From Noviherbaspirillum pedocola (lineage in GTDB: Bacteria > Pseudomonadota > Gammaproteobacteria > Burkholderiales > Burkholderiaceae_D), in the NCBI RefSeq assembly GCF_016632335.1, contig NZ_JAEPBG010000001.1, forward strand, positions 186,001 to 250,000: 64,000 nt of DNA. Direction: 5' to 3'. This document shows, one piece after another, positions 1 to 64,000 of this stretch. The position numbers were made by a program, and so were the translations under genes. The notes below the pieces were generated by a model that was given only the letters and a program-made list of their open reading frames with translations, was not told where the DNA came from and searched no databases. Position 1 is the first letter of the stretch. Every line of letters begins with the position of its first letter.

Positions 1-86
1 CCGACCTCGATGCCGGCCGATTCGTCAGGGAAACAGTCGAACAGCATCTGGTCCGCATCAAATCCTTCGACGCGGACGGCAAATGA
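1..86 (+). CDS. C-terminal end of a type II antitoxin (partial)
   Basis: The reading frame starting at base 3 is open from the window edge to a TGA at 84-86 and shows only the last 27 residues, ending SFDADGK. It overlaps the ATG of the downstream toxin by four bases (ATGA). That overlap is the usual arrangement of an antitoxin and toxin that are translationally coupled. The N-terminal DNA-binding part lies outside the window, so the antitoxin family cannot be named. The call rests on the coupling and on the downstream RelE/ParE-type toxin. Confidence 0.55.
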   Translation, partial: DLDAGRFVRETVEQHLVRIKSFDADGK

Positions 87-361
87 AGTGGGAGCTGCTT
101 TTCACCGAGCACTACAACAAGCGCGCCGCACGCTTTCTGAAACGTCATCCCGAGTTGGAAAGCCTTTATGCCAAGACACTCAAGCTGCTTGAAGCGAATC
201 CGCACCATCCTTCCTTGCGCCTTCATGCGCTCAAGGGGAAGCTCGAAGGCTTGCACAGCGTCTCGATCAACATGAGCTTTCGCATTTCGCTGGAAATGGT
301 CATCCGCGATCACGAAATCGTCCTGATCAACGTCGGCGACCACGACGATATCTATCGCTGA
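83..361 (+). CDS. RelE/ParE-superfamily type II toxin
   Basis: A 92-residue protein with the size and layout of RelE/YafQ/ParE-fold toxins: an N-terminal beta strand (KWELLFTEHYNKRAARFLKR), a helical segment rich in Lys/Arg/Leu, then the typical close around LHALKGKLEGLHSVSIN, MSFRISLEMV and VLINVGDHDDIYR. Members of this fold act either as ribosome-dependent mRNA interferases or as gyrase inhibitors; the sequence alone does not say which. The start ATG at 83 overlaps the antitoxin stop, which fits a coupled operon. Confidence is good for the superfamily and low for the mechanism. Confidence 0.8.
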   Translation: MKWELLFTEHYNKRAARFLKRHPELESLYAKTLKLLEANPHHPSLRLHALKGKLEGLHSVSINMSFRISLEMVIRDHEIVLINVGDHDDIYR

Positions 362-487
362 GCGGCAAGCGGCTCGACCCATGTTGGAACCGCGCGCAGC
401 AGCTTGCGCTTTATAACGAAGAAATCCAATCATGGATTGAGCAATCGCTTTCCTGCGCCAACTGCAGACAGCGGCGACGCCAGAAAT

Positions 488-1288
488 TCAGCTCCCCATC
501 CCCATATCCGGATCATTCCCCGCCCCCGCCCACACCGTCTCCAGCTCGAAAGCCAGCGAACGCGCCAGGCCATCCAGGTCCGGGAACAGCTGCGCATAGG
601 TGATGTTCATCCGGTACAGCGAGCGCATCGCTTCGTCTCGCAGCGACGGCGGCAGCAGCAGCTTGCGCATCAGCGGACCATCGGACGCATAGCCACTCAG
701 GATCTGGTCGAGCGACTTGTCGAGCACGCCCGGCACTGCGAACATGCCCGATTGCGCCACCAGGCGCCGGTCCATCTGCATTGGCTCGCCTATCCACACC
801 ACTTCATGCGTGTTCTGGATGAAGTAGCGCTCGAAATTGCCCGGCTCGCGCGGGTCGATGCGTTCGCGCGTCAGGCCCGGATGCGCGCTGGGCGCCGCAT
901 TCCACAGCGCTGGCGTATTGAGCGCATACACCACCGCGGTGCCGACCGCGCGCTCCAGCGCGAAAAAGGCGGCAACGAAGGGTGATTTGGTGAAGTCCAA
1001 GAGGCGCGTCGGCGCGCCGTGATGCTGCATCAGCGCCGCGCAGCGCAAGTCTTCGGCCAGCACCGATTCATCGGTCAGGTAGTTGTGGGCCTTGCGCCGG
1101 AAGATGCGGATCGCGCGCTTTTCCCTGCCCTGCCAGCTGCGGCGGTCGGGCACGAAATTCTGCAGATGGCGCGACAGCGAACTGTACAGCGGCCAGTAGG
1201 CATCGCGATGGCCGCGAAAGGCCCAGCCGTCCAGCTCGGTGCTGAGCGCGACGAATTCGCTCCAGGTGTCGATCTGAACTTCTTCCAT
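488..1288 (-). CDS. FRG domain-containing protein
   Basis: The protein has 266 residues when started at the ATG at 1288 (MEEVQIDTWSEF). The N-terminal half carries the FRG signature (WAFRGHRDAYWPLYSSLSRH) and the second conserved block (HHGAPTRLLDFTKSPFVAAF). FRG domains occur in many bacterial and phage proteins of unknown biochemical role, often near defence or toxin genes. Here it stands next to a toxin-antitoxin pair but on the opposite strand. A longer frame starting at 1366 exists, but its extra 26 residues run through the hairpin repeat at 1317-1385, so I rejected that start. No clear ribosome-binding site is visible. Confidence 0.75.
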   Translation of the reverse strand: MEEVQIDTWSEFVALSTELDGWAFRGHRDAYWPLYSSLSRHLQNFVPDRRSWQGREKRAIRIFRRKAHNYLTDESVLAEDLRCAALMQHHGAPTRLLDFTKSPFVAAFFALERAVGTAVVYALNTPALWNAAPSAHPGLTRERIDPREPGNFERYFIQNTHEVVWIGEPMQMDRRLVAQSGMFAVPGVLDKSLDQILSGYASDGPLMRKLLLPPSLRDEAMRSLYRMNITYAQLFPDLDGLARSLAFELETVWAGAGNDPDMGMGS

Positions 1289-1316
1289 GACGCGACAGTT
1301 CCGATGGTTGAAAACA

Positions 1317-1385
1317 CGTAGGGTGGGCGCAGCCCACGCGTCCGGTCGTTCAACCGGCAATCGCATGGGCTGCGCCCACCCTACG
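1317..1385. repeat. GTAGGGTGGGC hairpin repeat, copy 1
   Basis: The left arm CGTAGGGTGGGCGCAGCCCA is answered by TGGGCTGCGCCCACCCTACG about 25 bases later, giving a long, nearly perfect stem that contains a smaller internal palindrome (GGGCGCAGCCC). It lies between the FRG gene and dctP. The same sequence recurs at 8005, 24200, 39114 and 48807. It resembles a REP-type extragenic palindrome. Confidence 0.85.
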
Positions 1386-1408
1386 GGAAATCGAGGTAGG
1401 CGGGAAGC

Positions 1409-2407
1409 TTACTTGACGCCGGCCGCAGCGCTCTCCTTGTCCACCGCATCCAGCACTTCCTTGCCGACGCGGCCTTCCACTTCCTTGCGCACCGGCAGCA
1501 GCGCCTTGCGCCACTCGGCCTTCTCGGCATCGGTCAGCACATAGACCTTGGTCTTGCCGCTCTTCTTGATCGCTTCCAGCGCGTCCTGGTTCTCCTTCTC
1601 CGCGATCTTGTTGGTGTAGTCGGTGGCTTCCTTCATCGCGCCCTCGAGCTGGCCGCGCACATCCGCCGGCAAGCCCTCCCAGAACTTCTTGTTGACGATG
1701 ACCGCGTAGCCGATATAGCCGTGCTCGGACACCGTCATGTCGCTTTGCACCTCATGCGTCTTCTGCGTGTAGATGTTGGACGGGGTGTTCTCGGTGCCAT
1801 CGACCACGCCGGTCTGCAGCGCCTGGTACACCTCGGAGAAAGCCATGACCTGCGGATTGGCGCCCAGCGCGCGGAACTGCGCATCGAGCACCTTGGAAGA
1901 CTGGATGCGCATCTTCAGACCGCGGAAGTCGGATGGATGATGCAGCGGCTTGTTGGCGGTCATGTCCTTGAAACCGTTGTCCCAGTAAGCCAGACCGACG
2001 ATGCCCTTGGGCTCGAGCTTCTTGAACAGGTCCTTGCCGACCGGTCCCTGCGTGACCCGGCGCAGCACTTCGCGCGACGGGAAGATATAGGGAATGTCGA
2101 AGGCTTCGAACTGCTTCACGCCGAGCGGGCCGAACTTTGCCAGCGAAGGCGCAAGCATCTGCACCGCGCCCAGCTGCAGCGCATCGAGCTCTTCCTTGTC
2201 CTTGTACAGCGTGCTGTTCGGATAGACCTCGACTTTGACCTTGCCATTGGTGGCCTTTTCCGCCAGCTCCTTGAACTTCATTGCGCCCTTGCCCTTGGGC
2301 GTGTCATCGGCCACCACGTGGCTGAACTTGATGACGATGGGTGACTGCGCATACGCAGCGCCGGCGAGGAACAGCGGAATGGCGAATACCAGATGCTTGA
2401 GTTTCAT
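1409..2407 (-). CDS. dctP: TRAP transporter solute-binding subunit (DctP family)
   Basis: A 332-residue periplasmic binding protein of the TRAP class. Residues 1-20 form a signal peptide ending AAYAQ; then follow the family's first strand (IVIKFSHVVADDTPKGKGAM), the block LQLGAVQMLAPS, and the conserved arginine region FRGLKMRIQSS that usually contacts the carboxylate of the ligand. The segment QALQTGVVDGTENTPSNIYT is also typical of DctP. DctP proteins deliver dicarboxylates or other organic acids to the DctQ/DctM membrane subunits. Those subunits are not adjacent: the next gene downstream is the unrelated FRG gene. It is the last gene of the operon that begins at 7884, which suggests that its ligand is the substrate of those enzymes. 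Confidence 0.9.
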   Translation of the reverse strand: MKLKHLVFAIPLFLAGAAYAQSPIVIKFSHVVADDTPKGKGAMKFKELAEKATNGKVKVEVYPNSTLYKDKEELDALQLGAVQMLAPSLAKFGPLGVKQFEAFDIPYIFPSREVLRRVTQGPVGKDLFKKLEPKGIVGLAYWDNGFKDMTANKPLHHPSDFRGLKMRIQSSKVLDAQFRALGANPQVMAFSEVYQALQTGVVDGTENTPSNIYTQKTHEVQSDMTVSEHGYIGYAVIVNKKFWEGLPADVRGQLEGAMKEATDYTNKIAEKENQDALEAIKKSGKTKVYVLTDAEKAEWRKALLPVRKEVEGRVGKEVLDAVDKESAAAGVK

Positions 2408-2452
2408 ACCTGTCTCCTTTGCTTGTTGTGTTGTGTCGTGTTGTGATGCTCT

Positions 2453-3271
2453 TTACCCGCGCGCCTGCCGCATGCGCGCTTCTTCCCGGATCGATTGTGC
2501 CTTCAGTATCACCGGCCGATCGACCATCCTGCCATCCACAGCCACTGCCGCTCCCTGCGCTGCGGCGGCTGCTTCCAGTACCCGTTCGGCCCAGGCAATT
2601 TCATCAGCCGCAGGCATGAAGGCGGCATTCACCGCGGCCACCTGCTTCGGATGGATGCACAGCTTGCCGCCGAAGCCATCGCGTCGCGCGCGGCGCGTGT
2701 CCTGCAGGATGCGCTCGGCATCGTCGAGTACGGTGGTGACGCCATCGACCGGCGCGGCAATGCCGGCCAGGCGCGATACCAGCGCCAGCTGCGAGCGGAA
2801 ATACTGCAGCGATTCGACTGTTTCTTCCATGCCGATATCGACGCTGAAGTCGATGCTGCCGAACAGCAGCCGCTCGACCTTCGGCGCGCGCGCCAGCTCG
2901 AGCGCGTGATGAAAACCCAGCGCCGACTCGATCAGAGGCAGCACCGAAGGGGCGCCCGCGGCCAGCAGCCGCTCGATGTCGTCCACGCTTTCCGCCTTGG
3001 GCAATACCACGCCGGCTACATTCGCCATGCCGGCCAGCGCCAGATCTTCGTCGAACCAGTCGGTGCCGGCGGCATTGATGCGCACCAGCACCGGTGGCGC
3101 CCCAGCCGGCAAGCTCGACAGCCAGCCCGACAGCGCATCGCGCGCCGCGCCCTTGTCGGTGGGCGCGACCGCATCCTCCAGGTCGATGATGACCGCGTCG
3201 GCGCCTGCGGCCAGCGCCTTGGCGTAACGCTCGGGCCGGTTACCCGGCACAAAAAGATACGAGCGCTTCAT
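2453..3271 (-). CDS. CitE-like CoA ester lyase (HpcH/HpaI aldolase family)
   Basis: A 272-residue TIM-barrel lyase. The start MKRSYLFVPGNRPER, the acidic pair in VIIDLEDAVAP, the metal-site region LPLIESALGFHHA, the block LLFGSIDFSVDIGME and the ending KLCIHPKQVAAVNAAF match the CitE/citramalyl-CoA lyase/malyl-CoA lyase family. These enzymes cleave 3-hydroxyacyl-CoA esters such as citramalyl-CoA or methylmalyl-CoA to acetyl- or propionyl-CoA and an oxo acid. It overlaps the upstream MmgE/PrpD gene by four bases (ATGA), so the two are probably translated together. With the CoA-transferase and hydratase upstream it would carry out the final cleavage. The exact substrate is not determined by sequence. 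Confidence 0.85.
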   Translation of the reverse strand: MKRSYLFVPGNRPERYAKALAAGADAVIIDLEDAVAPTDKGAARDALSGWLSSLPAGAPPVLVRINAAGTDWFDEDLALAGMANVAGVVLPKAESVDDIERLLAAGAPSVLPLIESALGFHHALELARAPKVERLLFGSIDFSVDIGMEETVESLQYFRSQLALVSRLAGIAAPVDGVTTVLDDAERILQDTRRARRDGFGGKLCIHPKQVAAVNAAFMPAADEIAWAERVLEAAAAAQGAAVAVDGRMVDRPVILKAQSIREEARMRQARG

Positions 3272-4626
3272 GGCAGGAGCCGACCAACAACGTCTGCGCG
3301 CGCGATATGCCAGAGCCGCTCGAAGGCCGCATGCATTTCGTCGCTGCTGGCAGCGCCGCTGAACTCGGCCAGGCGCAGCGCCTTGCTTTCCAATTCCTCG
3401 CGCGACAGCGTGTTGCCGGGGTCGCCCTTAGGCTCGTCTACCCTGCCCTCGAAACGCTCACCATCCACGGTCTCGACCGTGACCTTGCCGATCCAGCGCA
3501 GCGGATAGGCGGTGTCGACTTCTTCGTCGAGCTGCATCGTCACGCGGTCGCGGAAGGCGCGGATGGCAATGTCATTAAACGCATCGTTGAATTCCTTCAT
3601 GCCGGCCGCGTGGAATTGCGCGATCAGCCCCAGCACGGTGCCCATCGAGAACTTCGCCTGATGCACCGTCTGCGGATTCGTGACCGGGCCCAGCACATCG
3701 ATGGCGCCCTGGTGCACATGCGCGGTGACGCGGGCAATCTGCTCGGGACGCAGATGATGCTCGTTGATCACCTGCAGCAAGGCATCGGCGGCCGGATGCG
3801 TGTGGCGGCACGAGGCATGGAACTTGAACGAAGTCTCGGCCAGGGCCCAGCGTTGCCCGAGCCTGTCGGTCAGCCGCGCCGCATCGGCGTCCGTCGACAT
3901 GCCGGCCGCCATGCCCTGCTTGCCTTCGAGGATGCGCCTGGCGCCGGTGAAGCCGGCTTGCGCCAGGCAGGCGGCCATCAGGCCGTCGGATGCGGCCTTC
4001 GCGGTATGCAGCTGCTTGGAATCCGCCGCGTCGCGCAGGAATTCCCACAGGCCCGCAGCCTGGGTGCCAGCCGAGCCGAAGGCATCGAGCATTTGTTCCG
4101 GCGTGAGCTTGAGGATGCGACCCGCCGCAGCGGCAGCCGCCACCGTGCCGGCAGTGCCGGTGGTGTGGAAGATGCGGTAATGCGAGCGGCCAAGGAATTC
4201 GCCGATGCGAATGCCGACCTCATAGCCGGCGACGGCTGCCGTCAGCAGTTCCCGGCCCGAGGCCCCGTTCGCCTGCGCCAGCGCCAGCACCGCCGGAAAC
4301 ACCACCGCGGCCGGATGAAACACCGAGCCGTTGTGCACATCGTCCTGCTCGGCCCAGTGCGAGGAAGCGGCGTTGACCATCGCCGCAAACAGCGGCGTGG
4401 TGCCGGCACGCGAGACCAGCACTTCGCATGGCCCCTCGGTTGGCCCCATCTGCCGCGCGAAGGCTTCGATGATCTGCACCGGGCGTCCCGCCTTGCCGGC
4501 CAGCGCCGAGCCGAACCAGTCGAGCATCAGGTCTTCCGCGCGGCGCAGCACCGGCTCGGGTATGTCTTCGAACTGCAGCGTCGCGGCGAAATGCGCAAGC
4601 GTTGCGCTCGGATGTTCCTGCATCAT
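3268..4626 (-). CDS. MmgE/PrpD family protein
   Basis: About 452 residues with the family's features: a start on SATLAHFAATLQF, LMLDWFGSALAGKAGRP, ASSHWAEQDDVHNGSVFHPA and KFHASCRHTHPAADAL. The family includes 2-methylcitrate dehydratase (PrpD), cis-aconitate decarboxylase and several uncharacterised dehydratases or isomerases. The ATG at 4626 follows a strong GGAGGAGACC ribosome-binding site; the ATG at 4638 would place that site inside the coding sequence, so I chose 4626. The gene sits between a CoA-transferase and a CitE-like lyase, which suggests action on a branched dicarboxylic acid or its derivative. Function beyond the family is unknown. Confidence 0.85.
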   Translation of the reverse strand: MMQEHPSATLAHFAATLQFEDIPEPVLRRAEDLMLDWFGSALAGKAGRPVQIIEAFARQMGPTEGPCEVLVSRAGTTPLFAAMVNAASSHWAEQDDVHNGSVFHPAAVVFPAVLALAQANGASGRELLTAAVAGYEVGIRIGEFLGRSHYRIFHTTGTAGTVAAAAAAGRILKLTPEQMLDAFGSAGTQAAGLWEFLRDAADSKQLHTAKAASDGLMAACLAQAGFTGARRILEGKQGMAAGMSTDADAARLTDRLGQRWALAETSFKFHASCRHTHPAADALLQVINEHHLRPEQIARVTAHVHQGAIDVLGPVTNPQTVHQAKFSMGTVLGLIAQFHAAGMKEFNDAFNDIAIRAFRDRVTMQLDEEVDTAYPLRWIGKVTVETVDGERFEGRVDEPKGDPGNTLSREELESKALRLAEFSGAASSDEMHAAFERLWHIARADVVGRLLP

Positions 4627-4650
4627 GGTCTCCTCCATCTTTTCGTTTTC

Positions 4651-5829
4651 CTACACGGCCTTTTCCGCGTGCAGCCGCGCGATGTCGTTAGCGCCGTAGC
4701 CCAGGCCCTGCAGGATCGCATCGGTATGCTGGCCCAGCGCCGGCACCGGGTCCATGCGCGCGGTCCAGGTGTTCGGCACGCCCGGCGGCAGCAGCGCCGG
4801 CACTTCGCCGGCCGGCGTGGCGACATCGGCCCATCGCTGGCGCGCCTTCAACTGCGGATGCTCCCACAAGTCGTGCATCGTGTTCATGTGCGCATTGGCG
4901 ATCTGCGCGCGGTCCAGGCGCTCGATGACCTCCTCGGCAGTGAGCTTCGAAAATACATCGACGATCAGTGCACGCAGTTCCGCGCGTGCCGCGCTGCGCG
5001 CCGCATTCGAGCCATAGCGCGGATCGCGCGCCAGTTCGGGCTGGCGCAGCACCTCGTCGCAGAAGCTGACCCATTCGCGCTCGTTCTGCAGGCCCAGCAT
5101 CACCACCTTGCCATCGCCAGCCGGGAACGGACCATACGGATAAATCGTCGCGTGCGCAGCGCCCGCGCGCGGCGGCGGCGTGGCGCCATCGATCGCGTAA
5201 TACATCGGATAGCTCATCCATTCGGCCATGGACTCGAGCATGGACACATCGATGCGACAACCTTGCCCGGTGCGGCCACGCTGCAGCAGCGCCGCGAGGA
5301 TGTTCGAGTACGCATACATCCCGGCGGCGATGTCGGCCACCGAGCAGCCGGCCTTGGCCGGCTCGTCCGGCGTGCCGGTGATGGACAGAAAGCCCGATTC
5401 GCTCTGGATCAGCAGGTCGTAGGCTTTCTTGTCGCGATACGGGCCGTCGGCGCCGTAGCCGGAAATGTCGCAGACGATCAGGCGCGGATGCGCTTCCTTC
5501 AGTGCTTCATACGACAGCCCGAGCCGCTCGGCCGCGCCGGGCGCGAGGTTCTGCACCAGCACATCGGCCCCGTCCAGCAGCTTCTTCAGGATAGGCAGCG
5601 CTTCCGCATGCTTCACATCCAGCGTCAGGCTTTCCTTGCTGCGGTTGGTCCAGACGAAATGCGAAGCCAGGCCACGCACCCGCGTATCGTAGGCGCGCGC
5701 GAAGTCGCCCACGCCGGGGCGCTCGATCTTGATCACGCGGGCGCCGAGGTCCGCCAATTGGCGGGTGCAGAACGGCGCGGCGATCGCATGTTCCAGGGTG
5801 ACGACGGTAATGCCTTCCAGCGGTCGCAT
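4651..5829 (-). CDS. CaiB/BaiF family (class III) CoA-transferase
   Basis: A 392-residue family III CoA-transferase. Visible motifs are the N-terminal MRPLEGITVVTLEHAIAAPF, the block DLGARVIKIERPGVGDFAR, the catalytic aspartate region KAGCSVADIAAGMYAYSN and RGRTGQGCRIDVSMLESM. These enzymes move CoA between carboxylic acids through an aspartyl-anhydride intermediate, so this one probably activates the operon's substrate acid. Three ATG codons stand in a row at 5835, 5832 and 5829; the AAAGGG directly before them gives the best spacing to the last, which I used. A longer frame reaching 6249 is open only because it overlaps the acyl-CoA dehydrogenase gene. Confidence 0.88.
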   Translation of the reverse strand: MRPLEGITVVTLEHAIAAPFCTRQLADLGARVIKIERPGVGDFARAYDTRVRGLASHFVWTNRSKESLTLDVKHAEALPILKKLLDGADVLVQNLAPGAAERLGLSYEALKEAHPRLIVCDISGYGADGPYRDKKAYDLLIQSESGFLSITGTPDEPAKAGCSVADIAAGMYAYSNILAALLQRGRTGQGCRIDVSMLESMAEWMSYPMYYAIDGATPPPRAGAAHATIYPYGPFPAGDGKVVMLGLQNEREWVSFCDEVLRQPELARDPRYGSNAARSAARAELRALIVDVFSKLTAEEVIERLDRAQIANAHMNTMHDLWEHPQLKARQRWADVATPAGEVPALLPPGVPNTWTARMDPVPALGQHTDAILQGLGYGANDIARLHAEKAV

Positions 5830-5840
5830 CATCATCCCTT

Positions 5841-7001
5841 TCAAAATGAACGTGGCAGCCCGAGCACATGCTCGGCCACATACGAGAGGATCAGGTTGGT
5901 CGAGATCGGCGCGACCTGGTAGAGCCGGGTTTCGCGGAACTTGCGCTCGACATCGTATTCGGCGGCGAAGCCGAAGCCGCCGTGGAATTGCAGGCAGGCA
6001 TTCGCCGCTTCCCAGGACGCGTCGGCGGCGAGCATCTTGGCCATGTTGGCTTCGGCGCCGCAGGGCTGGTGCGCATCGAACAGTTCGCATGCCTTGTAGC
6101 GCATCAGGTTCGCGGCTTCGATGTTGACGTAGGCTTTCGCGATCGGAAACTGCACGCCCTGGTTCTGGCCGATCGGCCGGCCGAAGACTTCGCGCTCCTT
6201 CACATACTGGCTGACCTTGTCGATGAACCAGTAGCCGTCGCCTATGCATTCGGCCGCGATCAGCGTGCGTTCGGCATTCAGGCCGTCGAGGATGTACTTG
6301 AAGCCCTTCCCTTCCTCGCCGATCAGGTTCTCGGCCGGGATCTCGAGGTTGTCGAAGAAGAGCTCATTGGTCTCGTGGTTGACCATGTTCAGGATGGGCT
6401 TCACGGTCAACCCCTTGCCTATCGCTTCACGCAGATCGACGAGGAAGATCGACATGCCCTCGGACTTCTTCTTCACCTCGGACAGCGGCGTGGTGCGCGC
6501 CAGGAGGATCATCAGGTCCGAATGCTGCACCCGCGAGATCCACACCTTCTGGCCATTGACGACATAGCGGTCGCCCTTTTTCACCGCGGTAGTCTTGAGC
6601 TTGGTGGTGTCGGTGCCGGTGGTGGGCTCGGTCACCGCCATCGATTGCAGGCGCAATTCGCCGCTGGCGATCTTGGGCAGATACAGGCGCTTCTGCTCTT
6701 CGGAACCGTGGCGCAGCAGCGTGCCCATGTTGTACATCTGGCCGTGGCAGGCGCCGGAGTTGCCGCCGCTGCGGTTGATCTCTTCCATGATCACCGAGGC
6801 TTCGGTCAGGCCCAAGCCCGAGCCGCCGTATTCCTGCGGGATCAGCGCGGCCAGCCAGCCGGCCCCGGTCAGCGCATTGACGAAGGCTTCCGGATAGCCG
6901 CGTTCCTCATCGATCTTGCGGAAGTATTCAGACGGGAATTCGGCGCACAGCGCGCGCACCGCATCGCGGATGTCCTGATGGCTTTCATTGTGTCGGTTCA
7001 T
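5841..7001 (-). CDS. acyl-CoA dehydrogenase
   Basis: A 386-residue flavin-dependent acyl-CoA dehydrogenase that would introduce an alpha,beta double bond into an acyl-CoA. The FAD/substrate signature regions are visible: LQSMAVTEPTTGTDTTKLKT, YVVNGQKVWISR, the arginine region REVFGRPIGQNQGVQFPIA and LQFHGGFGFAAEYDVER. The C-terminal position that carries the catalytic glutamate in medium-chain enzymes reads YQVAPIST and has no Glu, but Glu244 in LNAERTLIA matches the isovaleryl-CoA dehydrogenase-type base. The start at 7001 has a strong GGAGGAGAC site. It lies 22 bases after the hydratase gene and 11 bases before the CoA-transferase, in one operon. Confidence 0.9.
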   Translation of the reverse strand: MNRHNESHQDIRDAVRALCAEFPSEYFRKIDEERGYPEAFVNALTGAGWLAALIPQEYGGSGLGLTEASVIMEEINRSGGNSGACHGQMYNMGTLLRHGSEEQKRLYLPKIASGELRLQSMAVTEPTTGTDTTKLKTTAVKKGDRYVVNGQKVWISRVQHSDLMILLARTTPLSEVKKKSEGMSIFLVDLREAIGKGLTVKPILNMVNHETNELFFDNLEIPAENLIGEEGKGFKYILDGLNAERTLIAAECIGDGYWFIDKVSQYVKEREVFGRPIGQNQGVQFPIAKAYVNIEAANLMRYKACELFDAHQPCGAEANMAKMLAADASWEAANACLQFHGGFGFAAEYDVERKFRETRLYQVAPISTNLILSYVAEHVLGLPRSF

Positions 7002-7023
7002 GTCTCCTCCAAACCTCGATGTA

Positions 7024-7884
7024 TCAATTGGCGATCTGCGCCTCGGCCTGCATCGCCAGATCGCCGCGGTGGTTCTGCGCCCACAGCGCGATGGTCTTGC
7101 CGTCGCCGGTCGGCTTGCCGCAGACCCGGAAGGGATCGATGTCGAACAGCGGGCCGACGGCGCGAAAGGCAAAGGAAGCCACGCGCGCGCCCGGCATGTT
7201 CCGGTGCAGCAGGTCCAGGAGCAGCGTGGCGATCAGCGGGCCGTGCACGATCAGGCCGGGATAGCCTTCGACGCCGGTCACATAGCTGCGGTCGTAATGG
7301 ATGCGGTGGCCGTTGAAGGTCAGCGCCGAGTAACGAAACAGCAGCACCGGGTCAGGCGTGATGTCGCGCGAGAATGCGGCGCCAAGCGGCGCCGGCTTGC
7401 CGGCCGGTTGCGACGCGCCCGGCGCGGGCAGGTCGCGATAGACGATGTCATGCTCCTCGGTCAGCGCGATGCGGCCTTCCTGCGCGATCTCGTGGCGCAC
7501 GGTGACAAAGGCAAGCTGGCCGGTGGCGCCGCTCTTGGCTTCGACGCTGGCGATGCGCGAGGTGCGCGTGGCTTCGTTGCCGACGACGAGTGGCGCGGTG
7601 AACGTCAGGCGGCCGCCGGCCCACATGCGGCGCGGCAGCGGCACCGGGGGCAGGAAGCCGCCGCGCTGCGGATGGCCATCCGCACCCAGTCTCGATTGCG
7701 GCGCCACGCTCCAGAAATAGATCCAGTGCCACAGCGGCGGCAGGCCGTCGCCCGGGGCCGGCATGGCGCGCTCCAGCGTGGCGGCCAGCGCGCCGGCCAG
7801 CGCGGGCTGAATGATGTCCTGATGCGTTTCGGTCTTGCCCACCCACTGCTGCAGCAGCGGCAGGTCGAAAGCGGTCTGACTCAT
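7024..7884 (-). CDS. MaoC-like / HTD2-type hydroxyacyl-CoA hydratase
   Basis: A 286-residue double hot-dog protein. The N-terminal half (PPLWHWIYFWSVAPQ and GGFLPPVPLPRRMWAGGRL) is typical of the FAS1-like dehydratase/HTD2 and mesaconyl-CoA hydratase group. The C-terminal half has the hydratase-2 type site in LLFRYSALTFNGHRIHYDRS followed by YPGLIVHGPLIATLLLDLL. Relatives hydrate itaconyl-CoA or mesaconyl-C4-CoA to citramalyl-CoA. It is the first gene of the operon, divergent from the LysR gene at 8110. A longer open frame up to 8745 runs antisense through that regulator and was rejected. Confidence 0.82.
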   Translation of the reverse strand: MSQTAFDLPLLQQWVGKTETHQDIIQPALAGALAATLERAMPAPGDGLPPLWHWIYFWSVAPQSRLGADGHPQRGGFLPPVPLPRRMWAGGRLTFTAPLVVGNEATRTSRIASVEAKSGATGQLAFVTVRHEIAQEGRIALTEEHDIVYRDLPAPGASQPAGKPAPLGAAFSRDITPDPVLLFRYSALTFNGHRIHYDRSYVTGVEGYPGLIVHGPLIATLLLDLLHRNMPGARVASFAFRAVGPLFDIDPFRVCGKPTGDGKTIALWAQNHRGDLAMQAEAQIAN

Positions 7885-8004
7885 CGTTGTCCTTGTCGTT
7901 TCTGAAATCACGGCCAGTGTGCGTGCCGGCGCGGCCCGCCGCAATTCGGATTTTTGGAAGGGGGGCTTTGGTATTGGTGAAGTTCGGGAGAAGGCAGGAA
8001 TTCT

Positions 8005-8065
8005 CGTAGGGTGGGCGCAGCCCACGCAGTTGTTCGACCACCGCGTGGGCTGCGCCCGCCCTACG
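8005..8065. repeat. GTAGGGTGGGC hairpin repeat, copy 2
   Basis: Left arm CGTAGGGTGGGCGCAGCCCA, right arm TGGGCTGCGCCCGCCCTACG. It lies inside the 225-base divergent promoter region between the hydratase operon and the LysR gene, so it may affect local transcription or supercoiling. Confidence 0.85.
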
Positions 8066-8109
8066 AACCCTGCCATTACAATGTCTGCCCTCGCCTTTGG
8101 AATCGCCTC

Positions 8110-9030
8110 ATGCTGTTCGACCTCACCGATTTGCGCTTGTTCATCCACATCGCCGAAAGCGGCAGCCTGACGCGCGCCGCCGAGCGCATGCACTTGTCGC
8201 TGGGCGCGGCCAGCAATCGCGTCAAGGAACTCGAATCGCGCTTCGGCATGCGCCTGCTCTACCGCGAGAACAAGGGCGTGCAGCTGTCGCCGGCCGGGGA
8301 AGCGCTGCTCATCCATGCGCAGCAGTTCATGCAGCAGCTCGAGCGCATGAAGAGCGACATGCAGCAGTTCTCCAGCGGCATCAAGGGCCATATCCGCATC
8401 TTCGCCAATACCACCGCCGTCACCGAATTCATGCCGCAGGTGCTGGGCAGCTTTCTGGCGCGCCATCCGCAGGTGAACGTGGCATTGGAGGAGCGGCTCA
8501 ATGCCGACATCGTGCGCGGCGTGGCCGAGGGCACGGCGGACATTGGGATCGCCGCCGGCCCGGTGCAGGGACAGGGTCTGGAAATCATCAACTTCTCCAC
8601 CGACCGCCTGGTGCTGGTGACGCCGCGCGAACATGCGCTGGCCGGCAGTGGCCGCATTGCCTTCGCCGATACGCTGGCCTATGCGCATGTGGGCCTGCAC
8701 GAAGGCAGCAGCCTGTGGCACTTCCTGTCGCGCATCGTGTCGCAAAGCGGGCAGCGGCTGGAATTGCGCATCCGGGTGCGCAGCTTTGAAGCGATGTGTC
8801 TGATGATCGAGGCCGATGTCGGCATCGGCATCCTGCCGCAGTCAGCAGCGCTGCGGCACAGCCAGACCATGGGGCTGGCGCTGGTGGAACTTGACGATCC
8901 CTGGGCAGTGCGCGAGCGCAGCATCGTCGTGCAAAGCCTGGACGCCCTGCCCCACTATGCCCGGGAACTGGTGGAGGAAATACGGGCGGGCCAGGCGCCG
9001 CGCGCCATCAGTCCAGATCGAAACGCATGA
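8110..9030 (+). CDS. LysR-family transcriptional regulator
   Basis: A 306-residue LysR regulator. The N-terminal winged helix-turn-helix is clear (FIHIAESGSLTRAAERMHLS, then NRVKELESRFGMRLLYRENK), followed by a hinge and an effector domain with TADIGIAAGPVQGQGLEIIN. Regulators of this family commonly control a divergent operon and bind one of its metabolites. Here the divergent operon is the dicarboxylate CoA pathway starting at 7884. The frame is open from 8011, but that part crosses the hairpin repeat and lacks conserved sequence, so I started at the ATG at 8110. Its last 23 bases overlap the convergent gene at 9008. Confidence 0.92.
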   Translation: MLFDLTDLRLFIHIAESGSLTRAAERMHLSLGAASNRVKELESRFGMRLLYRENKGVQLSPAGEALLIHAQQFMQQLERMKSDMQQFSSGIKGHIRIFANTTAVTEFMPQVLGSFLARHPQVNVALEERLNADIVRGVAEGTADIGIAAGPVQGQGLEIINFSTDRLVLVTPREHALAGSGRIAFADTLAYAHVGLHEGSSLWHFLSRIVSQSGQRLELRIRVRSFEAMCLMIEADVGIGILPQSAALRHSQTMGLALVELDDPWAVRERSIVVQSLDALPHYARELVEEIRAGQAPRAISPDRNA

Positions 9031-9328
9031 ACAGCATGAACACCTTGCTGCCGGCATCGTCCTTCATGTGCGGCACATAGGTAAACATCAGCTTCGGGCC
9101 ATTTTCGCCAAAGCGCGCCAACGGTAAGGCGACGCGAAACGGCCCGGTGCGACTGATGACGCCGGCTCTTTCCAGGTCCTTGCGCAATGAGGTATCCACA
9201 TTCAGCGATGGCGTCACATCCGCATAGTTGTCCGCGCCCACTGACCTGAAAACGCGGTTCTGCGCCTGTGCCGCCATGCAAGTGGCCAGGCTTCCCAATA
9301 TCAATATCGACTTCGCAAGCTTCCGCAT
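9008..9328 (-). CDS. small secreted protein of unknown function
   Basis: A 106-residue protein starting MRKLAKSILILGSLATCMAA, which has the basic, hydrophobic and small-residue parts of a Sec signal peptide cleaved near AAQAQ. The mature part (RVFRSVGADNYADVTPSLN and onward) has no family I recognise. A GAGGA-like ribosome-binding site precedes the ATG at 9328. The gene converges on the LysR gene and overlaps its end by 23 bases. The frame extends to 9421, but the extra part lacks the signal-peptide structure. Confidence 0.6.
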   Translation of the reverse strand: MRKLAKSILILGSLATCMAAQAQNRVFRSVGADNYADVTPSLNVDTSLRKDLERAGVISRTGPFRVALPLARFGENGPKLMFTYVPHMKDDAGSKVFMLFMRFDLD

Positions 9329-9551
9329 CACATCCTCGCCATGTGAAACATCCGTTTGCCCAAACTCCTGCGCACGGGTTGCAAGAATAATAACCATCAA
9401 CCATTGCACGGTAGCCTTCAATTGATGTCACTCTTTGCGCACCGCCAAAGGCTGAGCAGGCAGTAATGATCGCGGGCAAATCGTGGCTCCCATCACCGAA
9501 CGCACGAACCCAGTATAGTCATTGCTTCATCTCATGGAAAAGGGACAAGGC

Positions 9552-9818
9552 ATGGACAGCGCGCAATTTCAGCGACAGCTGGAGCAGGAGGGCTTCAGCG
9601 ACATTCTCACGGTCGAACGGGAAGCCGACGGCATGCTCGACGAACATACGCATCCGTTCGAGGCGAAGGCGCTGGTGCTGGAAGGTGAAATCCTGCTGCG
9701 CTGCGGGGCGCGCGAGCAACGCTGCCGCGCCGGCGACATCTTTCATCTGCAGGCCGGGGAACCGCACCAGGAGTTCTACGGACCGCAGGGCGTGCGTTAC
9801 CTTGTCGGCAGGAAATGA
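9552..9818 (+). CDS. cupin-domain protein
   Basis: A single-domain cupin of 88 residues. The metal-binding cupin motif 1 is visible as DEHTHPFEAKALVLEGEILL (two His and a Glu), and motif 2 as AGDIFHLQAGEPHQEFYG (a final His). Such small cupins may be enzymes, isomerases or ligand sensors; no specific role can be assigned. The ATG at 9552 has an AGGGACAAGG region upstream; further in-frame ATGs lie at 9534 and 9522. The end overlaps the convergent gene at 9797 by 22 bases. Confidence 0.75.
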   Translation: MDSAQFQRQLEQEGFSDILTVEREADGMLDEHTHPFEAKALVLEGEILLRCGAREQRCRAGDIFHLQAGEPHQEFYGPQGVRYLVGRK

Positions 9819-10291
9819 TCAAGCAGCTCGCGTTCGCGGCGTATCGACGCTGCCGTGCGCCGCGCGCTCTGTGGTATCGGCTGCCAGCTGAACTGCCGGC
9901 CGACGGTGATATGAAAATCTGCCGACGGCGCCATGCCGAGTTCACGTCGCACTTCCTGGAACCAGTCGCTGTACACGGGCAGCGACCAGAACGGGCCGTG
10001 ATGGCGCAGCACCACGTCATACTCGATATCGACTTCCCTGCCCTCGTACTTGCCCCAGGCGCGCATGTCCGGCACGTCTTCTTCGGGCGTGACGATGGTC
10101 ACGTGGGTGCCGAACATCGGGCGGTTCAGGCGCATCGCCTGGCCGTATTGGCGCTCGATGAACCATTGGTACAGCAAGTCGAGGTCGTCCCGCGGCAGCG
10201 CCGCCACCAGCGAGCGTTTGGCGTAGGACTTTTTGGACGCGATCGGCGGCAGGTTGTATGCCATCCTGCCGCGCGCAATCAGATGCTGCAT
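9797..10291 (-). CDS. hypothetical protein with two HxT motifs (2H-phosphoesterase-like)
   Basis: A 164-residue protein without a family I recognise at once. It carries two motifs of the form H-x-T-hydrophobic: FGTHVTIV near residue 63 and DFHITVG near residue 127. Two such motifs about 60-80 residues apart, each on a beta strand, define the 2H phosphoesterase superfamily (LigT, CPDase, AKAP7-like), which acts on 2',3'-cyclic or 2'-5' phosphates. The inference rests only on these motifs. The start at 10291 follows a GAAGGAAAC sequence. Its end overlaps the cupin gene by 22 bases. Confidence 0.6.
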   Translation of the reverse strand: MQHLIARGRMAYNLPPIASKKSYAKRSLVAALPRDDLDLLYQWFIERQYGQAMRLNRPMFGTHVTIVTPEEDVPDMRAWGKYEGREVDIEYDVVLRHHGPFWSLPVYSDWFQEVRRELGMAPSADFHITVGRQFSWQPIPQSARRTAASIRRERELLDHFLPTR

Positions 10292-10435
10292 GCGAGGTTT
10301 CCTTCATCAAGGCATTCCGGCTTCGACCGTGCAACACCATCGCAGTTGTCGGAAAAATCGCGTCGGCGCAAGGAATCGGCTGAACGTGACGGCGCGCATT
10401 GCATCCAACTGGTTTTCTCTTCTTGCGCCAACACT

Positions 10436-11335
10436 ATGAAAGCATCCCGACTCGGACTGGTTTGCGTGACGGATTCACAGGAAGTACGCTACCGCGCGCT
10501 CACACGCAAGCGCCTGCTGCAGCATGAACTGCCGCAGCAGCGCGAACTGCTGACGGACCTCTACCGCGACAATCTGCAGCGTCTGACCGCAGCGCTGGAC
10601 TATTGCGAACGCGAGGCAATCTCGCTGTACCGGCTGCCGTCGAGCATTTTCCCGTTCGCCGATGAAGAGATAGGCCGTGGAACCCTGGCCGGTTTCGCTC
10701 CCACGCTGGCACAGCTCGGCGCGCGCGCCACGACCGCGGGCATCCGCCTGGTGATGCATCCGGATCAGTTCGTGGTGCTCAACTCCGACTCCGCCGGCGT
10801 GGTCGCCAACAGCGTGAAGATCCTGGCCATGCATGCCGACATCATGGATCTGCTGGCGCAGCCGCGTTCGCCGTGGGCGCTGCTCGAGATCCACGGCGGC
10901 AAGGGCAATCGCGCCGAGGCGCTCATCGAGAACATACGCGCGCTGCCCGAAGGCATACGCACGCGCCTGGCGCTGGAAAACGATGAATATGCGTATGGCG
11001 CCGCCGAGATCCATGCAATCTGCATGGAAGCCGGCGTGCCGATGGTGTTTGATGCGCATCACCACATCGTCAAGGAGAACCTGTCGAGTTACGACGACCC
11101 GAGTGTGGCGGCCATGCTCGAACGGGCGCGCGAGACCTGGCCCGATCCCGACTGGCAGCTCGTGCATATTTCCAATGGCCGCAACGGTTTCAATGATCGC
11201 CAGCATTCCGATCTGATCGAAGTGATGCCGTCTTCCTACGCGCGTGCGCCGTGGATCGAGATCGAGGCGAAATCGAAGGAGCTGGCCATACGCAAGCTGC
11301 GCGAGGAATCCGGCTCGCTGGCGCATGTGGGGTAA
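10436..11335 (+). CDS. uvsE: UV damage endonuclease UvsE/UVDE
   Basis: A 299-residue TIM-barrel endonuclease. The opening SRLGLVCVTD, RLTAALDYCEREAISLYRLP, the metal-site block IRLVMHPDQFVVLNSDSAGV, EIHGGKGNRAEAL, the segment TRLALENDEYAYG and VPMVFDAHHHIVKE are the conserved UVDE motifs that place the His/Asp/Glu ligands of the metal cluster. UVDE nicks DNA 5' to UV photoproducts and starts an excision repair route independent of UvrABC. The ATG at 10436 begins the conserved part; the open frame extends upstream to 9815 antisense to another gene. It appears to be transcribed alone. Confidence 0.9.
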   Translation: MKASRLGLVCVTDSQEVRYRALTRKRLLQHELPQQRELLTDLYRDNLQRLTAALDYCEREAISLYRLPSSIFPFADEEIGRGTLAGFAPTLAQLGARATTAGIRLVMHPDQFVVLNSDSAGVVANSVKILAMHADIMDLLAQPRSPWALLEIHGGKGNRAEALIENIRALPEGIRTRLALENDEYAYGAAEIHAICMEAGVPMVFDAHHHIVKENLSSYDDPSVAAMLERARETWPDPDWQLVHISNGRNGFNDRQHSDLIEVMPSSYARAPWIEIEAKSKELAIRKLREESGSLAHVG

Positions 11336-11483
11336 GCGCAAGCCTTTTCACACAACCGAAGCTTGCGTGGCTCGATAGCGGCCGCGGCGCGCGCACCTAA
11401 GATGAGGTTTTCCTTTCAAGCGTGGCTGGCTCCGACGGCGCGCCACGCAGCAGGAAACAGGCAATAAAACTACCGCAAAGACC

Positions 11484-13049
11484 ATGAGCATAGACAGCGA
11501 CGATCCATTGTCACGCCTCGACATGGAAAAAAGATTCAGCCTGCTGGTGGCCAATGTCGTTGATTACGCGATTTACCTGCTTTCTCCCAGCGGCCATATC
11601 AGCAGCTGGAATGCCGGCGCCCAGACATTCAAGGGTTATGACGAGGAAGAGATCCTCGGCAAGCACTTCTCCATGTTCTATACGGATGAGGATCGCGCTG
11701 CCGGTTTGCCGGAGCGCGCATTGTCCACGGCGCGCAATGCCGGCCGCTTCGAAGGCGAAGGCTGGCGCGTGCGCAAGGATGGCAGCCGCTTCTGGGCGCA
11801 TGTGGTGATCGATGCGATCCGCAACAAGGACGGCGGCTTGATCGGCTTCGCCAAGATCACCCGCGACATCACCGAAAGGCGCGAAGCGCAACTCGCGCTG
11901 GAACGCGCTAATACCGCGCTGTACCAGGCGCAAAAGCTCGAAGCCCTGGGACAGCTCACCGGTGGCATTGCGCATGACTTCAACAACCTGCTCGCGGTGA
12001 TCGTCAATGGACTCGATCTGCTGGCGCTGCAGCCGCCCACGCCAGGCATCGCCCGGGTGCTGGAGGCCATGCGCCGCGCTGCCGAGCGTGGCTCGACTCT
12101 GACGCAGCAACTCCTTGCGTATGCGCAGCGCCAGTCACTGCATCCGCAGATCAGCGACATCAACCGCGTGATCCGGGACTTTGAGACGGTGCTGCGGCGA
12201 GCCGTGCCGGCGGAGGTGAGTTTCGATATGGACCTGGGCAGCGATTTGCCTGGCGTGCTGCTTGATCCGGCGCGCTTTGAATCCGTGCTCATGAACCTGG
12301 TGGTGAATGCATGCGACGCGATGCCCGACGGTGGCAGGCTAGCGCTTCGCACCGCGCGCGCAAGCCTGGCCGAGAACGAAGTCGGCAATCTGGCTGCCGG
12401 CGACTATGTGCGTGTCACGGTCAGCGATACCGGCGCCGGCATGACGCCCGAGGTCGCTGCGCGCGCCTTCGAGCCTTTCTTCACGACGAAGGAAATCGGC
12501 AAGGGCACAGGCCTGGGTCTGTCGCAGGTGCATGGATTCGTCACGCAGTCCGGCGGCGATGTCGTGCTCGATACCGCACCTGGGAAAGGGACGACGCTGT
12601 CGCTGTATCTGCCCGCTGGCGCCGAGTCCGCGTCGGACACGCCGCCACAGGCAGGTCCGACCGAGCCGGCGCAACAGCACGCGACCGAAAGGTTTCGGGT
12701 GCTGGTGGTTGACGACGAACCGGATGTGCTGGAGATGACGGTCGAGCTTTTCCGCAACCTGGGTTATGAAGCGCTCCAGGCACGCAGCGGTCGCGAGGCG
12801 CTCGAGGTGCTGGAGCGCGAGAGGAACATCGGTTTGCTGTTCTCGGATGTGATGATGCCGGGCGGCATGAGCGGCATCGAACTGGCGCGCCGCGCGCGCG
12901 AGATGGCGCCGGACATGCGCATCACGCTGGCTTCCGGCTATCCGTTGCCGGCACTGCAGGAGGCGCATGGCGCGCTGGATGAGTTCACGATGCTGGCCAA
13001 GCCTTATCGGCTGGTAGATATCGTGAGGAGCTTGCGGGAACTACATTAA
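11484..13049 (+). CDS. PAS hybrid histidine kinase with C-terminal receiver
   Basis: A soluble 521-residue hybrid kinase with no membrane segment. Residues 15-130 form a PAS domain (FSLLVANVVDYAIYLLSPSG to FAKITRDITERR), and the dimerisation helix has phospho-acceptor His164 in GGIAHDFNNLL. The ATPase part shows the N box (LVVNACDAMPDGG), the G1 box (VSDTGAGM) and GKGTGLGLSQVHGF. From about residue 400 a receiver domain starts at RVLVVDDEPD with acceptor Asp455 in SDVMMPGG. The layout matches the PAS/HWE-like FixL-type kinases that pass phosphate to an attached receiver. No output regulator is adjacent, so its target is unknown. Confidence 0.9.
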   Translation: MSIDSDDPLSRLDMEKRFSLLVANVVDYAIYLLSPSGHISSWNAGAQTFKGYDEEEILGKHFSMFYTDEDRAAGLPERALSTARNAGRFEGEGWRVRKDGSRFWAHVVIDAIRNKDGGLIGFAKITRDITERREAQLALERANTALYQAQKLEALGQLTGGIAHDFNNLLAVIVNGLDLLALQPPTPGIARVLEAMRRAAERGSTLTQQLLAYAQRQSLHPQISDINRVIRDFETVLRRAVPAEVSFDMDLGSDLPGVLLDPARFESVLMNLVVNACDAMPDGGRLALRTARASLAENEVGNLAAGDYVRVTVSDTGAGMTPEVAARAFEPFFTTKEIGKGTGLGLSQVHGFVTQSGGDVVLDTAPGKGTTLSLYLPAGAESASDTPPQAGPTEPAQQHATERFRVLVVDDEPDVLEMTVELFRNLGYEALQARSGREALEVLERERNIGLLFSDVMMPGGMSGIELARRAREMAPDMRITLASGYPLPALQEAHGALDEFTMLAKPYRLVDIVRSLRELH

Positions 13050-13107
13050 TGCCCGGCATGGTGTTCATTGCAAACGCGGCCGGTTTGCCGTTACTGTGGC
13101 TGACCTA

Positions 13108-13267
13108 TCAGTGATCCGCGCGAAGGCTTGTAGGCATGAGGTTTGACTCAGCCGCGAATGCTTCGCCTAATTCAATGAACGGCTCTTCGGTTTCATTGTC
13201 TGCAGTGCTGGAATTGACTGTGCCAGACGGCATGGGGATGAACATTTCGCCATCCGAAAAATCAGGC
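13108..13267 (-). other. out-of-frame C-terminal extension of the gene at 13262-13753
   Basis: Downstream of the stop at 13262-13264, another frame of the same strand stays open for about 50 codons (for example MFIPMPSGTVNSSTADNETE and EPFIELGEAFAAE) to a TGA at 13108-13110. It would join the upstream gene in frame if the run of six G at 13268-13273 had five. This looks like a frameshifted tail rather than chance, but it is inferred from frame continuity and residue composition only. Confidence 0.5.
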
Positions 13268-13753
13268 GGGGGGTTGCAATATGGTCGTGGTTTTTCCGAT
13301 CGAATTTGCGGCCTTCAATTCAGTGCCCGCCTCTTTGTTCAACCGTTCGAATTCGGAAACGATAAGAGGAGCCTCATCGTCGTCTAACGTAAGCTGGCGC
13401 AAGACACCGACAGCAAAGCAGTCAAACGCCTTGCCATAAGCGTCTGGCAGTTTCGGACAATCCGTAATGCCGTTACCCAATCTGGAACGCGCCGTCAGCC
13501 AAGCTTTCGAAAACGCGATCGCTCTCTGTATGAGGTCAACATTGTTGCTCAAATGATCGAGGAGCTTTGGCAGCTGTTCCCTGCTTCTATCCAGCAGCAG
13601 GAGATCTCCCAACCTGAGGAAACTACGCAAAGCACACTTGTTTGTTTCGCGGCTTCCCGAAGTTGGATGCGCATCGACAAATGCGACGATGCTCTCCAAC
13701 TGGGCGCCAGCAATCTTATTCTTCACCTTCGACCCCTCGGCCGCCATGCACAA
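13262..13753 (-). CDS. hypothetical protein, probably frameshifted
   Basis: The frame gives 163 residues starting MCMAAEGSKVKNKIAGAQLE. I do not recognise a family. The middle is helical and Leu-rich (LRSFLRLGDLLLLDRSREQL and PKLLDHLSNNVDLIQRAIAF). Base composition is visibly poorer in GC than in the neighbouring genes, which suggests transferred or fast-evolving DNA. The protein ends at ILQPPA just after a run of six C on the coding strand. With one C fewer it would read on for about 50 more residues to 13108, giving roughly 214 residues. It stands alone between a kinase gene and a gene for a secreted protein. Confidence 0.5.
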   Translation of the reverse strand: MCMAAEGSKVKNKIAGAQLESIVAFVDAHPTSGSRETNKCALRSFLRLGDLLLLDRSREQLPKLLDHLSNNVDLIQRAIAFSKAWLTARSRLGNGITDCPKLPDAYGKAFDCFAVGVLRQLTLDDDEAPLIVSEFERLNKEAGTELKAANSIGKTTTILQPPA

Positions 13754-13874
13754 ACTCCTGGCCTAACCGTGCTCGGCCGAATTCGGACGCTTGTTGCCGC
13801 CGGCTGACATTTCTTCGGCCACACAGCACGCCGGGGCAGAGTTTACCGGCATCGACATCATGTCGCCCGGCACA

Positions 13875-14261
13875 CTACCTCACCGCATGCCATCTGCCCT
13901 GAAATCCCTCTCCCTTCGCCTCTCCCGGCCTGTCATCGCCACCCCAGTAATACAGCGGCCTGCCCCGATAAGCATACTGCCGTCCGCCATCCTTGCGCTC
14001 GATGATGCTGAAAGCGCCGCTGGCGGTCGCGTCGCGCGGCGCCGCGTACGGCGGCCAGTTTTCAGCGCAAGTGCCGCTGCACGCGCTCTCGCCATCGGCA
14101 TCCATGTCGAAGGTATAGAGCGCCATGCCATTGGAGGAAACAAGCAGGCCATCACGCATGGACGCCGGCTCGGCGGCATGCGCCTCGGTTGCGAGCGCGA
14201 GCACGGCTGCGAGCATGGCGACGATGCGACCAGCCACGGGCCGCGTTTCATTGAATTGCAT
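13875..14261 (-). CDS. secreted COG4315-type repeat protein
   Basis: A 128-residue protein with a signal peptide (VAGRIVAMLAAVLALATEAH, cleaved near AHAAEP). The mature part contains two copies of the Yx(F/W/Y)xxD-type secreted repeat: LLVSSNGMALYTFDMDADG with CSGTCAENWPPY, and RQYAYRGRPLYYWGGDDRPG. Proteins of this family are small periplasmic or lipoprotein-like products of unknown function, often annotated as predicted lipoprotein. The start at 14261 has a GGGAACTCC region upstream; the longer frame to 14372 lacks this signal-peptide layout. Confidence 0.8.
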   Translation of the reverse strand: MQFNETRPVAGRIVAMLAAVLALATEAHAAEPASMRDGLLVSSNGMALYTFDMDADGESACSGTCAENWPPYAAPRDATASGAFSIIERKDGGRQYAYRGRPLYYWGGDDRPGEAKGEGFQGRWHAVR

Positions 14262-14540
14262 TGGAGTTCCCTTTTCATAAGCGCAACGACGGTTCTGCAG
14301 ACCACAAAACCAAGTCTCAGCGTTCACAGGTGACGACGGTTCCACCAAGCGCGACATGATTCCGCACAGCATGCGGAAGCCCTTGTCTTTGATGCTATAG
14401 TGCTGCCTGCAAATTTCGCGGGTGGCGTAACGCTCGCGGCGCCGGTTTCATCATGGCGACCGCGGCGCAACCGGAACCGAACCACCCGCAATCCATTCGA
14501 GACCGGACCACCGGTCATCCCCGAAGCTTCGGAGACATTC

Positions 14541-15704
14541 ATGAAAATAAAGTTCGCCATCGCTGCCCTTCCCGCCTTGCTCGCGCTCGCCTTTTCCGGC
14601 GCCGCCCATGCGCAGATCAAGGTTGGCGTCAGCGTTTCGGCCACCGGCCCGGCTGCCTCGCTGGGCATCCCCGAGAAGAACACCATCGCGCTGCTGCCCA
14701 AGACCATCGCCGGCAAGACCGTGGAATACATCGTGCTCGACGATGCGACCGATCCGACTACCGCGGTCAAGAACGCGCGCAAGCTGGTCAGTGAAGACCA
14801 TGTCGACTTGCTGATCGGCTCCACCGTCACCCCGAATTCGCTGGCCATGATCGACGTCGCAGCCGAGTCCGGCACGCCGATGATCTCGATGGCCGCCTCG
14901 GCTTCCATCGTCGAGCCGCTGGATGCCAAGCGCCACTGGGTATTCAAGACGCCGCAGAACGATTCGCAGATGACCACCGCGATCCTGTCCCATATGGCCG
15001 ACCACGGCGTGAAGACCGTGGGCTTCATCGGTTTCAATGACGCCTACGGCGAAGGCTGGTATCGCGAACTGAGCAAGCTGGCCGACACCCGCAAGATCAA
15101 GGTCGTGGCCAACGAGCGCTTCGCCCGCCCGGACACCTCGGTCACGGGCCAGATCCTGAAGATCATGAGCGCCAACCCTGACGCGGTGCTGATCGCCGGA
15201 TCCGGCACGCCGGCCGCGCTGCCGCAGAAGACGCTGAAGGAGCGCGGCTACAAGGGCAAGATCTACCAGACCCATGGCGTGGCCAACAACGACTTCCTGC
15301 GCGTGTGCGGCAAGGATTGCGAAGGCACCTGGCTGCCGTCCGGTCCGATCCTGGTGGCCGAGCAATTGCCGGCATCGAACCCGGTAAGGAAATCGGCGCT
15401 GGAATACAAGGCAACCTATGAAAAGGCTTATGGCGCCGGTTCGGTATCGACCTTTGGCGGCCATGCCTGGGATGCCGGCAAGCTGCTGGCCAACGCCGTG
15501 CCCGCCGCGCTCAAGGCTGGCCAGCCGGGCACGAAGGAATTCCGCGCCGGCCTGCGCGACGCCATCGAGCATACGAAGGATGTCGCCGGCGCCCATGGCG
15601 TGTTCAACCTGAGCCCGACCGATCACCTCGGCCTGGACCAGCGCGCCCGCGTGATGGTGGAAATCGTCAACGGCAAGTGGAAGCTGGGCGGCGATGCGCA
15701 ATAA
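14541..15704 (+). CDS. ABC transporter substrate-binding protein, branched-chain amino acid type
   Basis: A 387-residue periplasmic type I binding protein. The signal peptide (FAIAALPALLALAFSGAAHA) is followed by IKVGVSVSATGPAASLGIPE, the usual start of LivJ/LivK-type proteins, then VLDDATDPTTAVKNARKLV and VDLLIGSTVTPNSLAMID. LivK-family proteins bind branched-chain amino acids, but relatives bind urea, amides or aromatic acids, so the ligand is open. A terminator-like hairpin follows, then genes for both permeases and both ATPases in the same direction. The ATG at 14541 has a GGAGAC site. Confidence 0.9.
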   Translation: MKIKFAIAALPALLALAFSGAAHAQIKVGVSVSATGPAASLGIPEKNTIALLPKTIAGKTVEYIVLDDATDPTTAVKNARKLVSEDHVDLLIGSTVTPNSLAMIDVAAESGTPMISMAASASIVEPLDAKRHWVFKTPQNDSQMTTAILSHMADHGVKTVGFIGFNDAYGEGWYRELSKLADTRKIKVVANERFARPDTSVTGQILKIMSANPDAVLIAGSGTPAALPQKTLKERGYKGKIYQTHGVANNDFLRVCGKDCEGTWLPSGPILVAEQLPASNPVRKSALEYKATYEKAYGAGSVSTFGGHAWDAGKLLANAVPAALKAGQPGTKEFRAGLRDAIEHTKDVAGAHGVFNLSPTDHLGLDQRARVMVEIVNGKWKLGGDAQ

Positions 15705-15722
15705 GGTGTTCTAGATCGTTCC

Positions 15723-15750
15723 GGGCGCGATGCGAGTCGCGCCCTTTTTT
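15723..15750 (+). terminator. intra-operon Rho-independent terminator
   Basis: A perfect 8-base stem (GGGCGCGA / TCGCGCCC) with a six-base loop is followed by six T. It lies between the binding-protein gene and the permease genes. This would let most transcripts end after the binding-protein gene, a common way to make more binding protein than membrane subunits. Confidence 0.85.
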
Positions 15751-15785
15751 GTTTCAACCTCTTTCCTCGACATGAGGATCTGAAC

Positions 15786-16841
15786 ATGGATTTCTCTATC
15801 GCCGCCATCCTGGCGCAGGACGGCATTACCAGCGGCGCGGTCTATGCGCTGCTGGCGCTGGCGCTGGTGCTGGTGTTTTCGGTCACGCGCGTGATCTTCA
15901 TCCCGCAGGGCGAATTCGTTTCCTATGGCGCGCTGACCATTGCCGCGCTGCAGTCGGACCGCTTTCCGCAAACGGCCAGCCTGCTGGTTGCGCTTGGACT
16001 GGTGAGCTTCGTGCAGCAAGCCTGGAACACGCTGTCCAATGCCGAGCTGCGCCGCGGCGCCGGCAGGACGCTGCCGCTGGCCATCATCAAGTTCCTGGTG
16101 CTGCCGGCGGCAGTCTGGTTCGCCACCCGCGCCTTCGGCCATGCGTCGCTGCCGATGCCGCTGCAGGTGCTGCTGACGCTGGCCATCGTCACGCCGATGG
16201 GCCCGATGATCTATCGCCTGGCCTTCCAGCCGCTGGCCGAATCGAGCGTGCTGGTGCTGTTGATCGTGTCGGTCGGCGTGCATTTCGCCATGACCGGCCT
16301 GGGTCTGGTGATGTTCGGCGCCGAAGGCTCGCGCACCGCGGCGTTTTCCGATGCGCAGATCACGATCGGCTCGCTGGCGATTTCGGGCCAGAGCATCGTG
16401 ATCCTGGCGGTGGCGGCGATCCTGATCGCTGCGCTCTACCTGTATTTCGAGCGCACCCTGTCGGGCAAGGCCTTGCGCGCCACCGCGGTGAACCGGCTCG
16501 GCGCGCGCCTGGTCGGCATCGGCACCAAGGAAGCCGGACGGCTCGCCTTCACCGTGGCTGCCGCAATGGGCGCGCTGTGCGGCGTGCTGATCGCGCCGCT
16601 GACCACGGTGTATTACGACAGCGGATTCCTGATCGGCCTGAAGGGCTTCGTCGGCGCCATCATCGGCGGGCTCGGCAGCTATCCGATCGCCGCGGCCGGC
16701 GCGCTGCTGGTCGGCCTACTGGAATCGTTTTCCTCGTTCTGGGCTTCGGCGCTGAAGGAAGTCATCGTGTTCACCCTGATCATCCCGGTGCTGCTGTGGC
16801 GCTCGCTGACCTCCAAGCATGTCGAAGAGGAGGACGAATGA
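15786..16841 (+). CDS. livH: branched-chain amino acid-type ABC transporter permease (LivH)
   Basis: A 351-residue inner-membrane protein with about eight hydrophobic segments. It starts with the typical LivH segment ILAQDGITSGAVYALLALAL, and later has the conserved loop FERTLSGKALRATAVNRLGA followed by GIGTKEAGRLAFTVAAAMGA, the EAA-like contact with the ATPase. An insertion around residues 45-105 (QSDRFPQTASLLVALGLVSF and onward) makes it longer than the roughly 300 residues usual for LivH. Its stop overlaps the ATG of the next gene (ATGATGA), so translation is probably coupled. Confidence 0.9.
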   Translation: MDFSIAAILAQDGITSGAVYALLALALVLVFSVTRVIFIPQGEFVSYGALTIAALQSDRFPQTASLLVALGLVSFVQQAWNTLSNAELRRGAGRTLPLAIIKFLVLPAAVWFATRAFGHASLPMPLQVLLTLAIVTPMGPMIYRLAFQPLAESSVLVLLIVSVGVHFAMTGLGLVMFGAEGSRTAAFSDAQITIGSLAISGQSIVILAVAAILIAALYLYFERTLSGKALRATAVNRLGARLVGIGTKEAGRLAFTVAAAMGALCGVLIAPLTTVYYDSGFLIGLKGFVGAIIGGLGSYPIAAAGALLVGLLESFSSFWASALKEVIVFTLIIPVLLWRSLTSKHVEEEDE

Positions 16842-18625
16842 TGAACCGCATCGCCTTCCTTGCCTTCGTCATCGTCATGGCGCTGCTGCCGGTGCTGCCG
16901 ACGCCGGAATTCTGGATCACGCTGGCCAATTACATCGGCCTGTACGCCATCGTCGCGCTCGGCCTGGTGCTGCTGACCGGCGTGGCCGGCCTCACCTCCT
17001 TTGGCCAGGCGGCCTTCGTCGGCCTTGGCGCCTATGCCACCGCGTGGCTCGGCACGCAGTTCGGCGTCTCGCCCTGGCTGGGCCTGCTGGCTGGACTGGC
17101 CATCACCGCTATCGCCGCGCTCACCATAGGCGCGATCACGATGCGGCTGTCAGGCCACTATCTGCCGCTGGGCACCATCGCCTGGGGCCTGTCGCTGTTC
17201 TTCCTGTTCGGCAATCTCGACTTCCTCGGCAAGTACGACGGCATCAACGGCATCCCGCCGATCACGCTCTTCGGCCACGACATGAACAGCGGCCGTGAAA
17301 TGTTTTACCTGATCTGGTTCGTGGTGATCGTCGCCGTGATCGCGCTGGCCAACCTGCTTAACTCGCGCCCGGGGCGCGCAATCCGCGCGCTGCGCGGCGG
17401 CGGCGTGATGGCCGAAGCCATGGGCGTGAACACCGCGTGGATGAAGGTCGCGAGCTTCGTGATCGCGGCGCTTTTGGCAAGCATTTCCGGCTGGCTGTAT
17501 GCGCACCTACAGCGCGCGGTGAACCCGACGCCCTTCGGCCTGAACCAGGGCATCGAGTACTTATTCATGGCCGTCATCGGCGGCGCCGGCCACCTGTGGG
17601 GCGCGGTGCTCGGCGCGACTGTGCTCACGATCCTGAAGGACCAGCTGCAAACCGTGCTGCCGCGCCTGCTGGGCGCGAACGGCAACTTCGAAACCATCGT
17701 GTTCGGCCTCCTGATGGTGCTGCTGCTGCAACGCGCGCGCGAAGGCCTGTGGCCGTATGTGCGCCGGCTGTTTCCACAGCGGCCGCAGGCCGTGGCGCCG
17801 GAAGCCGCGCCTGCGCTGAAGAAACGCGCCCAACCTGAGCCGGGCGGCGTGGTACTGCAGGTGGACCGCGCGCGCAAGCAGTTCGGCGGCCTGGTCGCGG
17901 TCAACGACATGCAGTTCGAAGTGCGCTCCGGCGAGATCATGGGCCTGATCGGCCCGAACGGCGCCGGCAAGTCGACCATGTTCAACCTGGTCACCGGCGT
18001 ACTGCCGGTGACCAGCGGCGAAATCCGCTTCGCCAGCGACGGCGCGCTGCGCCGCATCGACCGCATGCCTTCGCGCAGCATCGTGCGCCTCGGTATTGCA
18101 CGCACCTTCCAGCATGTGCGCCTGATGCCGGGCATGACGGTGCTGGAAAACGTGGCCATCGGCGCGCATCTGCGCGGCAGCCATGGCGATGTCGCGGGCC
18201 TTGCCACCGGCATCCTGCGTTTGAACCGCGCCGAAGAAGACGCGCTGCTGTTCGAAGCGAAGACGCAGCTCGAGCGCGTCGGTCTTGGGCACATGCTGTA
18301 TGAGGAAGCCGGCAGCCTGGCGCTGGGCCAGCAGCGCATCCTCGAGATCGCCCGCGCGCTGTGCTGCGATCCGACGCTGCTGCTGCTCGACGAGCCGGCC
18401 GCGGGCCTGCGCTACAAGGAAAAGGTGGCGCTGGCGGAATTGCTGAGGAAGCTGCGCGCCGAAGGCATGAGCATTCTGCTGGTCGAGCATGACATGGATT
18501 TCGTGATGAATTTGACCGACCGCCTGGTGGTGATGGAATTCGGCACCAAGATCGCCGAGGGTCTGCCTGAAGAAGTGCGTCAGAGCCCGGCGGTGCTGGA
18601 AGCCTATCTCGGCGGCATAGATTGA
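16838..18625 (+). CDS. fused LivM permease and LivG ATPase
   Basis: A 595-residue fusion. Residues 1-310 are a LivM-type permease ([67 protein letters not shown]). After a short Pro/Ala linker, residues 340-595 are a LivG-type ATPase with Walker [10 protein letters not shown] near residue 371, the family-specific [20 protein letters not shown], signature [15 protein letters not shown], and Walker [12 protein letters not shown]. In Escherichia coli these are two proteins; fusions of this kind are known in Burkholderiales. It couples ATP hydrolysis to uptake with LivH and LivF. The start overlaps the livH stop. Confidence 0.92.
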
Positions 18626-18636
18626 ACGCACAAGCA

Positions 18637-19386
18637 ATGAGCACACCCATACTCGAAGTGACCGACCTGCATGTGGCCTATGGCAAGGTCGAAGCGCTGC
18701 ACGGCGCCAATCTCACCGTGCATCCGGGCCAGATCGTCACCGTGATCGGCCCCAACGGCGCGGGCAAGTCGACGATGATGAACGCGATTGCCGGCGCGCT
18801 GCCAGCCAACGGCGCCATGCGCGGCTCGGTACGGCTGGATGGACATGATATGGCCGGCGTGGCCATAGAAAGCCGCGTTGCGCGCGGCATGTGCCTGGTG
18901 CCCGAGACGCGCGAACTGTTTGCCACGATGAGCGTGGAAGACAATCTGCAGCTCGGCAGCTACCGGCGCTACCGCGCGCGCGAGCGCGGCCACATGGATC
19001 AGCTCGATGAAGTCTATCGCCTGTTCCCGCGCCTGAAGGAGCGGCGCAAGCAGGACGCCGGCACCCTGTCCGGCGGCGAGCGGCAGATGCTTGCCGTGGG
19101 CCGCGCGCTGATGGCCAAGCCGAAGCTGCTGATGCTGGACGAGCCGTCGCTGGGTCTGGCGCCGCTGATCGTGAAGGAAATTTTCCACATCATCGTTGGC
19201 CTCAAGGCCACCGGCGTTGGCATCCTGCTGGTCGAGCAGAATGCGCGCGCGGCGTTGCAGGCGGCCGATCATGCCTATGTGCTGGAGACCGGCGACATCG
19301 CCATGGAAGGCCCGGCGGCGCAGCTGGCGAATGATCCGAAAGTGATTGATACCTATCTTGGGTTGACGCGGAAAGCGGAAGGGTGA
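18637..19386 (+). CDS. livF: branched-chain amino acid-type ABC transporter ATP-binding protein (LivF)
   Basis: A 249-residue ABC ATPase. Walker [10 protein letters not shown] stands at about residues 38-46, the LivF-specific [20 protein letters not shown] follows, then the signature [16 protein letters not shown] and Walker [14 protein letters not shown]. It pairs with the LivG half of the upstream fusion. The chosen ATG at 18637 lies 11 bases after the fusion stop; a TTG at 18622 that overlaps that stop is an alternative start and would add five residues. The transporter operon ends here. Confidence 0.92.
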
Positions 19387-19392
19387 GCGGTT

Positions 19393-19779
19393 CTACGACC
19401 CCAGCTGTTGCGCAAACTCTCGCAACCAGGGGTCGATATGAGCAAGATCGAAGGTCCCGGCTTCCAGCATTGCAATCATCTCGGCGTGGATTTGCAAAGG
19501 CGCCCTGCGCAAACGCCAGCCATTGATTCTTAGAAAGACGTCCACGACCGCAAAGGCAATGCGCTTGTTGCCGTCCACGAAAGGATGATTGATCGCGAGA
19601 CTCTCGAACAGGGCAGCTGCTTCGGCAAGGATATCGGCGTAGTAGCCGGACTGAGGACGGAACAGCGCAGCTTCCAATGCAGCAGGATCGCGCAAGCCCT
19701 TTGCTCCGCCGTAGCGCTGCAAAAGCAGCGCGTGCATGCCCAATACATCGCTAACCCTGAGGTAATCGCGGCGGGACAT
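19393..19779 (-). CDS. doc: Doc-family toxin (Fic fold)
   Basis: A 128-residue Fic/Doc protein. The core motif HPFVDGNKRIAF starts at His65 and matches the Fic consensus HxFx(D/E)GNxR, with LGMHALLLQRYGGAKGLRDP in front, as in Doc toxins. Doc of phage P1 phosphorylates elongation factor Tu, while other Fic proteins transfer AMP; the sequence here looks like the Doc group. The gene follows its antitoxin gene by six bases on the same strand. It converges on livF. Confidence 0.88.
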   Translation of the reverse strand: MSRRDYLRVSDVLGMHALLLQRYGGAKGLRDPAALEAALFRPQSGYYADILAEAAALFESLAINHPFVDGNKRIAFAVVDVFLRINGWRLRRAPLQIHAEMIAMLEAGTFDLAHIDPWLREFAQQLGS

Positions 19780-19785
19780 GGTGGT

Positions 19786-20016
19786 TTACTTGGCGAGTTC
19801 TCGATACAGGCTATCGAATTCTTCCAGGCTGGATGCAAAAGCGTCCATCACATGCTTGCGTCCCCCGCCCTCCTGCTGGCGCTCGACATACTCGCGCAGG
19901 GCATCATCCATCACAGCCTGAACTTCGCGTCCCTGATCCTTCGCTATCTGCCGCAACTTCTCCAGGAGTTCTGGCTCAGCTTGAGAAACAAAGCTTTCGC
20001 GCACCGGGTTTGCCAT
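19786..20016 (-). CDS. antitoxin of the Doc-family pair
   Basis: A 76-residue protein directly upstream of doc. It starts MANPVRESFVSQAEPELLEK and continues with a helix (LRQIAKDQGREVQAVMDDAL) that resembles a small ribbon- or helix-type DNA-binding antitoxin, then an acidic tail (SSLEEFDSLYREL) of the kind that folds onto a toxin. The ATG at 20016 has a GGAGATACCC site; the frame extends to 20112 but no better start is evident. The antitoxin role is inferred from size and position. Confidence 0.72.
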   Translation of the reverse strand: MANPVRESFVSQAEPELLEKLRQIAKDQGREVQAVMDDALREYVERQQEGGGRKHVMDAFASSLEEFDSLYRELAK

Positions 20017-20168
20017 GGGTATCTCCATTCTTGGATCGACGGGCCATGATAATTCAAACGGGTGGTCGTTGGCTTGCGGCATGGGCCTCACAGCAGGCCA
20101 AGGCCAAGGCAACGGTCATTCGTCCACCAACCTGTAAGGCGCAGAGGTGAGCGGTTTCCCAGCGCCGC

Positions 20169-23100
20169 CTACCTCTGCATCGCCTCCCACACCTTCTGCA
20201 GCCGCTTCGTCGACACCGGCATCGGCGTCCTCAGCTCCTGCGCGTACAGCGACACCCGCAATTCTTCCAGCAGCCAGCGGTACTCGACCATCTTCGGATC
20301 GCGCGCCGCCGCGCCCTTCTGCGCGCGCTGCCAGGGCGCGGCAGCAGCCTGCCATTCGGCCATGAGCTTCGCATCACGCGCCGGGTCGGCGCGCAGCTTG
20401 TCCAGGCGCACATTGATCGCCTTCAGATAACGCGGGAAATGCGCGAGCTGCGCATAGTCGTTGTCGGCGATGAAGCGCTTGGCCACCAGCGCCGCGAGCT
20501 GCGACTGCATATCAGCCACGGCCTGCGCATGCGCGCGCGCGCCCTGCAGCTTCTTCGGCAGCGCATGGTATTCGGCCAGGATCTGCGACGCCAGCCGCGC
20601 GATCTCGTTGACCAGCAGACCGACCCTGCCCTTGCCCGCTTCCTTCCTGGCATTGAATTCCTCGGCATTCTTCGGCAGCGGGTCCTGCATGCAGGCGCGC
20701 TCGATGCCGGCGCGGATGATCTGGTCGCGCAACTCCTCCTGCGTGCCCAGGGCCATGAATTGCATGCCCATCGCCTGCAGCCCCGGAATGTTTTTTTCCA
20801 GGAAGCGGATCTGCTCCTTCAACTGCAACGCGAACAAGCGCAGCAGGCCGTCGTGGTGGATGCGCGCGGCTTCAGCCGGATCGTCAAAAACTTCGAGTTC
20901 GCAATGGCTGCCCCGATCCACCAATGCCGGAAAGCCGATCAAAGTCTGCTTGCCCTGCTGGATTTCCAGCAGCTCGGGCAGTTCGCCGAAGGTCCATGAG
21001 ATCAGGTTCTGATAGGCGCCGGGCTTGCCGTCATCCCTGGTCGCTTCGACTCTGCCGGCTTTGGCGCTCTGCCCGCCCTTGCCCGGCTTGCCGTTCGGTA
21101 CCGTAACCTGCGCCGTGCCATCCGCATCGCCATCCGTGATCGCGGCCTCGGCGGTGAGTTTCTGGAATTGCTCGCGCGCGCGGCCGCCGAGTTCGGCCTG
21201 CAGCGCGGCCAGGTTGCGGCCCATGTCGAGCTGACGGCCATGCTCGTCGATCACCTTGAAGTTCATGAAGTGATGGGCCGGCAGCGTCTCGAGCTTGAAG
21301 TCGGCAATCTTTACCATCACGCCGGTCTGCTCGCGGATATCGGCAATCAATGCGTCGAGCAGTTCGCCGCGGCCGTAGAGCTTGCGCGCTTCGATGCGGT
21401 CGACGAAGCCGGCCGCATACTCGGGCAGCGGCACGCAATGCCGCCGCAGCTTTTGCGGCAGCGACTTGATCAGCAGATGCACCTTCTCCTTCAGCATGCC
21501 CGGCACCAGCCAGCCGGCGCGCTCGGCTGAAACCTGGTTCAGCGCATACAGAGGCACGGTGAGCGTGACGCCATCGCGCGGCGCGCCGGGCTCGAAGTGG
21601 TACGACAGTCCCATTTCGATGCCGGCCACACGCAAGTTCTTCGGAAACAGCTCGGTAGTGATGCCGGCCGCTTCATGCCGCATCAGGTCTTCGCGGTTCA
21701 GGTACAACAGCTTCGGATTCTCGGCCGCTTCCTTGCGATACCAGGATTCAAAAGTCGCGCCGGCATGCACATGCTCGGGCAGATGCTGATCGTAGAAGGC
21801 TTCGATCAGGTGCTCATCCACCAGCACATCAAGGCGTCGTGACTTGTGCTCGAGATTTTCGATCTCGCGCATCAGCTTCAGGTTGTGCGCGAGGAAAGGC
21901 GCGCGCGTGTCGAACTCGCCGCCGACCAGCGCTTCGCGGATGAAGATTTCACGCGCATGCTGCGGATTGAACGCGCCGTAGCGTACCCGGCGCTGGCTGT
22001 AGACCACCAGGCCATACAGCGTCGCGCGCTCCGAAGCCACCACCTGCGCGCCGCGCTTTTCCCAGCGCGGCTCGCCATGCGAGCGCTTGAGCAGATGGCC
22101 GCCGATGCGCTCCAGCCACTCCGGCTGGATCTGCGCCACAGTGCGCGCATACAGCCGCGAGGTTTCCACCAGCTCGGCCGCCATCATCCAGCGGCCTGCC
22201 TTCTTCTGCAGCGGCGAGCCGGGCCAGATATGGAACTTGATGCCGCGCGCGCCGAGGTAAATGCCATCCTCTTCCGACTTGAAGCCGATGTTGCCCAACA
22301 GGCCCGTCAGCAGCGCCGTGTGCAATTGCTCATAGGTCGCCGGTGCGCCGTTCAAGCGCCAGCCCTGCTCTTTCACCAGCGTCATCAGCTGGCTGTGCAC
22401 ATCGCGCCATTCGCGCAGCCGCAATTGCGACAGGAAGTTGGCGCGGCAATTGTCCTGCAGTTGGCGGTTGCTCTTCTTGTGGTCGATCGCGTCCTCGAAC
22501 CAGGCCCAGATCTTCAGAAAGCTGTTGAACTCGGACTTGTCGTCGGCGAACTTCTTATGCGCCTGGTCCGCCGCGGCCTGGGCTTCGATCGGCCTGTCGC
22601 GCGGGTCCTGCACCGACAGCGCTGAGGCAATGATCAGCATCTCAGTCAGGCAATCGCTGGCTTGCGCGGCGAGGATCATGCGGCCCACGCGCGGATCGAG
22701 CGGCAGCTTGGCAAGCTGCTTGCCCAGCGGCGTGAGCGCATTGGCTTCATCGACTGCGCCCAGTTCCTGCAGCAATTGATAGCCGTCGGCGATCGCGCGG
22801 CCCGGCGGCGGCTCGATGAAGGGGAAGGTCTCGACATCCGTCAGGCGCAGCGACTTCATGCGCAGGATGACCGCGGCCAGGGACGAGCGCAGGATCTCGG
22901 GGTCGGTGAATTTCGGGCGCTTCCCGAAATCCTCTTCGTCATACAGCCGTATGCACACGCCCGCGGCGACGCGGCCGCAGCGGCCGGCGCGCTGGTTCGC
23001 CGCCGATTGCGCCACCGGCTCGATCTGCAATTGCTCGACCTTGTTGCGGTAGCTGTAGCGCTTCACGCGCGCGGTGCCGACGTCGACCACGTAGCGTATG

Positions 23101-24095
23101 CCCGGCACCGTCAGCGAAGTTTCGGCGACGTTGGTGGCCAGCACGATGCGGCGCGCGTTCGACGGCTTGAACACCCGCTCCTGCTCTTGCGCGGATAGCC
23201 GCGCGAACAGCGGCAGGATCTCGACATGCGGCGGATGATGCTTGCGCAGCGTCTCGGCGGCATCGCGGATCTCGCGCTCGCCGGGCAGGAACACCAGCAC
23301 ATCGCCGGGACCGAGGCGGCACAGCTCATCGACCGCGTCGGCGATGGCATCCATCAGCTCGCGCGCGCCGCGCTCCTTCTGGGCTGCGGTCTGCTGCGCC
23401 GCGCCGGGCCGGTTTGCGGCCTCTTCCGGCTCGACCGGGCGGTAACGAATCTCGACCGGATACAGCCGGCCCGAGACTTCGATGACTGGGGCCGGCCGCT
23501 CGGGTGAACCAAAGTGGCGCGCGAAGCGCTCGGCATCGATGGTGGCCGAGGTGATGATGATCTTCAGGTCCGGCCGGCGCGGCAGCAATTGCCGCAGATA
23601 GCCGAGCAGGAAATCGATGTTCAGGCTGCGCTCGTGGGCCTCGTCGATGATGATGGTGTCGTAGGCCTTCAGGAGCGGATCGGTCTGCGTCTCGGCCAGC
23701 AGGATGCCGTCCGTCATCAGCTTGACCCAGGCGCCGCGGGTCAGGTTGTCATTGAAGCGCACCTTGAAGCCGACATGCTCGCCCAAAGGCGTGCCGAGTT
23801 CCTGCGCGATGCGGCGCGCGGTGGACGATGCGGCGATGCGGCGCGGCTGCGTATGGCCGATCAAGCCCCGCTCGCCGCGACCGAGCGCGAGACAGATCTT
23901 CGGCAATTGCGTGGTCTTGCCCGAGCCGGTCTCGCCGGAGACGATGATGACCTGGTGCTTGTCCAGCGCCGCCATGATTTCCTCACGGCGGCCGGAGACT
24001 GGCAGCTCTTCGGGAAAGGTGATGGCAGGCAGTGGATTGCGGACTGGCGATGCGGAGGTTTTCCGGAGCGCTTCGCCCTGAGCTTGGTTCTGCAT
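20169..24095 (-). CDS. hrpA: ATP-dependent RNA helicase HrpA
   Basis: A 1308-residue DEAH-box helicase, the usual length for bacterial HrpA. Motif I is GETGSGKTTQLP, motif II is IIDEAHERSLNIDF, motif III is SATIDAERFARHF, and motif VI is AANQRAGRCGRVAAG. The helicase core is followed by winged-helix and OB-fold regions (ASALSVQDPRDRP, FLSQLRLREWRDV) and a long DUF3418 C-terminal part. HrpA acts on structured RNA; in E. coli it has been linked to rescue of stalled ribosomes and mRNA processing. It stands alone with no operon partner. Confidence 0.95.
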   Translation of the reverse strand: MQNQAQGEALRKTSASPVRNPLPAITFPEELPVSGRREEIMAALDKHQVIIVSGETGSGKTTQLPKICLALGRGERGLIGHTQPRRIAASSTARRIAQELGTPLGEHVGFKVRFNDNLTRGAWVKLMTDGILLAETQTDPLLKAYDTIIIDEAHERSLNIDFLLGYLRQLLPRRPDLKIIITSATIDAERFARHFGSPERPAPVIEVSGRLYPVEIRYRPVEPEEAANRPGAAQQTAAQKERGARELMDAIADAVDELCRLGPGDVLVFLPGEREIRDAAETLRKHHPPHVEILPLFARLSAQEQERVFKPSNARRIVLATNVAETSLTVPGIRYVVDVGTARVKRYSYRNKVEQLQIEPVAQSAANQRAGRCGRVAAGVCIRLYDEEDFGKRPKFTDPEILRSSLAAVILRMKSLRLTDVETFPFIEPPPGRAIADGYQLLQELGAVDEANALTPLGKQLAKLPLDPRVGRMILAAQASDCLTEMLIIASALSVQDPRDRPIEAQAAADQAHKKFADDKSEFNSFLKIWAWFEDAIDHKKSNRQLQDNCRANFLSQLRLREWRDVHSQLMTLVKEQGWRLNGAPATYEQLHTALLTGLLGNIGFKSEEDGIYLGARGIKFHIWPGSPLQKKAGRWMMAAELVETSRLYARTVAQIQPEWLERIGGHLLKRSHGEPRWEKRGAQVVASERATLYGLVVYSQRRVRYGAFNPQHAREIFIREALVGGEFDTRAPFLAHNLKLMREIENLEHKSRRLDVLVDEHLIEAFYDQHLPEHVHAGATFESWYRKEAAENPKLLYLNREDLMRHEAAGITTELFPKNLRVAGIEMGLSYHFEPGAPRDGVTLTVPLYALNQVSAERAGWLVPGMLKEKVHLLIKSLPQKLRRHCVPLPEYAAGFVDRIEARKLYGRGELLDALIADIREQTGVMVKIADFKLETLPAHHFMNFKVIDEHGRQLDMGRNLAALQAELGGRAREQFQKLTAEAAITDGDADGTAQVTVPNGKPGKGGQSAKAGRVEATRDDGKPGAYQNLISWTFGELPELLEIQQGKQTLIGFPALVDRGSHCELEVFDDPAEAARIHHDGLLRLFALQLKEQIRFLEKNIPGLQAMGMQFMALGTQEELRDQIIRAGIERACMQDPLPKNAEEFNARKEAGKGRVGLLVNEIARLASQILAEYHALPKKLQGARAHAQAVADMQSQLAALVAKRFIADNDYAQLAHFPRYLKAINVRLDKLRADPARDAKLMAEWQAAAAPWQRAQKGAAARDPKMVEYRWLLEELRVSLYAQELRTPMPVSTKRLQKVWEAMQR

Positions 24096-24199
24096 GAAAT
24101 TCCTGAATACCGGATGCGGGCTTGTTGGCTGGCATCCTCGCTCTGATTGAAAAACGGGTTTGTTCTTTCTGGCGAAGCAAGGGCTCTGTTTCGCGGTGT

Positions 24200-24265
24200 G
24201 TAGGGCGGGCGCAGCCCACGCGTAAAAATCGGTCTGGGTAACGCGTGGCCTGCGCCCACCCTACG
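24200..24265. repeat. GTAGGGTGGGC hairpin repeat, copy 3
   Basis: Left arm GTAGGGCGGGCGCAGCCCAC, right arm reading TGCGCCCACCCTACG, with one or two mismatches to the other copies. It lies in the 391-base intergenic stretch 24096-24486 between hrpA and argA. Apart from this repeat and the argA promoter element at 24474, I see nothing else there. Confidence 0.8.
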
Positions 24266-24473
24266 ATGGAGACCTCCATGATCGCGCCAATGGAAAACCT
24301 GATGGCCGCCGTTTCATTTTGGCGTAAAGGCCTTCCTGTTCGTTCGCATTGAACCCGAGACTCATGCAATCAGCCAAAGGTCCATGCGCAAAGGCGTCGA
24401 TTGCCTGGAGCCATGTCTTGCGCGATTGCCTTACTGACTTGCTTGCCCGAGGCCTGACCTCGCCCGGCCGAAT

Positions 24474-24479
24474 TATAAT
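24474..24479 (+). promoter_or_regulatory. candidate -10 element of argA
   Basis: A perfect TATAAT ends eight bases before the ATG at 24487. If it is the -10 box, transcription would start at or next to that ATG and give a leaderless mRNA. No good -35 box stands at the usual distance, and no ribosome-binding site precedes the ATG. Confidence 0.35.
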
Positions 24480-24486
24480 GCCGCCC

Positions 24487-25797
24487 ATGGATAACCCCCT
24501 TCAGTTCGTACAGTGGCTGCGCTCGGTCGCGCCTTACATACATGCCTTCCGCGGCAAGACCTTCGTCGTCGCCTTTCCCGGCGAGCTGGTGACCGCTGGC
24601 GCCTTGCCCGTGCTGGCGCATGATCTGTCGCTGCTGCATGCGCTCGGCATACGCGTGGTGATCGTGCACGGGAGCCGGCCGCAGGTCGAGGAACAACTGG
24701 CGCTGCGCAATGTGCAGCCGCATTATCACAACGGCATACGCATCACCGATGCCGCGGCGATGGAATGCGCCAAGGAAGCCGCCGGCGAATTGCGCCTGGA
24801 TATCGAAGGCGCTTTCAGCCAGGGCCTGCCGAACACGCCGATGGCGCATGCGGAAATCAGCATCATCTCCGGCAACTTCGTCACCGCGCGGCCGGTCGGC
24901 ATCATCGACGGCGTCGATCTGCAGCTGACCGGGGTTACGCGCAAGATCGCATATGAGACCATTCACCCGATTCTCAATGCCGGCGGCCTGGTGATGCTGT
25001 CGCCGCTGGGCTTTTCGCCGACCGGCGAAGTGTTCAACCTGACGATGGAAGACGTGGCGATGTCGGCCGCGATCGCGCTGCGCGCGGACAAGCTGATCTT
25101 CATCACCGAGACGCCGCTGATGTGCGACGCCACCGGCGCGGAAATCCGCGAAGTCTCGGCGCATCAGGCGCGCGCCATCATCGAAAGCGGCTGCCTGCCG
25201 CCGGACGCGGCCTTCTACCTCGAGCATGCGATACAGGCCTGCATGAAGGGCGTGCCGCGGGCGCATATCGTGCCGTATGCAATGGATGGCTCGGCGCTGC
25301 TGGAACTGTTCACCCATGACGGCGTGGGCACGATGATCTCTTCCGAGCGACTCGAGACGCTGCGCGATGCGGACATCGACGACGTCGGCGGCATCATCAA
25401 GCTGATCGAACCGCTGGAAGCCGATGGCACGCTGGTCAAGCGCGGCCGCGAGCTGATCGAGCGCGAGATCGGTTACTTTTCCGTGATCGAGCACGATGGG
25501 GTGATCTTCGCCTGCGCCGCGCTGTATCCCTTCCCCGAAGAGAAGATGGCGGAGATGGCATGCCTGATCGTCAATCCCGAAGTGCAGGGACAAGGCGATG
25601 GCGAGCGCATGCTGAGCCACATGGAAAGCCGGGCCCGCGCCGCCGGCTTCAGGAAGCTGTTCGTCCTGACCACGCGCACCGCGCACTGGTTTTTGAAACG
25701 CGGCTTCGTGCTGGCCGGCGTCGAAGACCTGCCGAAGAACCGCAAGCACATGTACAACTGGCAGCGCCGCTCACAGGTGCTGATCAAGAATCTTTAA
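24487..25797 (+). CDS. argA: N-acetylglutamate synthase ArgA
   Basis: A 436-residue classic bacterial ArgA, first step of arginine synthesis (acetyl-CoA plus glutamate). The N-terminal amino-acid-kinase-like domain begins FVQWLRSVAPYIHAFRGKTF, with VVIVHGSRPQVEEQLA and GIRITDAA, and senses arginine. The C-terminal GNAT acetyltransferase domain has CLIVNPEVQGQGDGERML as the acetyl-CoA loop, then FVLTTRTAHWFLKRGF. The length matches the family's usual 440 residues. MDNPLQFVQW is the conserved start; an in-frame ATG at 24478 is also possible. yggX follows 15 bases later. Confidence 0.95.
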   Translation: MDNPLQFVQWLRSVAPYIHAFRGKTFVVAFPGELVTAGALPVLAHDLSLLHALGIRVVIVHGSRPQVEEQLALRNVQPHYHNGIRITDAAAMECAKEAAGELRLDIEGAFSQGLPNTPMAHAEISIISGNFVTARPVGIIDGVDLQLTGVTRKIAYETIHPILNAGGLVMLSPLGFSPTGEVFNLTMEDVAMSAAIALRADKLIFITETPLMCDATGAEIREVSAHQARAIIESGCLPPDAAFYLEHAIQACMKGVPRAHIVPYAMDGSALLELFTHDGVGTMISSERLETLRDADIDDVGGIIKLIEPLEADGTLVKRGRELIEREIGYFSVIEHDGVIFACAALYPFPEEKMAEMACLIVNPEVQGQGDGERMLSHMESRARAAGFRKLFVLTTRTAHWFLKRGFVLAGVEDLPKNRKHMYNWQRRSQVLIKNL

Positions 25798-25812
25798 CCG
25801 ATGGAGAATACG

Positions 25813-26085
25813 ATGGCCCGCATGGTCCACTGCATCAAACTCAACCGCGAAGCCGAAGGCCTGGATTTCCCACCCTACCCGGGCGAGCTCGGCAAGCGCA
25901 TCTATGACAACGTGTCCAAGGAAGCCTGGGCCGGCTGGATCAAGCATCAGACGATGCTGATCAATGAAAACCGCCTGAACCTGGCCGACGTGCGCGCGCG
26001 CAAATACCTGGCCACGCAGATGGAACGCCACTTCTTCGGCGAAGGCGCGGACATGGCGCAAGGCTACGTGCCGCCGGCGGACTGA
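25813..26085 (+). CDS. yggX: YggX-type iron(II)-trafficking protein
   Basis: A 90-residue protein with the full YggX pattern: [20 protein letters not shown] with the conserved cysteine Cys7, [19 protein letters not shown], the block [14 protein letters not shown] and the end MERHFFGEG. YggX protects iron-sulfur enzymes and limits damage from oxidative stress in enterobacteria. The start at 25813 has a GGAG site. It follows argA closely and is closed by a terminator at 26100. Confidence 0.95.
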
Positions 26086-26099
26086 GCCTGCCGCACCGG

Positions 26100-26124
26100 C
26101 CCGTTCGCAATGGACGGGTCTTTT
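26100..26124 (+). terminator. Rho-independent terminator after yggX
   Basis: A seven-base stem (CCCGTTC / GGACGGG, one G-U pair) with a five-base loop is followed by TCTTTT. It lies 15 bases after the yggX stop. Confidence 0.7.
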
Positions 26125-26249
26125 GAATCTTCTCCGAACAGGGCCGCCCTTTCTTCCTCGCGGCCCTTGTTGTTGCGCAGCGTCTTCGTCATCTGCGCAG
26201 GCCTTGAAACAGTGGCGCTCACTGCTGGCTTAGCAATAGGCCACGCTCT

Positions 26250-26773
26250 CTACATATGGCTCTGCGACAGCGCCGCGACCTCATGGTGGCCCTGCTTGCG
26301 CGGCGTGCATCAGAGCGGTCCGGCCTTTCTCAACGTAATTCGATAGCCTTGCATGCACATTCGCCTTCGCCGCAAGCAGCGCCTTGACGACCTCGGCATG
26401 TCCGCTGTACGCCGCCTGCATCAAGGGGGTCAAGCCTTCCTTATTACCGATGCCCCCCGCCCTCAACTCCACCTTGGCGCCCGCCTTCAGCAAAGCGCGC
26501 GGCATCGGCATGACCGCGTTTCGCCGCCAGCATCAATGCCGTCAAGCCGCTCTTCGCCTCCACCGCCGCCGCGCTCGCCTGGCGCGTGGCCAGCATCGTC
26601 GCGAGCAGGCCGACGTCGCCATTGCGCGCGGCATCGAAGAAGGCTTGCGGCGTTTCGACCGAGCGGATTTGCAGTTGCGGTGCGCCCGCCGGCGGGGGAT
26701 TGGCCGCGCGTTGCTGACTCGCGGCGGGAAGGATGTTCGAGGAATACTGCGGCTGCGTGCGGCTGGCTTGCAT
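26250..26773 (-). pseudogene. ankyrin-repeat protein broken by two frameshifts
   Basis: Three frames together spell one ankyrin protein. The first (start 26773) gives TPQAFFDAARNGDVGLLATM and SGLTALMLAAKRGHADAAR. At the GC run 26495-26502 the ankyrin consensus moves to another frame (ALLKAGAKVELRAGG, then LTPLMQAAYSGHAEVVKALL). Near 26290 it moves again: the frame reaches a stop after ALMHAAQAG, while a one-base change would continue as HHEVAALSQSHM to a TAG at 26250. The first break corresponds to two missing bases of a GC repeat and the second to one extra G. It may be a decayed gene or contain sequencing errors. Ankyrin repeats mediate protein binding; the original role is unknown. Confidence 0.75.
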
Positions 26774-26972
26774 GATCGGTGCTCCTCCGCCTGGTCAGGG
26801 TTCGTGGAATGCCAACGCGTCCGCATCGCGGTAGCGGCGAGGCGGGCCTGAGTGATCGGAGGAGGAGGCGCGTTGAAACGAGGCGCTGCGGGCGCAGCGC
26901 GGGGGAGCGTTCAGCGCGCGGCCATGCGGAGATATGGCCGGCGCCGTGCGTTCAGAGTAGAAATGGCATCGA

Positions 26973-27644
26973 TCAGAACTGCAGGGTTTTCACGCCGTCT
27001 TCCATGCCCAGCAGCGCGACATCCGCGCCGCGTCGTGCGAACAGGCCTACGGTGACCACACCGACGATGTTATTGATGTCGTTTTCCATTGCGGCCGGAT
27101 CGGTGATGGACAACCCCGAAACGTCGAGGATGTGGTTGCCGTTATCGGTGACCAGCGGCTGGCCATCCTTCATGCGCAGCTTCACCTGTCCGCCAAGCGC
27201 GCCCAGGCGGCGCGCGACCACTGCGCCAGCCATCGGTATCACTTCCACCGGCAAGGGAAACTTGCCCAGCGTCTTCACCAGCTTCGAGCCGTCGGCGATG
27301 CAGACGAACTGGTCGGCAACCGAGGCGACGATCTTCTCGCGCGTCAATGCGCCGCCGCCGCCCTTGATCATCGCACCCGACTCGACAATTTCATCAGCGC
27401 CGTCGATGTACACCGGCATCGTGCTGACTTCATTCAGGTCCAGAACCGGTATGCCATGCGAGCGCAGCCTAGCGGCGGTCGCCTCGGACGATGCCACGGC
27501 GCCGGCTATGCGGCCGCGCATGGCGCCGAGCTCATCGATGAAATAGTTCGCGGTGGAACCGGTGCCCACGCCGATGATGGCGCCTTCCACCACGTACTCG
27601 AGCGCCGCGCGCGCCACTGCCTGCTTCAGTTCGTCCTGGGTCAT
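26973..27644 (-). CDS. rpiA: ribose-5-phosphate isomerase A
   Basis: A 223-residue RpiA, which interconverts ribose 5-phosphate and ribulose 5-phosphate in the pentose phosphate pathway. Conserved blocks are [40 protein letters not shown] with [32 protein letters not shown], and [12 protein letters not shown]. Length and motifs fit the normal enzyme. It is transcribed alone, in a different place from the other sugar-phosphate genes at 32-40 kb. Confidence 0.96.
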
Positions 27645-27758
27645 GATTGTCGTTGCTGCACTAGGGGAAAAGGGGAAAAGCCGGCATTGTACGCTGCACG
27701 ACCTCCCGACCTACCCACCCATACGGACCGATGACGGCATACAGGAATCCATACCGCC

Positions 27759-29093
27759 CTATATGCCTGTATCTTCCTCATGCCCGATGCGCGGATACAC
27801 CCGTACCAGCACGATGCGCGGGCCGTTCATCTTCTTCACCACCAGGTCGAACTGCGAAAACGCGATCTTCTGACCCTCGCGCGGTATTTCGCCGAGCTTT
27901 TCCATGATCAGGCCGCCGACCGAGTCGGCTTCTTCCAGATCGACTTCCTCGTTCTCGACATCGATGCCGAGCGCGCGCTCGAGCGTGAAGATCGGCAGGC
28001 TGCCCTTGCCCATCAGCGTGCCGTCGTCCAGGCGGGTCCAGTCGTTGTCGCTTTGCCGGAACTCGTCGCGAATCTCGCCGACCAGCGCGCCGAGCAGATT
28101 GTCCAGCGTCAGGAAACCGACCGGCTTCTGGCCCTTTCTGCCGACCACGGCAAAATGCGGCGCGCCGGTGCGGAAGCGGCGCATCAGTTCCACCGCCGGC
28201 ATGCGCGGCGACACATGCACTACCGGGCGCAGGAAGCTGTCGAGCTCGGTGACCCGCTTGCCATCCTGCTCGGCCAGGAACAGGTCCTTCAGGTGGATCA
28301 CGCCGAGCACGTCGACGCCGTTCTCGGCGAAATACGGATAGCGGCTGTAGCGGGTGCGGTAGACCGTGGCCAGGTTTTCCTCAAGCGCGCGGCCGCGTCG
28401 CAGCGAGGCGATTTCATGGATGGGCCGCATCAGGTCGGAAACCTCGAGCTCGCCGAAATCCAGCGTCTGCGCCAGCACATTCCATTCATCACGGTTGAAC
28501 TTGCTGCCGCTGCGGCTGCTGCGCAGGATCAGCTTCAGTTCATCGGCGGAATATTGCGCATCGTGCCCGGGCGAGGCATGCAGGCCGAACAGGCGCAGCA
28601 CGCCGTTGGCGCTGGCATTCAATATCCAAATGATCGGATACATCAGCCAGTAGAAGCCGTACAGCGGCGTGGCGGTCCACAGGCCGATGTGCTCCGGATA
28701 GCGGATCGACATCGACTTCGGCGCAAGTTCGCCGACGACGATGTGCAGGAAGGAAATGACGAAGAAGGCGAAGAAGAAGGACACGCCGTGGATGATCTGC
28801 TGCGAGGTCACGCCCAGGGCCGTGAACGCGCCGCTCAACAGGTCGGCGAAGGCCGGCTCGCCGATCCAGCCCAGGCCGAGCGAAGCCAGCGTGATGCCGA
28901 GCTGGCAGGCCGACAGATAGGCATCGAGTTGCCCATGCACACGGGCCAGCAGACGGCCGCGCACGCCCTGGGTCTTGGCGATGGCACGCACCCGGGTCTG
29001 GCGCATCTTCACCAGCGCGAATTCGGCCGCCACGAAAAAGCCGTTCAGCGCCACGAGCAGCAGCGCCAGCACGACCAGCAAAAGATTGAACAT
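27759..29093 (-). CDS. CorC/HlyC-family membrane protein (CNNM and CBS domains)
   Basis: A 444-residue protein. Residues 1-190 are a DUF21/CNNM membrane domain (LLLVVLALLLVALNGFFVAA, CQLGITLASLGLGWIGEPAF, FAFFVISFLHIVVGELAPKS). Two CBS domains follow (VSDLMRPIHEIASLRRGRAL and HFAVVGRKGQKPVGFLTLDN), then the CorC/HlyC transporter-associated domain (DDGTLMGKGSLPIFTLERAL to FDLVVKKMNGPRIVLVRVYP). Family members are linked to magnesium and cobalt efflux or homeostasis; older annotations call them hemolysins. It has no evident operon partner. Confidence 0.9.
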   Translation of the reverse strand: MFNLLLVVLALLLVALNGFFVAAEFALVKMRQTRVRAIAKTQGVRGRLLARVHGQLDAYLSACQLGITLASLGLGWIGEPAFADLLSGAFTALGVTSQQIIHGVSFFFAFFVISFLHIVVGELAPKSMSIRYPEHIGLWTATPLYGFYWLMYPIIWILNASANGVLRLFGLHASPGHDAQYSADELKLILRSSRSGSKFNRDEWNVLAQTLDFGELEVSDLMRPIHEIASLRRGRALEENLATVYRTRYSRYPYFAENGVDVLGVIHLKDLFLAEQDGKRVTELDSFLRPVVHVSPRMPAVELMRRFRTGAPHFAVVGRKGQKPVGFLTLDNLLGALVGEIRDEFRQSDNDWTRLDDGTLMGKGSLPIFTLERALGIDVENEEVDLEEADSVGGLIMEKLGEIPREGQKIAFSQFDLVVKKMNGPRIVLVRVYPRIGHEEDTGI

Positions 29094-29243
29094 GCAGGAA
29101 AGGCGTGTTGAAAAATGCGCATTATCCGGGACTTCGCGAGGGTTTGCTCGTTTTCCGCGCGTCGGCGCCGTTTGCGCGCAAGCGGGGCCGGTACCGCCGG
29201 AAACGCTCTAAAATTCGCAACACACTTACAACAAGGAACCACG

Positions 29244-29666
29244 ATGGAGAACCTGAAACCGTTTCACCTGGCCTTCCCGGTGCGCGATCTCGAGGAAGCG
29301 CGCCGCTTTTACGGCGGCGTCATGGGCTGCGCCGAAGGCCGCAGTTCGGAGGAATGGATCGACTTCGATTTCTATGGCCACCAGATCGTCGCGCACCTGG
29401 CGCCGGCCCGGCATGATGCGCCCGATTCCAACGAGGTCGATGGCAAGCATGTGCCGGTGCCGCATTTCGGCGTGGTGCTCGGCATGGAGGAATGGCGGCA
29501 ACTGGCCGATCGTCTCGGCAAGGCAGGCGTGAAGTTCGAGATCGAGCCCTACATCCGCTTCCAGGGCCAGGTCGGCGAGCAGGCGACGATGTTCTTCTAT
29601 GATCCCAGCCACAATGCGCTCGAGTTCAAGGCCTTCGCCGACATGAGCCAGCTGTTTGCGAAGTAA
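29244..29666 (+). CDS. VOC-family (glyoxalase/dioxygenase superfamily) protein
   Basis: A 140-residue VOC protein. The pattern [20 protein letters not shown] at the start, a second half starting [20 protein letters not shown], and the end [18 protein letters not shown] give the conserved His and Glu metal ligands. The superfamily covers glyoxalases, dioxygenases and antibiotic-resistance proteins, so no reaction can be named. The ATG at 29244 has an AAGGAACC site. It converges on the kinase gene at 29678. Confidence 0.85.
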
Positions 29667-29677
29667 TACCCATCCCA

Positions 29678-31837
29678 TCAGGAAGGATCGAACAGATTGA
29701 AGGCATCCGCCTGCGTGTCGGCAGCCGGGGCGAAAGCCCCGCCAACACGCAGGCGGATACGCAGGGTCATGCCCTGGCCGGGCGCGGTAATGAGATCGAA
29801 CTGACCGCCAAGCGCATGCACTCGCTCGCCGATGCCGGCCAGGCCGAATGCATTCGGCTTGCGGCAGGCGTGCGCCAGTGCGCCGACGCCATCGTCGGTG
29901 ATCGTCATCATCAGTTCGTCCCCGGCGCGCTCGAGTGCGATCTGCACCCGACTGGCAGACGCATGCTTGAGCACATTGTTCAGTGACTCCTGCACGATGC
30001 GAAACAGCGCGGTGGCAATGCGCTCGTCAAGCGTGATGGCATCGCTCGCCCACAGCAGATCGCATTGGATGCCGGTGCGCTGCTGGAATTGCTGCACCTG
30101 CCATTCGATGGCGGCGTCGATGCCCAGGTCGAGCACCGGCGGGCGCAAGTCATTGATGATGGCGCGCATGGCTGCCATGGTGCTGTCGATCTGCTGCAGA
30201 GCGAGGGCTGTGCGTGCATGCAGCAGCGCATGTGCGGGCGTGCGGGCGTGCAGCATGGCCGCGTCCAGGCGCAGTGCCAGCAGGGTCTGTCCCAGGTCGT
30301 CGTGAATTTCGCGCGCGATGCGCTTGCGTTCCTGTTCCTTGATCGCTTCCCGATGCTCGGCCAGCTGGCGCAGGCTCAGCTCCGCAGCCTTGCGCTCGCT
30401 GATGTCCTTTGTGATGCCGCGATAGCCAAGAAATGCGCCGGCGTCATCAAACAGCGGCTCGCCGCTGACGCTGACCCAGAACATCCTTTCGGTCTGGCTG
30501 CGCACCGGATATTCGAAGTTGCGAAATGGCTGCCGCGCTTCGACCAGCTTGCGGTGCGTGGCCATCTCCGGCGCGGAAAAGCCGGCTTCGACGATTTCCC
30601 AGCGGGTCCGGCCAATCACCAGGTCCAGCAGGCCGGGATTTTCCCGCACCATCCTTCCGGCCATCATCGTGAAGCGCAAGCCCGCATCCTGTTCCCAGTA
30701 CCAGTCGGAAGACATGTCGACCAGGTGTCGAAAACGTTCCTCGCTGTCGCGCAGCCTGGCGTTGACATCGGCCAATTGCCGGGCGCGCCGGTGCAGCACG
30801 ATCAGATAGCTCATTGCCATGAGCGTGGCCAAAGTCCCTACCGCGAGCAACAGCAGCGAACCAATATGTGACTTGAGGCAGGACTTGGCCCGACCGGAAA
30901 CCACGACGCGCCAGCTGGCGTCGGCAATCCTGAGCTCATGCGCAAGCTCATGAGTCGGCGTGTCATAAAGCCAGCCGGCATAGCGGGAGCTGTCTTCGTG
31001 TTCCGTGGTTTTCCATTGATACACGAGACTTTCGTTCGGGTTCGGTGCGCCGGCATACAGGCTGATGGAAATGCTAGGCCCCTCCAGCAAACTGGCCGAG
31101 GCCAGCACACGCTCGAAGAATTCCGGCGCATGAAACCCGGCAACGGTAAAGCCAGTGATGTCACCATGCGCGGCCTGCTCGGAATGACGGTGCGCGCCCT
31201 TGCGGTACACCGGCGCAAACACCAGGAAACCCTGGGGTTTAACGGGCATCTGGATCATGCCGAACAGCCGCGTCGACGCCGGCATGCCCGTCTGCTGCGC
31301 CCGATGCGCCGCCTCATCCTGCACGCCCACTGACCGGGTGTTCAAACCGAGCAGGATTTCATTGCCAGTGGCCGGTTCGATCTCTTCGATCACCCGGTAC
31401 GAACTCTCGGGTCGAGCTGGCATATATGTGCCGTCCTGCAACCGGTCCCTGATCACATAATTCGGATAACGCCGACGCATGCGCCTTTCGAACGCGGCTC
31501 TTTCGCTATCGGGAATGATGCGCTGATAAGCGAAGGCGATGAAGTAAGGATGGACTTCCCGAACCGGGCGCACGAAGGCCTGAAATTGCTCCGGCGTGAC
31601 ATTGTCAACCGTCGCGAACCAGCGGTTGACCGAATGAATCGCCTCCATCGCATTGTTCACACCGATTTGTACCGCCGTGAAACGGCGCGCCGCATATTCC
31701 TTGAACTGACTTTCTTCCTGCTGGTATTCGAGCCGGCTGACGAGAACAAACAGCGTAGCGTTGGCGGAAAGCCCAGCCAGCAGCGCGAACAGGGCCGGCA
31801 ATGGAAACCGCGCAAAGCGCAAACCTGATCGCAACAT
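29678..31837 (-). CDS. membrane histidine kinase with CHASE and PAS domains (NarL-system type)
   Basis: A 719-residue kinase. A first membrane segment near residues 12-35 (PLPALFALLAGLSANATLFV) and a second near 340-360 (IGSLLLLAVGTLATLMAMSY) enclose a periplasmic CHASE domain (PEQFQAFVRPVREVHPYFIA, AFAYQRIIPDSERAAFERRM, PVYRKGAHRHSE). A PAS domain follows (RFRHLVDMSSDWYWEQDAG). The kinase core is HisKA_3 with the phospho-acceptor in RIAREIHDDLGQTL, and the ATPase part has VQESLNNVLKHASAS and ITDDGVGAL. CHASE domains bind small extracellular ligands such as cytokinin-like compounds. No NarL-type response regulator is adjacent. The ATG at 31837 has a GGAGGAATTC site. Confidence 0.9.
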   Translation of the reverse strand: MLRSGLRFARFPLPALFALLAGLSANATLFVLVSRLEYQQEESQFKEYAARRFTAVQIGVNNAMEAIHSVNRWFATVDNVTPEQFQAFVRPVREVHPYFIAFAYQRIIPDSERAAFERRMRRRYPNYVIRDRLQDGTYMPARPESSYRVIEEIEPATGNEILLGLNTRSVGVQDEAAHRAQQTGMPASTRLFGMIQMPVKPQGFLVFAPVYRKGAHRHSEQAAHGDITGFTVAGFHAPEFFERVLASASLLEGPSISISLYAGAPNPNESLVYQWKTTEHEDSSRYAGWLYDTPTHELAHELRIADASWRVVVSGRAKSCLKSHIGSLLLLAVGTLATLMAMSYLIVLHRRARQLADVNARLRDSEERFRHLVDMSSDWYWEQDAGLRFTMMAGRMVRENPGLLDLVIGRTRWEIVEAGFSAPEMATHRKLVEARQPFRNFEYPVRSQTERMFWVSVSGEPLFDDAGAFLGYRGITKDISERKAAELSLRQLAEHREAIKEQERKRIAREIHDDLGQTLLALRLDAAMLHARTPAHALLHARTALALQQIDSTMAAMRAIINDLRPPVLDLGIDAAIEWQVQQFQQRTGIQCDLLWASDAITLDERIATALFRIVQESLNNVLKHASASRVQIALERAGDELMMTITDDGVGALAHACRKPNAFGLAGIGERVHALGGQFDLITAPGQGMTLRIRLRVGGAFAPAADTQADAFNLFDPS

Positions 31838-32126
31838 GAATTCCTCCAATGGCGCTGAAGGCTTCAAACATGGGCGTCGAACATGAGCGTCGCAGCAGCG
31901 GCGCAAATACATTGCAAGGCTGGCTGCGCCATCGCTGGCGGGAGATTGAGGCTGGATTGTAGGGCAGGAAAAACGGTCTCTCTACCGGAATGCCCGGACT
32001 AGGGACTTTTTTATGCGAAATGTTGCGCATCCGCGCATTGCTTGCATGCGCACCTACGAAAATCGATCAGTCGTGCGCATTGCACATTATCGCGGGCGGC
32101 GCGGCAGAGCGGCCGCCCGCGCGGTT

Positions 32127-32774
32127 TCATACCGTACCGGACATGCGCAAACCGGCTGCGGCACGTGCCAGCGCGGTGATCTTGTCCCAGTCGCCGGCCT
32201 GCACCGCGGCCTTGGGCGTAAGCCAGGAACCGCCGACGCAGGCGACATTGCTGCAGGCGAGGAATTCCGCAGCCGTGGCTTGCGAGATGCCGCCAGTGGG
32301 ACAGAACGCCACGTCCGGCAGGGGGCCGGCGATCGCATTGAGCATGCCGATGCCGCCGGCCGGCACCGCGGGAAACAGCTTCAATTGTCGAAAGCCTGCT
32401 TCGCGCGCGGCCATTACTTCGGACGGCGTCATTACGCCAGGCAACAGCGGCAGACCGCTGGAGCGGGCTGCGCCGATCAGCGTGGGCGTCAAGCCCGGCG
32501 ATACGCCAAACACCGCACCAGCAGCCAGCGCCGCATCGAATTCTTCTGGCCGGGTCAACGTGCCGACGCCGACGATCGCCTCCGGCACCGCCTCGGAAAT
32601 CGCGCGGATCGCCGGCAAGCCATGCGGCGTGCGCAGCGTGACTTCCAGCACGCGGATGCCGCCTTCGACCAGCGCGCGCGCCAGCGGCACGGCGTGGGCC
32701 AGTTCATCGATCGCGATCACGGGGATCACGGGGCAGGCCTTCATGATGTCGATGACGCTCATCTTCTCTTTCAT
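32127..32774 (-). CDS. eda: KDPG/KHG aldolase Eda
   Basis: A 215-residue class I aldolase that splits 2-keto-3-deoxy-6-phosphogluconate into pyruvate and glyceraldehyde 3-phosphate. Motifs are ACPVIPVIAIDELAHAVPLA, GIRVLEVTLRTPHGLPAIRA with the catalytic Glu, VGVGTLTRPEEFDAAL, LLPGVMTPSEVMAAREAGFR, and QLKLFPAVPAGGIGML, where the expected Schiff-base lysine is Lys in LKLFPA. It lies 33 bases after edd in the same direction. MSVIDIMK at 32762 is an alternative start. Downstream a GC-rich 9-base stem (32092-32120) without a T run may close the transcript. Confidence 0.95.
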   Translation of the reverse strand: MKEKMSVIDIMKACPVIPVIAIDELAHAVPLARALVEGGIRVLEVTLRTPHGLPAIRAISEAVPEAIVGVGTLTRPEEFDAALAAGAVFGVSPGLTPTLIGAARSSGLPLLPGVMTPSEVMAAREAGFRQLKLFPAVPAGGIGMLNAIAGPLPDVAFCPTGGISQATAAEFLACSNVACVGGSWLTPKAAVQAGDWDKITALARAAAGLRMSGTV

Positions 32775-32807
32775 TGTTCGCTCTCGTTGTCTGGTTGCGT
32801 TTTCTGC

Positions 32808-34739
32808 TCAACGCGGATTGATTGCGGAATTGGTCACGACGGTGTCTTCGTCGCTGAATTCCTTTTCGCTGTTGTTGCCGCCCGGCTGGTTGATCAGCAG
32901 ATCCGAAGGCTCTTCCAGCGGCGGCAGGCTGAAGTTGGCCGCGCCCTCTTCCGCGCTGGACACATGCTGGCGGAACACGGCAAACAGCTCGCGGCCAAAG
33001 CCGGTATGGTTCGACGACAGGTCCGCCGCTTCGCTGCCGCGCGCCGCCCATTGCTCCTGCGGCACCAGGGCTTCGAGCGTGCCGGCCTCGGCGTCGAGCC
33101 GGATCATGTCGCCGGTGCGTACCCGGCCGAGCGGACCGCCGGCCAATACTTCCGGCGACACATGGATCGCCGCCGGCACCTTGCCGGACGCGCCGGACAT
33201 GCGGCCATCCGTCACCAGCGCTACCTTGCGACCCTTGTCCTGCAGCACGCCGAGCGCCGGCGTGAGCGAATGCAGTTCCGGCATGCCGTTGGCGCGCGGA
33301 CCCTGGAAGGTCACCACGGCGACGAAATCGCGGTCGAGCTTGCCGTCGTGGAAGTCCTGCAGGAATGCGTCCTGCGAATGGAACACAATGGCCGGCGCTT
33401 CGATGACCCGGTATTGCGGCTTGACCGCCGACACCTTGATTACCGAGCGGCCGAGGTTGCCCGTCATGAGCCGCAGCCCGCCTTCGCTCGAGAATGGGTT
33501 AGCCGCCGGACGCAGCACGTTCTCATCGCCGCTCTTTTCCGGCGCGTCACGCCACTGCAGTCGGCCGTCGATGAAGAGCGGTTCCGTCGCGTGGCGGCGC
33601 AGCCCTTCGCCGAGGATGGTCTTCACATCCTCGTGCAGCAGGCCGGCGTCAAGCAGTTCGCGGATGACAAAGCCTGTGCTGCCGGCGGCATGGAAATGGT
33701 TCACATCGGCTTCGCCGTTCGGGTACACCCGCGCCAGCAGCGGCACGATCGCCGAGAGTTCGCTGAAGTCGTTCCAGTCGATGACGATGCCGGCCGCGCG
33801 GGCGATCGCTACCAGGTGCATCGTGTGATTGGTCGAGCCGCCGGTGGCATGCAGCGCGACGATGGCATTGACGATGGCCTTTTCATCGACGACATGGCCG
33901 ACCGGCAGATATTCGCCGCCGCCGTCGGCAATGCGCACCGCGCGCCGCGCCGCCTCGGCGGTCAGCGCATCGCGCATCTCGGTGTACGGCGGAATGAAGG
34001 CTGCGCCCGGCAGATGCAGGCCCATGACTTCCATCAGCATCTGGTTGCTGTTGGCGGTGCCGTAGAAGGTGCAGGTGCCGGGACCGTGATAGGACTGCGA
34101 TTCGGCGTCGAGTAATTCCTCGCGCGAGAGCTTGCCCTGCGCATACAACTGGCGAATGCGCGACTTCTCGGAATTGGCCATGCCGGTGCTCATCGGTCCG
34201 CCCGGCACGAAGATCGCCGGCAGATGTCCGAAGTGCAGCGCGCCGATCAGCAGGCCCGGCACGATCTTGTCGCAGATGCCGAGGTAGAGCGCCGCATCGA
34301 ACATGTTGTGACTCAGGGCCACGGCGGTGGCCATCGCGATCGTGTCGCGCGAGAACAGCGACAGCTCCATGCCCGGCTGGCCTTGCGTGACACCGTCGCA
34401 CATGGCCGGGGTGCCGCCGGCGAACTGGGCCACGCCGCCAGCTTCGCGCGCGGCTTCCTTGATGATCTTCGGAAAATGCTCGAAAGGCTGGTGCGCGGAG
34501 AGCATGTCGTTGTACGAGGAAACAATCGCCACCGACGGCTGCTTCTGCTCGCGCAGCACCAGCTTGTCGTTCTTCGGGAAGGCAGCAAAGCCGTGGGCGA
34601 GATTCGTGCAGCCGAGCGCGCCGCGCTGCGGGCCATTCCTGCGCGCCAGTTCCAAGCGCTGCAGATAGGCGCTGCGCCAGGGTCGGCTGCGCTGGGCGAT
34701 GCGGTTCGTGACCGCAATCAGGACGGGATTCTTCGGCAT
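32808..34739 (-). CDS. edd: 6-phosphogluconate dehydratase Edd
   Basis: A 643-residue iron-sulfur dehydratase that converts 6-phosphogluconate to KDPG, the first dedicated Entner-Doudoroff step. Visible family regions are [40 protein letters not shown] with the first cluster cysteine, [20 protein letters not shown] with the second, [20 protein letters not shown] with the third, and [20 protein letters not shown] near the end. The start MPKNP at 34739 has a GGAACC site. It forms an operon with eda and is divergent from pgi; a HexR-like box lies 25 bases upstream. Confidence 0.96.
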
Positions 34740-34763
34740 GATGGTTCCGTGCAAAAAAGGTAC

Positions 34764-34778
34764 TGAAATAATACTACA
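34764..34778. promoter_or_regulatory. HexR-like operator upstream of edd
   Basis: TGAAATAATACTACA, which on the other strand reads TGTAGTATTATTTCA. It fits the HexR consensus TGTARTTNNAYTACA with only small deviations. It lies just before the edd start, where bound HexR would block transcription of edd-eda. Confidence 0.65.
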
Positions 34779-34850
34779 AAAATGACGAGGTCCGTCGCAT
34801 CATGTCTGAGGCAACGAAACCTTGATCGATCGCAAGAAATAACAGCAGCC

Positions 34851-34879
34851 TTGTCAATCTTCTCTCTTCCCTCTATATT
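34851..34879 (+). promoter_or_regulatory. candidate sigma-70 promoter of pgi-zwf-hexR
   Basis: TTGTCA at 34851-34856 and TATATT at 34874-34879 are separated by exactly 17 bases. The predicted start is near 34886, about 100 bases before pgi and upstream of the HexR-like box at 34928. A second -10-like TATAGT lies at 34954. Confidence 0.5.
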
Positions 34880-34927
34880 TGCCGGGCAAGCTACCTGTTC
34901 GACAACAAAGCCGGTAAAAATTCCTCA

Positions 34928-34942
34928 TGTAGTGAAATTACC
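34928..34942. promoter_or_regulatory. HexR-like operator upstream of pgi
   Basis: TGTAGTGAAATTACC matches the HexR palindrome TGTARTTNNAYTACA at all but two positions. It lies 46 bases before the pgi start and downstream of the promoter candidate at 34851, as expected for roadblock repression relieved by KDPG. Confidence 0.7.
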
Positions 34943-34987
34943 TAAAGTTGCTGTATAGTTATCGAAATATCATTTTCATTGCCGATC

Positions 34988-36682
34988 ATGTCCGATTCCA
35001 GCTTCGCCAGCAGCACACCATCCGCCTCCCCGACCGCCGCCTCTTCCGTCGCCTGGCAGGCGCTGCAGCAACATGCCGATGCAACGCGCGGCCTGCAATT
35101 GCGGCAGGCTTTCGCCGAGCATCCCGAGCGCTTCGATGCGCTGTCCGAGCAGGCCGCGGGCATCTTCCTCGACTATTCCAAGAACCTGGTCACTGAAGAC
35201 ACCATGCGTCTGCTGTTTTCGCTGGCGCGCGAGCGCGGCGTGGAAGCGCGGCGTGACGCGATGTTCGGCGGCGAGCGCATCAACAACACCGAAGACCGCG
35301 CAGTGCTGCATGCCGCGCTGCGCGCGCCCCGTGAAGTAGCCGGCGCCACTGTCGATGGACGCCCGGTCGGCGCCGAGGTGCACGCGGTGCTGGACCGACT
35401 TGGACAGTGCGCCGAATCCATCCGTTCCGGCGCCTGGACCGGCTACACCGGCAAAGCGATCACCGACGTGGTCAACATCGGCATCGGCGGCTCCTACCTC
35501 GGACCGAAGATGGTGTGCCAGGCGCTGCGCACGTTCGCGCATCCGCGCCTCTCCATGCACTTCGTGTCCAACGTCGATGGCCACGACCTCGATGCGCTGC
35601 TCACCCGGGTAAATCCCGAGACCACGCTTTTCATTATTGCCTCCAAGACCTTTACTACCCAGGAAACCATGATGAATGCGCAATCGGCGCGCTCCTGGTT
35701 TCTGCAGCATGGCGAAGAAAAGGACTTGGCAAAACATTTCGTTGCGGTATCGACCAACACCGAGGCCGTCACCGCCTTCGGCATCGATCCGGCCAACATG
35801 TTCGGCTTCTGGGACTGGGTCGGCGGACGTTATTCGGTGTGGTCCGCGATCGGCCTGCCGGTGGCGATCGCGGTGGGCGCCGACGGCTTCCGCGAATTCC
35901 TGGCCGGCGCGCATGCGATGGACGAGCATTTCCGCGCCGCGCCGCTGGAGCGCAATCTGCCCGCGATCCTGGCCCTGATCGGCATCTGGAACCGCAACTT
36001 CCTCGGCATGAGCTCGATCTCGATCGCGCCCTACCACCAGGATCTGGCCAGCCTGCCCGGCTATCTGCAGCAGCTCGAGATGGAAAGCAATGGCAAGCAC
36101 GTCGACGCCGACGGCAAGCCGCTAACCGTTGCCACCTGCCCGGTGATCTGGGGCGACACCGGCACCAATGGCCAGCACGCCTACTTCCAATTGCTGCACC
36201 AGGGCACGGACGTGATTCCGGTCGATTTCATCGCCTCGCTCGCCGCTGCGCATGCGCTGCCCGGCCACCAGGAAGCGCTGCTGGCGAACTGCTTCGCGCA
36301 GTCCGAAGCGCTGATGCGCGGCAAGACCGAGGACGAGGTGCGCGCAGAACTCGCCGGCCAGAACATGTCCGCCGAGCGCATCGCCGCGCTCGCGCCGCAC
36401 CGCACCTTCCCCGGCAACCGGCCGAGCACCATGCTGCTGCTCGATGCGCTGACCCCGGCCAGCCTGGGCGCGCTGATCGCGCTGTACGAGCACAAGGTCT
36501 TCGTGCAGGGCGTGATCTGGGGCGTGAACAGCTTCGATCAATGGGGCGTCGAACTCGGCAAGGTGTTGGCCAAGACCATCATGAACGAGCTGGTCGCCGG
36601 CCCGAATACGAAGGCCCACGACGCTTCCACCAATGGCCTGATCGCGCGCGCCCGCGCCGCGCTGTCGCAGCCTTCCAACTGA
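34988..36682 (+). CDS. pgi: glucose-6-phosphate isomerase
   Basis: A 564-residue phosphoglucose isomerase that interconverts glucose 6-phosphate and fructose 6-phosphate. Conserved parts are [117 protein letters not shown] and [14 protein letters not shown]. The ATG at 34988 is preferred; a TTG at 34979 would add three residues. No strong ribosome-binding site is visible. It opens the pgi-zwf-hexR run and lies next to the HexR-like box at 34928. Confidence 0.96.
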
Positions 36683-36700
36683 GCGAACCCTTACTCAACC

Positions 36701-38176
36701 ATGGCAATCAACGATTTCGATTTCGTCCTCTTCGGCGGCGGCGGCGATCTGGCAATGCGCAAGCTGATTCCGGCGCTGTACATGCTGGCCCGCTCCAAGG
36801 GCGGCTTTCCACCGTCGGCGCGCATCGTCAGCGTGGGCCGGCATCCGTTCAGCAAGGAAGAGTACATCGCGATGCTCGACGAGCAGGCCAAGTGCCATAT
36901 CGCGCCCGAATGCCTGAGCAAGGAAGCCTGGAGCGCTTTCTGCGACCGCATCTCCTATGTGTCGGTCGATGCCACCGATCCCGGCACCTATGCCGCGCTG
37001 AAGGAAGACATGCGCAGCGAGCCCGGCATCTCGCGGGTGTATTACCTCGCCACGCCGCCGGCATTGTTCTCGGTGATCTGCCAGAACCTGAAGCAGGCCG
37101 GCCTGGTCACGCCGGAGTCGCGCGTGGTGCTGGAAAAGCCGCTGGGCCGCGACCTGGCCAGCGCGCGCCAGATCAATGCCGAAGTCGGCAAGGTATTCGA
37201 GGAAAAGCAGATATTCCGCATCGACCATTACCTCGGCAAGGAAGCGGTGCAGAACCTCTTGGCGCTGCGCTTCGGCAATATCCTGTTCGAGCCGCTGTGG
37301 CGGCGCGAATGGATTTCGGATGTGCAGATCACCATCGCCGAAGAGCTCGGCGTGGGCAATCGCATGGGCTATTACGAAACCTCGGGCGCGCTGCGCGACA
37401 TGCTGCAGAACCATCTGCTGCAGCTCCTGTGCATCGTCGCCATGGAACCGCCGGTAGACAGCACTCCGGACGCGGTGCGCGATGAAAAGCTGAAGGTCCT
37501 GCGCGCGCTGCGCCGCTTCACGCCCAACACCCTGGTGCAGAACGTGGTGCGCGGCCAGTACCGCAGCGGCCATGTGCATGGCGAGCCGGTGCCGGCCTAT
37601 CGGCGCGAGCCGGATGCGAATCCGCAATCGCGCACCGAGACCTTCGTCGCGGTCAAGGCCGAGATCGATACCTGGCGCTGGTCCGGCGTGCCCTTCTTCC
37701 TGCGCACCGGCAAGCGCATGGCCGATTCGCTGGCCGAGATCGTGGTGCGCTTCAAGTCGATACCGCATTCGATCTTTGCGCAGCCGATCAGCAGCTTCCA
37801 GCCGAATTCGCTGGTGATCCGCCTGCAGCCGGATGAAGGCCTGTCGCTATCGCTGATGGCAAAGATGCCCGGCGACGGCATGCGCCTGCGTCCGGCCGAC
37901 CTCGGCCTGGACTTCCGCGAAACCTTCAAGAAGCCGCGCATGGAAGCCTACGAGCGCCTGCTGATGGATGTGCTGCGCAATCAATTGACGCTGTTCATGC
38001 GCAGCGACGAGCTGGAAGCGGCCTGGGAATGGGTCGAACCCATCCTCGAATTCTGGGACCAGGAAGACAACGAGCCGGTGTTCTACAGCGCCGGTTCCTG
38101 GGGACCGGGCGCGGCCAGCGCTCTGATCGGGCGCGACGGTTTGCAGTGGCGCGAAGAAGCGCTGCCGGAGATGTGA
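36701..38176 (+). CDS. zwf: glucose-6-phosphate dehydrogenase
   Basis: A 491-residue enzyme that oxidises glucose 6-phosphate to 6-phosphogluconolactone and makes NADPH. The N-terminal nucleotide fold (DFVLFGGGGDLAMRKLIPAL) differs slightly from the usual GASGDLA, and the catalytic signature FRIDHYLGKEAVQNLL is intact. WRWSGVPFFLRTGKRM and the C-terminal part are also typical. It follows pgi by 18 bases and precedes hexR by seven. No 6-phosphogluconolactonase gene is seen in this window, so that step is encoded elsewhere or occurs without an enzyme. Confidence 0.96.
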   Translation: MAINDFDFVLFGGGGDLAMRKLIPALYMLARSKGGFPPSARIVSVGRHPFSKEEYIAMLDEQAKCHIAPECLSKEAWSAFCDRISYVSVDATDPGTYAALKEDMRSEPGISRVYYLATPPALFSVICQNLKQAGLVTPESRVVLEKPLGRDLASARQINAEVGKVFEEKQIFRIDHYLGKEAVQNLLALRFGNILFEPLWRREWISDVQITIAEELGVGNRMGYYETSGALRDMLQNHLLQLLCIVAMEPPVDSTPDAVRDEKLKVLRALRRFTPNTLVQNVVRGQYRSGHVHGEPVPAYRREPDANPQSRTETFVAVKAEIDTWRWSGVPFFLRTGKRMADSLAEIVVRFKSIPHSIFAQPISSFQPNSLVIRLQPDEGLSLSLMAKMPGDGMRLRPADLGLDFRETFKKPRMEAYERLLMDVLRNQLTLFMRSDELEAAWEWVEPILEFWDQEDNEPVFYSAGSWGPGAASALIGRDGLQWREEALPEM

Positions 38177-38183
38177 GCCGCCG

Positions 38184-39071
38184 ATGTTGCTCGATGCCAT
38201 ACGCACCCGACTCGGCAGCCTGTCCAAGTCCGAGCGCAAGGTCGCGCTGGCGGTGCTGGAAAACCCGGAGCTGACCATCTCGGAAAACATCAGCGCGCTG
38301 GCCAGAAGCGCGCAGGTGTCCGAGCCGACCGTGGTGCGCTTCTGCCGCGCGATCGGCTATGACGGCTGGCATGAGTTCAAGCTCAAGCTGGCGCAGGGTC
38401 TGGCGCTGGCGCCGCGCGCTCTGGATGAAGCGCCATTGCCGGACGACCTGGCCTCGGACCTGATCGGCAAGATCTGCGGCCGCTCGGTCAATGTGCTGCT
38501 CGATCTGCGCAACAACCTCGATGCGCAGGCGGTGCAGGCTGCCATCGACCTGCTGGCTTCGGCGAAGAAGATCGAGTTCTACGGCCAGGGCAGCTCGGGC
38601 CTGGTGGCAGCCGATGCGCAGCACAAGTTCTTTCGCTCGGGCGTGCCCACGGTCGCGTATTCGGATCCGCACATCCATGCAATCTCAGCGGCGCTGCTGC
38701 AGAAAGGCGATGCAGTGGTTGCGATCTCGCAGCGCGGCGGCAGCGTTGCCCTGCTGCACAGCGTGCGCCTGGCGCGGGATGCGGGCGCGGACATCATCGC
38801 CATTGCGCCTTCCGGCACGCCCTTGGCCGCGCTGGCAACGGTGCTGCTGCCAGTGGACTTGCCGGTGGACACCGACCCGTACCGGCCGATCTCGGCGCGC
38901 CTTGCGCACCTGACGGTGATCGACATCCTCGCCGTCGGCCTGGCGTTGCGACGCGGCCCGGACTTCCGGCGCCAGATGCAATCGGCGCAGCGCGCGCTGC
39001 AGCGCATCGATATCCAGTTCGATCCGTATACCGAGCTGGCCCCGGCGCCGGCGCGCAAGGCGGCGGATTGA
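38184..39071 (+). CDS. hexR: HexR-type regulator (RpiR family)
   Basis: A 295-residue RpiR-family regulator. The N-terminal helix-turn-helix is LSKSERKVALAVLENPELTI and NISALARSAQVSEPTVVRFC; the C-terminal SIS domain starts near residue 125 (KKIEFYGQGSSGLVAADAQH) and includes GDAVVAISQRGGSVALLHSV. HexR represses the Entner-Doudoroff and zwf genes and releases DNA when KDPG binds the SIS domain. The gene position after zwf and the matching boxes near edd and pgi support the name. The start codon follows zwf by seven bases. Confidence 0.92.
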   Translation: MLLDAIRTRLGSLSKSERKVALAVLENPELTISENISALARSAQVSEPTVVRFCRAIGYDGWHEFKLKLAQGLALAPRALDEAPLPDDLASDLIGKICGRSVNVLLDLRNNLDAQAVQAAIDLLASAKKIEFYGQGSSGLVAADAQHKFFRSGVPTVAYSDPHIHAISAALLQKGDAVVAISQRGGSVALLHSVRLARDAGADIIAIAPSGTPLAALATVLLPVDLPVDTDPYRPISARLAHLTVIDILAVGLALRRGPDFRRQMQSAQRALQRIDIQFDPYTELAPAPARKAAD

Positions 39072-39113
39072 AGTCCAGGGCGTAGAATGCACGGCTGCGA
39101 AGCGCATTCTTCA

Positions 39114-39182
39114 CGTAGGGTGGGCGAAGCCCACGCGGCCAACGGTCGAGCGATCCTGCGCGTGGGCTTCGCCCACCCTACG
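39114..39182. repeat. GTAGGGTGGGC hairpin repeat, copy 4
   Basis: The most perfect copy: CGTAGGGTGGGCGAAGCCCA against TGGGCTTCGCCCACCCTACG, with both arms changed together (GAA/TTC in place of GCA/TGC). It lies between hexR and tal. The paired change shows that the stem, not only the sequence, is preserved. Confidence 0.88.
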
Positions 39183-39254
39183 AACCGGATCCGCGCAAAG
39201 CGCCGCCGCCTCTTATAACGTAGCCTCCCCTGCCATCCAACCGCAGCCAAGACC

Positions 39255-40187
39255 ATGAACCAACTCGACCAGCTCAAGCAATACACCACCATCGTTGCCG
39301 ACACCGGCGACTTTCAATCGATCGAAGCCTATGCGCCGCAGGATGCGACCACGAATCCATCGCTGATCCTCAAGGCGGTGCAGAAGGCGGAATACCGGCC
39401 GCTGCTGGAGCAGGCGGCGCGTGACCATCGCAGTCACGGCGTGGCGCACATCATCGACCAATTGCTGGTGTCCTTCGGCCGGCGCATCCTCGATATCATC
39501 CCTGGCCGCGTCTCCACCGAGACCGATGCGCGCCTGTCCTTCGACACTGCCGGCACCATCGCCAAGGGCCGTGAACTGATTGCGCTGTATGAAGCCGCGG
39601 GCGTATCGCGCGAGCGGGTGCTGATCAAGATCGCCTCTACCTGGGAAGGCATACGCGCTGCCGAAGTCCTGGAGCGCGAAGGCATACGCTGCAACATGAC
39701 GCTGCTGTTTTCGCTGCCGCAGGCGGTGGCCTGCGCCGACGCCGGCGCGCAACTGATCTCGCCCTTTGTCGGTCGCATCTATGACTGGTACAAGAAGCAG
39801 AGCGGTCAGGAGTACATGGGCGCGGACGACCCCGGCGTGCAATCGGTCCAGCGCATCTACAACTACTACCGCAAGTTCGGCCATGACACCGAAGTCATGG
39901 GCGCAAGTTTTCGCAACACCTCGCAGATACTCGAGCTGGCCGGCTGCGATCTGCTGACCATCAGCCCGGAGCTGCTGCAGAAGCTGGCGCAGGGCGAAGG
40001 CGCGGTCAAGCGCAAGCTCAGCCCCGAGAGCGCCGCGCAAAGCGATCTGCAGCGCATGGAACTGGATGAGAAGGCATTCCGCTTCCTGCTCAATGAAGAC
40101 GCGATGGCGACCGAGAAGCTGGCCGAAGGCATACGCCAGTTCTGCGCCGATGCGGTGAAGCTCGAAGGCCTGATCGCGGCGCTGTAA
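39255..40187 (+). CDS. tal: transaldolase
   Basis: A 310-residue transaldolase B-type enzyme of the pentose phosphate pathway. Motifs are [65 protein letters not shown] with the Schiff-base lysine, [34 protein letters not shown] and [20 protein letters not shown]. It is separated from hexR by the hairpin repeat but belongs by function to the same sugar-phosphate block. Confidence 0.96.
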
Positions 40188-40339
40188 ACGACGCATTGCT
40201 TCAGCGCGGATCGGCTGCCGATTTCATTCGACGCTGTGCTTGGCTGCGCTTCTCATTGCGCCGTGCTGGACATCATCACGGCGCTCTGTTCCAATCGGGG
40301 TCGCGATTTCATGCACCCGACGAAGAAAGGAACAGGCGG

Positions 40340-40621
40340 ATGACCGACACACCCGATACGATGCCCAGCGCCGCCATCGAGCCGCCGTGCGCGCTTTCTT
40401 CCACCCGCCTGCTGTTCACCTCCACCACCCGCTTCTACACCGCCGCGCTGGACCGCGATCTCTTCGGTCAATGGAGCGTCACCCGCAGCTGGGGCAGCAC
40501 CCGCAACGGCCAGGGCGGCGGGCGGGTGTCGGTGGTGACGAGCTTCGAAGCGGGGATGGCGATGCTGGGTGTGATACGCAAGCGGCGCGAGCGTTGCGGG
40601 TATCGGTTGCAGGGAGCATGA
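40340..40621 (+). CDS. WGR-domain protein
   Basis: A 93-residue protein made of an N-terminal extension and one WGR-like domain: LFTSTTRFYTAALDRDLFGQ, WSVTRSWGSTRNGQGGGRVS. The WGR domain, named after a Trp-Gly-Arg motif (here WGS), binds DNA ends in PARP proteins, and small free-standing versions are common in proteobacteria with unknown function. The ATG at 40340 has an AGGAAC region upstream; the frame is open further upstream without conserved sequence. Confidence 0.7.
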   Translation: MTDTPDTMPSAAIEPPCALSSTRLLFTSTTRFYTAALDRDLFGQWSVTRSWGSTRNGQGGGRVSVVTSFEAGMAMLGVIRKRRERCGYRLQGA

Positions 40622-40678
40622 AGCGCATGCGCGCAGTGCGCTTCATGGCTCCGTGTCAGTGCTGACGATTGCGTGGTT

Positions 40679-42373
40679 TCAGACCGAGTTCGCTTGATGA
40701 TCCCGCGCTTTGTCGGCAGCTTGCGCGTCAGATGCGGAATGCTCATGTGCGCGAACAGCTTCGGCATTGGTGGTCACGGTGGTGCTCGTGGTCGTGGATA
40801 GTTGCATCGCCTGGCGGCTGCTCTGGTCCGATGACGTTGGCGGAATGCCCGTCGCGAGCGCCGATGCTTCCAATGCCAGCGCGTCCCGAATCATGCTTAC
40901 CACTGCGGATCTTCCGCCCTTATCGAAATGAGCTTGCACCAAATCACTGCAACTCGGTTCCCTGTATTTGCCAGCTGCATGCCATGTCGATACTTTGCGC
41001 ATATTTTTATTCCCCAACACCTCACTTATTCTCGTCGCGAACCTTTGGCCGTATACCTCTCTCATTTCTTTACTGCCCAGATCGCCATCAAACATCTCGG
41101 TAAGCAAGCCAATAAAACGAGCAGGCAAGGCATCAGCGTTCTGTAACTGGCCATGCACATAGCCATACAATGCAGCTTGGATCTCAGCTAGCCATTGCCG
41201 ACGCTCTGCCTCTCCACATCCGGGCGTTCCATCCGGCTGTCTCCTCGCTTTTTCAAGGCAAGCCCAGAGCCCGTTGATTGCTTCAGCAATCAGCCACTTT
41301 GCATACGTTCCTTTGGCATTTTTGAATAAACCATCCATATGCAAGGCTGCGATCTGGACGACGGCAATATAGTCCTTGAACTCTGCCAGTTCGGTGAATT
41401 TGGGATAGGAGACTAGAAATTCACTGAGACGGGGTTGCAGCCGATTCCATTGTGCGATGGCGGCATCCGCAGCCGAAGCGTGAGCCAATGTCTGCTCCAG
41501 TATGGAAGACGCTTTCCTCTGCCGCTCTCTGAATTCTGTTTCCAGACGAGTTGTAATCTGCCAGAGCATTGGTTGACTCCCCTTGCTCACCGGCTTGCCC
41601 AAGCTCCTCTTCGGCGGTACGACAGGAAGCGTTGCCGAGTCAGGCACAACCATGTCGCGCCCCGCCATCGGGCCAGCAGGTTGCGGATACACCGGGCCAA
41701 ATACCAGCCTCGGGGCGCTGGCCTTCCAGCCGCGCATCATGGCCGGTATCGCCAGCGAAGGGATGATGGGTACGGCATAGCTAACGGGTGCAAGCGCACC
41801 ACGCGCCATCGCATTTCGGTCGAGCTCGGACGAAGCAGAGTTATCCGGGAGTGATGGCAGTGGTGGCTGCAACGGTGGCGCTGCTTCCAGCGCCGCCAAT
41901 TCCTGCCGCACGAGGTTGGCCAACTCGTATCGCTCCCCCGCGCCTGGAATCCGCATGCTCTCGATCAACACTGTCTCAAGTATCGATTCGAACTTTGACG
42001 CTGACGTCGACGGACTGCACCCGTCGGGATACGAATCGCAAGCGGCGTAAGAGTTGGCAGTTTCCCGATGCGATATCCAGGGCCGTTTCGCGGGCCGGCT
42101 TTGTTCATCGCCTGCTTTGCCATCAGGGTGCTGCGCAAACGATGCGTTCGACGCTACCGCACTGTGCGTGCGCTTGCCGTGGCCGGCATTGGCCTGCAAA
42201 GCCTGGCTGGAAGGCGTCACTGAGGTATGCGGAGGAAGTAATCGGCTTACGGGCGTTGAGCCGTAATCCAGATGCAAGGGTTCATGATCGGGGAGACGGT
42301 CAGCATTCATTGGAAAATCAGAAGGAAGAAAGAGGATGGGCCGGACAGGCATTCCAGCAGCGCACGGCGACAT
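40679..42373 (-). CDS. large orphan protein B, paralogue of the gene at 42632 (putative effector)
   Basis: About 564 residues with no known family. The first third is Pro/Ser/Ala-rich and looks disordered, with two basic clusters (GKRTHS near residue 66 and RPAKRPW near 95) that resemble nuclear localisation signals. From about residue 300 a helical domain is shared with the upstream gene: QWNRLQPRLSEFLVSYPKFT, KDYIAVVQIAALHMDG and GKYREPSCSDLVQAHFDKGG. The end is Thr/Ser/Ala-rich. There is no signal peptide or membrane segment. GC content is visibly lower than in the flanking housekeeping genes. Starts at 42379 (TTG), 42373, 42352 and 42310 are possible and none has a clear ribosome-binding site. 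A secreted effector is a guess from these traits. Confidence 0.65.
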   Translation of the reverse strand: MSPCAAGMPVRPILFLPSDFPMNADRLPDHEPLHLDYGSTPVSRLLPPHTSVTPSSQALQANAGHGKRTHSAVASNASFAQHPDGKAGDEQSRPAKRPWISHRETANSYAACDSYPDGCSPSTSASKFESILETVLIESMRIPGAGERYELANLVRQELAALEAAPPLQPPLPSLPDNSASSELDRNAMARGALAPVSYAVPIIPSLAIPAMMRGWKASAPRLVFGPVYPQPAGPMAGRDMVVPDSATLPVVPPKRSLGKPVSKGSQPMLWQITTRLETEFRERQRKASSILEQTLAHASAADAAIAQWNRLQPRLSEFLVSYPKFTELAEFKDYIAVVQIAALHMDGLFKNAKGTYAKWLIAEAINGLWACLEKARRQPDGTPGCGEAERRQWLAEIQAALYGYVHGQLQNADALPARFIGLLTEMFDGDLGSKEMREVYGQRFATRISEVLGNKNMRKVSTWHAAGKYREPSCSDLVQAHFDKGGRSAVVSMIRDALALEASALATGIPPTSSDQSSRQAMQLSTTTSTTVTTNAEAVRAHEHSASDAQAADKARDHQANSV

Positions 42374-42631
42374 GCTCAAAGCGCACAGCGCATTTCACGC
42401 ATCATGCAGCGCCACCGACACGCGGAACTGGAGCAATGCGATGCAAACTTCTGTATCGCCTCACTGTCAGCAAGTGGCATTCAGTATCACGTGACCCATC
42501 CTTGTTCCTGTGGACAGAAATGGCACTGCGCGAACTGCCATTCTCGTCAAACGATCTTTGCCCTGATTGGCGCATTCCCTTGCATCCTTCACCACCACGG
42601 CGCACATGCGATTGCAGCCTGCTTCACTGCT

Positions 42632-44386
42632 TCAAATCCTGTCTGGCTGATACCCCGGCGTGTTACCGATATCGAGTGCGCCGAGCCCGGACTTTTCATG
42701 CGCACGACCATGGCTGCCGCCAGGGAGCGCTGTGGTGCCGGTGGTCGTGAAGGATGGGGACGACGAGGTCGTGAAGGATGGGGACGACGAGGTCGTGAAG
42801 GATGGGGACGACGAGGTCGTGATAGCTTGCGCTGCCCGGCCGGTGTTCCAGTCCAATGTAATCAGTGGGACGACTGGAACGAAGTTCGACACGTGCAATC
42901 CCGAATCATTCCAGATGAGTTGCACCAACTCGGATTTACTGTCCTTGTCGAAATAGGCCTGTGCCAGGTCCTTGCAACTCAGTTCTTTGTATTCGCCATT
43001 TTCAAGAAATGACCGCGCAGCTTTGGCGGCGCTGACCAGTGGCAACTGGTTGCGGCCATTGCTGAGCGGCCTCTCATAGAGCTTGCTTAGCCGCTGCTCT
43101 GTGAACTGAAAGTGATATACCTTGATGAGCAAGTGTATGAAGCGAGCGGACAAAGCGTGATCAACTCGCTTCTCATCTCGATCCACGCCAAACAAGGATT
43201 CTCTCATCGCAGTTTTGCACCGCTCTGCGGTTGCGTTTTTTTCCTGCTCGGATTTCGCTTTCCTTGAGCGAATTGTCTTCGCCCATCTGCCGAGCAGAAC
43301 GAGAGCGTCAGCAATAACCACCTCGGCTTGCCAACTCGTGCCATTTCCGAGTGGAGCATCCAGATACAACACCGCAATCTGGACAACGGCAAGATAGTCC
43401 GCGAATTCTTCCGGTTTGGTAAACATGGCGCATGACATCAGGAATTTGTCGAGCGCAGGCTGCAGCTGCTTCCAGCGATGCGCAACGACGGACGAACCCG
43501 TTTCCGCAGCTTGAAGCTGATCCAGCAATGGCAATGCGGCATTGGTATTGCGGGGGAGAGCGCTTCGTGGATCGGATCGTTTGGCTGAATCCTTTACCTT
43601 CCGCTCTTCGCTTACCTTCCACATAGGCTCAAATACAATGGACTTCTCTTTCGACGCCTGCACTTGACTCCCTCCGCTTCGGCTTTTCACATGCTCGTAG
43701 AGCTTTTCGAACTTGAGCGATGCATGCGGATCCACGCTGCCGTCGTCCGCGCCAGACAAGGAAGCCGTTGACATATTCAACATGGCTTCGGCACCTCCCT
43801 GCGTCGATATGGTAGGTATGGGATCTGAAGCTTCAGCAGCGCCGGCAACCAATAGCCACGACGGCATACCGTTCAAGCCTGGGAACAACATGTGTGATGG
43901 CAAGAACGTCGGCAGCATCGGCGCACTGAAATGGGAATCGGACACAACATAAGAAGCTGTATGTGTCGGTTCCAGCTGTTGCCAATGCTGCGCAGGCATG
44001 TTGCCGGCTTCAGCGTAGGAAGGAGTGGGCTGCGTTGCAGCTTTTGTTTCAGCCAGGATGTACGGAGCAAGGGCCGGCATCACGATCTTTTTAAAATTTG
44101 CCGCGGGCAGCGGCGGGCTGGCATTGCCGGCACGCCGATTGAATGTGTCGTCATGCGTGGGGCTGCTCCGCTCGGACAATCTCGGCTTCTTCGGGTCTCT
44201 ATCTTCATCCGTTGGCACGGTTTCGCCAGTCATCTGCGCATGCGAACGCTTGACGCTCCCAGTGCCGACATCGGCAGCAACATCGAATGAACCTGAGCCC
44301 TTGTTCGCAGGAATGGTGACTTGCGTACCGGGCGATGGCTTGACGGATCGTGGAGGTTTATCGTGAACGAGAAAAGAAATATCCAT
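42632..44386 (-). CDS. large orphan protein A, paralogue of the gene at 40679 (putative effector)
   Basis: A 584-residue protein starting MDISFLVHDKPPRSVKPSPG with no known family. Residues 46-49 (KRSH) and 64-71 (DPKKPRLS) are basic clusters that resemble a nuclear localisation signal. The middle holds the domain shared with its neighbour: RWKQLQPALDKFLMSCAMFT, DYLAVVQIAVLYLDAPLG and GEYKELSCKDLAQAYFDKDS. Near residues 524-548 three copies of TSSSPSFT come from a 24-base tandem repeat. The end is Gly/Pro-rich. The gene precedes its paralogue by about 260 bases on the same strand and is GC-poor. Function is unknown; the layout (disordered start, paralogous pair, eukaryotic-like signal) suggests a translocated effector. 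Confidence 0.7.
   Translation of the reverse strand: MDISFLVHDKPPRSVKPSPGTQVTIPANKGSGSFDVAADVGTGSVKRSHAQMTGETVPTDEDRDPKKPRLSERSSPTHDDTFNRRAGNASPPLPAANFKKIVMPALAPYILAETKAATQPTPSYAEAGNMPAQHWQQLEPTHTASYVVSDSHFSAPMLPTFLPSHMLFPGLNGMPSWLLVAGAAEASDPIPTISTQGGAEAMLNMSTASLSGADDGSVDPHASLKFEKLYEHVKSRSGGSQVQASKEKSIVFEPMWKVSEERKVKDSAKRSDPRSALPRNTNAALPLLDQLQAAETGSSVVAHRWKQLQPALDKFLMSCAMFTKPEEFADYLAVVQIAVLYLDAPLGNGTSWQAEVVIADALVLLGRWAKTIRSRKAKSEQEKNATAERCKTAMRESLFGVDRDEKRVDHALSARFIHLLIKVYHFQFTEQRLSKLYERPLSNGRNQLPLVSAAKAARSFLENGEYKELSCKDLAQAYFDKDSKSELVQLIWNDSGLHVSNFVPVVPLITLDWNTGRAAQAITTSSSPSFTTSSSPSFTTSSSPSFTTTGTTALPGGSHGRAHEKSGLGALDIGNTPGYQPDRI
42744..42822. repeat. 24-base tandem repeat, three copies plus seven bases
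   Basis: Three exact copies of a 24-base unit starting GTCGTGAAGGATGGGG, at 42744, 42768 and 42792, then the first seven bases of a fourth. It is in frame with the gene at 42632 and encodes the peptide TSSSPSFT three times. The identical copies suggest recent slippage. Confidence 0.95.
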
Positions 44387-44438
44387 GGGTATCTGTGGAT
44401 AGGAATGGAGAGAAGACGCAAAGATACGTTGCGACGCT

Positions 44439-44481
44439 GCCTGTCACCGTGAAGAACACGCACGGTGACAGGCCTGTTTTT
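44439..44481. promoter_or_regulatory. 13-base perfect palindrome upstream of orphan gene A
   Basis: GCCTGTCACCGTG and CACGGTGACAGGC are perfect inverted copies around a nine-base spacer, followed on the + strand by CTGTTTTT. It lies 53 bases upstream of the start of gene A (44386), so it may be a regulator site. On the + strand it also has the form of a terminator, although no + strand gene ends nearby. In the 328-base gap between gene A and alaS (44387-44714), I see only this palindrome and the alaS terminator. Confidence 0.5.
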
Positions 44482-44659
44482 CAACCAATATTGATGACGT
44501 ATCCGGAACGAGGTGAACCAGGGATCGGTCGCTATTGGCAAGCCTCGTTGGTGGCGGTTCGTGCTACACCGTTCCAAACTGCGGCGAAGGCAATCGACGT
44601 CGGCTTATGTCTCGGCTAAACGGTCCGCCTTATCACAGCGTGTGGAGGCCGCATGGACG

Positions 44660-44688
44660 AAAAAAAACGGGCGACTTGCGTCGCCCGT
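44660..44688 (-). terminator. Rho-independent terminator of alaS
   Basis: On the minus strand a perfect nine-base stem (ACGGGCGAC / GTCGCCCGT) with a four-base loop is followed by eight T. It starts 27 bases after the alaS stop. Confidence 0.92.
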
Positions 44689-44714
44689 CTTCACTGCATC
44701 GATATGTGAACGGC

Positions 44715-47339
<2,625 letters not shown>

Positions 47340-47557
47340 GATCGGGGTCGTAATGGCGGCGGATTTTGCAAACGGTCGATTATACGGGAATGAATGCACG
47401 GGAATGAATGCACGGAATTCGCCACTGAACCGTTGCCGTAAAGACCCTCTTTAATGCCGTCCTTAATCCTCCCGGTTCCTCCGATTTAATCGCCCCATCT
47501 CCGCCCCGGTTCGCCTACACTGCTGCCCATTCAACAATTCCACAGGAGACCAACCCG

Positions 47558-48796
47558 ATGACGCCCTCCCCCGCCAAGACCGCGCTCGGCCATATCCGGG
47601 TGCTCGACCTGAGCCGGGTGCTCGCCGGCCCCTGGTGCGCGCAGAACCTGGCCGACCTCGGCGCCGATGTGATCAAGGTCGAACGGCCCGGCACCGGCGA
47701 CGATACCCGCTCCTGGGGACCGCCCTACCTGAAGGACGCCGCCGGCGCGGATACCCTTGAGGCCGCCTACTACCTCGCCGCCAACCGCAACAAGCGCTCG
47801 ATCACGCTGGACATCGCCAGCCCCGAAGGCCAGGACATCATCCGCCGCCTGCTGCCGCACTGCGACGTGGTGCTGGAGAACTACAAGGTCGGGCAATTGA
47901 AGAAATACGGCCTGGATTACGACTCGCTGCGCGCAATCCGGCCGGATCTGATCTATTGCTCCGTGACCGGTTTCGGCCAGGACGGTCCCTATTCCCATCG
48001 CGCCGGTTACGATTTCATCGTCCAGGGCATGGGCGGCTTCATGTCGGTGACGGGCGAGCGCGACGGCGTGCCCGGCGGCGGTCCGCAGAAGGCCGGCGTG
48101 GCGATCTCGGACCTGATGACCGGCATGTACGCCACCATCGCCATCCTCGCCGCGCTGAACCACCGCGAGCGCAGCGGCGAAGGCCAGCGTATCGACATGG
48201 CGCTGCTCGATGTGCAGGTGGCGATGATGGCCAATATGGCGACCAATTTTCTTGCCAGCGGCAAGCCGCCGGTGCGCTGGGGCAATGCGCATCCGAACAT
48301 CGTGCCCTACCAGACATTTGCCGCGGCCGACGGCCACATCATCGTTGCGGTCGGCAACGACGGCCAGTACCGCAAGTTCGTCGTCGCTGGCGGGCGGCCC
48401 GAGCTGGCCGATGATCCGCGCTTTTCGACCAACCCGGAGCGGGTGCGCAACCGCGACATCCTCGTTCCCCTCCTCGCCGACATGGTCGCTGCGCGCAGCA
48501 AGCAGGAATGGATCGACGCGCTGGAAGCGGCCGGCGTGCCGTGCGGGCCGATCAACCGGCTCGATGAAGTCTTCGCCAATGAACAGGTGCAGGCGCGCGG
48601 CATGGAAGTCGTGCTGCCGCATCCGAGCGGCGGCGAAGTGCATCTGCCGGCCAGCCCGATGAAGATGTCGGTCACGCCGCCGCGCCATGACATGCCGCCG
48701 CCGACGCTGGGGCAGCATACGGTGGAAGTGCTGGGCGAGTTGCTCGGGATGGGAGAGGGGGAAATCGATGCGCTGCGTGCGCGGGGGCTGGTGTGA
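47558..48796 (+). CDS. CaiB/BaiF family (class III) CoA-transferase
   Basis: A 412-residue family III CoA-transferase. Motifs are HIRVLDLSRVLAGPWCAQNL, ADLGADVIKVERPGTGDDTR, the segment VGQLKKYGLDYDSLRAIRPD, LIYCSVTGFGQDGPYSHRAG, the catalytic aspartate in KAGVAISDLMTGMYATIAIL and GEGQRIDMALLDVQVAMMAN. It is closer to the formyl-CoA/succinyl-CoA transferase branch than the enzyme at 4651. The substrate is unknown. An ACAGGAGACC site precedes the ATG. It is divergent from alaS and has no enzyme gene next to it, so its pathway context is missing here. Confidence 0.9.
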   Translation: MTPSPAKTALGHIRVLDLSRVLAGPWCAQNLADLGADVIKVERPGTGDDTRSWGPPYLKDAAGADTLEAAYYLAANRNKRSITLDIASPEGQDIIRRLLPHCDVVLENYKVGQLKKYGLDYDSLRAIRPDLIYCSVTGFGQDGPYSHRAGYDFIVQGMGGFMSVTGERDGVPGGGPQKAGVAISDLMTGMYATIAILAALNHRERSGEGQRIDMALLDVQVAMMANMATNFLASGKPPVRWGNAHPNIVPYQTFAAADGHIIVAVGNDGQYRKFVVAGGRPELADDPRFSTNPERVRNRDILVPLLADMVAARSKQEWIDALEAAGVPCGPINRLDEVFANEQVQARGMEVVLPHPSGGEVHLPASPMKMSVTPPRHDMPPPTLGQHTVEVLGELLGMGEGEIDALRARGLV

Positions 48797-48806
48797 GGCA
48801 ATTCTT

Positions 48807-48875
48807 CGTATGGTGGGCGCGAGCCCACGCGTCTGCTCGGCTGTCGGGAACGCCTGGGCTTGCGCCCACCCTACG
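48807..48875. repeat. GTAGGGTGGGC hairpin repeat, copy 5
   Basis: CGTATGGTGGGCGCGAGCCC pairs with GGGCTTGCGCCCACCCTACG with a few mismatches. It starts 11 bases after the CoA-transferase stop. It is the most diverged of the five copies. Confidence 0.75.
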
Positions 48876-49018
48876 AACCGGGGTTGTCTGCGCCCTCGCG
48901 TTCATCCGCCAAACTGGCGATTCACTCCACCGTCCCTGCATTCCGTCGCATCCCGCTGGAGCGCGCCGATGTCCTTCCCGAGAATGGCCGCACTGCCATA
49001 CACCACGGGAGCGACATC

Positions 49019-49399
49019 ATGGTTTTCACGCCTGTCATGCTGATACACCTTGCCGCCGCGTCGAGCGCCCTCCTGCTTGGCGGCGTGGTGCTGTTCATGC
49101 GGCGCGGCACGCCGCCGCATCGCCTTGCCGGCCGCGTCTGGGTCGCGCTGATGGTCATCACGGCGATCTCGTCCTTCTTCATCCGCACGCATGGGCATTT
49201 CACCGTGATCCATCTGCTGTCGCTGCTGGTGCTCTACATGTTGACGATGGCCATCGTCAACATTCGCCGGCGCAACATCGTCCGGCATCAGCGCATGATG
49301 ATCGGCTCCTACACCGGTCTGGCACTCGCGGCCGTGTTTACGCTTCTGCCCAGCCGCCGTCTCGGCTACCTGCTGTGGCATGCGCTGCATCTGGTTTGA
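49019..49399 (+). CDS. DUF2306-type membrane protein
   Basis: A 126-residue protein with four hydrophobic segments: PVMLIHLAAASSALLLGGVV, RVWVALMVITAISSFFI, FTVIHLLSLLVLYMLTMAIV and MMIGSYTGLALAAVFTLLPS. The conserved His residues and the pattern HRLAGRVWV are typical of DUF2306 proteins, whose function is unknown. Its last 20 bases overlap the start of the kinase gene at 49380, so the two may be co-expressed and this protein could be a partner of the kinase. Confidence 0.8.
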   Translation: MVFTPVMLIHLAAASSALLLGGVVLFMRRGTPPHRLAGRVWVALMVITAISSFFIRTHGHFTVIHLLSLLVLYMLTMAIVNIRRRNIVRHQRMMIGSYTGLALAAVFTLLPSRRLGYLLWHALHLV

Positions 49400-50477
49400 C
49401 GACGTGAATACGCCGCTTCCAAGCGCACACGACAAGCCGCCGCTGCGTCAATTCAGCGTGCATTTCGTGGTCGTTACGGTGTTCAACGTGCTGTGCGCGG
49501 CACTGATCACCTGGGGCCTGAAGATGGGAGGCGACTTCCGCGAGAACCTGGTGTATTCGCTGTGCATCGGCACGCTGGCGCTGGTCTTCATCGATGGCGG
49601 CCGGCTGCTGCTTTGGAACACTGGCCGCGCCAGATTGCCCGGCTTCATGCTGCTGACCCTGGCTTCGCTGCCGGCCGCGCAAATTCTCGGCAGCCTCGTG
49701 GCAAGCGCGTTGCTTGGCATTCCACACCGCCATGCCTTGCCCGGTTCCGACGGCTACCCGGTGCAATTGCTGATTTTTACAATGATGGCCGGCATCGCCA
49801 CTACCTGGTTCTTCTACAGCCGCGGCCGCATGGCAACGCTGGCAGCCGAAGCCGAGGCCGAAAAGGCACGCGCCGCAGCCCAGGAAAGATTGGCGGCACA
49901 GGCGCAGCTGCAAATGCTGCAGGCGCAGATCGAGCCGCACATGCTGTTCAACACGCTGGCCAATCTGCAGGGCCTGATTGCGATCGATCCGCCGCGCGCC
50001 CAGCATCTGCTGGAGCAATTGATCGTGTATCTGCGCGCCGCGCTCGATGCGGCCCGCGCGGCGCAGACCACGCTGGAGAAGGAATTCACGCTGCTGCGCG
50101 CCTACCTCGAGCTGATGTCGGTGCGCATGGGCAGCCGTCTGTCCTACGCGCTCGATCTGCCGCCGGAGTTGCGCGGCGTGGCGATCGCGCCGATGCTGCT
50201 GCAGCCGCTGGTGGAAAACGCGATCCGCCATGGGCTCGAGCCGAAGATCGAGGGAGGTCGCATCGATATCCGCGCCGCGCGCGAGCATAGTGAGCTGGTT
50301 TTGGCGGTGGTCGATACCGGCCTGGGCCTGGATGCACCGGCCCAGCACGGCAGCGGCATGGCGCTGGCCAATATCAACGAACGGCTGCGCGCGCTGTATG
50401 GCGACCATGCCCACTTCACGCTTCTGCCCAACGCGCCTTGCGGCGCCATCGCTGAAATCAGGATAAGGACGCCATGA
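49380..50477 (+). CDS. LytS-type sensor histidine kinase
   Basis: A 365-residue membrane kinase of the His_kinase/LytS group. Four hydrophobic segments fill residues 25-155 (FVVVTVFNVLCAALITWGL, ENLVYSLCIGTLALVFIDGG, GFMLLTLASLPAAQILGSLV, LLIFTMMAGIATTWFFYSRG). A coiled-coil follows (LAAEAEAEKARAAAQERLAA). The phospho-acceptor is in LQAQIEPHMLFNTLANLQGL, and the ATPase part has LLQPLVENAIRHGLEPKIEG and VVDTGLGLDAPAQHGSGMAL. The GTG at 49404, right after the upstream stop, is an alternative start. The partner response regulator overlaps its end by four bases. Confidence 0.9.
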   Translation: MRCIWFDDVNTPLPSAHDKPPLRQFSVHFVVVTVFNVLCAALITWGLKMGGDFRENLVYSLCIGTLALVFIDGGRLLLWNTGRARLPGFMLLTLASLPAAQILGSLVASALLGIPHRHALPGSDGYPVQLLIFTMMAGIATTWFFYSRGRMATLAAEAEAEKARAAAQERLAAQAQLQMLQAQIEPHMLFNTLANLQGLIAIDPPRAQHLLEQLIVYLRAALDAARAAQTTLEKEFTLLRAYLELMSVRMGSRLSYALDLPPELRGVAIAPMLLQPLVENAIRHGLEPKIEGGRIDIRAAREHSELVLAVVDTGLGLDAPAQHGSGMALANINERLRALYGDHAHFTLLPNAPCGAIAEIRIRTP

Positions 50478-51265
50478 ACACTTTCCGTGCCTTGATTGCC
50501 GAAGATGAACCGGTGCTGGCCGCGATGCTGGCTGCGGCCTTGCAGCGTGTCTGGCCCGAGCTGCAGATCGTGGCCACCGCATCGAACGGCGTGGCGGCGG
50601 TCGACGACGCGCTGGCGCTGCGGCCCGACGTGCTGTTTCTCGACATCCGCATGCCGGGCAAGACCGGGCTGGAAGCAGCCCAGGAACTGGCCGAGGAATG
50701 GCCGGACGGCGTGGCATTTCCCTTGCTGGTATTCGTGACCGCCTATGACGAATATGCGATTGCCGCTTTCGAGCAGGCTGCGGTCGATTATGTGCAAAAG
50801 CCGGTGTCCGAGGCGCGCCTGGTCAAGACCGTGACGCGGCTGCGCGAGCGGCTGGAAAAACCGCGCGGCGGCGAGCTGGACGCGGTGCTGACGCAATTGC
50901 GCGCACTGGCAGCACCTGCCGCGGGCAACGCGCCGGCCGAGCGGCTGACGATGATACGCGCAGCGGTCGGCAATACAGTGCGCCTGATCCCGGTCGACGA
51001 GGTGCTGTATTTCGAAGCGACGGACAAGTATGTGAACGTGGTCACCGCCGAGGGCGAGGCGCTGATCAGAACGCCCTTGAAGGATTTGCTGCCCGGGCTC
51101 GATGCGCAACGGTTCTGGCAGATTCATCGCGGCACGGTAGTCAATATCACGCAGGTGACGACGGCGCTGCGCGATGAAGCCGGTAAGCTGCGCCTGGCCT
51201 TGAAAGGACGCCGGGAAACGCTGCCGGTGAGCCGGGTGTATGCGCACCTGTTCCGGCAGATGTAG
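50474..51265 (+). CDS. LytTR-type response regulator
   Basis: A 263-residue regulator. The receiver domain starts NTFRALIAEDEPVLAAMLAA with the acceptor Asp57 in VLFLDIRMPGKTG and the conserved Lys in AVDYVQKPVSEARL. The C-terminal LytTR DNA-binding domain contains VRLIPVDEVLYFEATDKYVN, TPLKDLLPGLDAQRFWQIHR and GRRETLPVSRVYAHL. The ATG overlaps the stop of the kinase gene (ATGA), so kinase and regulator are coupled. LytTR proteins bind direct repeats at target promoters; targets are not identifiable here. Confidence 0.95.
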   Translation: MNTFRALIAEDEPVLAAMLAAALQRVWPELQIVATASNGVAAVDDALALRPDVLFLDIRMPGKTGLEAAQELAEEWPDGVAFPLLVFVTAYDEYAIAAFEQAAVDYVQKPVSEARLVKTVTRLRERLEKPRGGELDAVLTQLRALAAPAAGNAPAERLTMIRAAVGNTVRLIPVDEVLYFEATDKYVNVVTAEGEALIRTPLKDLLPGLDAQRFWQIHRGTVVNITQVTTALRDEAGKLRLALKGRRETLPVSRVYAHLFRQM

Positions 51266-51403
51266 GTTGGGCTGACGAAGGATGCCCAACATGCCCGCGG
51301 TCCGTGGACGTTTGATGTTGGGCTTGTCAGCCCAACCTACGAAGGAAGCCCCAACGTGCGCGGACCGCGAGCGTTTGACGTTGGACTTGCAGTCCAAGCT
51401 ACG
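51262..51403. repeat. second hairpin repeat family (GTAGGTTGGGC)
   Basis: GTAGGTTGGGCTGAC at 51262 and GTCAGCCCAACCTAC at 51326 are perfect inverted copies; the interval also holds the nested arms GCCCAACAT and ATGTTGGGC. A related but diverged unit follows (CCCCAACGTGCGCGGACCGC to GTCCAAGCTACG). It starts within the response regulator's stop codon and fills most of the gap before the DUF1499 gene. The sequence differs from the GTAGGGTGGGC family but has the same architecture. Confidence 0.8.
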
Positions 51404-51444
51404 GCCCTGCCGTCCGGTTCGACAACCCATTACGACAACCCAAC

Positions 51445-51927
51445 ATGAAACCCCTGCCAGCCACCCTTCTCGCCCTCGCCATCGGTCTGCCCGCGCTACT
51501 CCTGCTGGCCGGTCGCCTCGACCTGCTCGCCGGCCGCCGCCCCGACGACCTCGGCGCGCGCGACGGCCTGTTGAAGCCACCCGCGGCGCGTTCCTGGAAT
51601 TCGGTGTCGAGTCAGGCCAGGCTGCATGCGCATACCGACTACCACGTGATTGCGCCGCTCGCCTACCAGGGCGATGGCAAGGCCGCCTTCGCCCGGCTCA
51701 CCGGCATCGTGCGCGCCATGCCGGGCGCGACTGTCATTAACGCCACGCCAGGCTATCTGTACGCGGAATTCCGCACGCCCTGGCTGCGCTTCGTCGACGA
51801 TGCCGAATTCCTGCTCGACGAACGCGACCATGTCATTCACATGCGCTCGGCTTCGCGCCTGGGCCGCAAGGATTTCGGCGTGAATCGCAAGCGACTGGAA
51901 GACGTACGCGCGCGTTTCGGGAGCTGA
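51445..51927 (+). CDS. DUF1499-family protein
   Basis: A 160-residue protein with an N-terminal hydrophobic segment (LPATLLALAIGLPALLLLAG) that may anchor or export it. The DUF1499 core follows: PPAARSWNSVSSQA, a Pro/Leu-rich segment, ATVINATPGYLYAEFRTPWL, RFVDDAEFLLDERDHVIHMR and SASRLGRKDFGVNRKRLEDV. The family is widespread in bacteria and plants with no established function. It stands between the hairpin repeats and glnS on the same strand. Confidence 0.85.
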   Translation: MKPLPATLLALAIGLPALLLLAGRLDLLAGRRPDDLGARDGLLKPPAARSWNSVSSQARLHAHTDYHVIAPLAYQGDGKAAFARLTGIVRAMPGATVINATPGYLYAEFRTPWLRFVDDAEFLLDERDHVIHMRSASRLGRKDFGVNRKRLEDVRARFGS

Positions 51928-51992
51928 ACGTCGCGCCCCGGTCGCTACGGTAGAATGCTGCCCTTGTCCAGCATGCATGCCTTCCCACGCCC

Positions 51993-53735
<1,743 letters not shown>

Positions 53736-53778
53736 GCAGCGGATGGCGCGGCGCATGCGCGGCGCGCCAGGCTGTGGC

Positions 53779-55899
53779 CTATTGCGTCTTTCGCTCGAAA
53801 AGCGGTTCCCGGCCATTGCGGATGCGCCGCGTGTTATCCATCTCCAGAACAAGCGAAAGCAGGTCGCGGGTCTGGCGCAGCGTTTCATACTTTTCCAGCG
53901 CGGCCTCGTCTGCATCCAGCAGGTTCCGCGCCTTCAGAACCAACAGCATTTTTGCACGCTCGAACCTGAGGGTCCTGAGAACGCCCCTGACCATGTCCTT
54001 CAGCGCATTGACGTCGGCGGGCGGCTCGTGGAGGTAGGAAAGCAGCGTGGAGGTGGCATTGAAAACCTCGTCGGTCACCTTATCCTGGTTGTCGCTCGCG
54101 AATGCACCCCATTCGGTGTAATGCGGACCGTCTTCCCTTGCGGCATACACCACCGACTGGACAGGCTTGTAGCTCGGCAGCTGCTCCAGCTCCTCGCGCG
54201 CCCGCCGGAACTTGTCGCTGGCGAACAATTGCTGCAACTCCATGTGCTCGGGCTGCGAAATGCGGGGCGCGCGCCGGGATCTGGGCACGCGTTCACCCGC
54301 TTCGACCTTCGCGGATTTCGTGCTCGAAGTCGTCAATACCGACGCCATCGACGACGCCGCCTGGTGCGTGACCAGTACGCTGTCGCCGGAATGCTCGCGC
54401 CGGGTCTTGCGCGGCTTCGACCTGGCGGGTTTATCCCTGTCCTCCGGCGACGATTCCTTTGACGACGCCTTGCTGCTCTTGCCGCTCTTGCTGGCCTTGC
54501 CGCTGCGGCTGCTCTTTGCCGAAGACTTTTTTTCGTGCGAATCGCGTCCGAGCGGCTGCGGTGCGTCGTCCTCATCCTTGTCGCGGCGCGCCTGGGAAGC
54601 GGTGTCGCTGCGGTCGAGGCGGCGTTTTCTCCTTTCGGTTTTTTCGGCGGTATTGGAGGTCGAAATGGTCGTTGCATCCGACGGCTGCCGCGGCATCACG
54701 AGCACCGACGAGGACGGCGCAGCGGCTGCCGCGCCGCCCGGCTGCCCATCCTCGGTGTCGGTGCGTATCCGGCGCAACTTGGGTCGGTCGTTCTTTGCCT
54801 TTCCCTTCACGGTCTGGCTACCGGCGGATGCTGGCAAACCGGACGAGCGCGGGCTCTTGGGCACGACCGTACTTGCCCGGTCGTCCGCCGGATTTTTCGC
54901 TTCCGACCTCGTTGAACCGGTCAGCTTCGGGTCTTTGGTGAGAAGGACCAAGGGCATGCTGCCGCGGCGCTGATGCGTTTTGCTTCCCTTGTGCGGGCCA
55001 CTGTTCGCCATCATTGGCTGGCTGGTTGCTCCCGAGCGCGCGTGGAGCGATCGCGCATAAGGCGAATCCGGCAACTCGGGGCGAGCACTGCCCGCTTTCT
55101 TCATCGCATCCATGAGTTGCGCGACCGTCTGCTTGATTTGGTTGTCGCTCTTGAACTGCGTCAGTGTTTTGCCTTGCGCCTGCCGACACAGCGTGAGCAG
55201 CAACAGCAATTCGCCACTGATGATCCCTACCAGCGATGCGTTGGGCTTCGTCAGGCATGTCTGGGCGATCTGCAGCAGAACGTGCTCACTCGGACTGAGA
55301 TCATGGCCGATCGTCCATGCCTGTTCCTGGACGGCGTAGCCATCGTTTTCCATGCTGTCGACATCCGCAAAACGGGACAATACCTTCAGTGTGAAACGCA
55401 GGGCGAGCTGGTCTTTCTCTATTTTCTCGGCGGCCCGGCCTTTCTCATTCGGCACTACGACTTCCATTACCTTCTGCTCGTTTTCGCGCCATGCCTTCAC
55501 GTAGGAATTGGGATGCGCCGCATGGTGGGCATCCCGCATCGGCGCGAGCGCGGGCGCGAGCTCCTGCACGTCCAGCGACAGATCGTTGCCGGTGCCCACG
55601 AGGTTGTTGAGAATCCTCGCTGCGTCGGAACCGCCCGGTTTATCGATCAGCTCATCATTCCATTCGCGCAACTTGCCTACGAGCGCAGCGCGCGAATCAT
55701 CGGTGAGCACTTCGCGCTCGCCGACATACACGACCCGCACCACCGGGATCTTCTGGCCGCCCATGCCTTGCGGCAGCCTGAATTCCATCGTCACGTGGCC
55801 GGTCCCGGGCTGCAATTTCAAAAATTGATACAGGCCTGCCGGTGTGGCTTGCGCATCCAGCGTGTAGGTCGCGCTGAGCGGCGTTTGTGTAACATCCAT
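53779..55899 (-). CDS. large orphan protein C with Ser/Lys/Arg-rich middle (putative effector)
   Basis: A 706-residue protein starting MDVTQTPLSATYTLDAQATP, with a strong GGAGAGAGGGA ribosome-binding site. I recognise no family. Residues 1-290 look folded (VTMEFRLPQGMGGQKIPVVR, LRFTLKVLSRFADVDSMEND, LVGIISGELLLLLTLCRQAQ). Residues 290-560 are low-complexity and highly charged, with ERRKRRLDRSD and the tract KKSSAKSSRSGKASKSGKSS followed by RSKPRKTRREHS; these resemble nuclear localisation and SR-type sequences of eukaryotes. Residues 560-706 look helical (HMELQQLFASDKFRRAREEL and onward). There is no signal peptide. It shows no obvious similarity to orphan proteins A and B. A translocated effector is possible but unproven. 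It converges on glnS. Confidence 0.65.
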   Translation of the reverse strand: MDVTQTPLSATYTLDAQATPAGLYQFLKLQPGTGHVTMEFRLPQGMGGQKIPVVRVVYVGEREVLTDDSRAALVGKLREWNDELIDKPGGSDAARILNNLVGTGNDLSLDVQELAPALAPMRDAHHAAHPNSYVKAWRENEQKVMEVVVPNEKGRAAEKIEKDQLALRFTLKVLSRFADVDSMENDGYAVQEQAWTIGHDLSPSEHVLLQIAQTCLTKPNASLVGIISGELLLLLTLCRQAQGKTLTQFKSDNQIKQTVAQLMDAMKKAGSARPELPDSPYARSLHARSGATSQPMMANSGPHKGSKTHQRRGSMPLVLLTKDPKLTGSTRSEAKNPADDRASTVVPKSPRSSGLPASAGSQTVKGKAKNDRPKLRRIRTDTEDGQPGGAAAAAPSSSVLVMPRQPSDATTISTSNTAEKTERRKRRLDRSDTASQARRDKDEDDAPQPLGRDSHEKKSSAKSSRSGKASKSGKSSKASSKESSPEDRDKPARSKPRKTRREHSGDSVLVTHQAASSMASVLTTSSTKSAKVEAGERVPRSRRAPRISQPEHMELQQLFASDKFRRAREELEQLPSYKPVQSVVYAAREDGPHYTEWGAFASDNQDKVTDEVFNATSTLLSYLHEPPADVNALKDMVRGVLRTLRFERAKMLLVLKARNLLDADEAALEKYETLRQTRDLLSLVLEMDNTRRIRNGREPLFERKTQ

Positions 55900-56041
55900 T
55901 TCCCTCTCTCCTTGACAATTAACAAACCGGCGTTTGTGTGCCGGCTGTGTCGTCAAGGTTCCTCGGCGCGCGTCGAGATGGCGATGAATGTCGACAATCT
56001 CGCCGCGCCGGCGCTCTCGGGAAGGCGCAGGCGCGGTGCGG

Positions 56042-56626
56042 TCAGGCCTGCTGCTTGCGGCTGCCGGCAATGCGTTCGACCCAGGCGGCATAGGCGTCGA
56101 TGATCGTCTGGAGGAACTTGCGCGCCGATTCATCCTGCAGCTTGCCGGCGTCGTCGAACCATTTCGCCACACCGCCGAGATAAGCCTCGGGCTGCTGCAT
56201 CGTCAGCACATCGAGGAACACCAGCGACTGGCGCAGGTGGTGATTCGCGCCGAAGCCGCCGATCGCGCCCGGCGACACGCTGATCACCGCACCAGGCTTA
56301 CCACCGGCGTACGCGCTTTTGCCATAAGGCCGCGAGCCGACGTCGATCGCATTCTTCAGCACCGAGGGCACCGAGCGGTTGTATTCCGGCGTGATGAACA
56401 TCAGGCCATCGGCGCGGCCGACGCGCTCGCGGAAGGCGGTCCATGCGGCCGGCGGCGTGCCTTCGTCGTCGGGGTCCTGGTTGTAGATCGGCAGATCGCC
56501 GATCTCGACGATGTCGAGCTTGAGCGACGGCGGCGCCATCTCCATCAGCGCGTGCGCCACCTTGCGATTGAACGATGCCTTGCGCAGGCTGCCGACCAGT
56601 ACGGCAATGTCATAGGTCTGACTCAT
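56042..56626 (-). CDS. NAD(P)H-dependent FMN reductase
   Basis: A 194-residue flavodoxin-fold reductase. The FMN phosphate loop is VLVGSLRKASFNRKVAHALM; then DGLMFITPEYNRSVPSVLKN, AIDVGSRPYGKSAYAGGKPG and GAVISVSPGAIGGFGANHHL are the conserved parts of the NADPH-dependent FMN reductase (ChrR/YieF/azoreductase-like) family. Members reduce quinones, chromate or azo dyes through FMN. A GGAG-like site precedes the ATG at 56626; the longer frame to 57055 runs antisense through the acyl carrier protein gene. Confidence 0.92.
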   Translation of the reverse strand: MSQTYDIAVLVGSLRKASFNRKVAHALMEMAPPSLKLDIVEIGDLPIYNQDPDDEGTPPAAWTAFRERVGRADGLMFITPEYNRSVPSVLKNAIDVGSRPYGKSAYAGGKPGAVISVSPGAIGGFGANHHLRQSLVFLDVLTMQQPEAYLGGVAKWFDDAGKLQDESARKFLQTIIDAYAAWVERIAGSRKQQA

Positions 56627-56870
56627 GAATGCTCCTGTGGGGTGAAGTGGGAAGTTGCTGGCGATGCTTGACGGCATAGCGCTTGTCCATGCCGGCGGTC
56701 GGTGAGCGAGATTAGCATGCGATTTACGAACGCGCCGCACGCCACAGCCAGGGTCCTCGATACATCGCAAGCCCAGGCCTGAGCCTGCGCAAAGTTTTGC
56801 TGCGCGATGCTGGGAAGATGCGCACTGCGCATTGCGCGCTGAGCCGCGACATGGCGGCATGCGCGCTCGG

Positions 56871-57140
56871 TCAGGTGGACCGGTCGTGCACGCCGGCAAT
56901 CGCATCGGCAAGCTGGCCCAGCGTCGCATGCGGCGGCAAAGCCAGGCCGCCAAGCTCGATGCCCAGTTCGGCTTCGACATCGAGGAGCAGATCAAGTATG
57001 TGCAGTGAATCGATGCCCAGGCTTTCGAGCCGGGAGCTGGACTCGAGCGCGGCATCGATGCAATAACGCTCGCGCAGCAGCGTCTTCAATACGGCGATGA
57101 TGGTTTCAGAGTCTGACAAGGACGCCTCCGGGATGCGCAT
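56871..57140 (-). CDS. acyl carrier protein of the DSF-type locus
   Basis: An 89-residue acyl carrier protein when started at the ATG at 57140. The phosphopantetheine site is Ser45 in LESLGIDSLHILDLLLDVEA, followed by the acidic helix II and AELGIELGGLALPPHATLGQ. It is not the housekeeping AcpP, which is shorter, more acidic and normally lies next to fabF and fabG. It is transcribed away from the RpfC-like kinase gene, with a 221-base promoter region between them, and stands 3.3 kb from an RpfF-like synthase and a ketosynthase. This suggests that it carries acyl chains for that synthase. The frame is open to 57281, so the true start is uncertain. Confidence 0.78.
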   Translation of the reverse strand: MRIPEASLSDSETIIAVLKTLLRERYCIDAALESSSRLESLGIDSLHILDLLLDVEAELGIELGGLALPPHATLGQLADAIAGVHDRST

Positions 57141-57361
57141 GGAATCGATGCATGTCGGGCCGATACGGGTATGGGGAAGACTCGGCTGCAGCAAACGGGA
57201 AAGCGCTGTGCAATCGCGGTCCGACGTGGAAAGGGGCATCTTAGGAAAGGCCGCGCGGATCGCTTCAAGAATTAGAAGCAATTAACAATGATGCGGGCTA
57301 TGCACACTTCGCACAAGCGGCCGCTGTCTGCCCGCGCCCGCCGACATGCCTGACCTATTCC

Positions 57362-59518
57362 ATGCCACTCGAACTGCAAGCTGATCCGCATGCGATGTCC
57401 GCGCGAGCGCCCGACACAGAAAACGCGCAGGATGCGCTGCAGGCGGCCGTGCTTGCCCAGGCGATGCTGCGCATCAAGCTCGGCATTCCGGTATGGCTGT
57501 TGATGCTGATCTGCATCCTGGTGTGGGGACCGGCGTCGCCGGCGATACCGCCCTGGGTCATCGCCACAGTGTTTGTCGCCAGCATCGCCTGCAACTTCGC
57601 CATGTTGTGCCTGGCGCGCCGAGCGCGCTGGCCGGCCGCCACGCTGGTGCGCCTGGGCGCGGTGATCGATCCCTTAATACTTTCCGCCGGATTGGCGCTG
57701 ACCGGCGAGCCTGGCCGGGTCTTCATCGGCTTTTACCTGTTCACGATACTCGGCTACGGCTTTCGCATCGGCCCGGAAGCCATGCGCCTGTGCCAGCTGA
57801 CAGCGCTGGCGGGATTCTGCGCCGTGGCGCTGTTTTCGCCGGCCTGGCATCTGCATCCGGTGACGCCCCTGTCAGTGCTGGTGCTGCTGGCGGTGGTGCC
57901 GCTGTATGCGCGCGTGCTGATCGGTCGGCTGCGCGCGGCACAGGCCCTGGCCGAATCGGAAAGCCATGCCAAGAGCCAGTTGCTGGCCAATGTCAGCCAT
58001 GAATTGCGCACGCCGCTGACCGGCATCATGGCTTCGGCGCAGTTGCTGCAAGAGGAGCATGCCGAGGCCGATGTGCGGCGACGCTGCGATGCGATCCTGG
58101 CGCTGTCGCGCGACCTGATGCTGCAGATTGATGAACTGCTCGATTCGGCCCGGCAGGAAGCCGGCGCGCTGAGGTTGTCGCCAACGCCGTTCCCGCTGAC
58201 CGAACTGGCCGAGGACCTGCGCTGCGCGCTCGGACCGAACGCGCTGACCAAGGGCATCGCCCTGTGCATCGATGTGGATGCGCGCCTGCCGGCGCGCTTG
58301 ATCGGCGATGCGCATTACCTGAAACGGGCGCTGCTCAACATCGGCGGCAATGCGGTCAAGTTCACCGAGACCGGAGAAGTGCGCATGCGCATTGCGCTCG
58401 CCGCGTCCGGGGTCGCGCCGGATGCCGCGCTCTGCCCGGTGCATTTCAGCTGCCGCGACACCGGCATCGGCATCGCGCCGGAGCTGCAGCAGCGCATCTT
58501 CGAGCCGTTTTTCCAGGCGTCCTGCGGCATCACGCGCAAATACGGAGGCACCGGGCTGGGCATGAGCATTGCGCGCAACATCATCGGATTGATGGGCGGC
58601 GTGCTGCATGTGACCAGCACGCCCGGACAGGGCAGCCTGTTCGAATTCACGCTATCGATGCCGGTGGCGTCGGATGCACCCAAGGACGCCGATGCGGAGA
58701 AAGCCGTGCCGGCGCCCCGGGTCGAGCCAGTCACGCCGAAGCGCGTGCTGGTGGCGGACGATAACGCGACCAATCTGCTGTTGCTCAAGGAAACGCTGGA
58801 GCGCGACGGCCACGCTGTGCACACGGTGGGCAATGGCCATGACGCGTTGCATGCGCTGGCCGCGTCGGATTTCGATGTCGTGATTCTCGACCTGAACATG
58901 GCAGACATCGACGGCGTCACGGTGCAACGGCTTTACCGCTTCGGCCGCGTGGATACGGCGCCGGTGTATATCCTGACCGCGGATGCCACCGCCGCCGAGC
59001 GGCTGGCCGGCTGCGGTGCGGCTGGCATCCTGCATAAGCCGATCAGCGCCGCGGCGCTGCGCCAGGCCGTGGCCACAGCGCCCGTGCCCGTGGGCCGGCC
59101 AGGTGCGGTGCCGGTGATGACGCTTGCGCCGCAAGCCTGTCTCGATGCGGAGGTGCTGCGCGAGCTGCGCAGCGTTTCCGACGACCCAGGCTTCCTCCAG
59201 ACGCTGCTGTCAACGGCAGCGGCGGATATCGAACGACTGGCTGCGACGCTTCGGCACGGCTTGCAGCATGCCGATGCGTCGGCGGTGCAAAGCAATGCGC
59301 ATGCTCTCTCGGGCATTTGCACCAGCATCGGCGCAACGGAACTTGCCAGCCTCAGCGCGCGGCTGCTGGCGATGGATACGCAAGACCTGGACCGCCATGC
59401 CGCGCCATTCTGCGGCGAGCTTGATGCGCTGGTACAGCAAACGCTGCATGGCTTGCATGAATGCTGCGCTTCTTCATATGGCAGGCAGGGCGGAGCATCC
59501 GGACTTGCCGCGTTGTAG
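57362..59518 (+). CDS. rpfC: RpfC-like hybrid histidine kinase
   Basis: A 718-residue hybrid kinase with the RpfC layout. After about 40 cytoplasmic residues there are five or six membrane segments between residues 42 and 190, including FIGFYLFTILGYGFRIGPEA, which resembles the GNGFRxG segment of RpfC-type sensors. The acceptor His213 is in LANVSHELRTPLTGI. The ATPase domain has LLNIGGNAVKFTETGEVRM and YGGTGLGMSIARNI. A receiver begins at RVLVADDNATN with Asp510 in VVILDLNMAD, and an HPt domain near residues 600-700 has His647 in SNAHALSGICTSIGA, where the usual HxLKG lysine is Ser. RpfC senses DSF fatty-acid signals and also binds and restrains RpfF. Its 3' end overlaps the convergent RpfF-like gene by 45 bases. 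Confidence 0.8.
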   Translation: MPLELQADPHAMSARAPDTENAQDALQAAVLAQAMLRIKLGIPVWLLMLICILVWGPASPAIPPWVIATVFVASIACNFAMLCLARRARWPAATLVRLGAVIDPLILSAGLALTGEPGRVFIGFYLFTILGYGFRIGPEAMRLCQLTALAGFCAVALFSPAWHLHPVTPLSVLVLLAVVPLYARVLIGRLRAAQALAESESHAKSQLLANVSHELRTPLTGIMASAQLLQEEHAEADVRRRCDAILALSRDLMLQIDELLDSARQEAGALRLSPTPFPLTELAEDLRCALGPNALTKGIALCIDVDARLPARLIGDAHYLKRALLNIGGNAVKFTETGEVRMRIALAASGVAPDAALCPVHFSCRDTGIGIAPELQQRIFEPFFQASCGITRKYGGTGLGMSIARNIIGLMGGVLHVTSTPGQGSLFEFTLSMPVASDAPKDADAEKAVPAPRVEPVTPKRVLVADDNATNLLLLKETLERDGHAVHTVGNGHDALHALAASDFDVVILDLNMADIDGVTVQRLYRFGRVDTAPVYILTADATAAERLAGCGAAGILHKPISAAALRQAVATAPVPVGRPGAVPVMTLAPQACLDAEVLRELRSVSDDPGFLQTLLSTAAADIERLAATLRHGLQHADASAVQSNAHALSGICTSIGATELASLSARLLAMDTQDLDRHAAPFCGELDALVQQTLHGLHECCASSYGRQGGASGLAAL

Positions 59519-60412
59519 TGCGATGAGAAAATCCATGACATGCAAGTCTTCCGGCGACAGCGCAAGCGCAAGCTCAACCCATTTCTGCGCCAGCCGCGCC
59601 ATGTCCGCGAAATCGATAGGCTGCATGCGCTCGAGCTCGTCATGCACTAGGCAGTGCGCGGTGCGGCGCCGAGCGTGGTTGGCGATATGCGCGCGCACCG
59701 TCTCGACGCCGGCGCCGCGTTCGCAAACGGCATCGATCACACCCATGTCGAACAGTTCGGCTGCAGTGTAAAGGCGTCCGGAGGTCAGCATGCGTTCGGC
59801 CTGGCGCAATGGCAGCCTGCGCGCGAGCAGCGGCAGTGCGCCGGAACAGGGAAACAGGCCAAACAGGATTTCCGGAAAGCCGAAGCTGCTGTGCGCTTCG
59901 GCTACCAGGTAATCGGCCGCCAGCGCGGTTTCGAAGCCGCCGCCGAGCGCCCTGCCCTGCACCAGCGCGATGGTGACGAGATCCGGATGCGAAGCCGGCA
60001 TCCACTCGCGCGTGAGCTGCAGGCAAGCATCGGAATACTCCAGCAAAGCGACTCGGTCGCGGCGGCGTATGCAGTCGCGAAATCGCGCCAGGTCGCCGCC
60101 CAGGCTGAATATGTCAGGATGCGCCGAGCGCAGCACCGCATAGCGTACCGGGCGTATGCCTCCCGGATGCAGCCAGTGCGCCTGCCCGGCCTTCAGCGTG
60201 TGCGTCAGCTCCAGCAATTCGCGCAACAGCGACAGCGTAAAACCTTGCGGCGACGCCGCGACTTCCTTCATCGTGATCCACAAGGTATCCGCCGGAGTGT
60301 CGCTGAAATGCAGCCCAAGGTGCTCGTATGCCGTGCGCGTCGGTGGCGGCATTCCAAAGTCCAGTACGTTCATGTCGTTCTCTCGTTGAGATTCCGGAAT
60401 CGATGGCTTCAT
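59474..60412 (-). CDS. rpfF: RpfF-like DSF synthase (crotonase family)
   Basis: A 312-residue crotonase-fold protein. RPVRYAVLRSAHPDIFSLGG and DLARFRDCIRRRDRVALLEY match the substrate-pocket region of RpfF, and both catalytic glutamates of RpfF are kept: Glu161 in LGGGFETALAADY and Glu181 in SSFGFPEILFGLFPCSG, with the 20-residue spacing seen in Xanthomonas. RpfF acts on 3-hydroxyacyl-ACP as a dehydratase and thioesterase to release a cis-2-unsaturated fatty acid (DSF). The ATG at 60412 overlaps the stop of the ketosynthase gene (ATGA) with a GGAGG site 9 bases upstream. Its 3' end overlaps the RpfC-like gene by 45 bases. Confidence 0.85.
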   Translation of the reverse strand: MKPSIPESQRENDMNVLDFGMPPPTRTAYEHLGLHFSDTPADTLWITMKEVAASPQGFTLSLLRELLELTHTLKAGQAHWLHPGGIRPVRYAVLRSAHPDIFSLGGDLARFRDCIRRRDRVALLEYSDACLQLTREWMPASHPDLVTIALVQGRALGGGFETALAADYLVAEAHSSFGFPEILFGLFPCSGALPLLARRLPLRQAERMLTSGRLYTAAELFDMGVIDAVCERGAGVETVRAHIANHARRRTAHCLVHDELERMQPIDFADMARLAQKWVELALALSPEDLHVMDFLIALQRGKSGCSALPAI

Positions 60413-61644
60413 GGTTGCGGGTCCTCCATGCAAACAGCAAGCGCGACATTCGTGCCGCCGAAGCCGCAGGAAAGGCTAAGCGCGCGCCGCAACCGTTGTC
60501 CGGTCTGCGTCGCGCCGGTCAGATGCCGCAGCGCGCAGCGCGGATCCGGCTGCGCCAGGAATGCAGTAGCGGGCAACATGGCATGCCGTAGCGCGATAAC
60601 GGTGATCGCGCATTCCAGCGCACCGGCCGCGCCCAGCAGATGTCCATGCAGTGCCTTGGTCGAACTGACCGGCACCGCATCGCCGAAGACGCTGCGTATG
60701 GCCGCGGCTTCGACCGCGTCGCCGGCCGGTGTGCCGGTGGCGTGCGCATTGAGGTAGTCGATGCTTTCGGCTAAGTAATCCGCGTCCTGTAGCGCCGCGC
60801 GCATCGCCCGCGCCTGGCCCTCGGCGCTGGGCGCGGCGACATGGAAGGCATCGGCGGCGATGCCGTAGCCGGCAAGGCGCGCCAGCTCCCACGCGCCGCG
60901 TTTGTTTGCATGCGAGGACGATTCCAGGACCAGGAAAGCGGCGCCCTCGCCTAACACCAGCCCGTTGCGGTCGGCCGCGAACGGACGGCAGCTGCGCTCG
61001 GGAGCGTTTCGATCACAGGCAGCCAGCGCGCGGGCGCCTTCGAAAACGAAAAACGTCCCGGCGCACAGCGGCGCTTCGGCGCCGCCGGCAAGCGCAATAT
61101 CGATATGCCCGTCGGCGATGGCGCGTGCCGCTTCACCAATGGCCGCCGCCGATGCGGCGCAGGCGCTGCCGAAGGTATGCACCGGGCCGCGGATGCGATG
61201 CCGTATCGATAGCTGGGCCGCCGCCGCATTGCCCATGATCGCCATTGCCGCGAACGGCGCCGCCGACTGACGCCCTTCGCACAGCAGCTGCTGGTGGCAT
61301 CGTTCGCGCGTGGCGCTGCCGCCGGCCACATTGCCGTAGTAGAGCGCAGCGCGTTCGTCACAGGCTGAGAAATCGGTGATGCCGGCTTGTGTCACTGCCT
61401 GCTGTGCCGCGAGCACCGCCAGTTGCTGGCAACGGTCGAGATAAGGCAGTTCGAGCGCATCGAAGTGCGCATCAGCGTCGATATCGACCACGCCGGCCGG
61501 ATAGCTGCGCGCCAGCGGTGGCGCATCGATGCGTTGGATTCCGGAGCGCAGCGTCAACAATGACTGCGCTACCTTGGCCACGTCATTGCCAATCGGCGAA
61601 ACAATGCCGATGCCGGTGATGAAAACCGCTTGCCCATGTCGCAC
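60409..61644 (-). CDS. beta-ketoacyl-ACP synthase (FabF/KAS II type) coupled to the RpfF-like gene
   Basis: A 411-residue condensing enzyme. It starts FITGIGIVSPIGNDVAKVAQ, with the active-site cysteine Cys162 in FGSACAASAAAIG and the two histidines His301 in LNAHATGTPAGD and His335 in STKALHGHLLGAAGALE, all in the usual order. The end SLSCGFGGTNVALAV is typical of KAS I/II. It extends acyl-ACP with malonyl-ACP. The start is a GTG at 61644 with a perfect GGAGGGAAC site, so the start is secure. Its stop overlaps the start of the RpfF-like gene. Low similarity to housekeeping FabF blocks in parts suggests a specialised synthase. Confidence 0.88.
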   Translation of the reverse strand: MRHGQAVFITGIGIVSPIGNDVAKVAQSLLTLRSGIQRIDAPPLARSYPAGVVDIDADAHFDALELPYLDRCQQLAVLAAQQAVTQAGITDFSACDERAALYYGNVAGGSATRERCHQQLLCEGRQSAAPFAAMAIMGNAAAAQLSIRHRIRGPVHTFGSACAASAAAIGEAARAIADGHIDIALAGGAEAPLCAGTFFVFEGARALAACDRNAPERSCRPFAADRNGLVLGEGAAFLVLESSSHANKRGAWELARLAGYGIAADAFHVAAPSAEGQARAMRAALQDADYLAESIDYLNAHATGTPAGDAVEAAAIRSVFGDAVPVSSTKALHGHLLGAAGALECAITVIALRHAMLPATAFLAQPDPRCALRHLTGATQTGQRLRRALSLSCGFGGTNVALAVCMEDPQP

Positions 61645-61838
61645 GTTCCCTCCGGTCGGCCTTGTCGTCGCTGCTGTTGCTGGAACGAATACGCTTCGGG
61701 AGTCTGGACAAGCGCGCTGAAGGGGTCAATGGCGCCAGGCGTGGGCGACCGCATGCCGGTCGCTGTGTGAACATCGTGCTGATTGCTGGATGGAATCTAT
61801 AAAAAACGACAACACGGCTGTTGCATCTCGGCGACGCT

Positions 61839-62738
61839 TCACCCGGTGCGCGCGCCGAAGGCTTGCTGCGCTCCATTGCGAAACTGCTTGGGCGACATGC
61901 CGATGCGCTGCTTGAAGAAGCGGGTGAAATACGCCGGATCGGCAAAGCCAAGCGAATAGGAAACCGTGCTGACGGTCATCGAGGTATAGACCAGCTGACG
62001 CTTGGCTTCCAGCAGCATGCGCTCGTGGATCAGATCCAGCGCCGACTGGCCGGATGCCTGCCGGCACAGCGCGTTCAGATGCGCCGCGGTAATGCCGAGG
62101 CGACGGGCATAGTCGGATATCGGATGGTGGCTGGCGTATTCCGCTTCGATCATCGTGCAGAACGCGGCAAAGTGGCGCATGCCGCGGCTGTCATGGGTGG
62201 CGCTCGGCGCGACCGGAATCGCGTGTCGCGCCAGCCAGGCCAGCGCCGCTCCCAGCAGCGACTCAAGCACGATCTCGCGGTGCAACGCATTGCCGCGGTA
62301 TTCGCGATCGAGCGCGGCGAAGTGGCCCCGCAACCATGCACTGGCGTCATCAGCGGCCAGCAGATGCAGATACGGCGAGCGCAGCGTCAGCAGCGCTTCG
62401 CCGGCAGCGCCGGCGGCGCGGCGCACCAGCGGATAGGCCAGCGTGATCACATGCCCTTGTGCATTGGGCGCGAACTGGAAACCATGCACGCACATCTGCG
62501 GCACCAGCAGCAACTGGCCGGCGGCCATCGGATGATCGCGTTCCTCGATGCGCAGACGCGCATTGCCTTCACGCAGGTAGAGAATCTGGAACAGGCCATG
62601 ATGCTGATGCGGCTTGATCTCCCAATTATGCAATTTGCTGCGCGCCGCGATGGTTTCGCAATGGATCATGTCCGGGGTGGCCCACTGCTGATGCTCACCG
62701 TAGAGCTTATAGACCGGAACGGATGCGTTGTCTGTCAT
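61839..62738 (-). CDS. pobR: AraC-family regulator PobR
   Basis: A 299-residue AraC-type regulator. The N-terminal cupin-like sensor starts VPVYKLYGEHQQWATPDMIH with HQHHGLFQILYLREGNARLR; the C-terminal part has the two helix-turn-helix motifs (ISDYARRLGITAAHLNALCR and VSTVSYSLGFADPAYFTRFF). Divergence from pobA and the sensor start match PobR, which activates pobA when 4-hydroxybenzoate is present. The intergenic region holds an imperfect dyad that may be its site. Confidence 0.88.
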   Translation of the reverse strand: MTDNASVPVYKLYGEHQQWATPDMIHCETIAARSKLHNWEIKPHQHHGLFQILYLREGNARLRIEERDHPMAAGQLLLVPQMCVHGFQFAPNAQGHVITLAYPLVRRAAGAAGEALLTLRSPYLHLLAADDASAWLRGHFAALDREYRGNALHREIVLESLLGAALAWLARHAIPVAPSATHDSRGMRHFAAFCTMIEAEYASHHPISDYARRLGITAAHLNALCRQASGQSALDLIHERMLLEAKRQLVYTSMTVSTVSYSLGFADPAYFTRFFKQRIGMSPKQFRNGAQQAFGARTG

Positions 62739-62751
62739 GGAACGGCCCTGA

Positions 62752-64000
<1,249 letters not shown>

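What the first reader, a model, noticed from the sequence alone, without database searches (positions are those of the whole stretch)
56871..61644. DSF-type quorum-sensing locus with its own acyl carrier protein and ketosynthase
Seen: an RpfF-like crotonase with both catalytic glutamates (161 and 181) converges on and overlaps an RpfC-like hybrid kinase. It is translationally coupled by ATGA to a FabF-type ketosynthase, and an acyl carrier protein gene diverges from the kinase gene. Known: RpfF makes cis-2-unsaturated fatty acids from hydroxyacyl-ACP taken from general fatty acid synthesis, and RpfC senses them. Inferred: here a private ketosynthase and ACP may prepare or lengthen the acyl precursor, which would give a different signal chain or insulate signalling from lipid synthesis. 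I am not aware of a described rpf locus with this gene set in this group, but I cannot search.
Basis: partly seen in the sequence, partly recalled or inferred. Interest (0 to 1): 0.85.

Follow-up and report, generated by a model that had tools for sequence, protein, structure and literature searches.

The report
Fatty-acid signal locus, private acyl supply
A rare sister branch of the bacterial fatty-acid (DSF) signalling genes in which the signal-making enzyme travels with its own carrier protein and chain-extending enzyme, which suggests a separate chemical signal made apart from ordinary lipid synthesis.

Summary
An RpfF-like crotonase, RpfC-like kinase, ketosynthase (KS) and acyl carrier protein (ACP) form a conserved module: of 24 other loci with this RpfF type, 24 have the KS, 24 the kinase and 22 the ACP; the two exceptions are contigs that end before it. 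A congener lacking the module has the flanking genes side by side. These RpfFs form one clade, sister to 52 sampled others including the Xanthomonas DSF and Cronobacter BDSF synthases, with a changed segment after the second catalytic glutamate: Gly-Met in 113 of 113 other rows, in 0 of 25 here. The kinases lack most residues with which Xanthomonas RpfC senses DSF, though a few other kinases do too. The KS is not FabF but belongs with NodE and other ACP-paired ketosynthases. Best reading: a NodFE-like pair builds a dedicated acyl-ACP, RpfF releases a 2-unsaturated acid from it, and the kinase senses that acid. Chemistry and signalling role are untested. Eight searches of an open paper library on this question showed no such locus. 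Verdict: a new variant of DSF-type signalling.

The parts
56871..57140 (-). private acyl carrier protein (89 aa), phosphopantetheine Ser in LGIDSLH
   Evidence: Pfam PP-binding 27.6 bits, cut-off 20.8; aligned with the ACPs of relatives, NodF and AcpP; ACP found in 22 of 24 related loci
57141..57361 (.). intergenic region between the divergent ACP and kinase genes, likely holding both promoters (inferred)
   Evidence: sequence read; no promoter scan was made
57362..59518 (+). RpfC-like hybrid histidine kinase: membrane sensor, HisKA, HATPase, receiver, HPt
   Evidence: Pfam; conserved in 24 of 24 related loci; DSF-sensing residues of RpfC mostly absent
59474..60373 (-). RpfF-like crotonase (299 aa from the conserved start; 312 aa if the upstream ATG at 60412 is used)
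   Evidence: NCBIfam PRK08788 252.8 bits, cut-off 177; tree; model matches RpfF structures best; motif FPEILFGLFPCSGAL
60409..61644 (-). ketosynthase of the NodE side, catalytic Cys-His-His-Lys kept
   Evidence: Pfam; residues; trees

Best explanation
A self-contained signal module related to the rpf (DSF) system. The private ACP carries a growing acyl chain and the ketosynthase adds the last two-carbon unit or units to it (both inferred from intact residues and kinship with NodF and NodE). A housekeeping reductase turns the 3-oxo group into 3-hydroxy (inferred; I saw no reductase of this kind in the locus). The RpfF-like enzyme dehydrates the chain to a 2-enoyl form and cleaves it off as a free acid (inferred from both glutamates, the fold and its place beside DSF and BDSF synthases). 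The RpfC-like kinase beside it senses that acid (inferred) and signals through a response regulator: RpfG-like near 12 of 24 relatives, a REC-cyclase near 3, none found near the window's copy. Because the residues beside the RpfF active site and those of the sensor both depart from the classical ones, the product is probably not DSF itself but another acyl chain, kept apart from membrane lipid synthesis by its own carrier.
For: Gene set conserved: KS 24, kinase 24, ACP 22 of 24 loci, the two misses being contigs that end first. Co-occurrence in the same 6 of 100 relatives. Clean empty site in a congener. RpfF fold and place, both Glu in 25 of 25 and the Gly-Met segment changed in 25 of 25 against 113 of 113 kept. 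KS active residues kept in 25 of 25, Phe398 of FabF replaced in 25 of 25; KS in one clade with NodE and ACP-paired KS, apart from FabF; nodEF needed for alpha,beta-unsaturated Nod factor chains (PMC9048898, passages). Kinases lack Arg15, Asp17, Ser18, Glu19 of RpfC almost throughout.
Against: No chemistry was measured. No RpfG-like or REC-cyclase gene lies in the window. The DSF-residue argument is weakened because some kinases beside ordinary RpfFs also lack the Asp-Ser-Glu stretch (L043, L072, L174), and for several others the segment was not found. The RpfF equivalog model is far from reached (164 of 550 bits). One ordinary RpfF (L029) also has a KS about 0.5 kb away, 29% identical and outside this KS clade. 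Support for the two RpfF groups is moderate (87 and 90, SH-aLRT only).
Confidence: 0.55

Rival explanations
1. The locus makes an ordinary DSF or BDSF signal; KS and ACP only raise the supply of the usual precursor.
For: The module sits beside rpfB in 8 and beside an RpfG-like gene in 12 of 24 related loci, as in classical clusters; both catalytic Glu and the RpfF fold are kept.
Against: Residues beside the RpfF active site and in the sensor are changed, and Dokdonella immobilis keeps a classical rpf set as well (L168), which would be redundant.
Confidence: 0.22
2. Not a signal: ACP, KS and RpfF make a fatty acid for another lipid or metabolite, and the kinase regulates it or senses something else.
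For: Sister ACP-KS pairs sit in metabolite-like clusters with a KAS III-like protein, a methyltransferase and an FAD enzyme; the kinase lacks most DSF-sensing residues.
Against: The kinase is RpfC-like in architecture and lies with the module in 24 of 24 loci, convergent with RpfF in most of them, and RpfG-like genes are near in 12.
Confidence: 0.18
3. Chance neighbourhood of an ordinary crotonase, a FabF copy and a kinase.
For: None found.
Against: Conservation, co-occurrence, single clades and the empty site.
Confidence: 0.02

Closest known systems
Classical rpf cluster (rpfB, rpfF, rpfC, rpfG) of Xanthomonadales
   Same: RpfF-like gene convergent with an RpfC-like kinase; in 8 related loci rpfB and in 12 an RpfG-like gene are near, in Rhodanobacteraceae at what looks like the same chromosomal place (gene names of the surroundings by eye).
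   Different: ACP and KS are added; RpfF and kinase form a sister type with changed residues; the window has no RpfG-like or REC-cyclase gene near.
BDSF synthases of Burkholderia (DfsA) and Cronobacter (RpfF)
   Different: The Cronobacter enzyme falls in the other clade. BDSF systems use RpfR as receptor (PMC4504480, passages); here an RpfC-like kinase.
NodF and NodE of rhizobia
   Same: A private ACP followed by a KS of the same branch, serving the acyl chain of a signal.
   Different: They serve Nod factors; here the partner is an RpfF-like enzyme. The two KS groups are separate clades, and NodE keeps Phe398 while this KS does not.

Membership tests
RpfF, broad family (PRK08788) | score over the curated cut-off | tested here: met
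   252.8 bits, cut-off 177
RpfF, broad family (PRK08788) | crotonase fold closest to solved RpfF structures | tested here: met
RpfF, broad family (PRK08788) | two catalytic glutamates | tested here: met
   25 of 25 rows
DSF synthase RpfF equivalog (NF053515) | score over the curated cut-off | tested here: not met
   164.4 bits, cut-off 550
DSF synthase RpfF equivalog (NF053515) | Gly-Met segment after the second Glu, invariant in the other RpfFs | tested here: not met
   0 of 25 against 113 of 113
DSF synthase RpfF equivalog (NF053515) | makes a cis-2-unsaturated free fatty acid | not testable with these tools
   needs chemistry
RpfC | membrane sensor, HisKA, HATPase, REC, HPt | tested here: met
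   Pfam for the four C-terminal domains; the hydrophobic N-terminal part was only read by eye
RpfC | DSF-sensing residues Arg15, Asp17, Ser18, Glu19, Gln22 | tested here: not met
   Gln22 22 of 22; Arg15 0, Asp17 1, Ser18 1, Glu19 0 of 22 (counted by eye); residues from PMC5391125, passages
rpf cluster | RpfG response regulator near | tested here: not met
   none in the 64-kb window; near 12 of 24 relatives; one 42% match on another contig of the genome
Housekeeping FabF | FabF score and place in the tree | tested here: not met
   363 of 493.75 bits; outside the FabF clade
ACP-paired ketosynthases on the NodE side | groups with NodE apart from FabF and FabB, with an ACP gene near | tested here: met
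   clade 100/99; ACP in 22 of 24 loci. It is not NodE itself: its own clade 100/100

The most novel reading that the evidence does not exclude
A separate fatty-acid signal 'language' beside DSF: a NodFE-like ACP/ketosynthase pair builds a signal-only acyl chain on a private carrier, a divergent RpfF releases it as a 2-unsaturated acid of a new kind, and a co-evolved RpfC-like kinase reads it, in some bacteria through a nucleotide cyclase. Dokdonella immobilis would run both languages at once.
Probability: 0.45. Interest if true: 0.85.

Novelty: new variant of a known kind. Interest (0 to 1): 0.7.

Why it matters
DSF-family signals are described as drawn by RpfF from general fatty acid synthesis (PMC5941067, passages). 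A conserved, portable module in which RpfF has its own carrier and chain-extending enzyme would show how a fatty-acid signal can be insulated and given a private structure, much as NodF and NodE do for Nod factors. It provides a sequence mark in RpfF, matching changes in the sensor, and a cultured species with both systems, so what sets signal specificity becomes directly testable.

Tried and rejected
Rejected: ordinary enoyl-CoA hydratase; FabF duplicate; chance neighbourhood; a KS without its catalytic Cys (kept in 25 of 25). Led nowhere: pocket residues in PMC6361424 (no passage found for the terms). The DSF review PMC4504480 and the review PMC13220807 describe no such locus in the passages seen. 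A class-wide even draw of 369 genomes gave 9 with a match at 1e-55; none of the 8 besides G000 has this KS within 1.5 kb, and 7 of the 8 show the Gly-Met segment (L210 was not matched by my pattern). Not done: Rfam search, promoter scan, second structure prediction. No tool named the window's organism. No library of predicted structures of cellular proteins was at hand.

Rows dropped or limited: one search left out RpfF matches under 90 bits or under 150 aa and 15 short fetches of genes held in larger loci; one search also left out 11 duplicate fetches. The 113 other rows include two PDB chains and L029, which has a different KS nearby. The tree used 81 rows: 25 KS-type, 52 others picked by me for spread, and 4 ordinary crotonases of the window's genome, of which L005 is a fragment and L003 very long-branched; L002, L006 and L008 gave no row. 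Neighbours of the other RpfFs were seen only within 1.5 kb for loci fetched by the genome search (L095-L115, L123-L150, L205-L212), further out for L027-L088 and L166-L176. Of 57 RpfF matches in 56 of 250 Xanthomonadales, 30 loci were fetched: 2 have this KS, 28 have not; the other 27 matches, all weaker, were not looked at for neighbours, except G100:C23 (L168). In one search the ACP of L116 came from a wrong ORF; one search reads the right one. In one search the row L120 was cut at its start and is not counted.

Full report
What is there. On the minus strand a ketosynthase (60409-61644) is followed by an RpfF-like crotonase (59474-60373, or to 60412 with the upstream ATG). A hybrid sensor kinase (57362-59518, plus strand) converges on the crotonase and overlaps it by 45 bp, and an acyl carrier protein (56871-57140, minus strand) diverges from the kinase. 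Relatives begin with MGA[LF]DF, which fits the second ATG at 60373, so I do not rely on translational coupling.

The gene set is conserved. A scan of the genome collection (one genome for each of 84,980 species, by the tool's description) kept 80 loci of 112 for the crotonase. The 18 closest (L009-L026) all carry this KS and an RpfC-like kinase, and 17 an ACP match; in L025 the kinase is over 5 kb away. Adding five genomes of the window's own family and G253 gives 24 loci besides the window: KS 24, kinase 24, ACP 22. The two without ACP are cut: the contig of L012 begins inside the KS and that of L119 inside the kinase. The order is ACP-KS-RpfF in 17 loci; in L026, L116, L117, L118 and L120, as in the window, the ACP lies beyond the kinase. 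Among 100 relatives 25 have an RpfF match at 1e-25 or better; six reach 1.5e-86 or better, all six have this KS beside it, and these are the only six genomes whose best KS match exceeds 440 bits, the next being 341. In the congener G003, which lacks the set, glnS stands directly beside the AraC-type regulator and pobA, so the block is present or absent as a unit.

It is patchy and rare. An even draw of 369 genomes of the class gave no member besides the window's own at 1e-55. Of 250 Xanthomonadales 56 have an RpfF match at 1e-25; of the 30 matches fetched two are of this type.

The ketosynthase is not FabF. It scores under the FabF cut-off and the genome has its own FabF elsewhere. The catalytic residues are kept in 25 of 25, while Phe398 of FabF is Ala 17, Cys 6 or Ser 2. 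Of three high-ranking plasmid matches opened, two are KS genes preceded by an ACP gene and close to nodABC, hence NodE and NodF (my naming, by place), and the third is an ACP-KS pair beside a KAS III-like protein. A careful tree puts the 25 KS in one clade (100/100), inside a larger clade with NodE and other ACP-paired ketosynthases (100/99), with FabF outside. [quoted passage not shown] So the pair works like NodFE, a private supply of a signal's acyl chain, here beside an RpfF.

The kinase has changed where DSF is sensed. Cai et al. found Arg15, Asp17, Ser18, Glu19 and Gln22 of RpfC essential for detecting DSF, and Ser18Thr tolerated (PMC5391125, passages). Aligned on the QAxxR segment, 22 KS-associated kinases keep Gln22 in 22, Arg15 in 0, Asp17 in 1, Ser18 in 1 and Glu19 in 0; the four classical rows L166-L169 keep all five, one with Thr18 (by eye). 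Against a simple reading, kinases beside other RpfFs vary as well: Asp-Ser/Thr-Glu is seen in L029, L034, L076, L170 and L176, Asn-Ser-Glu in L171, but not in L043, L072 or L174, and several gave no such segment. Dokdonella immobilis has both this locus (L014) and a classical rpfB-rpfF-rpfC-rpfG set (L168).

Results that cut the other way. L029 (Arenicellales), whose RpfF is of the ordinary type, also has a KS about 0.5 kb away, on the other strand, 29% identical and outside this KS clade. So a KS beside an RpfF is not by itself the mark of this type.

Output. An RpfG-like REC-HD-GYP protein lies near 12 of 24 relatives and a REC-cyclase near 3 (named by eye). Neither is in the window; the genome has one REC-HD-GYP protein with 42% identity on another contig, a possible partner only.

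Shown: the gene set, its conservation, the clades, the residue partitions and the empty site. Inferred: that the ACP carries the precursor, that the KS sets the chain, that RpfF releases a 2-unsaturated acid, that the kinase senses it, and that the acid differs from DSF. Print record: ten searches of the held open library, eight of them on this question (43 was for RpfC, 71 for NodFE). The listings and the passages read show no rpf locus with its own KS and ACP. Most subscription papers and all bioRxiv preprints were outside that library.

Noticed in passing
L009 5080-6114, L010 5078-6121, L018 11399-12442: A receiver domain fused to a class III nucleotide-cyclase-like domain stands beside the module where other relatives have an RpfG-like protein; the output may be a cyclic nucleotide other than c-di-GMP control.
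   Followed up: partly
L014 and L168 (Dokdonella immobilis, G100): One cultured species carries both the KS-type module and a complete classical rpfB-rpfF-rpfC-rpfG set.
   Followed up: partly
L037-L087, most loci: A large betaproteobacterial group of RpfF-like enzymes (QGECLGGGFEAALSSD) has no RpfC-like kinase in most of the DNA held; its partner is unknown.
   Followed up: no
L025 14061-16825: A second KS of this type (48% identity) lies beside the kinase, over 5 kb from the ACP-KS-RpfF genes.
   Followed up: no
L177, L178, L179, L215: Sister ACP-KS pairs sit with a methyltransferase and an FAD enzyme, and in L178, L179 and L215 with a KAS III or type III PKS-like protein: possibly another acyl-starter pathway.
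   Followed up: partly
window 53779-56172, minus strand: A Ser/Lys-rich 797-aa ORF lies between glnS and the module. Congeners G001 and G002 have 631- and 643-aa ORFs with a similar start (LYQFL) at that place, alike by eye only; tblastn gave no match.
   Followed up: partly
plasmids NZ_CP060058.1 and NZ_CP060062.1, 22436-23068: Two E. coli plasmids encode an RpfF-like crotonase, 33% identical to the window's.
   Followed up: no
L029 2329-4976: An Arenicellales RpfF of the ordinary type has a different, 29% identical KS on the other strand nearby.
   Followed up: partly
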